A DNA stretch of 40,783 nt, from contig JAJPKD010000257.1 of the NCBI GenBank assembly GCA_021323895.1, positions 1 through 40,783 of the forward strand, written 5' to 3'. A program made the position numbers and the translations under genes. Below, piece after piece: positions 1-40,783 of this stretch. The notes below the pieces were generated by a model that did no database searches, was not told the DNA's origin, and saw nothing but the letters and a program-made list of their open reading frames with translations. The stretch comes from Acidobacteriota bacterium. Lineage in GTDB: Bacteria; Acidobacteriota; Blastocatellia; Pyrinomonadales; Pyrinomonadaceae. Numbering within the stretch: the stretch's first letter is position 1; each line of letters starts with the position of its first letter.

Positions 1-646
1 TGGAGTGCGGCGGCTTGACGCCGCTTTCTGCCGCGCCCTCCCTCACGGTCGCGCTGCTGACACCCAACTCAAACAATCCGCCTTCAATCTCAACCATGCC
101 GCTAACGCGTTCAACCGATCGCGGCGCTGATTTGATCGGCGCGTCAAATTGATCGCACAGCAAATGCTTGATGTCGTAAACGAGCAGTTCCTGATGCTGC
201 ATCTCGTGCTCAAGACCAAGCCGCACGATTGAAAGAATCTCATCCGCATCATCGCGTGACGAAACATCCTCGATGAATCGCTTCATCTGCTCGTCAATGT
301 GCGCGCGATACTTTTTCGTCTCAGCGACAGTCGGTCGGGAACGCGTGCCGCGCTTCGGCCGTTCAATGCGTGGGCCGAATCCTTCGTAGTAAGAATTGAA
401 GAAGAAAAGAAAATCTTCGCGGTAAGTTTTGTATCCTGACTGATATTTTTGCAGAACAGTTTCGAAGAACCACGACGTATGGCCGATGTGCCAGCGCGGC
501 GGCGACATGAACTCCGCCGTTTGAATCACATAGTCTTCGATCTCCAGCGGCGCGACGATCTCCAGCGTGCGCGCGCGGACGGATTTGTAGAAATCTGCAA
601 GCGATTTTGCTTTTGAATCGACGACAGCTTTCACAGGCGACGACAT
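1..646 (-). CDS. egtB: EgtB-type sulfoxide synthase, N-terminal DinB domain (partial, runs off left edge)
   Basis: Reading the minus strand from the ATG at 646 gives 215 open residues to the window edge. The protein starts with a DinB-like four-helix region. [11 protein letters not shown] segment (residues 53-62) and an HEMQH segment (residues 147-151) supply the histidines that in EgtB form the three-His iron site. A following V-EIEGG-FELG stretch looks like the start of the C-terminal FGE-sulfatase domain, which lies outside the window. EgtB enzymes are non-haem iron enzymes that join a sulfur donor to trimethylhistidine in ergothioneine synthesis. No egtD is visible. The gene lies 231 bases downstream of selD on the same strand, so the related selenoneine synthase SenA is an alternative. 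Family assignment is firm; the choice between EgtB and SenA is open. Confidence 0.85.
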
Positions 647-654
647 GGATGAGA

Positions 655-876
655 ACCTAGCACGAAGCGCCGCAGGCGCGAAATTGAATAGCCAGGGGCA
701 AGCGCGAAGCGCGCCGCCCCTGGTAACATAACCAAGGAATCCGTCGCGCCCTGAAGGGGCGCGCAGATTCTGTCGCCCGCTTCGCGGGCTTTATCTTTTT
801 TGCGAACTCGATCCCCGGGCTTACGCCTGGGGGCTAAACTCTGCCGCCCGCTTCGCTGGCTGGGTGCGTCTGTACC
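655..876. repeat. Cluster of small palindromes (interspersed intergenic repeat)
   Basis: This gap between selD and the egtB-like gene is filled by consecutive short hairpins. One at 692-723 has CCAGGGGC/GCCCCTGG arms, one at 746-762 has GCGCC...GGCGC arms around CTGAAGG, one at 775-789 has GCCCGC/GCGGGC arms, and one at 813-833 has CCCC/GGGG arms around a TTACG-type centre. The pattern resembles the CGCCCTGAAGGGCG and CCAGGGC-TTACGCCTGGG arrays scattered between genes in several environmental phyla. A 97-codon open frame crosses it on the minus strand but is repeat-derived. Function is unknown; transcription termination or RNA processing between selD and egtB is possible. Confidence 0.6.
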
Positions 877-877
877 T

Positions 878-1909
878 TCACGCAACCAATATTCTAGTTG
901 AAGTACGATTCGTCGCTCGTCCAATAATCTGAGCTCGCGAGTAGTTCAGCCGCAACTCGCTCAGTAAATCATTCGCTTTCTCATCCGGAATCGCCAACAA
1001 CAACCCGCCCGCCGTCTGCGGATCATAAAATAACTTCACCAAATTAGGATCGAGGCCGTCGGTCAGCGAAACATCTTCACCAACGTATTCGCGATTCGTC
1101 TTATCTGCGCCCGTCAGCATGCCCGCAGCCGCGAGTTCGAGCGCGCCGTTAATCAAAGGCACCTTCGCCGAATCAATCTCGATCGTCACATTACTGGCGC
1201 AAGCCATCTCCCACGCGTGGCCCAACAGAGCAAATCCGGTGACATCGGTGGCGCCTTTCACGTCGAACTTCTGGATCGCTTCGGCAGCATACTTTCCCGA
1301 AGTCATCATCGTTGCAACAGATTCGGCGACAACTTCCGGAGAAGCCTTTGCGCGTTTGATTCCCGTCGAGATCACGCCCGTCCCGATCGGCTTGGTGAGA
1401 ATGATCGCGTCGCCCGGTTGCGCGCCTGCACTCGTCGCGACGTGATTCGGATCGATTACTCCGGTAACTGAATAGCCGAACATGATCTGTTCGTTATCGA
1501 CGCTGTGACCGCCGACGAGCACGACCTTGTTTTCCGTAAGCACTGACAAACCGCCGCGCATGATCTCCTGAAGGATGGAGAAATCCACGCCCTTCTTGGG
1601 AAAGCAGGTGATCGCCATCGCCGTGACCGGCGTGCCGCCCATGGCCCACACATCATTGATCGAATTGAGTGCAGCGATGCGGCCGTAGTCAAACGGATCA
1701 TCGACGATCGGCGTGAAGAAATCGAGCGTCTGAACAATCGCCAGATCGTCGCGCAGGCGATACACTCCGGCGTCGTCCGCTTTGTCGAAACCGACCAGCA
1801 GATTCGGATCATCAGGTTGTCTCTCAAGCCCGCTCAACACTTGAGCGAGAACGCCAGGCGCGAGCTTGGCCGCTCAACCAGAGCACGAAACCATCTCAGT
1901 CAGACGCAT
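878..1909 (-). CDS. selD: Selenide, water dikinase, selenocysteine-containing (SelD)
   Basis: SelD makes selenophosphate, the selenium donor for selenocysteine, from selenide and ATP. The real start is the ATG at 1909. Codon 12 is an in-frame TGA (1876..1874) in the context CSG-U-AAKLAPG, exactly where SelD proteins carry their catalytic Cys or Sec, three residues before the conserved Lys. Including it gives 343 residues, the usual family length; starting at the GTG at 1840 would remove the catalytic N-terminus. The rest is typical AIRS/PurM-like: [48 protein letters not shown] and [17 protein letters not shown]-like hairpin follows the TGA. It is the first gene of a possible unit with the egtB-like gene. 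selA, selB and tRNA-Sec are not in the window. Confidence 0.95.
1829..1849 (-). promoter_or_regulatory. Bacterial SECIS-like hairpin of selD
   Basis: The mRNA downstream of the selD UGA can form a nine-pair stem (CUCGCUCAA with UUGAGCGGG, one G-U pair) closed by a GUG loop at 1840-1838. The stem begins 24 bases after the UGA and the loop lies 33 bases after it. Known bacterial SECIS elements place a small G-containing apical loop roughly 16-37 bases after the UGA, so position and loop both fit. It would bind SelB and direct Sec insertion. The hairpin lies inside the coding sequence. Confidence 0.8.
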
Positions 1910-2009
1910 CGTGATTCTCCTTTCGCGGATTGAATTGCTGGAGCGATTCAGCGTCGCATCGGCGCTGTGATATTGTCAATCGCGAATTCCGTGAAGTGAA
2001 GGCAACAAC

Positions 2010-2987
2010 ATGAGCATTCGTCGCGTTCTTCAACTCGCCATCCTGACCATTATGCTCACATTGGCTCCGATTATATCGCTCGGCCAGGACGCCGATATGC
2101 TTCGGCACTTTGATTACGATCAGAAAGCGCCGCTCAATTTCAAACAGATCAGCTTTCAACGACGAGCGACGGCAACCGTTTACGACATCACTTACGACAG
2201 TCCGAAAGGTGGTGTGGTGACAGCATATCTGGTAGTGCCGAAAGGTCGAGGGCCGTTCGCCGCCGTGGTCTGGGGACACTGGTATTGGGAGAATTCTTCG
2301 ATGCGCAATCGCAAAGAGTTTCTCGATGAAGCGATCGCGCTGGCGCCGACGGGCGTAGTTTCACTCTTGCCGGACGGACCCGTCGCCAGACCCGGTTATC
2401 TCGAAAGTAAAGAGCCGCTGAACGATCAGCAGGTCGTCAATCTCGTTCACACGGTAGTCGATATGCGTCGTGCCGTCGATGTGTTGCTGGCGCGCAAAGA
2501 TGTCGATCCAAAACGCATGGCGTATGTCGGCCACAGTTATCATGCCATGGTCGGAGCTTTCCTGGCCGGAGTCGATCGCCGATTCAAGGCTTATGTTTTG
2601 ATGGCCAGCTCGTTGTCGGATCAGGTCGATCTGAGAACGAAAGAACTTCAGGATTATCGGCAGAAAGTCGGGCCGGAAAAGTTCGACGCCTTTATCGCCA
2701 AATACTCCTGGACTGATCAAGGCAAGTACGTTTCGCACGCGGCGCCGGCTTTTGTCTTTGTTCAGTTTGCCAATCAGGAACCGTTCCTGACGCCGGATCG
2801 AGCCAGGCAACATGCCGAGGTAGTAAGCGAGCCCAAGCAAGTCAAATTCTATGAAGCGCCGCACGCGCTCAATGCCGCTGCGCGCCGCGATCGAATTCAG
2901 TTTCTAATTGAGCAACTCAAATTGAAGCCATTGCCAGACTCTGTGATCGCAGCGATTCCCAATCTCTATCAGCCACCAAGTCCTTAA
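2010..2987 (+). CDS. Exported alpha/beta hydrolase (dienelactone-hydrolase-like)
   Basis: The 325-residue protein begins with a signal peptide (positive MSIRR, a hydrophobic stretch to about residue 24, then LGQ). The rest fits an alpha/beta hydrolase: a strand with VVWGHWYW (about 86-93), VVDMRRAVDVL before the core, a nucleophile elbow VGHSYHA (Ser176) and a late APHALN (His285). The elbow is GHSYH, so the usual last Gly of GxSxG is His. The acid residue is not certain; Asp263 is a candidate. Substrate is unknown and it probably acts in the periplasm. A purine-rich GAAGG ribosome site precedes the ATG. It is followed after six bases by a flavoprotein gene, suggesting co-transcription. Confidence 0.75.
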   Translation: MSIRRVLQLAILTIMLTLAPIISLGQDADMLRHFDYDQKAPLNFKQISFQRRATATVYDITYDSPKGGVVTAYLVVPKGRGPFAAVVWGHWYWENSSMRNRKEFLDEAIALAPTGVVSLLPDGPVARPGYLESKEPLNDQQVVNLVHTVVDMRRAVDVLLARKDVDPKRMAYVGHSYHAMVGAFLAGVDRRFKAYVLMASSLSDQVDLRTKELQDYRQKVGPEKFDAFIAKYSWTDQGKYVSHAAPAFVFVQFANQEPFLTPDRARQHAEVVSEPKQVKFYEAPHALNAAARRDRIQFLIEQLKLKPLPDSVIAAIPNLYQPPSP

Positions 2988-2993
2988 CTGAGC

Positions 2994-3905
2994 ATGCACG
3001 ATGTTGTGATCATTGGAGCTGGTCCCGGCGGTCTTTCCGCGGCGCGTTGGTGTGACGAGTTGGGCCTCGACACGCTCGTGCTGGAACAAGCCGAAGAGGT
3101 CGGCGGTCAGCTTCTTTCTGTTCATAACCGAATCGAAAACTACCTTGGTGCGCAGGCGGGAAATGGTCGTGAGCTGCGCGACCTGTTTGTCGAGCAGACG
3201 AAGGATTGCGATTTCGATATGTGGACGAATGTCGAAATTGACAACGTCGATTTGAAAGCGAAACGCGTCGCACTGAAAAGCGGCGAACAGCTTCAATCAA
3301 TTGCCATCATCATCGCCACGGGTTTACGGCGGCGACGCCTCGGCATTCCTGGTGAAACCGAATTCGAAGGGCGTGGCCTCATCGAATCAGCGACACGCGA
3401 TCGCGATCAATTCGCCGGCAAAGATGTCTGCGTCATCGGCGGCGGTGATGCCGCGGCGGAAAATGCTCTGCTACTCGCAGAAGTCTGTCCGACGGTGACG
3501 CTCGTTCATCGCGGCAAGAAGATGCGCGCGCGCCGCGAGTTCACGGAACAACTGAACACGAATCACTGCATCACGGTCTTTCCCGAATCGCGCGTGCTTC
3601 GCATCATCGGAGACGAGCAGGTTGAAGCCGTCGAGATCGAACGCGCGCAAGCCATCAAGCCTTTTCAAATGGCCGTGCAAAGCGTGCTGATCAGGATTGG
3701 TTGGGAACCAAACACCGATTTCATTCGCGGACAGCTGGAACTTGATGAGCAAGGTTACGTCATCGTCGGCTCGCAACAAGAGACGAGCGTCGCAAATGTG
3801 TTCGCGATTGGCGACGCGGCTAATCCGCTGGCACCGACGATCGCTGGCGCGGTAGGCGCAGGGGCGACGGCGGCGAAAGTAATCGCTGCACGATTGCAGA
3901 AATAA
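2994..3905 (+). CDS. Thioredoxin-reductase-like FAD/NAD(P) oxidoreductase lacking the CxxC pair
   Basis: This 303-residue protein has the two-dinucleotide fold of low-molecular-weight thioredoxin reductases: GAGPGG near residue 8 for FAD, IIIATG at about 105-110, CVIGGGDAA at about 146-153 for NAD(P)H, and a C-terminal FAIGDAA for FAD. Where thioredoxin reductase carries its CxxC disulfide, this protein reads SATRD (132-136), so it cannot reduce thioredoxin by the usual route. Members without the cysteines include ferredoxin/flavodoxin-NADP reductases and bacillithiol disulfide reductases. Which of these it is cannot be decided from sequence alone. It starts six bases after the hydrolase stop. 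Confidence 0.85.
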   Translation: MHDVVIIGAGPGGLSAARWCDELGLDTLVLEQAEEVGGQLLSVHNRIENYLGAQAGNGRELRDLFVEQTKDCDFDMWTNVEIDNVDLKAKRVALKSGEQLQSIAIIIATGLRRRRLGIPGETEFEGRGLIESATRDRDQFAGKDVCVIGGGDAAAENALLLAEVCPTVTLVHRGKKMRARREFTEQLNTNHCITVFPESRVLRIIGDEQVEAVEIERAQAIKPFQMAVQSVLIRIGWEPNTDFIRGQLELDEQGYVIVGSQQETSVANVFAIGDAANPLAPTIAGAVGAGATAAKVIAARLQK

Positions 3906-3923
3906 CCCATAGATTGTGCACCA

Positions 3924-4031
3924 GTGTCAGTACGAGAGCGATAGCGACCCGATCAAGAGGGCATCCTGGTAAATGAGGTAGTTTGCCTTGCGAGTTGCAC
4001 TTGCTCCGCTATAGCTCGCGGTAACTGACAC
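3924..4031. repeat. Imperfect inverted repeat with GTGTCAG/CTGACAC ends
   Basis: The segment between the flavoprotein and the convergent M61 gene has ends GTGTCAGT and ACTGACAC, followed inward by GAGCGATAGC and GCTATAGCTC. The two arms are complementary with small bulges and could fold into one long hairpin of about 108 bases. The sequence has the look of a dispersed palindromic element, and its position between convergent genes would suit a bidirectional terminator. Both roles are inference. Confidence 0.55.
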
Positions 4032-4052
4032 GTTTCGCGAATCTTTGATGTT

Positions 4053-5954
4053 TTACTTGCCGCTCAACCACGCGGCTCGCAACGCCTTCGCTTCGTTCGT
4101 AGCTGCGGGATTTTCTTCAATCCGATAATCAAACACCTGGGGCGGCGCTAGAATGACTACCGTAATCATCGGGCGGCCATCGCGAGTAAAGCTTACCTCC
4201 ACGCGGTCGTTTGGTTTGTAGCGCCCGAGCACCTTCAAAAAATTCGCTGACGTCAACTTGCTTCCGCCAAACGAAGTGATGACGTCACCGATTTGCAGTC
4301 CGGCAATGGCTGCCGGTGAATCAGGACGCAGAGTTGCGATCTTGAAAGTCGTATCCTCGCCTCCGTCCGCACTGACTCCCAACGTTACCGGCGCGCGCGG
4401 CTGCTTAATGAAGCGCAAAACTACAGGTGCGAACGCTTCTTCGTACGGCAGAGTCTCAACGCCGCGAACATAGCGACGGAAGAAGTCGCTCATGTCTGTG
4501 CCGGCGACTTCTGAAACAACTTTCGTGAAGTCTTCTGACGTGTATCCGCGACCGCGGAGATAGTAACTCGCAGTTGGGCTCTTCAAATAAAACTCGTCGT
4601 ACATGCGGCGCATGACATCATCGAGTGAGGCCCGCCCTCCGGTCTTCCCGCGAATCAGTAGATCGAGCACGACAGCAACTGTCTCGCCTTTCGGGTAGTA
4701 GCTGACCGACGTGTTTGCAAGATTCGTCTGTTGTGCATGCACCGCATCATCGATGAACGGCGCGGCGAGCGATGATTCTTCGGCGCTCATCAATTTACCG
4801 CCGGGCGCGTTTTCGATTTCGGTAATCTGTCCCAGCAGCGCTTCGTAAAATTTCTTGTCGTCCCACAATCCGGCGCGCCGCTGCATTAGCTGGCCGTAGT
4901 AATTCGTGATGCCTTCCGCGATCCAAAGGCCGCGCGTGTTCGCCGGCCGGGTGAAATCCCAAGGGCCCAGCTCGATCGGGCGCAGGCGTTTGACGTTCCA
5001 GACGTGAAAGAACTCATGAGCCGCGGCGTCGAGCGTCTCGGCATAGGTGTTAGCGTCGGCGAGCGCGCCGGGCTGAATGATTTGAGTTGAGGTCAGATGT
5101 TCCATGCCGTCGCCAGAGTGACCGTCATTCGCGAAGTGAAACAAGAATGTGTACGAGTCGAATTCCGGCGGTCCCCACATCGCAGTTTCCGCGCGCACAA
5201 TTTTTTCGAGGTCGCGCACGAGCACCGGCCGCTTGCCGCCTTCAGGACCCATGGAATGCACGACGACGTGGTAGGTCTTGCCATCAACATTGAAAGCGTC
5301 GTCGGTCCAATCAGGAGAAATCTCAGTGGGCGTATCTGTCAGGATGTCCCAGTTCGGAAACTGAAATTCAGTCTGATCGTTCTTGTCCATGCGGCCGTTG
5401 ACTACGCGCCAGCCTTTCGGCGCGTAGATCGAAAGGCCTGCCGGATCCTGTTTGTGGTTGACGACATACATGAAGACGCAACCGCCGTTGATATTCGCGT
5501 GCCGCGCATCGAGCTGCGAGAACGTGCCGGAGAGATCGTTGGCGAAGACTTTGTAGCTGAACATCAGCGACATGCCTGCATGACGGTTCCTGGGAATGTC
5601 CACGCGCCAGGTCTGATCGTCGATACGCGTGACGTTCGAATCCGGCAGCGTGCAATCGAGACCGGCCGGGCAAGCCTCGCGGGCTTTCACCTCCTGGACG
5701 TTCTTAGCGAAATCGAAAACCGCGTAACGACCGGGTGACCACCTTGGCATCTGAAAATCGAGCGAACGCAGATTCGCGTCATCGGGCAATGCCACTTCAA
5801 TCGTCACTTCGAAAAGATGCGTGGTTGGGTGTGACATCGCCAGGTGATAACGGATGTTGAGCGATCCGTTCTGGCCAAGTGCAACGATCGAACACGCAAC
5901 GACCAGCGCGGCATGGGTGGCACAACGCGTGAACCAAATTCTGAATGTCTTCAT
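4053..5954 (-). CDS. M61-family (glycyl aminopeptidase-like) metallopeptidase with PDZ domain, exported
   Basis: The 633-residue protein has a signal peptide (cleavage near ALGQ, residue 28), an N-terminal beta domain, and a gluzincin catalytic domain. HEFFHVWNVKRLRP gives the zinc ligands His313 and His317 and catalytic Glu314; AEGIT at about 346-350 gives the third ligand. A C-terminal PDZ domain (about 525-605) contains LGVSADGGED and the SPAAIAGLQIGDVI core. This order is standard for the M61 family, and length is normal. It probably trims peptides in the periplasm or outside the cell. It is divergent from the AlaX-like gene, with 61 bases between starts. Confidence 0.92.
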   Translation of the reverse strand: MKTFRIWFTRCATHAALVVACSIVALGQNGSLNIRYHLAMSHPTTHLFEVTIEVALPDDANLRSLDFQMPRWSPGRYAVFDFAKNVQEVKAREACPAGLDCTLPDSNVTRIDDQTWRVDIPRNRHAGMSLMFSYKVFANDLSGTFSQLDARHANINGGCVFMYVVNHKQDPAGLSIYAPKGWRVVNGRMDKNDQTEFQFPNWDILTDTPTEISPDWTDDAFNVDGKTYHVVVHSMGPEGGKRPVLVRDLEKIVRAETAMWGPPEFDSYTFLFHFANDGHSGDGMEHLTSTQIIQPGALADANTYAETLDAAAHEFFHVWNVKRLRPIELGPWDFTRPANTRGLWIAEGITNYYGQLMQRRAGLWDDKKFYEALLGQITEIENAPGGKLMSAEESSLAAPFIDDAVHAQQTNLANTSVSYYPKGETVAVVLDLLIRGKTGGRASLDDVMRRMYDEFYLKSPTASYYLRGRGYTSEDFTKVVSEVAGTDMSDFFRRYVRGVETLPYEEAFAPVVLRFIKQPRAPVTLGVSADGGEDTTFKIATLRPDSPAAIAGLQIGDVITSFGGSKLTSANFLKVLGRYKPNDRVEVSFTRDGRPMITVVILAPPQVFDYRIEENPAATNEAKALRAAWLSGK

Positions 5955-6015
5955 CGAGTTACCCGAATAGGTTGATTTAGATAATTCGCAGCGGCATTTG
6001 ATAACATCGCAAGCG

Positions 6016-7239
6016 ATGAGCGCAACTGAAAGACTTTACTACAACGATTCGCGGCTGCTGGAATTTGACGCGCGCGTGGTTGACTTGGATGAGCGCGATG
6101 ATGGCGCGGTCGCGGTCGTGCTCGATCGCACTGCGTTTTATCCGACGGGCGGCGGGCAACCAAACGACACCGGCACGCTCGGCGAAGCTCGCGTCGTCGA
6201 TTGCATCGATGCGGAAGATGAAGGCGTGCTCCACGTCATCCAGGGGCCTACACCCGAAATCGGCGACACGGTTCACGGAAAGATTGATTGGCTGCGGCGG
6301 CTCGATCATATCCAGCAGCACACTGGCCAGCACATCCTTTCGGCGGCTTTCGTGAAGCTGTTCGATGCGCCGACAAAAAGCTTCCGCGTGCTTGAGCATG
6401 AATGCGAGATCGATGTCGAACTCGCCGATCCTACGAACGAGCGTGTCGAACAGGCAGTGGATCTCGCGAATCAAATCATTTGGGAGAGCCGTCCGATTCA
6501 GATTAGTTCGGTCATGTCAGAGGACGCCGCCAGTTTGCCTTTGCGCAAAGAGCCCGCGCGCGTAGGCGAGTTGCGCGTAGTTGAAGTCAACGATTTCGAT
6601 CTCACGCCGTGCGGCGGCACGCACGCGCGATCAACTGGAGAAGTTGGCGTCATTGCGGTGCGCAGTTGGGAGCGCGCGAAGGGCCTGACGCGGATTCAGT
6701 TCATGGCCGGCATTCGCGTGTTACGCGATTTCCGCAAGGCCAACCAGACCGCCGTTGATGTCGCGACGTTATTCAGCGCAGGACGTGACGACTCGCCGGC
6801 GCTGGTCGCGAAGCTGATTGATGAGAATAAGATTCTCGCACGTCGGGTTCGCGAACTGGATCAGATTGCGTGTCGCGTCGAAGCCGAAGACCTGTTGCGT
6901 TTGTCAGAACCGGCTGCAGTAGCGGGCGGGCCACGATTCATCACGAAGAGCTTTCAAGATCGCGACGCCGACTCACTGAAACATCTCGCGCTGGCAATAG
7001 TCGCTCATCCAAACGTGGTGGCGTTACTTGTATCGCGCGATAGCGGCACGGCGCGTCTGGTCTTCGCGCGATCGGCTGATGCCTCGGGCAACATGAACGC
7101 GCTGATGCGCGCGGCGTGCGAAATGATCGACGGGCGCGGCGGCGGCAAACCTGACCTGGCGCAAGGCGGGGGAAAAAACGCGGACGCCCTCGATAAGGCG
7201 TTAGACACAGCCGCGACTTCGTTAGCGGAAATCAGCTAA
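6016..7239 (+). CDS. AlaX-type alanyl-tRNA editing protein with C-terminal DHHA1 domain
   Basis: The protein of 407 residues resembles the editing half of alanyl-tRNA synthetase without the aminoacylation domain. The editing-site zinc ligands are present: HTGQH (His102, His106) and CGGTH (Cys199, His203). FYPTGGGQPND (41-51) is the typical N-terminal motif. A linker with coiled-coil character leads to a DHHA1-like domain ending in GRGGGKPDLAQGGG. Such proteins hydrolyse Ser- or Gly-tRNA(Ala) made by mistake. The ATG at 6016 is preferred over a TTG at 5998. It converges with the methyltransferase gene, the stop codons overlapping by four bases. Confidence 0.88.
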   Translation: MSATERLYYNDSRLLEFDARVVDLDERDDGAVAVVLDRTAFYPTGGGQPNDTGTLGEARVVDCIDAEDEGVLHVIQGPTPEIGDTVHGKIDWLRRLDHIQQHTGQHILSAAFVKLFDAPTKSFRVLEHECEIDVELADPTNERVEQAVDLANQIIWESRPIQISSVMSEDAASLPLRKEPARVGELRVVEVNDFDLTPCGGTHARSTGEVGVIAVRSWERAKGLTRIQFMAGIRVLRDFRKANQTAVDVATLFSAGRDDSPALVAKLIDENKILARRVRELDQIACRVEAEDLLRLSEPAAVAGGPRFITKSFQDRDADSLKHLALAIVAHPNVVALLVSRDSGTARLVFARSADASGNMNALMRAACEMIDGRGGGKPDLAQGGGKNADALDKALDTAATSLAEIS

Positions 7240-8267
7240 ACCTTAACGCCTTCAATCACGCTGAACGGAGATTCGGTCGGCACAATCCGAGTCACGCGGA
7301 AGCCTGACTTCTCGTAAAGCTCGCGAAACTCGGTTTCGGTCCGTTCGCGGCCGCCGGTCATCACCAGCATGTTGAGATCAATGAACTTGCCGAAGTGCGG
7401 CTCGTTCGTTTCCGGCACCACGGCTTCGACGAGGATCAACTTTCCATTTTCCGGCAGCGAGCGATGGCAGTTCTTCAAAATCGCAACAGATTGATCATCA
7501 TTCCAATCGTGAATGATCCATTTCATAATGGTCGCATCGGCGCCTTCCGGAACGGATTCGAAAAAGTTTCCGCCGACCATCTCACAACGTTCCGCAACGT
7601 CAGAGTTCGCGACAATTTCCTTTGCCCCTTCGATCACTTGTGGCGCATCGAACAGGATGCCGCGCATCGTCGGATTGCGCTCGAGAATTCCGGTGATCAA
7701 TCCGCCGTGTCCACCGCCCACGTCCATGATCTTTTTGATTCCAGTGAACTGGTAAGCAGCATGCAGCGCTTCGTTCGCTTGCGCGGTCAAGCCGCTCATC
7801 GCGTTGTTGAAGATCTGCGCATTCTCAGGATTCTTTCGGAAGAATTCCCAGCACGGTTCACCGAAAGCTTTGTCGAACGCGATGCCGCCGGTTTTCACGC
7901 TGTAGAGCAGTTCGCCCCAGGCCGGATAATGCTCCTCGCCGAGTTCAGTCATGGTGAACCAGCGTAGCGATCCGGGCTGGTCGGTGCGCAGAGTTTCAGA
8001 CAATGGCGTCGTGCCGAAGCGCCCGTCCTCGTAACTCAAAATTCCAAACGGTACCAGCGCGCGCAGTACGCGAAACAGAGACGGCGCGTGTGCCTCGGTC
8101 GCGGCAGCTAACTCTTCAGCGGTTTTGCTGCCGTCCTTCAACAGATCGGCGATGCCAAGTTTCGCCACGATGTAAACGCATCGCGCGACCCAAAAACCGG
8201 AAATAATTTGCAGCATCTGAATTGGCGGCGGAACTTCCTTCGCCAAAGCGGTTTGTCCTTCCATCAT
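7236..8267 (-). CDS. SAM-dependent O-methyltransferase (plant COMT/hydroxyindole type)
   Basis: The 343-residue protein has the full architecture of family 2 O-methyltransferases: an N-terminal winged-helix dimerisation domain (about 15-100), the SAM motif DVGGGHGG (182-189), FDAPQVIEGA (about 207-215), and the catalytic segment IIHDWNDDQS with His253, followed by a CHRSLPENGKLILVE motif. Members methylate hydroxyl groups of small aromatic or polyketide metabolites. No biosynthetic cluster surrounds it, so the substrate cannot be named. Two adjacent ATG codons (8267 and 8264) are possible starts. Confidence 0.88.
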   Translation of the reverse strand: MMEGQTALAKEVPPPIQMLQIISGFWVARCVYIVAKLGIADLLKDGSKTAEELAAATEAHAPSLFRVLRALVPFGILSYEDGRFGTTPLSETLRTDQPGSLRWFTMTELGEEHYPAWGELLYSVKTGGIAFDKAFGEPCWEFFRKNPENAQIFNNAMSGLTAQANEALHAAYQFTGIKKIMDVGGGHGGLITGILERNPTMRGILFDAPQVIEGAKEIVANSDVAERCEMVGGNFFESVPEGADATIMKWIIHDWNDDQSVAILKNCHRSLPENGKLILVEAVVPETNEPHFGKFIDLNMLVMTGGRERTETEFRELYEKSGFRVTRIVPTESPFSVIEGVKV

Positions 8268-8418
8268 TCCCCCTGAATTTTTCGAGAAGATAATTTCTTG
8301 CCAGAATGTTAACCAGAAGCAACGCTGCGCAGCAACTCTGCAATACCAATCGATTGACGATTTATGTTAAGCTGCGCGCGCCGTAAATCATTCTCAAGAT
8401 TTGAGCCAGGAGGAAACA

Positions 8419-8568
8419 ATGGCTGACGAAAAGAAATGCGCGAATCCGGCATGCACTTGTCCACCCGCGGAAGATGGAAAGTATTGCAGTGCCTCATGCG
8501 AAGGTGCGGGCAAGACGATTGAACTCGATTGCGATTGCAGTCACGAAGCCTGTCAGGGAAATTTCTAA
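8419..8568 (+). CDS. Small bacterial metallothionein (SmtA/BmtA-like)
   Basis: A 49-residue protein with eight cysteines (7, 12, 14, 23, 27, 38, 40, 45) and one histidine (42). The order KCxxPxCxC, then YCSxxC, then CDCSHxxC matches bacterial metallothioneins that bind zinc or cadmium in a four-metal cluster. It has none of the long hydrophobic segments of a globular enzyme. A strong AGGAGG ribosome site (8408-8413) precedes the ATG. No metal regulator gene is adjacent. The VIT1 and GDT1 transporter genes a few kilobases away also point to metal handling, but a functional link is inference. Confidence 0.93.
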   Translation: MADEKKCANPACTCPPAEDGKYCSASCEGAGKTIELDCDCSHEACQGNF

Positions 8569-8580
8569 AAGCAGAGCACT

Positions 8581-8674
8581 AGCCGCAAGAAGGCACAAAA
8601 AGCACAAAGGGCGAGCGCGTTTTTGCAATTTCTTTTTGAGCCTTTTTGTGGCTTGTGCTTTTACTTTTGCGGCT
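8581..8674. repeat. Imperfect AGCCGCAA/TTGCGGCT palindrome
   Basis: The ends AGCCGCAA and TTGCGGCT are exact complements. The arms between them are rich in GCACAAAAAGCACAAAG on one side and CTTTTTGTG-GCTTGTGCTTTT on the other, so the 94 bases can fold into a long imperfect hairpin. It resembles the dispersed CGCAAAGAACGCAAAG-type elements seen between genes in Acidobacteria and relatives. Its right arm encodes the last few codons (KPQK and stop) of the adjacent TPR gene. It probably terminates both convergent genes. Confidence 0.6.
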
Positions 8675-9416
8675 TCGCGATGATCGTGGCGAGGCGTTGC
8701 GCGGCCAGCGGATCCAATTTCGCAAGTTGTTGCTGTTGCTCGCGCGCGTTCTTCACATCTCCCAACATCAAATAACTAATCGCTGAGTTGAAATAGAACG
8801 AAGGATCTTTCGGATTGAGGCTGATGGCTTTCTGATGAAAGGCGATGGCTTCGCGCGCGCGTCCTGATTTCGAAAGCGCGACCGCGAGGCTGTCATAGGC
8901 AAGCGGAAAGTCAGGATGGTCGCGAATTAAAATTCGATAGACGAACTCGGCGTACTTCATCTGACCCAGACGGTCGTAGGTCACGCCCATGTTGTAGCGC
9001 GCCTTCACGTAACTGCCGTCTAGGGCGACGGCTTGCTGAAAGGCGCCGAGCGCGATTTTGTATTGCTTCAATTCGCCGAGCGCTTCACCCAGATTATTTT
9101 GCGCTTCGGCAGAGTCGGGGTCGAAAGCGAGCGATTGCTTGTAGGCATTCGCCGCCTGCGCGAATCGGCCGCTCGCCATGTAGATGTTTCCCGCGTTGAG
9201 CATCGCTGCCGCAGCTATCCGCGGCGAACCTTTAGCGATGATCGCGATCGTTTCGTAAGCCTTGATCGCGTCTTCATAACGGTTTTGGGCTTCGGCGGTT
9301 TGCGCCACGCGGGTCAGGCGTTGCGCTTCTCGAACCGGATCGCCGGGTGCCTGCGCGGCAATGCTAACCGTCAGCGCCAGAATCATTAATGGAAGTAATC
9401 GGCCCATTTTGAGCAT
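8661..9416 (-). CDS. Exported TPR-repeat protein
   Basis: From the ATG at 9416 (a second candidate lies at 9407) the protein is 251 residues. It begins with a signal peptide ending near SIAAQ. The rest is a run of about six tetratricopeptide repeats, for example AEAQNNLGEALGELKQYKIA, VKARYNMGVTYDRLGQMKYA and PSFYFNSAISYLMLGDVKNA. Such proteins act as periplasmic assembly or interaction scaffolds; no partner can be named. The open frame extends upstream to 9635 but that part lacks a signal-peptide-like start. The gene is divergent from the beta-barrel gene. Confidence 0.82.
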   Translation of the reverse strand: MLKMGRLLPLMILALTVSIAAQAPGDPVREAQRLTRVAQTAEAQNRYEDAIKAYETIAIIAKGSPRIAAAAMLNAGNIYMASGRFAQAANAYKQSLAFDPDSAEAQNNLGEALGELKQYKIALGAFQQAVALDGSYVKARYNMGVTYDRLGQMKYAEFVYRILIRDHPDFPLAYDSLAVALSKSGRAREAIAFHQKAISLNPKDPSFYFNSAISYLMLGDVKNAREQQQQLAKLDPLAAQRLATIIAKPQK

Positions 9417-9580
9417 AGTGCGGGAGAAAATCGTTTTCCTGCGAGTCGAGGCCTCGCGCTCTACCCTTAACAAACAAGCAATCGCGCCGAAAATCTGGGA
9501 AATTGTCCCGATTGGTAGTATTAATGTAGCCGTAAAACGTATTTCTTCGACCAGTGACTTTACAAGGAGGCTTTTCCTCA

Positions 9581-10219
9581 ATGACGAGATCTTTTCTCTT
9601 GCTCCTGGTGGCATTGATTTGCGCGCCGGCGGCATTCGCCCAAAATCGCGAACCCTCGAAGTACGAATTTTACGTTGGTTACGCCTATGAACGCGCCGAC
9701 AATAACGCTGCCACGTGGGACAAGAACGGCAACGCGGCTTTCAATGGCAAGACCGTATTATTCGGCAGCGAGAAGCAGAGCTTCAACGGGTTCAATGCTG
9801 AGTTCAATCAGAACCTCACCCGGCACGTTGGTATCGTGACGGCCTTCGGTCTCACCTTCAATAACGATGGCTTCATGGATACGAAAACCGGGCGGCAGTT
9901 CGATGCACGCGTGAAGCGGTATGACCTGATGATCGGTCCACGTTACAACTGGCGGCTTGGCGGCGTTGCGCCGTTCGTGCATGGCCTGGCTGGCGTGACA
10001 CACATGCGCGCGAGCTTTGACGACACGCTTTCGCCACGACGCAGAGCTGATACCGCTTTTGCGATGGCCCTCGGCGGTGGTCTGGACATTCACGCCGGAG
10101 AGCACCTCGACATTCGCGCGATTCAGGTTGATTACTTGCCGACCTGGTTCAATAGCGAGCGTCAGGACAACATTCGCGTCGGCGCCGGTGTGAAGGTGAA
10201 GTTCGGACAGGATCCGTAA
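9581..10219 (+). CDS. Small outer-membrane beta-barrel protein
   Basis: The ATG at 9581 follows an AAGGAGG ribosome site (9564-9570) and opens a clear signal peptide (MTRSFLLLLVALICAPAAFAQ). The mature part of about 190 residues alternates aromatic and small residues in strands, with YEFYVGYAYERADN at the start and repeated GGGLDIHAGEHLDIRAIQVDYLP and VGAGVKVKFG strands near the end. This fits an eight-stranded OmpA/OmpW-like barrel. Conserved charged loop residues point to no specific ligand. The frame extends upstream to 9554, but that start is less likely. Confidence 0.82.
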   Translation: MTRSFLLLLVALICAPAAFAQNREPSKYEFYVGYAYERADNNAATWDKNGNAAFNGKTVLFGSEKQSFNGFNAEFNQNLTRHVGIVTAFGLTFNNDGFMDTKTGRQFDARVKRYDLMIGPRYNWRLGGVAPFVHGLAGVTHMRASFDDTLSPRRRADTAFAMALGGGLDIHAGEHLDIRAIQVDYLPTWFNSERQDNIRVGAGVKVKFGQDP

Positions 10220-10284
10220 ACTTCTCCGCAGTTGAAATCTGGTTTAGTGAATCGTGCGCTTCGTGATCTTCGCGGAGCGCACGA

Positions 10285-10998
10285 TTATGTTTGCAGGTTA
10301 CTTTCTGCCAGCGCTAGAAATTCTTTCGCCAGTTTTGGCCCAACGCCCTCGTCTTCATGTTTGAAGAAGATGAAGGCGTCGTTCCATTTTTGATCCTGCA
10401 CGCGTTTCATCCACGCAACCAGATCACTCGCTTCGTAATTGGTTTTCCGCAGACGCAAGTATCCCCAATCGGCGGTGCTGACGATTTCCGTTAGCGGCTT
10501 TTCGTCGGTGTCTGAAACGACACACGCGCAGTTCTTGCTTCGCAGCAAACCGAACACTTCGTCGTTGAACCAACTCTCGTGACGAAACTCGAACGCCGCG
10601 CGCTTGTCATTGGGAAGGAGCCCAAGGAAATCGCGCAGCCTCTCAGCGTCCTTCTTCGAATTTGGCGGAAGTTGAAACAGGATCACGCCCAGACGTTCAC
10701 CCAACAGCGCAGCAGTCTCGATCAAATATTTGGTTTCGTCCGCGCAGTTCTTCAAACGCTTGATGTGGGTAATGCGCTGGGTGGCTTTGACGGAGAAGCG
10801 AAAGTTTTCCGGGACTTGAACGCGCCAGTTCTCAACCATCGTGGGCTGGGGCAGGCGATAGAACGTGTTGTTGATTTCGACGGCGGGGAGGCGGCGCGAG
10901 TAATACGAGAGCATCTCTTTCGCCGGCAAGTCTTCAGGATAGAAATTTCCCTTCCACTCCTTATAGCTGTAGCCGCTGGTGCCGACGTGCAGGTTCAT
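10285..10998 (-). CDS. DUF72 (YecE-like) TIM-barrel protein
   Basis: The 237-residue protein opens with VGTSGYSYKEWKGNFYPE and continues with YYSRRLPAVEINNTFYRLP, FRFSVKATQRITH, GVILFQLPP, FEFRHESWF and WGYLRLRKTNY. All are signature segments of the DUF72/YecE family in the expected order, and length is normal. The fold is a TIM barrel; the biochemical role is not established. It is followed upstream, five bases away on the same strand, by two small conserved genes, suggesting a shared transcript. Confidence 0.92.
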   Translation of the reverse strand: MNLHVGTSGYSYKEWKGNFYPEDLPAKEMLSYYSRRLPAVEINNTFYRLPQPTMVENWRVQVPENFRFSVKATQRITHIKRLKNCADETKYLIETAALLGERLGVILFQLPPNSKKDAERLRDFLGLLPNDKRAAFEFRHESWFNDEVFGLLRSKNCACVVSDTDEKPLTEIVSTADWGYLRLRKTNYEASDLVAWMKRVQDQKWNDAFIFFKHEDEGVGPKLAKEFLALAESNLQT

Positions 10999-11002
10999 GC
11001 GG

Positions 11003-11236
11003 TTATGCCGCTGTCAGCAGAGCTTGCTCGACGCGGCGCGGGGGTCGAAGGGCGATAAAATAATCGGCGGGATAGAGATAATCCTCACCTTCATTGTCGA
11101 TAACGCGGATGTAATTCGATTTCGCAGCACTCTTATCCGGCAAGACCTGATAAATCCGCCTTGGAGTCAGCAAATCCGGGTCATCCGAAGTGATACAAAC
11201 CACAAACTTCGATTCGTCGCCACTCTTCTTGTTCAT
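11003..11236 (-). CDS. Small conserved hypothetical protein, SH3-like
   Basis: The protein of 77 residues starts at the ATG at 11236 (a TTG at 11248 would overlap the upstream stop). The text KFVVCITSDDPDLLTPRRIYQVLPDKSA ... IRVIDNEGEDYLYPADYFIAL is of a type I recognise from many unrelated bacterial genomes, always as a short protein of unknown function. The alternation suggests a small all-beta, SH3-like domain. It lies between the DUF72 gene and another small protein gene in the same direction. No function can be assigned. Confidence 0.8.
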   Translation of the reverse strand: MNKKSGDESKFVVCITSDDPDLLTPRRIYQVLPDKSAAKSNYIRVIDNEGEDYLYPADYFIALRPPRRVEQALLTAA

Positions 11237-11240
11237 ATTC

Positions 11241-11462
11241 TTAATCAAGATACCGCTTGATTCTCATCTTGCGCTTGCCGATGCCGTGCGCTTCGAACCA
11301 ATGTAGTTCGGCTAACCTAATCGTACCATCGAAGAGTCGCACGGTGGCAACTCGCTTCAACTTGCGCCAGCGGCTTCCTCCGTAACGTTTGCGCAAGATC
11401 GCACGAATCCTGACCCTTGGCCCGGCCGCGATCGTTTCAACGTCATGATTCTTCCCAGGATT
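11241..11462 (-). CDS. Small basic conserved protein, start codon not identifiable
   Basis: Between an in-frame stop at 11465-11463 and the TAA at 11243-11241 the minus strand encodes about 73 residues: VETIAAGPRVRIRAILRKRY, then GGSRWRKLKRVATVRLFDGT and LAELHWFEAHGIGKRKMRIK. The basic, beta-strand-rich composition looks like a real protein and not a random frame, and it is arranged head to tail with the next small gene (four-base gap). No ATG, GTG or TTG lies at its N-terminal end. An ATG at 11473 is in another frame, so either an unusual start (ATC/ATT) or a small indel is likely. Function unknown. Confidence 0.6.
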   Translation of the reverse strand, partial: NPGKNHDVETIAAGPRVRIRAILRKRYGGSRWRKLKRVATVRLFDGTIRLAELHWFEAHGIGKRKMRIKRYLD

Positions 11463-11483
11463 TCAAAGTGCATGGCATGCTGC

Positions 11484-12194
11484 TCACGAAATCGCCCGCG
11501 CAATCAGAAACGCCGCGCCCGCCGCCACGCTGCCAATCAGGGCCGTCTGCAAAGCGCTGCGCAGCGGACGCGTGCCGGTGAAGCGTCCCTTGATAAAGCC
11601 AAACACTAATAGTGCGAGCAACGTGCATCCAACTGAAAAAAGCAGGGCCGCCGTCACGCTCACATTTTTCACATACAGTGAAGCGATGTAGGGAGCCAGC
11701 GGAATCAGACCTCCAGCTACGTAAGAGAGTGCGATCGTCAGAGCGCTAACCAGGGCGCGTTTCGGATCGGGCTTTTCTAAACCGAGTTCGAAACGCATCA
11801 TGAAATCGACCCATTTCTGCGGATGCTTCGAGAGCGCTTCGACGATTGGCGCGCTCTCTTCCTTGCTGAGGCCGTAGGAAGTGAAAACCTGCTCGACTTC
11901 CTTCATCTCTTCTTCGGGTATTTCTTTGACTTCACGCTTTTCGCGCTCGCGTTCTTTAGCGTAGTGCTCCGCGTCGCTCTTGGCGGCGAGATATCCGCCC
12001 AGGCCCATCGCGATGGAACCCGCCGCAATTTCCGCGAGCCCAGCCGTCACGATGATGCCGGCGCTATTAATTGCTCCGGTCAATCCGGCGGCCAAAGCGA
12101 ATGGCACTGTCAATCCATCGGACATTCCAATCACGATGTCGCGAACAGTTTCGCCGGCGGTGAAGTGTTTCTCAGTGTGTCGAGTCTGTGGCAT
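11484..12194 (-). CDS. VIT1/CCC1-family Fe/Mn transporter
   Basis: The 236-residue protein has the VIT family layout: an N-terminal helix pair with VRDIVIGMSDGLTVPFALAAGLTGA, then GLAEIAAGSIAMGLGGYLAAKSDAEHY, a charged cytosolic segment rich in Glu (EREREKREVKEIPEEEMKEVEQ) that in this family forms the metal-binding domain, and three C-terminal membrane helices. VIT1 relatives move Fe2+ or Mn2+ out of the cytoplasm in exchange for protons. A GDT1-type transporter gene lies just upstream on the same strand, which suggests a metal-detoxification pair, probably for manganese. The metal cannot be fixed by sequence alone. Confidence 0.9.
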   Translation of the reverse strand: MPQTRHTEKHFTAGETVRDIVIGMSDGLTVPFALAAGLTGAINSAGIIVTAGLAEIAAGSIAMGLGGYLAAKSDAEHYAKEREREKREVKEIPEEEMKEVEQVFTSYGLSKEESAPIVEALSKHPQKWVDFMMRFELGLEKPDPKRALVSALTIALSYVAGGLIPLAPYIASLYVKNVSVTAALLFSVGCTLLALLVFGFIKGRFTGTRPLRSALQTALIGSVAAGAAFLIARAIS

Positions 12195-12205
12195 CGATTT
12201 CCCAG

Positions 12206-12222
12206 GCAGGCAAGATGCCTGC
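12206..12222. repeat. Short GCAGGC-aagat-GCCTGC palindrome
   Basis: A perfect six-pair hairpin with a five-base loop lies between the GDT1 and VIT1 genes. The GCAGGCAAGATGCCTGC string is of a type found scattered through Acidobacteria intergenic DNA. A second imperfect palindrome (GCCCGC...GGGCGC) follows within 25 bases. It may separate or attenuate transcription between the two transporters. Confidence 0.5.
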
Positions 12223-12251
12223 TAACCGCCCGCAGGATATGGGCGCTCCTG

Positions 12252-12524
12252 TCAGAACTTACCGATCAATATCAAAACGCCAATCACGATGAAAGCGGCG
12301 CCCGCTACGCGCTTAATCCATTCGAGCGGCAAGTAGTTGCCGAGGACGCTGCTGACAACAACTCCGATCGCCGACACCGCGGCCAGAGCCAGCGACGCCG
12401 CGATGAACACTTCCCATGGACGCTTCTTCTCAGCCGCCATGGTCATCGCCGCAATTTGGGTTTTGTCTCCCATCTCGGCCAAGAAAATTATTCCAAAAGT
12501 TGTCAGCAGTACGCGCCAATCCAT
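12252..12524 (-). CDS. GDT1/TMEM165 (UPF0016) family cation transporter, single-repeat form
   Basis: The protein has 90 residues and three predicted membrane helices. It carries the family signature EMGDKTQ (residues 17-23), in which the acidic residues bind the cation. Eukaryotic members carry the unit twice; short bacterial forms like this one work as dimers. Characterised members export Mn2+ or exchange Ca2+ or Mn2+ for protons. A GAGGA ribosome site lies seven bases ahead of the ATG. It is followed by the VIT1-type gene, giving a two-gene metal-transport unit. No Mn riboswitch (yybP-ykoY type) could be recognised upstream. Confidence 0.9.
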   Translation of the reverse strand: MDWRVLLTTFGIIFLAEMGDKTQIAAMTMAAEKKRPWEVFIAASLALAAVSAIGVVVSSVLGNYLPLEWIKRVAGAAFIVIGVLILIGKF

Positions 12525-12650
12525 AATTAGTCCTCGGAGCTAAGAAAAATTTGATCGTGCAAATCATGTAAGGCACAATTGCTCATCTGTCAACAGAATC
12601 GCGAACGCACCGCGCAAAATAAGTAATTTGCAGCATCAAGGGGTTCCTGC

Positions 12651-15600
12651 GTGGTAAAGCCTGCCAGAGAATTCGTCGGTACTGAACGATTCACGTTATT
12701 GCGCCGCCTGGGCACCGGTGGCATGGGCGTCGTGTACGAAGCGCACGATCGAAAAATGGACAAAGTCGTTGCGCTGAAAACGCTGACCCTTTCCGAAGCC
12801 GCGCACATTTATAGATTCAAACGAGAGTTCCGCACGCTGGCTGATGTATCGCATCCGAATCTGGTCACATTGTACGAGTTGATGTCCGAAGGCCAGAGCT
12901 GGTTCTTCACGATGGAACTCGTGAAGGGCGTGACCTTTATCCAATATGTCCGGCCCGGCTCAGTCGAAGCGCTCGACACTGATCACACCCTGCCGCGCGC
13001 AGCCCGCTCGTCGAAGGCCACCGACTCAGAAGCTGAAACTGAGATTTTCGATAGTTCAGTTTTCTCGTTCGAATCCCAACCTCGCGTGGCTTCGGATGAA
13101 GAAGCTTCGCTGGCCGCTTACCAATTGGACGAAAAGCGTTTGCGGCCGGCGCTGCGGCAACTGGCTGAAGGCGTAAATCGCCTGCATGAGTTGGGCAAAC
13201 TGCATCGTGACATCAAACCTTCGAACGTGCTCGTGACGGATGAAGGTCGCGTGGTGTTGCTCGACTTTGGGTTGGTTGAAGATATCAATCCTGAGATGCA
13301 TGAGACGCTGCTGGCCGGCACGCCGGATTACATGTCGCCGGAACAAGGCGCGCAGTCTCCGATTTCCAAAGCGAGCGACTGGTACAGCGTCGGGGTAATT
13401 CTTTATCAGGCGTTGACCGGACGACTGCCGTTTCGCGGTCGATTTTTTGAAGTGATGCTGCGCAAGCAAACGCGCGATCCAATCCAGCCGCGCGAGATCA
13501 ATCCGCACGTCCCGCGCGATCTAAACGAGCTTTGCCTGCGCCTCCTGCGTCGCGATCCGGAAGCACGACCAACCGGTCGCGAAGTGTTGCGGAGTCTCGG
13601 CGCGCATCGATCTGAAGTTCCAAGGTTGCAGCTTGCGCCGGCGCAAGTGTCCTTCATCGGGCGCGAGCGGCAGATGGCGGAACTCCATGATGCGTTTCGG
13701 GCGACGCGCGAAAATCAGTGCGTCACGGTCTTCATGCACGGTGTTTCCGGCATGGGCAAAACGACTTTGGCTCGCATCTTTCTCGATCAACTGAAAAAGA
13801 ACACGCGCAATGCTGTCGTTCTGCAAGGGCGCTGCTACGAACGCGAGTCAGTGCTTTACAAAGCGCTGGATGGCGTCGTCGATAGCCTGAGCAAACACCT
13901 CGCAACTCTGCGCCGCGCCAAGGCCGAAGCTTTCATGCCGCGCGATCGCGCCGCTCTCGCCCGGGTATTTCCGGTCATGCTTCAGGTGGATGCGATCTTC
14001 GAAGCCCGCAGCCGCCATCCGGAATCGATCGATTTGTTTACGTTGCGGCGTAAAGCTTTCGGCGCGCTGCGTGAGTTACTGACGCGCGTCGCGCTGCGCC
14101 AGCCGCTGGTGATTTGCATCGACGATTTGCAGTGGGCCGACGCGGACAGCATTTTTCTGCTCGAAGACTTGCTGCGCCCGCCCGATGCTCCGCCGCTTTT
14201 GCTCATCGCCGGTTTTCGATCCGAAGACACTGAAGAGAAGCCTTTTCTAAAACAGCTTCTCATGCAGACCGGCACTGATACCTGCCGCGAAGTTTTCATT
14301 GGTCCATTGCCCGGAGGCGAAGCGCGCGAGTTAACCCGATCGCTGCTGGCGGCGGCAAAGCTTGACGCCGAACCGCTGATCGAATCGATCGTCAATGAGG
14401 CCGGCGGCAGTCCGTTTCTGCTGGAACAACTCACGCATTACGGCATGATGAACGAGCGGGCGGCAACGACCGGCGTGTCTTTGGCCACGATGCTCGAAGA
14501 ACGCATTAAGCAGTTGCCGGCGGGCGCGCGCGAATTTCTCAACGTACTTGCCGTCGCGCGCCGTCCGGTTAATGAAGCCATCGCGCTGAGTGCGGCTGGC
14601 GTCGCCGGCGATGGGCCGTCGCTGCTGACGACTCTGCGCGGGGCGCAATTCGTACGGAGCAGCGGCACAGAATATGGCGTCGAGGTCTATCACGATCGAA
14701 TCGGCGAGACGCTGGCGTCGTTGCTTGATGAAGGCGAGCGCAAACAGATTCATCGCCGCCTGGCCCAAGCGATCGAAGCGCGCGGGCTCGACGATCCGGG
14801 AAGCTTGTATCAGGACTATCTCGGCGCGGGCGAAACCGATCGCGCGGCGTTGCATGCCGAAGCTGCCGCGAAAAAAGCCGCGACGGCGCTGGCGTTCGAT
14901 CGCGCGGCGCTCTACTTCCGGCGCGCCATTGAATTGAAACCCGAGGCGCCAAGCCTGGTCGAATTGAAGATTGGCTTGGGCGATGCACTCGCGAATGCGG
15001 GGCGTCCGGCTGAAGCCGCCGATGAATTTCTCGATGCGGCGAAATTGACTTCGTCGCGTCGCGCTCTCGAGTTGCGGCAACGCGCCGGCGCGCAACTCCT
15101 GATGGGTGGCCACATCGATGAAGGACTCGAAGTCTTTCGGATCGTCCTAGAGAGTGTGGGGTTGAAACTGGCGCGTGGCCCGAAGCGCGCGCTGCTGTCT
15201 CTCGTTTTGCGTCGATTGTGGATTCGACTGCGGGGCTTCGGATTCACCGAACGTGATGCCGCTTCGATTCCTGAAACCGATTTGCTGCGCATCGATACGT
15301 GCTGGGCTGTGGCCGCGGGCTTAGGCGTGGTTGATCTAATTCGCGGCGCGGATTTTCAGAGTTTACATCTGCTGTTGGCGCTGCCCGCGGGCGAGATTTC
15401 GCGGGTCGCGCGCGCAATGGCGTTTGAAGTAAGTCAGGCGGCGGCGCGGGGCGGTCCTGAGCGTGAGCATGTCGCCCGGCTTATGGAAAAAACCGAGGAG
15501 TTGGCCCAGCGCGCCGGCAATCCACAGGCGCGAGGCTTGGCAATCTGGGCGCGCGGCTTGAGCGCTTACCTGCTCGGGAATTGGAAGCAGGCTGCCGAAC

Positions 15601-16418
15601 TTTGCGAACGCGCCGCGGAGATCCTACGTGATGAATGCACAGGGGTGACCTGGGAGTTAGCGATCGCGAATCGTTTTATGCTGGCGGCGTTGTTGTACCT
15701 CGGTGACATGGTGGAAGTGTCGCGGCGTGTGCCACAGCTTCTGTCTGCGGCGTTAGATCAGGGAAACTTGTTTGCCGCAACCGATCTGCGCACGCGCTTG
15801 AATATGATCTGGCTGGCCGCGGACGATCCGACGCGCGCGCGCGACGAAGTGATCGCGGCGATGACCACCTGGCCGCGCCGCGGTTTTCATTTGCAGCACT
15901 ACACGTCGCTGGTAGCGCTGGCGCAAATTGAATTGTACACAGGCGATTACGAAGTCGCGTGGAAGCACGTCGAAGGCCAGCTTAAGCCGATCGAAAAATC
16001 TCTGCTCCTGCGCATCCAGGGTTTGCGGATCGACGCGACTCAGGTGCGCGCCCGTTTGGCCTTGGCGAGTGCCGTCGGGGATCAAAAGCAACGTCGTCTG
16101 CAACTCGCGGAAAAGCTGGCGACGAAAATCGAGCGCGAGAACATGGCTTACGCGACGCCGATGGCGACGCTCATTCGCGCCGGGGTCGCGAAGAAACGCG
16201 GAGACGAAGCCAGGGCAGTTAAGCACTTAGAGGATGCCTTGCAGAATTTCGAAGCTTCAAACATGCAATTGTACGCCGCGGTTACTCGTCGCCGATTGGG
16301 CGAACTAATCGGTGGCGACCAGGGCCGTGAGCTGCTCGCCAAATCGGATCGCTGGATGGCGAGACAAATGATCAAGAACCCGGCGAAGATGACGAATCTA
16401 TTGGCGCCGGGATTCTAA
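12651..16418 (+). CDS. Ser/Thr protein kinase fused to AAA/NACHT-like ATPase and TPR region
   Basis: The 1255-residue cytosolic protein has a Hanks-type kinase domain: Gly-loop GTGGMGVVYE (21-30), Lys43, HRDIKPSN (185-192), DFG (205-207) and SPEQ (229-232). All catalytic residues are present. An insertion of about 55 residues (103-158), rich in Ser, Asp and Glu, splits the kinase lobes. A predicted-ATPase domain follows, with Walker A GVSGMGKT (364-371) and Walker B LVICIDDLQWAD (486-497). The C-terminal half is helical and TPR-like. The order matches large kinase-ATPase regulators of Acidobacteria, Myxobacteria and Cyanobacteria. The target is unknown. Translation probably starts at a GTG. 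It is followed 36 bases later by xseA. Confidence 0.93.
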   Translation: MVKPAREFVGTERFTLLRRLGTGGMGVVYEAHDRKMDKVVALKTLTLSEAAHIYRFKREFRTLADVSHPNLVTLYELMSEGQSWFFTMELVKGVTFIQYVRPGSVEALDTDHTLPRAARSSKATDSEAETEIFDSSVFSFESQPRVASDEEASLAAYQLDEKRLRPALRQLAEGVNRLHELGKLHRDIKPSNVLVTDEGRVVLLDFGLVEDINPEMHETLLAGTPDYMSPEQGAQSPISKASDWYSVGVILYQALTGRLPFRGRFFEVMLRKQTRDPIQPREINPHVPRDLNELCLRLLRRDPEARPTGREVLRSLGAHRSEVPRLQLAPAQVSFIGRERQMAELHDAFRATRENQCVTVFMHGVSGMGKTTLARIFLDQLKKNTRNAVVLQGRCYERESVLYKALDGVVDSLSKHLATLRRAKAEAFMPRDRAALARVFPVMLQVDAIFEARSRHPESIDLFTLRRKAFGALRELLTRVALRQPLVICIDDLQWADADSIFLLEDLLRPPDAPPLLLIAGFRSEDTEEKPFLKQLLMQTGTDTCREVFIGPLPGGEARELTRSLLAAAKLDAEPLIESIVNEAGGSPFLLEQLTHYGMMNERAATTGVSLATMLEERIKQLPAGAREFLNVLAVARRPVNEAIALSAAGVAGDGPSLLTTLRGAQFVRSSGTEYGVEVYHDRIGETLASLLDEGERKQIHRRLAQAIEARGLDDPGSLYQDYLGAGETDRAALHAEAAAKKAATALAFDRAALYFRRAIELKPEAPSLVELKIGLGDALANAGRPAEAADEFLDAAKLTSSRRALELRQRAGAQLLMGGHIDEGLEVFRIVLESVGLKLARGPKRALLSLVLRRLWIRLRGFGFTERDAASIPETDLLRIDTCWAVAAGLGVVDLIRGADFQSLHLLLALPAGEISRVARAMAFEVSQAAARGGPEREHVARLMEKTEELAQRAGNPQARGLAIWARGLSAYLLGNWKQAAELCERAAEILRDECTGVTWELAIANRFMLAALLYLGDMVEVSRRVPQLLSAALDQGNLFAATDLRTRLNMIWLAADDPTRARDEVIAAMTTWPRRGFHLQHYTSLVALAQIELYTGDYEVAWKHVEGQLKPIEKSLLLRIQGLRIDATQVRARLALASAVGDQKQRRLQLAEKLATKIERENMAYATPMATLIRAGVAKKRGDEARAVKHLEDALQNFEASNMQLYAAVTRRRLGELIGGDQGRELLAKSDRWMARQMIKNPAKMTNLLAPGF

Positions 16419-16454
16419 CGGCTGTGTTAGCATCGCAAACGAACAACTAAGCCA

Positions 16455-17861
16455 GTGTCGCAACCACTTCTCGCATCACTTTTCGATCAAACGGAACGCA
16501 CGCCGCTCAGCGTGTCTGAGCTGACGGCGCAAATTCGCGGGGAACTGGAAAAGCGTTTCTTCACTGTTTGGGTCGAAGGCGAAATTTCAAATTATCGCGC
16601 GCAGAGTTCCGGTCATTGGTACTTCACGCTCAAAGACGAGTTTGCGCAGTTGAAGTGCGCGTGTTATCGCAGCAGCAACCAGCGAATTCGGTTTCGGCTC
16701 GAAGATGGCATGCAGGTGCGCGCCCGGGGGCGTCTGAGCGTTTACGAGCAGAAGGGCGAGTACCAACTGGTTGTTGAGTACGTCGAGCCGGTCGGCGCAG
16801 GCGCCCTGCAGCTCGCTTTTGAGCAAACAAAGCAGCGATTGCAAGCTGAAGGATTGTTTGCGCCGGAATTGAAACGCGCCATCCCGATCTTTCCGCGGCG
16901 GGTTGGCGTAGTTACCTCAGCCACGGGCGCGGCGATTCGCGATATCGTTAATGTCATTTCGCGCCGCACGCGCACGGTTCACGTTCTGCTCGCGTCTGCA
17001 CGTGTGCAAGGCGAAGGCGCATCCCACGAAATTGTTCGCGCGATCCGCTTTCTCAACGAACATCATCAGCGCGCGCTGCGCGAAGGAAATCGTGAGGCAG
17101 CAATTGACGTCATGATCGTGGGGCGCGGTGGCGGATCGATTGAAGACTTCTGGGCTTTTAATGAAGAAGCAGTGGCCCGCGCGATTCGCAATTCGGCGAT
17201 TCCGGTTATTTCCGCGGTTGGCCACGAGACTGATTTCACGATTGCTGACTTTGTCGCCGATCTGCGCGCGCCCACACCCTCGGCGGCGGCGGAAATTGTC
17301 GCCGCGCATGAAGCAGAATTGTGCGCCCGTCTCGCTGCGTTGAAGGCCACGTTCGCGCGATCGATTCAATATCGGATTGCCGGCGCGCGCAATCAGATTC
17401 ACGAGTTGGCGCAATCGACTGCCTTTGACGCAGTGGCGGCGCAACTGCACGAGGCAATCGTTCGCGTTGACTCAGCCGATCATCGACTGCAAACTTCGAT
17501 CAAATCCTCATTCGTCGAGATTCAACGCCGCATGAATGCTGCGGTCCACAGCCTTTCACCATTGCAACTTCGCGCAGTCGCCGCCGCTGGTCAGACACGG
17601 TTCGGTTCGTTGAGCCGATTGCGCGACAATGCGATCATGGCTCGTCTCGAAAACGCGAAACAATATTTTGCGAAAGCTGTCGCCGCGCTCGACGCCATGT
17701 CGCCTTTGAGAGTCCTGGAACGCGGATATGCGATCGCGCAGGACCAGCGCGGGCAAATCATCCGCGAAGCGAAAGCAGTTAACGCTGGGGATGAACTGCG
17801 GCTGAGGCTTTGGAAAGGTGTGCTCGACTGTCGAGTCGAAAGAATTGAGACCGAAAATTAG
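16455..17861 (+). CDS. xseA: Exodeoxyribonuclease VII large subunit
   Basis: XseA pairs with several copies of XseB to degrade single-stranded DNA. The 468-residue protein has an N-terminal OB-fold (VEGEISNYRAQSSGHWYFTLKD, about 39-60), the catalytic domain with RRVGVVTSATGAAIRDI and DVMIVGRGGGSIEDFWAFNEE, then a coiled-coil region and the C-terminal LERGYAIAQD segment. All conserved parts are present. The start is a GTG. Its partner xseB is about 1.5 kb downstream, with three other genes in between, which is unusual because the two are often adjacent. Confidence 0.97.
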   Translation: MSQPLLASLFDQTERTPLSVSELTAQIRGELEKRFFTVWVEGEISNYRAQSSGHWYFTLKDEFAQLKCACYRSSNQRIRFRLEDGMQVRARGRLSVYEQKGEYQLVVEYVEPVGAGALQLAFEQTKQRLQAEGLFAPELKRAIPIFPRRVGVVTSATGAAIRDIVNVISRRTRTVHVLLASARVQGEGASHEIVRAIRFLNEHHQRALREGNREAAIDVMIVGRGGGSIEDFWAFNEEAVARAIRNSAIPVISAVGHETDFTIADFVADLRAPTPSAAAEIVAAHEAELCARLAALKATFARSIQYRIAGARNQIHELAQSTAFDAVAAQLHEAIVRVDSADHRLQTSIKSSFVEIQRRMNAAVHSLSPLQLRAVAAAGQTRFGSLSRLRDNAIMARLENAKQYFAKAVAALDAMSPLRVLERGYAIAQDQRGQIIREAKAVNAGDELRLRLWKGVLDCRVERIETEN

Positions 17862-17895
17862 CTGCCGCCCCTCGCGTTGAGTCGGAGCAAACCCG

Positions 17896-17944
17896 TTGAC
17901 ACCCGGTAATCAACAAACGCATACTTCTTGTGTCTTAGAGACAC
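17896..17944 (+). promoter_or_regulatory. Promoter and palindrome ahead of the DUF5678-like/retropepsin pair
   Basis: A perfect -35 box TTGACA (17896-17901) is followed after 18 bases by CATACT (17920-17925, four of six to the -10 consensus). A perfect palindrome GTGTCT-tag-AGACAC (17930-17944) overlaps the expected transcription start. It could be an operator or a hairpin in the leader. It suggests the small pair is transcribed apart from xseA. Confidence 0.5.
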
Positions 17945-17956
17945 TTCGTTTGACCA

Positions 17957-18217
17957 ATGCTAGATACGGAACGTCAATACTTCGCTGAGCATCGCGCCGA
18001 GTTAGTTTCTCGGCACATGGGTCAATTTGTTGTCATCAGGGACGACGAACTTATCGGAGCATTTAATACCATCGAAGAGGCACTTGCAGAGGGAGCGCGG
18101 CGTTTTGGCTTAACACCCTTTCTTGTGCGTCAGGTGACCGTTACGGAAGAAGAAGAAGTAAACATTCCAGCTCTCACATTGGGGATACTCCGTGCCGATT
18201 CTTCACGTCCAGTATGA
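17957..18217 (+). CDS. Small DUF5678-like protein
   Basis: The 86-residue protein begins with a helix (DTERQYFAEHRAELVSRHMG), then QFVVIRDDELIGAFNTIEEALAEGARRFG and TPFLVRQVTV. This layout (YF...HR..L....G.FV.I.....IG.F.T..EA...G...FG..PFLVR) is that of DUF5678-like proteins found beside retropepsin-like genes. It has no signal peptide or membrane segment. Its 3' end overlaps the protease gene by 26 bases, implying translational coupling and a joint role, perhaps as a partner or substrate adaptor. The role is inference. Confidence 0.72.
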   Translation: MLDTERQYFAEHRAELVSRHMGQFVVIRDDELIGAFNTIEEALAEGARRFGLTPFLVRQVTVTEEEEVNIPALTLGILRADSSRPV

Positions 18218-18677
18218 TGCCAAGGGTCAAACACCCGATGGCAAAACAGTTCAAGTCCCGCCCAGTATAGCGCTTCTGCAGAACGGTCCTCGGGTTCAAG
18301 TAATAATTGGCGTGGCGCAAAGCTTTGCGGAGCAAGTTGTTCAGCAGGGGCAATCCGTTCCGAAGCCAGTGTCCGGTTTGGCTTTAGTTGACACTGGTGC
18401 ATCCACTACTTGTATAGATGACTCTCTGGCGCGCGGCTTGGGGTTACCTGTGATTGATGTCGTCCAAATGACATCTGCCTCGCATGCTGACACGCAAGCG
18501 AACGTTTATCCAATCGAGATGGAGATTGTCGGCTCGCCAATCAAAGTTAACGTACCTCGTGCCCTTGGAGCTAATCTCACTCCCCAAGGAATCGTCGCTC
18601 TTATTGGTCGTGACTACCTGCAGCACTGCACGCTCTTCTACAACGGAGTAACAGGCCAGATCACCTTGTCGATCTAG
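18192..18677 (+). CDS. Retropepsin-like aspartic protease
   Basis: The 161-residue protein carries the retropepsin active-site motif LVDTGAS (Asp67-Ser71) followed by TCIDDSLARGLGLP, and a later ALIGRDYLQHC (136-146), which matches the second hydrophobic-Ile/Leu-Gly-Arg-Asp flap-side motif of the family. A single catalytic Asp means it must work as a homodimer, as in retroviral proteases. There is no signal peptide. The GTG start lies within the preceding small gene. It is coupled to that gene and flanked by genes for exonuclease VII. The natural substrate is unknown. Confidence 0.82.
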   Translation: MPILHVQYDAKGQTPDGKTVQVPPSIALLQNGPRVQVIIGVAQSFAEQVVQQGQSVPKPVSGLALVDTGASTTCIDDSLARGLGLPVIDVVQMTSASHADTQANVYPIEMEIVGSPIKVNVPRALGANLTPQGIVALIGRDYLQHCTLFYNGVTGQITLSI

Positions 18678-18703
18678 CGTGGTTTTGACGATAGCTTGGT
18701 AGC

Positions 18704-19354
18704 ATGAAAACGCAAAGAAATCGCATCGTCATCAATCTTGATCAGAACAAGCCGCGCGCGGCGCGTCAGAATGGATCCCGCGGCGGCTTTGGGCGCGTCC
18801 TTCTTTTGATCGGAATCATCCTGGTAGTCGTCGTTGGCGGGCTGGCGGCGGGCGGATATTTTTGGTGGCGAAATTATCAGAGCGGGCCCGCTTACGCGCT
18901 GGCTGTTTTTGCGGACGCGGCTCAACGAAATGATGTCGAGACCGTGGACAGCATGTTGGATTACGACGCCATTCTGAAAACATTTGTCGCCCAGACGCGT
19001 CCCGGACCAGCGTTAGGTGATTTGCCTTTGCCTAACTTGGGGCAGATTGAGGCGCTGAGCCCGTCTGTTTCGGCGAAGGTGAAACAGACGTTGCAGAATG
19101 AAGTCCACGCGGAAGCAAAACGCATTAGCGAGCGCGCCGCCGGTAAACCCTTCCTGGTGATCGCGTTGGCGATCGGCTGGGTCGTTGATATCAAGCAACA
19201 GGAGAACGTCGCCCAAGCCAACCTTAATATTCAAAACGAGAAGATTCAGCTTACAATGCAGCGCGACGGCGAACGTTGGCGAATCGTTGGCGTGCAGGAT
19301 GATAACCTGACGAAGGTCTTAACGAATGCAGCCGTCCGAAATTTGCCGAGATGA
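18704..19354 (+). CDS. Single-pass membrane protein of unknown function
   Basis: The 216-residue protein has a basic, Arg/Gly-rich N-terminus, one membrane helix (about residues 29-50, [23 protein letters not shown]), and a periplasmic domain beginning [30 protein letters not shown]. That pattern recalls the DUF2939 type, in which a conserved D at the end of the first helix pair is followed by alpha/beta repeats; the resemblance is weak. It ends in ATGA overlap with xseB, so the two are translationally coupled. No function can be assigned. Confidence 0.72.
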
Positions 19355-19602
19355 GCACACCCAAAACGAAATCTTTTGAATCGTCTCTGGAAGAACTCGA
19401 ACGCATCGTTCGTGAACTCGAGCAAGGCGAGTTGCCGTTGGAGAAGAGTCTCGAGTTGTTTGAGCAGGGCGTGAAGCTTTCGCGTGAATGCCAGGAGCGC
19501 CTTAATCAAGCCGAGCGTCGCATCGAAATTTTGATCCGCGACAACCAGGGACGGCCAACCATGAAACCGCTCGAAGCCGGCGAAGTTGCTGATAACGAAT
19601 AG
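19351..19602 (+). CDS. xseB: Exodeoxyribonuclease VII small subunit
   Basis: The 83-residue protein has the full XseB core: [54 protein letters not shown] (about residues 8-60), a two-helix coiled coil that binds XseA. Its ATG overlaps the stop of the preceding membrane-protein gene (ATGA). The ispA-like gene starts near or inside its 3' end. Having xseB and ispA together is a widespread bacterial arrangement. Confidence 0.96.
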
Positions 19603-19615
19603 TCTGAATTCCCCT

Positions 19616-20530
19616 GTGTCCTCTGTGGCCAAAGAACCCGTCGCAAAAGATGCCCGCGAATTTCTGGCCTCCTGCCGCGCGCTAATCGATTCCGAACTCG
19701 ATCGTCTAATTCCCAAAGTCTCCCAAGAACCGTGCCGTGTACACGAGGCGATTCGTTGGAGTGTCTTCGCGGGCGGAAAAAGGTTTCGTCCCGCGCTGCT
19801 ACTTGCTGTTGGTCAGACATTCGGCGCCGGCCCGGAAAGCTTGATTCACACCGCGTGCGCGCTGGAAATGATTCACGCCTATTCGTTGATTCACGACGAT
19901 CTACCTTCGATGGACGACGACGACTTGCGGCGTGGGCGAGCGACTTGTCATGTGAAGTTCGATGAAGCAACTGCGATTTTGGCCGGCGACGCGTTGCAAG
20001 CGTTGGCCTTTCAGACGATTGCTGAAGACGAACAACTCGACGCCGCGCTTCGCGTCAGATTGATTGCGGAAGTATCTCGCGCTTCCGGCACACCCGAAGG
20101 AATGGTTGGCGGACAGGCGCTCGATCTCGCGGCTGAATCGCGCGCTGTGACTGGCGCAGAACCCGAAAGCATTCATCGTCTGAAGACCGGCGCGTTGATT
20201 CGTGCTTCAGCCCGCTGCGGCGCGCTGATCGCGGGCACGAGCGAAAGTGAACTCGCGGCAATTACTGAATACGCGACCGACCTCGGACTTCTCTTTCAAA
20301 TCACGGACGATTTGTTGGACGTGACGGCAACCGCGGAAGATTTGGGAAAGACGCCGGGCAAGGATGCCAAGTCGAGTAAAGCGACTTATCCGGCTGTTTA
20401 TGGATTGGAAAAGACGCGCGAACGAATCGATGCCGCGCATCGAGCTACTTGCAGCGCGCTGACTGCGATCGGTTGCGACACAACGCTTCTACACTCCCTG
20501 GCCGACTTCATCCTGGCGCGTCAGGCGTGA
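19616..20530 (+). CDS. ispA: Polyprenyl synthetase, farnesyl/geranylgeranyl type
   Basis: This trans-prenyltransferase condenses isopentenyl diphosphate with allylic diphosphates. The first aspartate-rich motif is DDLPSMDDDD (94-103) and the second is DDLLD (231-235). GGKRFRPALLL and KTGALIRASA are the other conserved blocks. A Tyr sits five residues before the first motif, which favours a C15 product. The start is uncertain: GTG at 19616 or 19625, or a TTG at 19586 inside xseB. It ends the xseB-ispA run; no dxs follows, the next genes being on the other strand. Confidence 0.93.
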   Translation: MSSVAKEPVAKDAREFLASCRALIDSELDRLIPKVSQEPCRVHEAIRWSVFAGGKRFRPALLLAVGQTFGAGPESLIHTACALEMIHAYSLIHDDLPSMDDDDLRRGRATCHVKFDEATAILAGDALQALAFQTIAEDEQLDAALRVRLIAEVSRASGTPEGMVGGQALDLAAESRAVTGAEPESIHRLKTGALIRASARCGALIAGTSESELAAITEYATDLGLLFQITDDLLDVTATAEDLGKTPGKDAKSSKATYPAVYGLEKTRERIDAAHRATCSALTAIGCDTTLLHSLADFILARQA

Positions 20531-20550
20531 GGATTTCAATTTGTTCTCTG

Positions 20551-21069
20551 TCACGGCTGCTTGGGCTCAGTTTTGACCGGGGCTGGCGGCATCTTTGTTG
20601 TGTCTTGCATCTGCGCCCATTTCGAGTGCTCCTGCGAAACCAAAGACTCGACCCGTTCAGCCAACTGCACCGTCGCGGTCTTCTGCGGCTCGGCCGGATT
20701 CGCATAAGGACCGGCGCTGCTTAAGAAAAGAAACTTCTCGTGCTTCAAGGCTTCGGCCGTCGATCGGTAACTGATCCAGTTTTGCTGGTACTGGTTGAGC
20801 TGCTGTAATCCTTCCAACAATGCGATCATCGCGCCGAGTGTGCCCGCAATTATTCCCGTAATAGCTCCGTATTTGGCCGAGAAGACTGCGCTCAAAGGTA
20901 TCATTACGGAAATTGTTAGAGTGGCTTTCTTGAGTCGCTTGAACATGCGTTCGTTACGGCTGGCCTTCTTGTCGTAATACTGCAATTGATCTTCGAGCCG
21001 CTCCATCGAAACGGCAGTTTGGGCCATCGTGCGGGCACCCGTTGCGGTTGGTGTTGATGAGCCTTCCAT
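20551..21069 (-). CDS. SLATT-family (DUF4231) two-helix membrane protein
   Basis: The 172-residue protein has an N-terminal helix (MERLEDQLQYYDKKASRNERMFKRLKK), two close membrane helices (about 49-66 and 68-86), and the DUF4231 signature QYQQNWISYRSTAEALKHEKFLFLSSAGPYA (about 93-123). SLATT proteins are proposed pore-forming effectors in nucleotide-signalled conflict systems. It is the last gene of a three-gene operon with a SLOG protein and a pentapeptide-repeat membrane protein; 12 bases separate it from the latter. A GAGGA ribosome site precedes the ATG. That it kills or arrests the cell is inference from the family. Confidence 0.85.
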   Translation of the reverse strand: MEGSSTPTATGARTMAQTAVSMERLEDQLQYYDKKASRNERMFKRLKKATLTISVMIPLSAVFSAKYGAITGIIAGTLGAMIALLEGLQQLNQYQQNWISYRSTAEALKHEKFLFLSSAGPYANPAEPQKTATVQLAERVESLVSQEHSKWAQMQDTTKMPPAPVKTEPKQP

Positions 21070-21081
21070 CGTTTGATCCTC

Positions 21082-22176
21082 TTAGGTCTTTCTTGATTGA
21101 TTCAGCCACTCTGAAACTTTCATTGTCTTCGATCCATCGCCAGCCTCGGAGATATGTACGTTCGCTCCCGGGTTATCGGCAGCATCGATGCCCGTCAAAA
21201 TCGTGCCGCGGATCTTTGCGCCTGCGAAGTTGGTTCCGTGAATCGTCGCCACCTCGAAATTAGCCTTGCGAAGATCCGCATCACTAAAATCGACGCCACT
21301 CAAATCCGCGAGTTTGAAATTAGCATCTTTGCAATCAGCGCCCGCCAGCACCGCGCCGCTCAAGTTAGCCTGCCGGAATTGCGCGCCTTGCAAGACTGAA
21401 TTTCTAAACGAAGCCGCAGATAGATCCGCATGATAGAAGTCTGCGTAAGTGAAGTCCGTCTTGGCCCAATACGCATCGGCGGCTTTTGCTCTCGACAAAT
21501 CCAAGCCCCGCGCATTGGCCAGGACCTTTTCGCCGGCTTTTTTCGCGGTCGCGGGGATGTCCATCACCAACGCAATGGTGAGCGTCTTCAGGACCTTTTC
21601 ATTTTCTTCAATCGATAGCGAGGCGCTCAGGACCTGGTTTGTAAGCTCAACTAATTCTTCGCGTCTGGCATCGCTTACGGTCCACTCGGAGGGAAATGAC
21701 TTGAGAATCGCGCCCAGCTTTACGGCCGCTGCAGCGCGCAGCAAAGGAGACTTGTCGGACAGCTCTTTCACAATCCGTTGATAAGCCGCGTCAATATTCT
21801 TGCGCTTGTCGAAACCGAATTGCTCCTCATTCTTCTTCTCTTCAAAGGCCAACCGCTTCCGCGTGTTTTCACTCTGCCCGAGCAAGTAGCCACCCACGGC
21901 GCCGCCGACCGTCACAAAGAGGGCAATCATCTTGAGCCAGAACAAACTTCCACTGGTGTCGCTGCGAATCTGTTGAATTTCAGCCGCGAATTTTGCGATC
22001 TCGTATTGCTCTTTCGAGCTGGCCCCCGTAATCGGCGGCAGCGATCCCTGGATCGTGATCTTTTGTGTCTGGTAAACGAGGACCACGATCGCGATGCAAG
22101 TCAGGAGGACCAGAAAGATGATGATCGGCTGCCTGAGACCACGTCCCTGCTCCGTGCCATGTCGCTTGTTAGTCAT
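21082..22176 (-). CDS. Two-TM pentapeptide-repeat protein of the SLOG-SLATT operon
   Basis: The 364-residue protein has membrane helices at about 18-36 and 79-99, a charged, coiled-coil-like stretch (KRLAFEEKKNEEQFGFDKRK), a helical region (130-220, for example AYQRIVKELSDKSPLLRAAAAVKLGAI) and pentapeptide repeats at about 224-332 of the A(D/N)LxG/A type (ADLSAASFRNS, ANLSGAVLAGA, ADLSGVDFSDA). The repeats form a right-handed beta-helix and usually bind other proteins. The operon starts with SLOG, whose stop lies five bases away. A role as sensor or as scaffold for the membrane effector is inference. Confidence 0.85.
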   Translation of the reverse strand: MTNKRHGTEQGRGLRQPIIIFLVLLTCIAIVVLVYQTQKITIQGSLPPITGASSKEQYEIAKFAAEIQQIRSDTSGSLFWLKMIALFVTVGGAVGGYLLGQSENTRKRLAFEEKKNEEQFGFDKRKNIDAAYQRIVKELSDKSPLLRAAAAVKLGAILKSFPSEWTVSDARREELVELTNQVLSASLSIEENEKVLKTLTIALVMDIPATAKKAGEKVLANARGLDLSRAKAADAYWAKTDFTYADFYHADLSAASFRNSVLQGAQFRQANLSGAVLAGADCKDANFKLADLSGVDFSDADLRKANFEVATIHGTNFAGAKIRGTILTGIDAADNPGANVHISEAGDGSKTMKVSEWLNQSRKT

Positions 22177-22181
22177 GAAAC

Positions 22182-22700
22182 TTATTCTAGTATCCGCGCT
22201 GATCGATGAAAGCTTACTTTGAGTTGCTCGACGTCAACGTGTACCCAAGGTCGATTCTCAGACGTAATCCTTTTTACCGCATCACCCGTTCCGCCGGAGC
22301 CCTGCGCGGGTTTGCCGTCCCAAACGATAATCACGAGATCAGATTGCTGAATCACCCAATCCATCGCTGCTTTATAAGCAAGATCCGAGCGAGCTTCATA
22401 ATTCAGCCGAACCTCTTTGCGCGCCGACTCTTGTAGGCTGAGATATCGTCCCTTTGCCGGCCCGGAAACAAAGTCGTCGGCATAGGTTTCAAATGGCCGG
22501 ACAATTTCCAGAGGCAGCTTCAATTTCACAGCGGCTTCGGCAAACAACGTGTCCGCTCCTTCGGCGATCGCTGAAACGGCCACCACGTCCCGGTGCTGTT
22601 GTCGCGCTCGCTCAAGAATCGCGGCGCACTGTTCAGCCACGAACAGCGTTGTTTCTGGGTTTGAAAAATAGCGATGACCGACTATGCCTACGCGAAACAT
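22182..22700 (-). CDS. SLOG-domain nucleotide-binding protein
   Basis: The 172-residue protein is a single Rossmann-like domain. VGIVGHRYF (4-12) is the first nucleotide-binding loop. AVSAIAEGADTLFAEAA (41-57) is the conserved GAD segment, LPLEIVRPFETYADDF follows, and DWVIQQSDLVIIVWDGKPAQGSGGTGD (114-140) carries the second binding loop. These are the marks of the SLOG (TRPM/LOG-related) superfamily, proposed to sense or process nucleotides in conflict systems. It is the first gene of the operon with a pentapeptide-repeat protein and a SLATT protein. A ligand or enzyme activity cannot be named. Confidence 0.82.
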   Translation of the reverse strand: MFRVGIVGHRYFSNPETTLFVAEQCAAILERARQQHRDVVAVSAIAEGADTLFAEAAVKLKLPLEIVRPFETYADDFVSGPAKGRYLSLQESARKEVRLNYEARSDLAYKAAMDWVIQQSDLVIIVWDGKPAQGSGGTGDAVKRITSENRPWVHVDVEQLKVSFHRSARILE

Positions 22701-22728
22701 TAGTTCTCAAATAGCTGGAATTAGAGAG

Positions 22729-22749
22729 GCAAGGAGAACTCTTCCTTGC
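22729..22749 (-). promoter_or_regulatory. Leader hairpin of the SLOG operon
   Basis: A perfect seven-base inverted repeat (GCAAGGA and TCCTTGC, seven-base loop) lies between the putative promoter and the SLOG start, about 29 bases ahead of the ATG. It could be an operator or a leader hairpin that holds back expression. Confidence 0.4.
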
Positions 22750-22786
22750 GGATGATAAGACCGGTGACCCGAAAAGTGTCCGCACC

Positions 22787-22813
22787 ATAATACAGCCTCA
22801 AACTCTCAGTCAA
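22787..22813 (-). promoter_or_regulatory. Putative sigma-70 promoter of the SLOG operon
   Basis: On the minus strand TTGACT (22813-22808, five of six) is followed after 15 bases by TATTAT (22792-22787, five of six). The spacer is short but both boxes are good, and no other candidate lies in this gap. The transcript would have a leader of about 80 bases. Confidence 0.42.
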
Positions 22814-22982
22814 TAGTTTTGCTGCACACTCAAAATGGAGTCGCTGAATCGATCTACACAGGCTAGCCATATCAACAATAGACGTGATTGGCACTCCCCG
22901 GTCTAATCACAACCCTCAACTGTGGCAACCCTCATGGCCGCGAACCGCGATCGGCAGGACAATCCGCCCAAGGTCAATAATC

Positions 22983-24329
22983 ATGTTCAATCCAATCAAT
23001 TACTACCCAGATAAAGTTCCGACTGGGCCGAGGACTACATCCATGATCAAACGAATTGCGGCAATCACGTTCATCTTTTTGTGCACTGCGGTCGCTTGGG
23101 CGATTTTGGGCGCGACGATTTTTCAACGGACATACGACTCAGGCAGCGCGTCCGGCAGTCGCGTGGAATCGACCTGGGGCGCGCCCCAAAGCCAGGCGCC
23201 GCCGACTGCTTCATTCGAAGAGACGGTGCCCAGGAAGGAAGAGAAAACTGAAAACGGGAAGAAAACTGAGACGATTACGCAAGAGAAAGTGACGACGGTG
23301 CTGCCGCTTGAAAGCAGCCACATTAATGTCGATCTGAATCTCGAGCATCGACAGAAAGGTTTGCTTTGGTACAGCACGTACAAGGTCGGCTATGACGGCG
23401 CGTATGCCTTCCGCAATACCAGCGACAAAGATCAAAACGTGAGCTTCACTCTAAACTTTCCCACGGACCAGGCAATTTATGACGATCTCGTGTTTAGCGT
23501 GGACGATGCTCCAGTCTCGCTCACCAACGAAAAGAACAGAGCCAGCGGCACGGCCCGCATCAAGGCTGGTCAGACTGCGCTGCTGAAGGTGGGCTACAAA
23601 TCACAAGGGCTCAACGACTGGCGTTACCAATTCGGCAGTTCAGAGGTTGCGCAGGTGCGCGATTTCTCTCTGAAGATGACGACCAACTTCAAAGACATCG
23701 ACTTTCCCGATAACACTCTGTCGCCGACCCAGAAGACCGAGACTGCGAATGGATGGCAGTTGGACTGGACTTACAAGAATCTCGTGTCGGGATATCAGAT
23801 CGCGATGACGATGCCTGAGAAGCTACAACCGGGACCGCTCGCGGGACGCATAAGTTTCTTTGCGCCGGTATCACTCTTCTTCTTTTTCTTTTTGATGCTG
23901 ATCATTACCACTATGCGCGGTATCGAGCTGCGTCCGATGAATTATTTCTTTCTGGCGGCGGCGTTCTTTTCGTTTCATCTGCTGCTCGCTTATCTGGTCG
24001 ATCACGTTTCAATTCACCTCGCGTTTGCGATTTGCTCGGCCGTTTCGGTGTTCCTGGTCGTCTCGTATCTGCGGCTGGTGGTCGGGATGCGGTTCGCCAC
24101 GCGCGAGGCGGCAGTCGCCCAATTTATCTATTTGGTGGCGTTTTCGTACGCCTTCTTCCTGAAAGGTTTCACGGGTCTCGCCATTACGATCGGCTCGATT
24201 CTGACGCTTTTCGTCGTGATGCAGGCAACCGGTAAGATTCGCTGGCGTGAAAAGTTTTCAACGCCACCGCCGCATCCCGAATTTCCACCGCCGGCGCCGG
24301 TCCCGACAGTGCAGCCGACATCAGCATGA
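22983..24329 (+). CDS. CreD-like inner-membrane protein
   Basis: The 448-residue protein (ATG at 22983, AAGG ribosome site; ATG at 23043 with GAGG is the alternative) has one N-terminal membrane helix, a large periplasmic beta domain (AYAFRNTSDKDQNVSFTLNFP, VGYKSQGLNDWRYQF) and five C-terminal helices. LRPMNYFFLAAAFFSFHLLLAYLVDHVS and LRLVVGMRF recall the C-terminal half of CreD/Cet-type inner-membrane proteins. The C-terminus is Pro-rich. In E. coli CreD acts in cell-envelope stress, but its role here is unknown. It is divergent from the SLOG operon. Confidence 0.75.
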   Translation: MFNPINYYPDKVPTGPRTTSMIKRIAAITFIFLCTAVAWAILGATIFQRTYDSGSASGSRVESTWGAPQSQAPPTASFEETVPRKEEKTENGKKTETITQEKVTTVLPLESSHINVDLNLEHRQKGLLWYSTYKVGYDGAYAFRNTSDKDQNVSFTLNFPTDQAIYDDLVFSVDDAPVSLTNEKNRASGTARIKAGQTALLKVGYKSQGLNDWRYQFGSSEVAQVRDFSLKMTTNFKDIDFPDNTLSPTQKTETANGWQLDWTYKNLVSGYQIAMTMPEKLQPGPLAGRISFFAPVSLFFFFFLMLIITTMRGIELRPMNYFFLAAAFFSFHLLLAYLVDHVSIHLAFAICSAVSVFLVVSYLRLVVGMRFATREAAVAQFIYLVAFSYAFFLKGFTGLAITIGSILTLFVVMQATGKIRWREKFSTPPPHPEFPPPAPVPTVQPTSA

Positions 24330-24341
24330 GTTTTCGCGCAG

Positions 24342-24737
24342 CTAGAGTGGCTGAGTTTCGCCTTTTGTCGGGCCATCGCCCCAACGCTCGCGCATTCGCG
24401 TGCGAAAGCGTTCACGCTCTTCGGGTGTCATGTTGTCGAGGCGATCGGAAACACGATCCACGATTCGATCCGCGATCCGATCGCCAACATGACCTGAACG
24501 ACCTCGCGACCTGCCCGATCCGGACATCCCAAATCCGCCAAATAGGATTCGGGACAGCAGCAGGATCCCCAAAGCTTCCCAGAATCCAATCATGCGGATT
24601 CCGAATAGTGTTGGCAGCAACCAATTCCATAGCTGCATCACGATCAAGCCGCCGATCGAAATGAACAGGATCATCCCAATGATTCCCAGCGGCGCGATCC
24701 AAATTAGTCTTTTCAACTTTCGTCGTTTCTCGTCCAT
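24342..24737 (-). CDS. Small membrane protein coupled to the ECF sigma gene
   Basis: The 131-residue protein has two hydrophobic segments (about 11-33 and 42-66), then a basic Gly/Arg/Ser stretch (MSGSGRSRGRSGHVGDR), a helix ADRIVDRVSDRLDNM, and TPEERERFRTRMRERWG at the end. The last part resembles the MTPEER helix of metal-sensor or Spy-like proteins, but too little is left for an assignment. It is 13 bases downstream of an ECF sigma factor gene, a place often taken by the anti-sigma factor. A regulatory role is inference; no zinc-binding anti-sigma motif (HxxxCxxC) is visible. Confidence 0.68.
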   Translation of the reverse strand: MDEKRRKLKRLIWIAPLGIIGMILFISIGGLIVMQLWNWLLPTLFGIRMIGFWEALGILLLSRILFGGFGMSGSGRSRGRSGHVGDRIADRIVDRVSDRLDNMTPEERERFRTRMRERWGDGPTKGETQPL

Positions 24738-24750
24738 CTGTTTGTCCTCG

Positions 24751-25284
24751 CTAATTCAGTTCTTCATAGACTTCCCGCAGGCGCTCGCGCAGTCGCAGGA
24801 CCGCGTAACGTTTGCGCGCCAGAAGCGTGTTTACGCTCACGCCGGTGGCGGCGGACATTTCCTTGAAGCTGCGGCCTTCCAATTCATGACTGACAAAAAC
24901 GTCGCGCTGCTCCTTCGACAACGCGGCGATTGCCGACGCCAGTTCATCGAGCAAGACGCTGCGCATGTAAGCCTCTTCCGGGCCGGCATCGGATGCGGGC
25001 AGGAGTTCTTCGAAACTCAGCGACTCCGCATCGTTGTCGTCGAGACTTGCCATCTTCTTCTCACGAAAAAGATCAACGATGCGATTGCGCGCCACGCGAA
25101 ACAGCCAACCCGTGATGTGATCGATTGGCATCAACAGGCGATTCGCTTCCACGAACCGGTAGAACACGTCCTGTAAGATGTCGTCGGCGTCGCGCGGATC
25201 GGCCACGCGCCGGCGAATGAAATTACGCAGACGCGACTGCTCGCGTTTGACGACTTCGGAGATCCGCTGATCCTGTTCAGCCAT
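24751..25284 (-). CDS. RNA polymerase ECF sigma-70 factor
   Basis: The protein of 177 residues has region 2 with ADPRDADDILQDVFYRFVEANR and WLFRVARNRIVDLFREKK, a variable linker with an acidic DDNDAESLSFEEL segment, and region 4 with ALSKEQRDVFVSHELEGRSFKEMSAATGVSVNTLLARKRYAVLRLRERL. Both DNA-binding regions are intact. The ATG at 25284 is chosen; a GTG at 25314 would add ten residues. It is followed by a small membrane protein that may be its partner. ECF factors switch on stress or transport genes; no target is predictable. Confidence 0.92.
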   Translation of the reverse strand: MAEQDQRISEVVKREQSRLRNFIRRRVADPRDADDILQDVFYRFVEANRLLMPIDHITGWLFRVARNRIVDLFREKKMASLDDNDAESLSFEELLPASDAGPEEAYMRSVLLDELASAIAALSKEQRDVFVSHELEGRSFKEMSAATGVSVNTLLARKRYAVLRLRERLREVYEELN

Positions 25285-25374
25285 CAGCCTCTGTTGTGAC
25301 AGCGCCTCGTCCACCCATCATTGAAGACGGACGAGCGGCGTCAATATTGTAGGTGCGGATGCTCTTTTTTGTGA

Positions 25375-25512
25375 CTAGAACCGCGTGGTCAGACTGAATT
25401 TAATCGCGCGCGGTGTGTCCGGCGAGATATTGTTGTTGCCGTCGGCGGAAAGGTAATCCGAGAGCCTTGCGGTTATTCCGAACCAAATTTCGATGATGGC
25501 GTGCGTCCGAGT
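25375..25512 (-). pseudogene. Possible 3' remnant of an outer-membrane barrel gene
   Basis: Directly after the ferritin-like stop the same frame stays open for 45 codons. It reads IEIWFGITARLSDYLSADGN followed by NNISPDTPRAIKFSLTTRF and a TAG. The aromatic-alternating strand pattern and C-terminal Phe are typical of the last strands of an outer-membrane beta-barrel. No start codon and no upstream part are present. It looks like a tail left by deletion or recombination. Chance coding cannot be excluded. Confidence 0.35.
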
Positions 25513-25990
25513 TTATTGCGAAGCAGAGGCGCTCTCTCGAAACTGCGTTATCTCGCCGGGTTTGCGCATCATCTTATTCACTTCACCGACATGCAGTTCT
25601 TCTTCCGCAATAAGTTTCCGCGCATAGTCTTCAAGCAGAACAGAACGATCGAGCGCCAAATCAAGCAACCATTTGTAGAGCGCCAGGCCTGCTTTCTCCG
25701 TTTCGAGGGCTCAAGCAAGATGTCATTAATTCCGTGTTTGTGAGTTTCGAGCAATGCTCCAATCTTCAATGACGGATGCTCGCCGAAGTGAGTAACCAAT
25801 TCGCCTGCTTGATTCGCATGCGACAGACAGGTGTTAGCCTCGCCTCGCAGCCAATTTACAATCGGAATGCGATTGTGACCAAAAACCATCATCGCGTAGT
25901 GCGTGTATCGGACGACCCCGGCCAGTTCTGTTTCCAGTATTTCATTAGCAAAGCGACTGCGCCCAATTTATCGAATTTGTCCTCGGACAT
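25513..25990 (-). pseudogene. Bacterioferritin-like gene broken by two one-base deletions
   Basis: The ATG at 25990 opens MSEDKFDKLGAVALL; the frame then shifts near 25947 and continues NEILETELAGVVRYTHYAMM through GEHPSLKIGALLETHKHGINDILLE; it shifts again near 25709 and ends LETEKAGLALYKWLLDLALD ... IAEEELHVGEVNKMM and a TAA. Joined, this is a four-helix ferritin-like protein of about 160 residues with the helix-end signature EEELHVGEV typical of bacterioferritins. Each break needs a single added base. They may be real mutations or assembly errors. The gene lies 50 bases downstream of a Fur-boxed TonB receptor, as an iron-store gene might. Confidence 0.8.
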
Positions 25991-26040
25991 TTTTTCTTCT
26001 CCTTTGCTGCGTCTTCAATTGTTTCGCAGACAGCGCTTCT

Positions 26041-28245
26041 CTAGAATCTCAAAGAGTAATTGAGCCGCACGCTGCGACCGATCTCTGGCGCAATGTTCTT
26101 GATGAATGACAGATGATTGCGGTACAAGGTGTCGCTCAAATTGTATCCGTTAACCGAAAGAACATGCGCCACTCGTTTGGTAACGAATGTGTACGAGGCG
26201 TTGAGATTGAATGTGAGGTAGCCCGCAGTTGGCGTTTCGTTATCAAAGAGACGATCTTGCCGGTTGACCAGAATCAATTCCGGTTGAAGGCTCAAGGCCT
26301 TGTAACGCCAATCGAGTCCAATCGTTCCGCGCAGCGGCGGAATGCGCGGCAAGGGTTTATTTTGCTCGGTGAGTTCTGCTCGCACGTAATCGACTTTGCC
26401 GTTCAGCCATAATGCGGGCAATATTCGCGCTTCGACGCTCGCTTCGGTCCCGACAAACCGGCTCGTTCCCTGCGCGTAGTTGATTATTGGAAGATTTGAG
26501 TCCGGGTCAGTCTGGCCGGTGAACCCAGTGAAGACAAAGTTACGAATGTTGTAGTAATAGACGCTACTCTCGAGGCGGACGCGCTGCGTGTTGTGTCGCA
26601 CCGACAGATCGACGCCATCGCCCTGCTCCGCACTTAAGTTTGGATTGCCGATATAGAAGGTGAGAATCCCCGGATGCGGCCCATGGTTGTAAAGCTCTTC
26701 TAGCGCGGGCGCACGGAACGAATGCTGATAGTTAGCGACGAACGATCCGCCCTTCCACAACGGCACGCGCATCCCGGCGCTTCCGGAGAAGCCAACGAAA
26801 TTGCGGTCCCGGAAATTGCCTTCCGGGTTGTAGCCGTTTTGCTCAATCCGCCCGCCAAATTGAAAACCGATTCGCTCCAGAGCGATCCGCTCTAAAGCAT
26901 AAGCGGCAAACGAGTGTTGCTTCGTGTGCGGAGCAGGCGCTTCCTCGCCGATTGACAAGAAGTCGCGCGTAAAACCAGAGAAGCCGAAAGTGCCGGATAA
27001 CTTTCCCTCTCGACGATGATTAAAGTTCGCGCGATAATTGAAATTCTTATTGGTCGCGGCGGAACCAAGTTCGGTTACATTCTCATCTGATTCAAACTCG
27101 AATTCGCGGACTTTGTAATCGTTGTATCGCGCGGCGAAATCGCCGCTTTCGATAAAGCTATTGAGGTTGCGCAAACCGCCCTTGACTTCAAAGCTGTGGC
27201 GACGCTCATTCAGGTACTCGAAATCAACTTCGTCCGGTTCTACCGGAATCCCGTGCCGTCGGCGATCAAAGGAATAACCGAACGCCAACCATCCCTTACG
27301 CGGAAACCAACCAGCGCCACCACTGACGTTTCCACCTCGAGCATAAGAATTCAAGACCGTTCCCAGTGGCGTGTGATAGTCATTAGCTTTTTGTGCTCCA
27401 CCATTCCCGAAAAACAGGAAGTCCCTCACGCCATATTTGAAGCCTGTGCTGCCGCCAGCTTGCCAGTTGTTCGTTCCGCCGAAGGTTGTTAGGTAACCGG
27501 AGAGGCCGCGTTGATAAGTGTCATTAGTGGAAATGCCATTAACCACGCCCCCAATCGCGTTGCTTCCGTAGAGAAGGGTAGCCGGGCCTTTCCCAATTTC
27601 CACCCGATCGAGCGAAAGCACGTCGATGGGTTCCACCTCGTCCGCTGACTGCGAGGCGATTCCACCCAAGCGCAAGCCGTCCTGCAGCACCAGCACGCGA
27701 TCGCCGTCGAATCCGCGAATGACCGGACGACCGGAACCCGGACCGAAACTTCGTTTAGCGACGCCAAGCTGATATTCGAATGCTTCGCCAATAGAAACGG
27801 GATTCTTTTGCGCCAGTTCGATGGCGCTGATGGAATTGACCGACTGATAGGAAGAGGCGATCGCCTCGGCCGAACCAGTCGCGGTCACGGTTACCTGCTC
27901 GCTAACAGGTGTAAGAGTCAATTGAAAGTCAAGGGTCTGATCGCCGCCTGTCACTTCGACGGTCTTAACGACATCGGGCACGCGATCGAGATGAGCGAAG
28001 ATCTCATACTTCCCAGCAGGGAGATCCCTAAATTCAAACGCGCCGCTTTCATCCGTGAAGACCGATTTCCTCAACTCCGCGACTGTCACGACTGCGTTTC
28101 GCGCCGCGGTTCCCGAAGGCGCAATCATTACAGTGCCGTGAATCGTTCCGGTTACTGCTGAACCCTGCCCGTAAGCGGCACGACAGACGACGGCAAGAAT
28201 GGAAAATAGTATGAGGAACAACAAAAGATGCTTATACGCCAACAT
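26041..28245 (-). CDS. TonB-dependent outer-membrane receptor with N-terminal carboxypeptidase-like domain
   Basis: The 734-residue protein (ATG at 28245, AGGAAGGAAAG ribosome site; an upstream ATG at 28305 lies inside the Fur box) has a signal peptide, a CarboxypepD-regulatory-like domain (about 31-112), a plug domain (about 118-240, with VLVLQDGLRLGG and VEIGKGPATLLYGSNAIGGVV), and a 22-strand-type barrel ending in SVRLNYSLRF. TonB receptors pull iron-siderophores, cobalamin or other scarce compounds through the outer membrane. The Fur-like operator and the ferritin-like gene downstream favour iron. The ligand cannot be named. Confidence 0.93.
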   Translation of the reverse strand: MLAYKHLLLFLILFSILAVVCRAAYGQGSAVTGTIHGTVMIAPSGTAARNAVVTVAELRKSVFTDESGAFEFRDLPAGKYEIFAHLDRVPDVVKTVEVTGGDQTLDFQLTLTPVSEQVTVTATGSAEAIASSYQSVNSISAIELAQKNPVSIGEAFEYQLGVAKRSFGPGSGRPVIRGFDGDRVLVLQDGLRLGGIASQSADEVEPIDVLSLDRVEIGKGPATLLYGSNAIGGVVNGISTNDTYQRGLSGYLTTFGGTNNWQAGGSTGFKYGVRDFLFFGNGGAQKANDYHTPLGTVLNSYARGGNVSGGAGWFPRKGWLAFGYSFDRRRHGIPVEPDEVDFEYLNERRHSFEVKGGLRNLNSFIESGDFAARYNDYKVREFEFESDENVTELGSAATNKNFNYRANFNHRREGKLSGTFGFSGFTRDFLSIGEEAPAPHTKQHSFAAYALERIALERIGFQFGGRIEQNGYNPEGNFRDRNFVGFSGSAGMRVPLWKGGSFVANYQHSFRAPALEELYNHGPHPGILTFYIGNPNLSAEQGDGVDLSVRHNTQRVRLESSVYYYNIRNFVFTGFTGQTDPDSNLPIINYAQGTSRFVGTEASVEARILPALWLNGKVDYVRAELTEQNKPLPRIPPLRGTIGLDWRYKALSLQPELILVNRQDRLFDNETPTAGYLTFNLNASYTFVTKRVAHVLSVNGYNLSDTLYRNHLSFIKNIAPEIGRSVRLNYSLRF

Positions 28246-28290
28246 TTCTCGGAATCTTTCCTTCCTGAATTTTTGACTTCTGCCTGTTTT

Positions 28291-28309
28291 GATATTGACA
28301 ATCATTTTC
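28291..28309 (-). promoter_or_regulatory. Fur-box-like operator of the TonB receptor gene
   Basis: On the minus strand GAAAATGATTGTCAATATC matches the 19-base Fur consensus (GATAATGATAATCATTATC) at 15 positions, with only the central bases and two others differing. It starts right after the expected transcription start of the promoter at 28322-28351, where bound Fur would block polymerase. It overlaps the possible ATG at 28305, which argues for the downstream start at 28245. Confidence 0.65.
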
Positions 28310-28321
28310 AGAACGACTGCG

Positions 28322-28351
28322 AGTGTACCGGCTAAGAACTTGAGTCGTCAA
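28322..28351 (-). promoter_or_regulatory. Sigma-70-type promoter of the TonB receptor gene
   Basis: On the minus strand TTGACG (28351-28346, five of six) is followed after 18 bases by TACACT (28327-28322, four of six). The start of transcription would lie near 28316, just ahead of the Fur-like operator, giving a leader of about 70 bases. Confidence 0.5.
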
Positions 28352-28369
28352 GAGAGATTCCATGTCTGG

Positions 28370-28385
28370 TGTGATCTAAATCACA
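28370..28385. promoter_or_regulatory. CRP/FNR-family-like palindrome
   Basis: TGTGATCTAAATCACA has perfect five-base half-sites (TGTGA and TCACA) with a six-base spacer and differs by one base from the ideal CRP site. Its centre, 28377.5, is 61.5 bases upstream of the predicted start of the TonB receptor transcript (about 28316), the classic position for class I activation. It lies also about 74 bases ahead of the LigD-polymerase ATG on the other strand. A CRP-family regulator is not in the window. Confidence 0.55.
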
Positions 28386-28458
28386 AGATTTGACGGCGAC
28401 AGGTTTGGTTCGAGAAAAGGCGTTGAATGTTAGAATGAGCGCCGCGGCAGGAGCAGCA

Positions 28459-29424
28459 ATGGCAGGAAGAGTGAAAGTCACGCGGCAGAAAGAGGGGTCG
28501 GCGATTTCGGCTGACGAGTTCCTGTCTTTGAAAAAGCCGAAAGGCGATCTGATCGTTGAAGTTGATCGGCAGCGAGTCTCCGTCACGAGCCTGGATCGAA
28601 TTTATTGGCCGGACGAGAAGCTGACCAAGTTTGATTTGCTTTGCTACTACTTGAAAATCAGTTCGCATCTCATGCCCTTTTTGAAAGATCGGCCGGCCAT
28701 TCTGCAGCGCTACCCGCGAGGCATCAAAGCCCCGATGTTCTTTCAGCAAGACACTGGGAGTGCGCCGGCTTTTATAAAGACGGTGCAACTAGTGAATCAG
28801 GAAGGCCGTGAAGTGAACTATTCGGTTTACACGACGGTCGGATCGCTTCTTCATTTTGTAAATCTCGGCACGATCGAACAGCATCCGTGGCACTCGACTT
28901 TGAAACATCTCGACAAGCCGGATTATCTTATGCTCGATCTCGATCCGAAACAGGCGCCCTGGAAAAATGTTCTGGAGGTTGCGCTCGTCTGCAAGGAAGT
29001 TCTTGACGAAGTTGGGTTGCCGTCATTTCCCAAAACCTCTGGCTCGTCGGGAATTCACATCTACCTGCCGCTGAAACCGAAGCATGACTTTCGAAAAGTT
29101 GCCGCAGTGGCTGAGGCACTGGCGGCAGAAGTCGCACGACGCGCGCCGAAGATTGCCACGATTCAACGATCCCTTGCGAAGCGGCAGAAGCAACAGGTCT
29201 ATGTCGATGCGATGCAAAATGCGCGCGGCAAGACGATCGCGGCGGCTTTCAGCGCACGCGCAAAACCCGGCGCCACGGTTTCGATGCCGCTGAGCTGGAA
29301 ACAGATTGAAAAGGGCGTGAAAATCTCAGACTTCACAATTCAGAACGCGCCGCAGCTCATCAAGCTAAACCAGCCCTGGAAAGATTTCTTTGAGCAGCGC
29401 CAGGAATTGAAACTCCCGAAGTAG
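28459..29424 (+). CDS. ligD: Stand-alone LigD polymerase domain (primase-polymerase of non-homologous end joining)
   Basis: The 321-residue protein is the PolDom of LigD without the ligase or phosphoesterase domains. SLDRIYWPDEKLTKFDLLCYY (44-64) and RYPRGIKAPMFFQQDTG are the standard N-terminal blocks. LMLDLDP (157-163) carries the first two metal-binding Asp. KTSGSSGIHIYLPL (192-205) binds nucleotide. YVDAMQNARGKTIAAAF (248-264) carries the third Asp. Such enzymes fill gaps with ribonucleotides in bacterial end joining with Ku. No ku gene is in this window. The ATG at 28459 follows an AGGAG site; upstream starts at 28435 and 28390 lack one. Confidence 0.93.
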   Translation: MAGRVKVTRQKEGSAISADEFLSLKKPKGDLIVEVDRQRVSVTSLDRIYWPDEKLTKFDLLCYYLKISSHLMPFLKDRPAILQRYPRGIKAPMFFQQDTGSAPAFIKTVQLVNQEGREVNYSVYTTVGSLLHFVNLGTIEQHPWHSTLKHLDKPDYLMLDLDPKQAPWKNVLEVALVCKEVLDEVGLPSFPKTSGSSGIHIYLPLKPKHDFRKVAAVAEALAAEVARRAPKIATIQRSLAKRQKQQVYVDAMQNARGKTIAAAFSARAKPGATVSMPLSWKQIEKGVKISDFTIQNAPQLIKLNQPWKDFFEQRQELKLPK

Positions 29425-29525
29425 CCCACCATCATTCGCTTTCTGCTCCCCGCGTGATAAAAGGAACTTTCGCTCGACTCCGCGCGTGATTTAGCTCATT
29501 ACCACTTCAAAAAAGGAGTTCTTTG

Positions 29526-30143
29526 ATGAGAGTCCATGCCAGACTTCCGCTGCCCGTGCTGGTAGCGGTTATGTTGTCCGCTGTAATCACCGTTTCTGCT
29601 CAGGTAAATTCCGAGTCGTCGCAATCCGCATCATCGACTGATTCCATGTTCAATGAAATCGGACTGCTGAGAAAGACGCTCCAGACTTTGAACAGCCGCT
29701 TGCAAGCTATTACGTCAGAATTGTTGTCTCCCGCTTCGAAGCAAAACGACAACGAGAAGGTGAAACAGATCGCCACGAATCTCGATCTGCTCGCGCACAC
29801 CGAGGAGCGCGCGGAAGTTTTGCGCAAACAACTTATTGAATTGATCGAAAAAGAGACTGCTTATCGAACGCGCTTGACGCAAATGGATGAAGACATGCGT
29901 CCCGAAAACATCGATCGTTCGATGGCCGGAATTGGCGGCACGCGCACGGCGGAGATGCGCGACACGCGCCGGCGCTCATTGGACAGCGAGCGCAGAGGAC
30001 TGGAGAGTTTGTTAACGCTGGCGAGTCAAAGTCGAATCAGGCTCGAAGAAGATGTGCGCCAAGCTGACTTGCTGGTGGCGAAATTTCGGCAGCGTTTGTT
30101 TCCGCTGATTGATAAGCAGTTGGATAAGTTGAATCCGTACTGA
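29526..30143 (+). CDS. Exported coiled-coil protein of unknown function
   Basis: The 205-residue protein (ATG at 29526, with AAGGAG at 29513-29518) has a signal peptide ending near VSAQ. The mature part is almost all helical: IGLLRKTLQTLNSRLQAITSELL, KQIATNLDLLAHTEERAEVLRKQLIELIEKETAYRTRL, then a Gly-rich turn (AGIGGTRTAEMRDTRR) and a final long helix. Heptad-like spacing suggests a coiled coil. It is five bases from the convergent TPR gene. No family is recognised. Confidence 0.78.
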   Translation: MRVHARLPLPVLVAVMLSAVITVSAQVNSESSQSASSTDSMFNEIGLLRKTLQTLNSRLQAITSELLSPASKQNDNEKVKQIATNLDLLAHTEERAEVLRKQLIELIEKETAYRTRLTQMDEDMRPENIDRSMAGIGGTRTAEMRDTRRRSLDSERRGLESLLTLASQSRIRLEEDVRQADLLVAKFRQRLFPLIDKQLDKLNPY

Positions 30144-30147
30144 GCAT

Positions 30148-31974
30148 TCAAGGCTGACTCAGTTTCCGCTTTCCTGCCACGGCGTCGTCGTAGGCGCCGC
30201 CCTTAACGCGGCCCAGATTGATTGCCGCATCGAACTCCTTCAACGCTTCAGGCTTCTGATCGAGAAAAGCGAGAATGCGTCCCATCGATTCGTGCGCGTG
30301 TGAAAGCAGGGCTTGATCAGTTTCAGGTGTGGCCGCTGCGACCGCCAGGCGGTAATTCGCGAGGGCGCGATTCAAACGTTGGGTTTGTTGTTCGTCATCG
30401 GTGGTATCGCGTGCCCACAAACTCGCGGTTTGGCCCAGCGTAAACAACAGCCGCGCGTCGCCCGGATACTCCTGCAACAACGATTTCAGGCGCGACTCGG
30501 CTTCTTCGTAATTGCGAATCTGGAGAAGCTTCTCGATCTCCGTGAGGTTCTTCAGTAGCTTAGTGTTCCGCGAGTTGTCGGCCGCGTCCCGAGCTTCCGC
30601 GCCCGGATCGATGAGCCAGGTTGAATAACGCGGATGAGCTTTGCGGGCGGCGAGCGCGCGATCGCGAGCCCCAGTGGCATCCGCGATGCGCTTGCTCTCT
30701 CTTGCCGGATCGATGCCGGTGGTTAATTCGGCGAAAAAGTTTGCGATGTCAAAACCCGAACTCTGCACGTCCCGCAATTGATCCGCGTAAAAGAAATCCA
30801 GCAGCGAGCCGTTTTCATATTCTTCCGCCAGCCGCGCGATCGCTTCATCGGCAATCGAAGCGCGCGCGCTATCAGCTTCGGCCGCGATGGCTTTGCGCTC
30901 AGCGTCGCTCTTCGCCTGTTGCAATCGCGCGCGTTGAAGCTCAGTGACCCAGGCGAGCCGATTGGCTTCTTCGTAGCGAACGTCCGCAGCTATCACGAGC
31001 GAGCGGCCCACCACGACGAAGGGATCGAGCGAGGTGACGCCATCCGCTTTAGTGCGCGCAGCGATCAGTTGCTTGATCGGTTCGCGTTGTTGCGCGATCT
31101 CTTTGTTGAATTTCAGGACGAGCGGATCGATCACGAATTGCAGAAATCCACGACGCAACTCTGACGAGGCGGGATCGGTGCCTTCCGGCACAATCGCGTA
31201 GTAATTATCGGCGATAACCCGAAAATTAATCGCGCCCGGGGCCGCCAGCAAGTCCGGCACAACGTAAAACTTTCGTTCGTGCTCGCGCGTCGAGTAAACC
31301 ATCACCGACGAATTTTTCTTGTCAGGACTTTTCACGCGCACGCGTTCAGTGCTGACGATAATCGGTCGCGTGTGCAGGTACGACAGGACTGATCGAACCA
31401 TTTCCGCCGTCGCTGGCCGCATGCGATCGCCTTCGGCCTGATAAGCGCGCATGTGTGAAACCAGGCGCTCGTCGATTCCAGACTTGCGATAAAACTCGCG
31501 CAGGAGCGGCGCAAAGTCGAGCACCTCAAGCACGCCTCCCGGCAAATCTTCCGAACGTTCGGGCGCGTCGAGCAGTGGCTGTTGCCCCATCGCATAGGCC
31601 AACGAAACATAACGGGCGGCCTGATCTGCGGCCGTGGCCGGCGGTGGCAATTTGTAGCGCTGGAAAAAATTCTGCAGACGCTCGCGCAACGCGGGATCGA
31701 GGTTCGCCTGATCTTTGCGCACAAGCTTCCGAAACGCGGATGGTTCCTTGCCCGGCGGCGTCGGATCGAAACCGGCTGCATCCAAGGCGGCCATCATGAT
31801 GATGAGTCGCGCATCGGGTTGCACCGCAACTCCGTATTCTGACAACTCGAAGGGCGTCGAGGGACGGGTCTGCGTCGCTCCGGTCGCGGGGGAATTGGTT
31901 TGGGGCGTCGTCTGCGCAGCAACTCCGGCCGCAAAAACAGCCAGCAAGACTACCGGTAAAGCTTTTCTCAACAT
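30148..31974 (-). CDS. Exported helical protein with C-terminal TPRs, unknown function
   Basis: The 608-residue protein has a signal peptide (MLRKALPVVLLAVFAAGVAAQ) and a Thr/Pro-rich linker. A long N-terminal region includes EYGVAVQPDARLIIMMAALDAAGFDP and VLEVLDFAPLLREFYRKSGIDERL, then a central helical part, and TPR units at about 475-600 (LTEIEKLLQIRNYEEAESRLKSLLQEYPGDARLLFTLGQTA). No catalytic motif is visible. The first segment is of a type I have seen in Acidobacteria proteins of unknown role. It probably sits in the periplasm. Confidence 0.82.
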   Translation of the reverse strand: MLRKALPVVLLAVFAAGVAAQTTPQTNSPATGATQTRPSTPFELSEYGVAVQPDARLIIMMAALDAAGFDPTPPGKEPSAFRKLVRKDQANLDPALRERLQNFFQRYKLPPPATAADQAARYVSLAYAMGQQPLLDAPERSEDLPGGVLEVLDFAPLLREFYRKSGIDERLVSHMRAYQAEGDRMRPATAEMVRSVLSYLHTRPIIVSTERVRVKSPDKKNSSVMVYSTREHERKFYVVPDLLAAPGAINFRVIADNYYAIVPEGTDPASSELRRGFLQFVIDPLVLKFNKEIAQQREPIKQLIAARTKADGVTSLDPFVVVGRSLVIAADVRYEEANRLAWVTELQRARLQQAKSDAERKAIAAEADSARASIADEAIARLAEEYENGSLLDFFYADQLRDVQSSGFDIANFFAELTTGIDPARESKRIADATGARDRALAARKAHPRYSTWLIDPGAEARDAADNSRNTKLLKNLTEIEKLLQIRNYEEAESRLKSLLQEYPGDARLLFTLGQTASLWARDTTDDEQQTQRLNRALANYRLAVAAATPETDQALLSHAHESMGRILAFLDQKPEALKEFDAAINLGRVKGGAYDDAVAGKRKLSQP

Positions 31975-32091
31975 GATGGAGATTATGAAAAATCTGAGCA
32001 GGAATCGAATGAGCTATGTTAACTGATGGTCGCGCTCCGGCAAAATCAGGAAACCGGAATTGAGATGAGGCCGCGGGCGGACCGGATGCCA

Positions 32092-32886
32092 TCAATCAAC
32101 GTCTGGAATCCAGAATTTCTGACTGTTTACTTCGACAGCTTTTAGGCCACGCTCTGGCAATTCCTCTTCGTTCAGCCCCAGAAAAGTAAAATGAGGTAAG
32201 TCGCTAAGCACGGTCTGAAACCAGCCATGTTGGGCCATGATTTCGCGAACGCGCGGATCGAGAAATTCATTCGCGTCAAAGGCCAGCATCGCGATGTGCT
32301 GGGAAGTGCCCGGCGCCGCGATCGAATAGAGCACGGACTTTGACAGATCTTTGCTGAAGAAGATTCCGTCCCTTTCCAGTTCGAGCACTTCCGGTACTTG
32401 CTCATGCACAGGTAGCGCACGCAACCGATCGGCATCTCCGATTTTCAATCTGCCAGCTTTGGTCCAATGATCGAGCGCTGGAAGGAATCGCGAGTTCCAA
32501 AGACGGACTGTGTCAGCGTAACTGCGGCGCGCCGCTTCGGCGCCGTCGCGAGGCGTGATGTCCAAGCCTTCGCCATGTGCCTGAGTGCGGGCCTTCAGCA
32601 GCGCGTCCATGGCTGCGGGTTGCAGTTCGATCGTGGCATCGCCGATTCTTGCCGAAGCAATGCCGGCCGCCTTCTGAAATTCCAAAACTTGTTCTTCGCT
32701 GGCAAAGACACACGACGGTGGCGGCAGAATATTCTTCGCGCCGATGAACATCGCGCCGTAGTCATGCAGTACGCGCCGTGCGACGACATCACCTTCAGGG
32801 CAAATGGTGGCGAGATTTGCGCCGCGCTGTGTTAGTTCGCGCTGGAGTGTTTGATAGAAAGATGATGAAAGGTTCGCTGCTGTCAT
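32092..32886 (-). CDS. Putative VanY-like (M15) peptidase
   Basis: The 264-residue protein has no signal peptide that I can see. Near the C-terminus SQHIAMLAFDANEF fits the M15 pattern SxHxxGxAxD (Gly replaced by Met), giving zinc ligands His and Asp. About 30 residues later HGWFQTVLSDLPHFTFLGL fits the second motif, with a final His and an Asp in the place of the usual Glu base of E-x-W-H. The family cuts D-Ala-D-Ala or related peptidoglycan stem bonds. The changes at two conserved places make activity uncertain. Half of the protein (1-150) is not assigned. Confidence 0.6.
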   Translation of the reverse strand: MTAANLSSSFYQTLQRELTQRGANLATICPEGDVVARRVLHDYGAMFIGAKNILPPPSCVFASEEQVLEFQKAAGIASARIGDATIELQPAAMDALLKARTQAHGEGLDITPRDGAEAARRSYADTVRLWNSRFLPALDHWTKAGRLKIGDADRLRALPVHEQVPEVLELERDGIFFSKDLSKSVLYSIAAPGTSQHIAMLAFDANEFLDPRVREIMAQHGWFQTVLSDLPHFTFLGLNEEELPERGLKAVEVNSQKFWIPDVD

Positions 32887-32959
32887 TAACTTAGGTGGAG
32901 CTGAATATTAATTCGCGGTGCCGCGAACAAGCAAAGTTCCATCCGTAGTTCGATATACT

Positions 32960-33289
32960 ATGGCGATGCATTTGAGCAAATTGGCTGCGGAAATAGTTTC
33001 GCACTACGAGCGTCACGGCTGGAAATTGCGTCGTGTATTAGTGCGGCCTGACAAGCGGGCGGAAGTGGACCAACACGAGTTTCGAGAAGCTACGATTGTC
33101 GAGTCAGATTTTGATGCGCTTTGGTTCGCGCGGTCATCAACCAATAAACGTGAAGCGTGGGAACTGCGGCTGCTTTCCGAACAACCTTACGCGTTGTTTG
33201 AAGCTTTTGAAGTTGACGAGTCGGAAGAAGATCGAGAGGACGCGCGGCGCGAAATGGAAAATCGCATGCGCGAGCACGCCCATCGCTAA
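32960..33289 (+). CDS. Small protein of unknown function, acidic C-terminus
   Basis: From the ATG at 32960 (32966 also possible; a GTG at 32918 would add 14 residues) the protein is 109 residues. It starts with LSKLAAEIVSHYERHGWKLRRVLVRPDKR, continues with DFDALWFARSSTNKREAWELRLLSEQPYALFEAFEVDESEEDREDARREMENRMREHAH. The first half reads like a small alpha/beta domain, the end like an acidic helix. No family is recognised. It is one base from the convergent PDZ gene. Confidence 0.68.
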   Translation: MAMHLSKLAAEIVSHYERHGWKLRRVLVRPDKRAEVDQHEFREATIVESDFDALWFARSSTNKREAWELRLLSEQPYALFEAFEVDESEEDREDARREMENRMREHAHR

Positions 33290-33290
33290 A

Positions 33291-34253
33291 TCAGCCTTTT
33301 CCAATCCTGACTGGTATGATCATCTTTTGACCTTCTCGCAGAACGGTGATGTGAACGATCGAAAGCGGCACGGCGCGCCTGACACGTGACAAAAACTCAT
33401 GCGGCGTGCGAATCGGAATGTTGTCAAAGTCGGTGATGATATCGCCAACCTTAATGCCAAAAAGTTCGGCCGGGCTATTCCGCTCGACATAATCGATCTG
33501 CACGCCATAGGTCTTGGATGACGGATCGTTGATGCGCGTCATTCGTTCGCGCTCGAATCCAAAATAGCCTCGGCCTTCAGGTCGCTGAGCGAACTCTCGC
33601 GCGAGTCGATCATTTTGCTCTTTTGAAACTGTCGTCAGTTGCGTTGTCTTCAAAACACCGTCGCGCAGATAAGTGACCTCTACGGTTTTGCCGACCGGCG
33701 TGTGTGCCAGCAGATCCAGGGCGTCAACGGCTTCGTTGACCGGATGACCGTCAATGCTGGTGATGATGTCGCCGCCAACTAAGCCGGCTTTGTCTGCGGC
33801 GCTTCCCGGCGGCTCAACATTTCCGAAAGTTACACCACCATCGGTCGTATCGAGATCGTTGACACCCAGGTACGATCGACTTTGGGCAATACTGACGGCA
33901 GGTGGCCGCGGGATGCTGCGCTTAATTCCACTCATCAATCCGCCAAACGCGAAGACCGCCACGAGGGCGATCCATATCCATGTCATGCCACCAAAACGCG
34001 AGGATCGCTTCGATTTGTAAGCACCCGCGCCCGCGGTAATCAGAGGCGCGTTGACACTTGGATAGAAAGGCGTTGTGCCCGGATTGCTCCTTGATGTGGT
34101 TGCGCCGGGCAGCGGAACGGTGGCCGTGTATTCGGCCGGGCCTTCGCCCAGGCGATTGCCGCAAGAGCGACAGAAGCGCATCTCTTTCGGCATAGGCGAG
34201 CCGCACTGCGTGCAAACTCGGTCACCGGCGCTGAAATTTTGCTGAGGCTGCAT
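33291..34253 (-). CDS. Zinc-ribbon, single-TM protein with two PDZ domains
   Basis: The protein of 320 residues (ATG at 34253; 34295 possible) starts with a cytosolic zinc ribbon, CTQCGSPMPKEMRFCRSCG (two CxxC pairs). After a low-complexity linker a membrane helix (WIWIALVAVFAFGGLM) follows. Then two PDZ domains: YLGVNDLDTTDGGVTFGNV with SAADKAGLVGGDIITSIDGHPV, and YGVQIDYVERNSPAELFGIKVGDIITDFDNIPI. There is no protease domain. Such proteins probably bind unfolded or misfolded periplasmic C-termini while the ribbon faces the cytosol. The role is inference. Confidence 0.85.
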   Translation of the reverse strand: MQPQQNFSAGDRVCTQCGSPMPKEMRFCRSCGNRLGEGPAEYTATVPLPGATTSRSNPGTTPFYPSVNAPLITAGAGAYKSKRSSRFGGMTWIWIALVAVFAFGGLMSGIKRSIPRPPAVSIAQSRSYLGVNDLDTTDGGVTFGNVEPPGSAADKAGLVGGDIITSIDGHPVNEAVDALDLLAHTPVGKTVEVTYLRDGVLKTTQLTTVSKEQNDRLAREFAQRPEGRGYFGFERERMTRINDPSSKTYGVQIDYVERNSPAELFGIKVGDIITDFDNIPIRTPHEFLSRVRRAVPLSIVHITVLREGQKMIIPVRIGKG

Positions 34254-34422
34254 ATCGAATTTCTTGTTTGAACGAGCAGCGATTTGAACTGGCAAAAATT
34301 ATACGCCAGCCTCAGGCTGCGAGTTGCGAGTTTTTCAAGATGGCCTGGTACTCTCCAGTTTACGAATCAGGAGCGAGCAAGTATAGTCGAGCTACCCCAA
34401 ATCGATTCCCAAAGGAAGTTTA

Positions 34423-34641
34423 ATGGAAGTAACCAAAGCCCTGGCGGCGCTACAGCCGCTGTACTGGAAGCCAAACATCGAAATTATCACGACCGACGGC
34501 TATCGCGTGCGCGGCATCGTGCGCAGCATGAAGACCACGCAGGCGTTGACGACTCCAAGCGTGAAAGTCGAACGCGCGGATGGCGAAGTCGTGAAAATTC
34601 CGTTCACCTCGATAATCGAAATCATCAATCACAACCAGTAA
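34423..34641 (+). CDS. Small conserved protein of unknown function
   Basis: The 72-residue protein begins MEVTKALAALQPLYWKPNIEIITTDGYRVRGIVRSMKTT and ends FTSIIEIINHNQ. A purine-rich AAAGGAAG ribosome site precedes the ATG. The fold looks like a small beta barrel (Sm- or SH3-like strands: IEIITTDGYRVRGIVRSM, VKVERADGEVVKIPFTSIIEI). It lies six bases ahead of the next gene, with which it probably shares a transcript. No function can be assigned. Confidence 0.78.
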   Translation: MEVTKALAALQPLYWKPNIEIITTDGYRVRGIVRSMKTTQALTTPSVKVERADGEVVKIPFTSIIEIINHNQ

Positions 34642-34647
34642 ATAAGC

Positions 34648-35409
34648 ATGTCGCTCGAATTTGCCGTCGATCATCCCTGCAGTCTGCGCGCGCGTTATGA
34701 CGAAAAGCATCTGCGCGATTGGGGCCGCCTGAGCAACCTGCACACAATTCTGACAACCGTCTATCAGGGCGTTCCCGGACCGGACAAAATTGATTGGATC
34801 GAAAAGTCGAGCGCCGAGATCGATATTCTCCAGACCGAGACTGCTGTCTGCGCAGATTGTCCCGCATGCCTGCCTGCCGAGGTGGCGGGTGAAGGCGAGG
34901 CGGTCGGATGTCTCGGCCGCATCAATTATCCCATTGACGCGCAATTCGAAAACTTTATCGCCAATCGCATTCAGCTCACGCTCGACACGGTTGACGCGCC
35001 GGACTATCCGCGCCTGCTCCAGATTCTGATCGATCCCGAATCGCCCTTCGACGGAGAGGCCACCAAGGAACTGCGTCGAGTGACGACTGACGACGGGTTG
35101 CGGTTCTTCGAGTTGCGTTTGCCGATTCGTCTTTCGCGTGCCGGAGCGCATCTCACGACCGATAATGTTTTCGATTTGCTCGCTGGCTTTCGATCGGAGG
35201 ATTCCGAGCAGACTGGTTACACGCGCGAGTTTCCGCTGGCGGCGACGGGTGACTATTACGATTTTCTCGACTTGATTTTGCGAAACGATTTGAGCGAATT
35301 AGAACGCGAGCGGTTGCATGCGCGCAGCCGCGGCTACGCACAATTCCTGCGCTTGTTGGCCGCGTTGGAACGCGCGGAGGCTTTGGAAACGCGCGTCCTC
35401 GTCGATTGA
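34648..35409 (+). CDS. Conserved protein of unknown function with a Cys cluster
   Basis: The 253-residue protein has ETAVCADCPACLPAEV near residues 64-79 and a further Cys about 16 residues on (VGCLGRINYP). C-x2-C-x2-C...C spacing would suit a zinc or iron-sulfur site. The rest is alpha/beta with IDAQFENFIANRIQLTLDTVDAPDYPRLLQILIDPESPFDGEATKELRRV and an Arg/Leu-rich C-terminus. No signal peptide is present. It is in one unit with the preceding 72-residue protein. I do not recognise the family. Confidence 0.8.
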   Translation: MSLEFAVDHPCSLRARYDEKHLRDWGRLSNLHTILTTVYQGVPGPDKIDWIEKSSAEIDILQTETAVCADCPACLPAEVAGEGEAVGCLGRINYPIDAQFENFIANRIQLTLDTVDAPDYPRLLQILIDPESPFDGEATKELRRVTTDDGLRFFELRLPIRLSRAGAHLTTDNVFDLLAGFRSEDSEQTGYTREFPLAATGDYYDFLDLILRNDLSELERERLHARSRGYAQFLRLLAALERAEALETRVLVD

Positions 35410-35428
35410 TCAGTAACAGAAATCCAGC

Positions 35429-36121
35429 ATGATTATTGAAGAAATCACCACTACGGCATTCGAGCAGCACACGCGTGTCGTCGGCTGCGAAAAGACGAAG
35501 CGCGCGATCTGCATCGATCCCGGTGATGATTCCGACGCGATCGTCGAGGCGATCGACAAGCATGGATTCGAGTTGCAAGCCATCGCCTGCACGCATGCGC
35601 ACATGGACCATGTCGGCGGCGTGGCTGGATTGAAGAAACGAAAGCCCGAAGCGAAGATCATAATTCATCCGGCTGATGAACCGATTTATCTGCAGCTTCC
35701 GAATCAGCCGGGTTGGCTCGGCATTCCCCGCTCGCAATGGGCCGCGTACGGCTTTGATTACGAGCAGCCACCGAATGTCGATGAACATTGGAGCGATGGA
35801 CAGACTTACAACGTCGGCGAGCTGGGTTTCAAGGTGATTCACTGCCCGGGACACACGCCCGGCCACATCGTTCTGTTCGAACCGACCGAGATGAAAGTGT
35901 TCGTGGGCGATTGCCTGTTCGCGGGTTCGATTGGCAGAACCGATCTGCCGGGAGGATCAACCGACCAGTTGATGGATTCGCTGTTCAATAAGATTCTGCC
36001 GCTGGGCGATGACGTTGAAGTTCTGTCGGGCCATGGCCCGAACACGACGATCGGTTACGAGCGCCGCACAAACCCGTTTCTCACCGGCATGTATTCGATT
36101 GGTGGAAGTGGAAGGTTCTGA
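35429..36121 (+). CDS. Metallo-beta-lactamase-fold hydrolase (glyoxalase II-like)
   Basis: The 230-residue protein has the MBL motif THAHMDHVGG (about 55-64), a second His in CPGHTPGHIVLF (about 142-153), an Asp in FVGDCLFAGSIGRTDLPGGS (about 164-183) and a last His in VLSGHGPNTTIGYERRTNPFL (about 206-226). That completes a two-metal site and is close to glyoxalase-II-like YcbL proteins, for which thioester hydrolysis is proposed. Substrate not determined. It has the same direction as the two preceding genes, with 19 bases between. Confidence 0.93.
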   Translation: MIIEEITTTAFEQHTRVVGCEKTKRAICIDPGDDSDAIVEAIDKHGFELQAIACTHAHMDHVGGVAGLKKRKPEAKIIIHPADEPIYLQLPNQPGWLGIPRSQWAAYGFDYEQPPNVDEHWSDGQTYNVGELGFKVIHCPGHTPGHIVLFEPTEMKVFVGDCLFAGSIGRTDLPGGSTDQLMDSLFNKILPLGDDVEVLSGHGPNTTIGYERRTNPFLTGMYSIGGSGRF

Positions 36122-36128
36122 GAGAAGC

Positions 36129-36212
36129 TAGGCCGCAGATGAACGCGGATTAACGCAGATAAAACGTGCCTGGGTTTCTTATCTGCGCTCGTCCGCGAAA
36201 ATCCGCGGCCTA
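36129..36212. repeat. Large imperfect palindrome, TAGGCCGC/GCGGCCTA ends
   Basis: The ends are exact complements, and inside CGCGGAT/ATCCGCG and CGCAGATAA/TTATCTGCG blocks also pair, giving 34-base arms with about 27 matches around a short loop. This CGCAGATGAACGCGGATTAACGCAG type occurs dispersed in Acidobacteria and Verrucomicrobia. It lies between the convergent MBL and haemoglobin genes, so termination of both is likely. Confidence 0.65.
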
Positions 36213-36224
36213 ATTTTTCGATCA

Positions 36225-36686
36225 CTACTTCTCAACGATGTCCTTTTTCTGGCTTACCACGAACGCCAGCAAATCGTTCTTCTCCGCCGCGGGAACTTTG
36301 TACTTATCGAGCGCGGCGACGAGATGTTTCGCCGCAGCGTCCCAATCGGCTTCCGTAATTCCTAACCCCTTGTGCGAAGTCCGCATCTCGCGTCCGGTGT
36401 AAACGCATGGGCCACCAGCCGCGGCGCAAAATTGATCGAGAATGTGCTGGCGCAGGCGCTTCTTTGAATCGTCGCTAAAGCCGGTTAAAAACTTTTCGAA
36501 GCGCTTGTCGGTCGCCAGCCGGGTGATGAAGTCATCAACCACGAGTGCGATCGCATCGTATCCGCCGAGCCGCGCGTACAGAGTTTTCTTCTCCTGCGGA
36601 GGTGTTTTGGCGCTGGTCGAAGCTGAAGTAGAAGCACAAACGCTGAGAGCCAAAAAGAACGTGATAGCAAGGGTAATTCTTTTCAT
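36225..36686 (-). CDS. Exported truncated haemoglobin, group I-like
   Basis: The 153-residue protein has a signal peptide (MKRITLAITFFLALSVCAS) and then a truncated globin. LYARLGGYDAIALVVDDFITRL (37-58) gives the A-B helices. HILDQFCAAAGGPCVYTGREM (81-101) gives the E helix region. SHKGLGI (104-110) carries the proximal His105. Group I globins bind O2 or NO. At the B10 position, where Tyr is usual (DDFY), there is Ile54 (DDFI), which would change ligand stabilisation. Being exported is unusual for a truncated haemoglobin. The AAAGGAG ribosome site is strong. Confidence 0.88.
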   Translation of the reverse strand: MKRITLAITFFLALSVCASTSASTSAKTPPQEKKTLYARLGGYDAIALVVDDFITRLATDKRFEKFLTGFSDDSKKRLRQHILDQFCAAAGGPCVYTGREMRTSHKGLGITEADWDAAAKHLVAALDKYKVPAAEKNDLLAFVVSQKKDIVEK

Positions 36687-36742
36687 CGTTGTCTCCTTTG
36701 GAAATGATTGTTTGAACTAATCCGACAATTAGCTAACCCAAT

Positions 36743-38551
36743 TCAGTTCGGCGCCGTCACGGCTGGGCTTAGACGTACCGACGCGCCGTCACGATTTGCG
36801 CGCACGCGCAGACGGCGATGGCCGGTGTTGTCTGCGTTCGAGCTGTAGGTGATCGTGTAGGCTGTGCGCATCTGCGCGACAATATCGTCGTAAGCCTTTT
36901 GCAGATCATCCAGCCGTTTAATTGAATAGAACACGCCGCCGGAAACCTGCGCCAACTTTTCACCTTCCTCCGCCGCGCGCGTCGTAATCGTCAAATACTT
37001 CGTGCGCATCGGATCGACTGTGATTGAAGGTTTAGGCACGCTCCCTTCGGGAATCAGACCTGACGGAACGTAGAGCGGATAAATTAACGCCCCTGACTCA
37101 ATTGTCGCCTCGAGAATTGCCGGAAACGGCACGAACGATTTGTTGTCATCGCCGTCCGACATGATGACGACGGCAGTGCGCTCGCCGCGCAAGGGCCTGA
37201 GCGTATCCACCAGCGTGTAACCCAGCGCATCGTACATTGCGGTCGCGCCACCTGCATCGAGTTCGTCCAGCTTCTTCGAAAGCAAACGTCGATCGGTTGT
37301 GAAATCTGAAATTATTTTGATGTCATCGTGGAAGCTGATGATCGAAATGCGATCCTGCGGGCTGGCCGTGTTGAGAAAATCACGGGCGGCTTTGCGAATG
37401 AAGTCGATCCGCTCTTCGACACTGCCCGAAACGTCGAGCAACAGAACGAGATTGAAAGGCTCAGTTGACGGGGTGACGGTGACGATCTTTCTCTCGGCGC
37501 CATCTTCATAGACGGAAAAGTCGGCGTCACGCATTCCGGAAATCGCGCGCCCATTGCGATCGGTCACGCTCGCGTTGACCCGCATCAGTTGCGGTGTCAC
37601 GGCGGTAGCCATTTCGCCGGGCGCACGCAGCGCCACTAGCGACGGTTCGCGTTGCGGCGGCGGCAGGGTCTTTGCGTAATCGCCAAAGTAGCGCGGGCTG
37701 ACTTTTCTGATCGCGTCGGCTAACGGGCCGTCGCCGCTGCGCACGATCGCTTTCGCCGCGTCGGTCAAAGGCCGCTCACGCAAATCATTCGGCGCCATGC
37801 TGGGATCGACATTCAGCAGAATGACGCCGCGTTGCGTGATGAAATTTAGTTGGACGAGTTGCTGTCGCTCTTCCGGTTTAGGTTCGCTTGGGTCTGTTGC
37901 CGCCGCGTTTGCATTACCATCGGTAGCAGCTTCAGTCGCGTCCGGCTTCTCGGGCTTCTTTTTCTTTTCTTTCTTACGCTTTGCGTCTGGCCCGATCGTG
38001 CCGCTGATTGAAAACGCGCCGGCGCGACCTTCCTTGACCTTCGGCAGATCGACGTCGCTGAGAAATCGCGGGCGGCTCGATTCCCATTGAAACTTCAACT
38101 TGAGCGCGTCAGTCGGAACGTCGGCGTGAATCGTTCCCGTGTTCGTGACGACGCCGGCAACTTCCAAATCGCCAATCACATCGACCATGCCGGTTTCGCT
38201 TTCTACTTTCACGCGCGAGCGCTTGGGCACATGCACAGTTAGATCGATTCGATAAGGCCGTTCGCGCACCGTGATATCGTTTCCCGAAACGATGATGTCG
38301 CTCGGGTCGACAGCGGAAGTCGGCGAAGTCGCCCGCAAGCTTGACTTATCTTTTTCGTTATCCGATGCGATGACCGAGACGCGGCCAGTTCGGTTCTTGA
38401 TTGTGAAGGATGCCTTGCCGCTGCCGCTCAGCTCTTTTTCGAATGCTTGCGCGTTTGCCACGCGAGCAGACAAACCGGGCAGAGTCAGAAGCGCCGGAAG
38501 GAGTACAAAAATTAATCTGGACTTCGAAAGAAAAGCGGTACTGCAAAACAT
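36743..38551 (-). CDS. VWFA-related Acidobacterial family protein, exported
   Basis: The 602-residue protein has a signal peptide, an N-terminal beta domain recalling DUF4097 adhesin-like domains (VSVIASDNEKDKSSLRATS, VHVPKRSRVKVESETGMVDVIGDLEVAG), a Lys/Glu/Ala-rich low-complexity segment (about 190-230), a short domain with LQ/LIVN features, and a C-terminal VWA domain. The latter starts INASVTD-like (MRVNASVTDRNGRAISGMRDADFSVYEDG) and has the MIDAS LLLDVSGSVEERI (371-383) and a DDNKSF segment. The N-terminus of the VWA part is the mark of the Acidobacterial family. The partner is unknown. Confidence 0.9.
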   Translation of the reverse strand: MFCSTAFLSKSRLIFVLLPALLTLPGLSARVANAQAFEKELSGSGKASFTIKNRTGRVSVIASDNEKDKSSLRATSPTSAVDPSDIIVSGNDITVRERPYRIDLTVHVPKRSRVKVESETGMVDVIGDLEVAGVVTNTGTIHADVPTDALKLKFQWESSRPRFLSDVDLPKVKEGRAGAFSISGTIGPDAKRKKEKKKKPEKPDATEAATDGNANAAATDPSEPKPEERQQLVQLNFITQRGVILLNVDPSMAPNDLRERPLTDAAKAIVRSGDGPLADAIRKVSPRYFGDYAKTLPPPQREPSLVALRAPGEMATAVTPQLMRVNASVTDRNGRAISGMRDADFSVYEDGAERKIVTVTPSTEPFNLVLLLDVSGSVEERIDFIRKAARDFLNTASPQDRISIISFHDDIKIISDFTTDRRLLSKKLDELDAGGATAMYDALGYTLVDTLRPLRGERTAVVIMSDGDDNKSFVPFPAILEATIESGALIYPLYVPSGLIPEGSVPKPSITVDPMRTKYLTITTRAAEEGEKLAQVSGGVFYSIKRLDDLQKAYDDIVAQMRTAYTITYSSNADNTGHRRLRVRANRDGASVRLSPAVTAPN

Positions 38552-38611
38552 AGCGCCTGATCTTGCCTGTGCCGGGGATTGACGGTCAAGTTAGAATGGC
38601 CGCGCAAAGTC

Positions 38612-38920
38612 ATGGCTGAGCGACGTTTCAACTCATTCGCAGAATTCTGGCCGTTTTACCTCGGCGAACACAGCAAACCTGCGACTCGTCTGCTGCATTG
38701 CGTCGGCTCGCTGGCGGCCATCGCCGTCGTTGTGACCTTTATAGTAATCGGCCACTGGTATCTGTTCCCGCTGGCTTTGATTCCCGGATATGCATGCGCC
38801 TGGATTGGCCATTTCTTTATCGAAAAGAATCGTCCCGCAACGTTTACGTATCCCCTTTGGTCATTCATGGGCGATTGGAAGATGCTGGCGCTGATGTTGA
38901 CGGGAAAACTGAAGAGGTAG
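38612..38920 (+). CDS. DUF962/Mpo1-like membrane protein
   Basis: The protein of 102 residues starts at the ATG at 38612 (an upstream TTG at 38579 is possible). FAEFWPFYLGEHSKPATRLLHCVGS (9-33) and YACAWIGHFFIEKNRPATFTYPLWSFMGDWKML (60-92) are the DUF962 signatures, with two membrane segments between. The family includes yeast Mpo1, an iron-dependent dioxygenase of 2-hydroxy fatty acids; His20, His29 and His67 are candidate ligands. It is followed by nth 27 bases later. Confidence 0.9.
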   Translation: MAERRFNSFAEFWPFYLGEHSKPATRLLHCVGSLAAIAVVVTFIVIGHWYLFPLALIPGYACAWIGHFFIEKNRPATFTYPLWSFMGDWKMLALMLTGKLKR

Positions 38921-38947
38921 CGCAAATTGCCAATTTGCACCACTTGA

Positions 38948-39619
38948 ATGCGAGAAACCAAATCCCAACGAAAAGATCGCACCGAGCAGATCATCAAGCT
39001 TCTCAAGCGCGCACACCCGGATGCTCATTGCGCTCTGAATCATTCGAACGCATTTGAACTTTTGATCGCAACGATTCTCTCCGCGCAATGCACCGACGAG
39101 CGCGTCAACATCGTCACCGCCGATCTCTTTCGCAAGTATCGCAAGCCTGAGGACTATCTAAAGGTGCGCGACACCGAGCTTCAGCAGGACATCAAGACGA
39201 CTGGCTTCTTTCGCAACAAAACGAAATCGATCCAGGGCGCATGCAAAATGCTCGTCGAAGATTTCCAGGGCGAGGTGCCAAAGACGATGGAGGAGTTACT
39301 GAAACTGCCTGGCGTCGCACGCAAAACGGCGAACGTCGTGCTCGGCGTCGCCTATGGAATCGCTGTTGGCATCGTAGTAGATACGCACGTCGGCCGCTTA
39401 TCGCATCGGTTGCGACTGACGAAGCAAAAGGATGCCGTGAAGATTGAAAACGATTTGCTGTAACTAGTGCCGAAGAAAGACTGGATCATCTTCTCGCATT
39501 TGCTGATTTTTCATGGCCGGCGAGTTTGCAAAGCGAGACGGCCGTTATGCGAGGAATGCGTTGTTGAAGAGCTGTGTCCTTCGTCGATGTTGAAGACGGG
39601 GAAGATGCCTCCGAGTTAG
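38948..39619 (+). pseudogene. nth: Endonuclease III with an in-frame TAA before the Fe-S cluster region
   Basis: The reading frame from ATG 38948 gives 171 residues of endonuclease III: SAQCTDERVN, the HhH motif LPGVARKTANVVLG with catalytic Lys, and VDTHVGRLSHRL with catalytic Asp. After KIENDLL the next codon is TAA (39461-39463), where homologues have Glu or similar (...DLMxLVP). The same frame then runs on through LVPKKDWIIFSHLLIFHGRR and VCKARRPLCEECVVEELCPS to a TAG at 39617. The C-x6-C-x2-C-x5-C cluster is intact but behind the stop. One base would restore the gene. The product as read would lack the [4Fe-4S] region. Confidence 0.85.
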
Positions 39620-40783
39620 CCTTCTTTCTTCGGTCGCTCGTTTGCTTTCAAGACTCGCTTGCGCAGACGGATCGTTTTCGGTGTCACTTCCACCAGTTCG
39701 TCGTCGGAAATAAACTCGAGCGCTTCTTCCAACGAAAGATCTTTCACCGGCACGAGGCGCATCGCCTCGTCCGATCCCGACGCGCGCATGTTCGTCAGCT
39801 TCTTTTCTTTGATGGCGTTCACGTCCAGGTCGACGGCGCGCGCGTTCTCGCCAATGATCATGCCTTCATAGACTTTCGTATTCGGTCGAATGAAAAGCGA
39901 GCCGCGTTCCTGCAAATTGAAGAGCGCGTAGGTCGTCGATTCGCCCATGCGATCGGAAACAAGTGAGCCGGTTCCGCGTCCCTTCATTTCGCCCATCCAG
40001 CGATCGAAGCGCAAAAAAATCGTGTTCAGCAAACCCGTGCCTTTAGTTTCGGTCAGAAACTCGCCGCGAAATCCAATCAGCCCGCGCGAAGGCGTTTCGA
40101 ATTCCATGCGTACGCGACCCGTTCCGTGATTGACCATCTTGGTCATCTGACCTTTGCGCCGGCCCATGGCTTCCGTGACCACGCCGATGCATTCTTCGGG
40201 ACAATCAACCACGACTTGTTCGATCGGCTCCTGCAACTCTCCGTTCACACGTCGCGTGATGACTTCGGGCTTGGAGACCTGAAGCTCGTAACCTTCGCGG
40301 CGCATCATCTCGATCAAAATCGCGAGCTGGAGCTCGCCGCGGCCAGAGACTTTGAATTGATCCGGCGAAGCGGTTTCTTCGACGCGAATCGCGACGTTGC
40401 CCAGGACTTCGCGATCGAGACGCTCTTTAATTTGCCGCGAAGTAACGTATTGACCTTCGGTTCCGGCAAATGGCGAGTTATTCACGCTGAAGATCATTGC
40501 GATCGTCGGCTCGTCAACCGCGATCGATGGCAAGGGTTTAGGATTGTCCGGCGAAGTGATCGTCTCGCCGATATTGATGTCTTCGACGCCCGCCAGCGCT
40601 ACGATCTCTCCGACGCCGGCACTTTCTGCTAACTGACGCTTCAGACCTTCGAAAACGTAAAGCTCTTTCACCCTGGTCTTTTTGACTGCGCCTTCGTGCC
40701 CGGCGATCACAATCTCCTGGTTCTTGGAGATTTCGCCCGAGAAGATTCGTCCAATCGCCAGCCGCCCGACGTACTCGCTGTAA
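39616..40783 (-). CDS. typA: GTPase TypA/BipA, C-terminal part (N-terminus beyond right edge)
   Basis: Open to the window edge; the visible 388 residues cover domain II ([15 protein letters not shown]), domain III ([54 protein letters not shown]) and the BipA-specific C-terminal domain ([88 protein letters not shown]). The family are ribosome-binding translational GTPases used in stress and cold, and in 50S assembly. The GTPase domain is outside. Its stop overlaps the end of the nth frame. Confidence 0.96.

Follow-up and report, generated by a model that had tools for sequence, protein, structure and literature searches.

To our knowledge, cytosolic bacterial retropepsins are almost unstudied, and DUF5678 is a Pfam family of unknown function. 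In the open-access literature, which leaves most subscription journals outside, no paper was found on DUF5678 function or on a DUF5678/retropepsin pair. The nearest characterised or classified relatives of the protease examined here are RimB, RloA, Rickettsia APRc and the COG3577/COG5550 peptidases, none of which is described with DUF5678 in those parts of the sources that were available. APRc, for which we know of no DUF5678 partner, is likewise a bacterial retropepsin and its structure is matched by the protease profile; the protease examined here differs from it in having no apparent membrane segment.

RimB (of the RimABK system of Pseudomonas) and RloA are bacterial retropepsin-like proteases; RimB is cytosolic and operon-encoded with two regulatory partners, a c-di-GMP phosphodiesterase and an ATP-grasp ligase, and RloA is secreted (PMC11957791, PMC12239564). 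Both are of the single-domain retropepsin type with a DTG-A active site, like the window protease, but the secretion of RloA and the absence of DUF5678 from the RimB partners set them apart. No Pfam match links the window protein to the RimB or RloA families, no ATP-grasp (RimK-like) gene occurs among the scanned neighbours (xseA, orf216 and xseB), and the RloA-like structure 2pma is absent from the best 60 of 196 PDB matches to the protease profile. The prokaryotic single-domain clan AA peptidases of COG3577/COG5550 and TIGR03698/TIGR02281 are comparable in size (about 120-160 aa) and probably dimeric, and the available part of the source describes no partner gene for them, unlike the DUF5678 pair (PMC2642776). 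Against the TIGR03698 and TIGR02281 models the window protease scores 24.1 and 19.6 bits, far below the cut-offs of ~57 bits.

Two kinds of mobile unit are also similar. Type II toxin-antitoxin (TA) modules of the RelB/Phd type resemble the pair in consisting of two short genes that overlap, the small one leading, in being patchy and mobile, in the RelB-like domain present on some DUF5678 partners, and in a decay that leaves the small gene. The pair departs from them in placing a retropepsin in the effector position, and the window small protein has no RelB-like N-terminus; no retropepsin is known to us among type II toxins, and the present searches turned up none. Phage morons are likewise autonomous small units inserted cleanly between co-oriented genes, and the pair occupies such sites in phage structural operons and, in the window, in a bacterial operon. 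Unlike morons, the cassette has no recognised transposase or terminator of its own.

The cassette in the xse operon

The window is the whole stretch of Acidobacteriota DNA that was analysed, 40,783 nt in length, and its features are listed in Table 1. A re-check of the sequence placed all elements named in an earlier note at, or at most 2 nt from, the positions given there, and the ORF coordinates confirmed the 26-nt overlap of the 86-residue protein with the DTGA protease. In two genomes of the same genus, G004 (xseA 84% identical) and G002, a single nucleotide separates the xseA stop codon from the ATG of the next gene, and because of this empty site the corresponding 842 nt of the window can be taken as a clean insertion. 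The empty site, together with unrelated neighbours at the other loci, upholds the earlier description of a self-contained unit. The cassette has a GC content of 51.4% (window 55.3%), and the tetranucleotide TAGC occurs at both of its edges (17859-17862 and 18700-18703), possibly by chance.

Table 1. Positions of the cassette, its parts and the surrounding operon genes in the window
Feature	Position	Strand	Basis or remark
Inserted cassette, 842 nt	17862..18703	+	Exactly between xseA stop codon and ATG of next operon gene; empty site in congeners
Sigma-70-like promoter, TTGACA-18-CATACT, in 95-nt leader (plausible)	17896..17925	+	10/12 consensus matches; TTGACA 17896-17901, 18-nt spacer, CATACT 17920-17925
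Inverted repeat GTGTCT-TAG-AGACAC	17930..17944	+	Judged a chance feature
Small partner gene, 86 aa, ATG start, DUF5678 domain and C-terminal tail	17957..18217	+	PF18929 match at residues 15-57; orthologues 5' of every intact window-type protease relative
DUF5678 domain	17999..18127	+	PF18929 match in genome context
Conserved small-protein tail IPALTLGILRAD	18164..18199	+	Alignment; Gly codon GGG 18182-18184 doubles as part of ribosome-binding site, 10 nt before protease start
Predicted cytosolic retropepsin-like aspartic protease, 161 aa, GTG start	18192..18677	+	PF13650, PF13975 and PF00077 (Pfam), all above cut-off; PDB profile matches
Catalytic DTGA motif, Asp67 invariant	18390..18401	+	Alignments
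Second retropepsin signature Leu-Ile-Gly-Arg-Asp (LIGRD, residues 137-141)	18600..18614	+	Alignments
xseA, exonuclease VII large subunit, upstream host-operon gene	16455..17861	+	PF02601
Membrane-anchored ORF (orf216) between xseA and xseB	18704..19354	+	Ancestral operon gene, outside cassette; directly after xseA in same-genus genomes
xseB, exonuclease VII small subunit, host-operon gene	19351..19602	+	PF02609

The leader upstream of the small gene had been credited with a good promoter and with a palindrome acting as the cassette's own switch. The promoter-like site is significant against dinucleotide shuffles of the leader (p = 0.005), and a promoter in the window cassette is plausible; it is not, however, a general cassette feature, as a comparably significant match was found in only 4 of 27 cassettes and the best match across the 27 averages 7.8, versus 7.2 expected. 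The palindrome did not hold up as a switch. An inverted repeat with 6-bp arms arises in 15% of shuffled leaders and is present in 191 of 814 100-nt tiles of the window (23%), and the repeat of the window leader is absent from all other cassettes compared; its chance-level frequency and lack of conservation led to rejection of the operator role. No Rfam match to a leader RNA element was obtained.

Two further loci of the window were noted. Directly 5' of xseA (12651-16418) lies a gene for a 1255-aa Ser/Thr kinase fused to an AAA ATPase and a TPR-like region. On the minus strand at 20551-22700, near the cassette, a SLATT 2TM effector (PF18181/PF14015), a pentapeptide-repeat membrane protein and a weakly SLOG-like protein form a three-gene set that looks like a nucleotide-signal conflict system.

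The protease and its DUF5678 partner

The 161-aa product is, by prediction, a canonical single-domain retropepsin. A profile of the family matches the solved HTLV-1, DDI1, HIV and Rickettsia APRc proteases in a PDB search (APRc structure 5c9d, E 0.008), and Asp67-Thr-Gly is invariant in an alignment of 21 sequences. No signal peptide or membrane segment was apparent on inspection. Since only one catalytic motif is present, the enzyme is predicted to be a homodimer. Some retropepsins paired with DUF5678 (L083, L084, L087 and L092) carry a C-terminal SEC-C-type zinc motif, confirmed as PF02810 in L084 and L092, which suggests docking to a component of translation or secretion. In another paired retropepsin (L133) the DTG reads DTV, and this enzyme is probably catalytically dead.

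The window small protein scores 22.6 bits against PF18929 when taken alone (cut-off 23.2) and 23.4 bits with its frame neighbours in genome context, while sister partners score 26.9 and 35.4 bits. In the window protein a Pfam search identified DUF5678, followed by a tail, and no antitoxin-type or DNA-binding N-terminal domain. An N-terminal RelB-like antitoxin domain (PF18506, E 1e-9 to 3e-11, above cut-off) is present on three DUF5678 partners (L118, L128 and L129), each encoded directly before a retropepsin, and also on an orphan DUF5678 protein (L140). Tandem DUF5678 domains occur within one protein (L113) and as two adjacent ORFs (L116/L137). No credible homologue of DUF5678 was found in the PDB, and there was no match to the family in 150 Pseudomonadota genomes. 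The tail beyond the domain is conserved and hydrophobic (IPALTLGILRA), and in the window it is preceded by an acidic stretch that is not strictly conserved in the alignment. Tails vary by subfamily, and in canonical pairs the tail is a short FGGW that coincides with a ribosome-binding site.

In 15 of 16 relatives the Gly of the tail motif LG(I/L)L is encoded by GGA or GGG, two codons that account for 45% of the Gly codons in the rest of these genes; the distance from this codon to the protease start codon is exactly 10 nt, again in 15 of 16. Canonical pairs often have GGAGG, encoded by the FGGW tail, immediately ahead of the protease start, and ribosome-binding sites are seen inside the small gene in both window-type and canonical pairs. 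As the site is embedded there, conservation of the tail reflects in part a constraint at the DNA level, and no mechanism is built here on the tail by itself. From this arrangement we infer translational coupling of the two genes. The protease is in the +1 frame relative to the small gene, a frame that in L005 opens exactly at the start codon; a retrovirus-like programmed frameshift joining the ORFs is unnecessary, as the embedded ribosome-binding site explains translation.

Pairing and spread across genomes

If the small protein is a dedicated partner, then the two genes would be expected to occur together, and a co-occurrence search was run as a refutation test. A sequence search for protease relatives over 84,980 species genomes led to nine loci being fetched, of which eight hold full-length relatives (54-66% identity) from Pyrinomonadaceae, other Acidobacteria, Ignavibacteria and a gammaproteobacterium. 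The small gene lies 5' of the protease in all eight, always first in order, with an overlap of 26 nt in five and of 14, 32 or 47 nt in the other three. At the ninth locus only a decayed remnant is left and the small gene is missing. With profiles derived from these pairs, 396 Acidobacteriota genomes were searched: the small gene lies immediately 5' of 14 of the 15 strongest protease matches (E up to 1e-10), and at the fifteenth (L045) the ORF upstream matches DUF5678 below threshold. About 100 weaker matches, presumably other clan AA proteases, are without it, except in G101 and G138. The phylum of L003 (148 genomes) gave three small-gene matches, each with a retropepsin after it; the protease of L092 ends in SEC-C. 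Among IMG/VR contigs the pair is present in every full-length window-type relative and at L094-L102 and L105, and it is absent from the distant loci L033, L103 and L104.

The small-gene profile used in these searches (A4) was made from partners lying beside proteases, and only a search with the Pfam DUF5678 model (PF18929) tests the pairing independently. This converse test covered 247 Acidobacteriota genomes and 27 distinct loci. A retropepsin-like ORF is the next same-strand gene at 19 of the 27, usually a few bases from the DUF5678 stop, and none was found elsewhere within these loci. Seven of eight proteases tested from this set reach the PF13650 cut-off, the eighth (L121) falling just below. 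The 19 loci indicate that DUF5678 is a general upstream partner of retropepsins, beyond the subfamily of the window.

Of 29 small genes, 13 have no protease, and most of these 13 belong to a single genus; at the loci surveyed, no intact window-type protease stood alone. The unaccompanied small genes of genus g108 (L071, L075, L076, L078, L080, L081, L085, L086 and L088-L090) occur in several copies per genome, and in L085 the tail of the small gene continues into what is left of a deleted protease, a short C-terminal remnant now fused to it. Trees of partner and protease are congruent, their correlation (r = 0.83) exceeding the highest value among permutations (0.52), which is what co-inheritance would give; purifying selection acts on both genes, dN being far below dS. 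This selection and the conservation across phyla place both genes beyond chance. The pairing of DUF5678 with a retropepsin thus withstood the test, and co-occurrence in every intact relative, coupled overlap and congruent trees bear out the proposal that the small protein is a dedicated partner of the protease. No recurrent third gene was seen by inspection of 16 neighbourhoods.

The pair is a small mobile two-gene unit of scattered soil and water bacteria and of some viruses. A protease match occurs in 4 of 97 relatives (one of the four a decayed remnant) and in none of six congeners, and the neighbouring genes differ at every cassette locus inspected. In L026 the pair is flanked by the genes for the S49 head protease and the capsid of a tailed phage that also has a portal; those of L029 and L101 are beside virion genes, that of L094 beside an integrase, and that of L006 beside a phage-type repressor. 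A role as the head-maturation protease was rejected for L026, where the phage has its own S49 protease by the portal and capsid genes. A search for carriage of the pair on plasmids or GenBank phages gave no matches, and neither protein matched the PADLOC anti-phage defence models at E up to 1.

Proposed role of the partner

Strict pairing, constant gene order, an overlap with an embedded ribosome-binding site, mobility and a conserved active site are shown by the sequences, the pairing being almost certain, and are the starting points for a functional reading. The small protein probably forms a physical complex with the protease. That the whole is a mobile DUF5678/retropepsin module with coupled translation, whose partner binds and restrains the protease like an antitoxin, has roughly even chances; for restraint itself, as opposed to activation or delivery, the chances may be slightly lower. 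In such a module the DUF5678 protein would be translated first, and ribosomes finishing its gene would start the protease from the site hidden in the last codons, so that protease would be made only where its partner had just been made. The partner would then bind the dimeric cytosolic enzyme and restrain it in the way that antitoxins or inhibitors do; once stress or phage infection removed or altered the partner, the freed protease would cut cellular or viral proteins. A restraining partner is favoured by the RelB-like domain in sister pairs and by the asymmetric loss of the two genes. The window partner is likened to an antitoxin rather than classed as a type II member, as it has no antitoxin or DNA-binding domain. 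More tentatively, DUF5678 proteins may be the antitoxin-like regulators of a large undescribed class of TA-like or phage-defence modules with a retropepsin effector, spread by phages and horizontal transfer.

The pairing joins DUF5678 and cytosolic retropepsins in one module and says which proteins to test together, and DUF5678, whose role is unknown, gains a first testable function, probably that of controlling a retropepsin. If the antitoxin-like reading is true, then the effectors of bacterial conflict systems would include a new kind, a protease of the retrovirus type, and the pair would illustrate how a single-domain retropepsin can be held in check inside the cell.

The main rival, which is rather unlikely, makes DUF5678 an activator or, as the earlier note suggested, a substrate adaptor that binds the protease dimer and presents targets, or that serves folding. 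Obligate pairing and overlapping genes suit it, recognition could be the task of the tandem DUF5678 domains and of the variable N-terminal regions, and the SEC-C tails of some proteases suggest partner docking; the antitoxin-type domains on several DUF5678 partners speak against it. Orphan small genes are common and orphan window-type proteases are not, which suits an antitoxin-like or obligate-helper role, but a protease that depends on the small protein only for folding or delivery would also lead to this asymmetry. It is improbable that the small protein is instead the substrate, matured or destroyed by the protease, for example through a cut before or within its tail that releases a signal. 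The conserved hydrophobic tail beyond the domain would fit such a cut, RimB and RloA cut glutamate-rich sequences (PMC11957791, PMC12239564), and the window tail is preceded by an acidic stretch. Yet conservation of this stretch is not strict, subfamilies have different tails, and the canonical FGGW coincides with the ribosome-binding site.

An ordinary accessory pair, read from the xse operon and linked by co-transfer alone, would agree with the co-orientation of the genes within that operon and with the modest promoter evidence, but it is very improbable: the two genes stay paired in different phyla, among unrelated neighbours and with distinct protease subfamilies, and both have dN far below dS.
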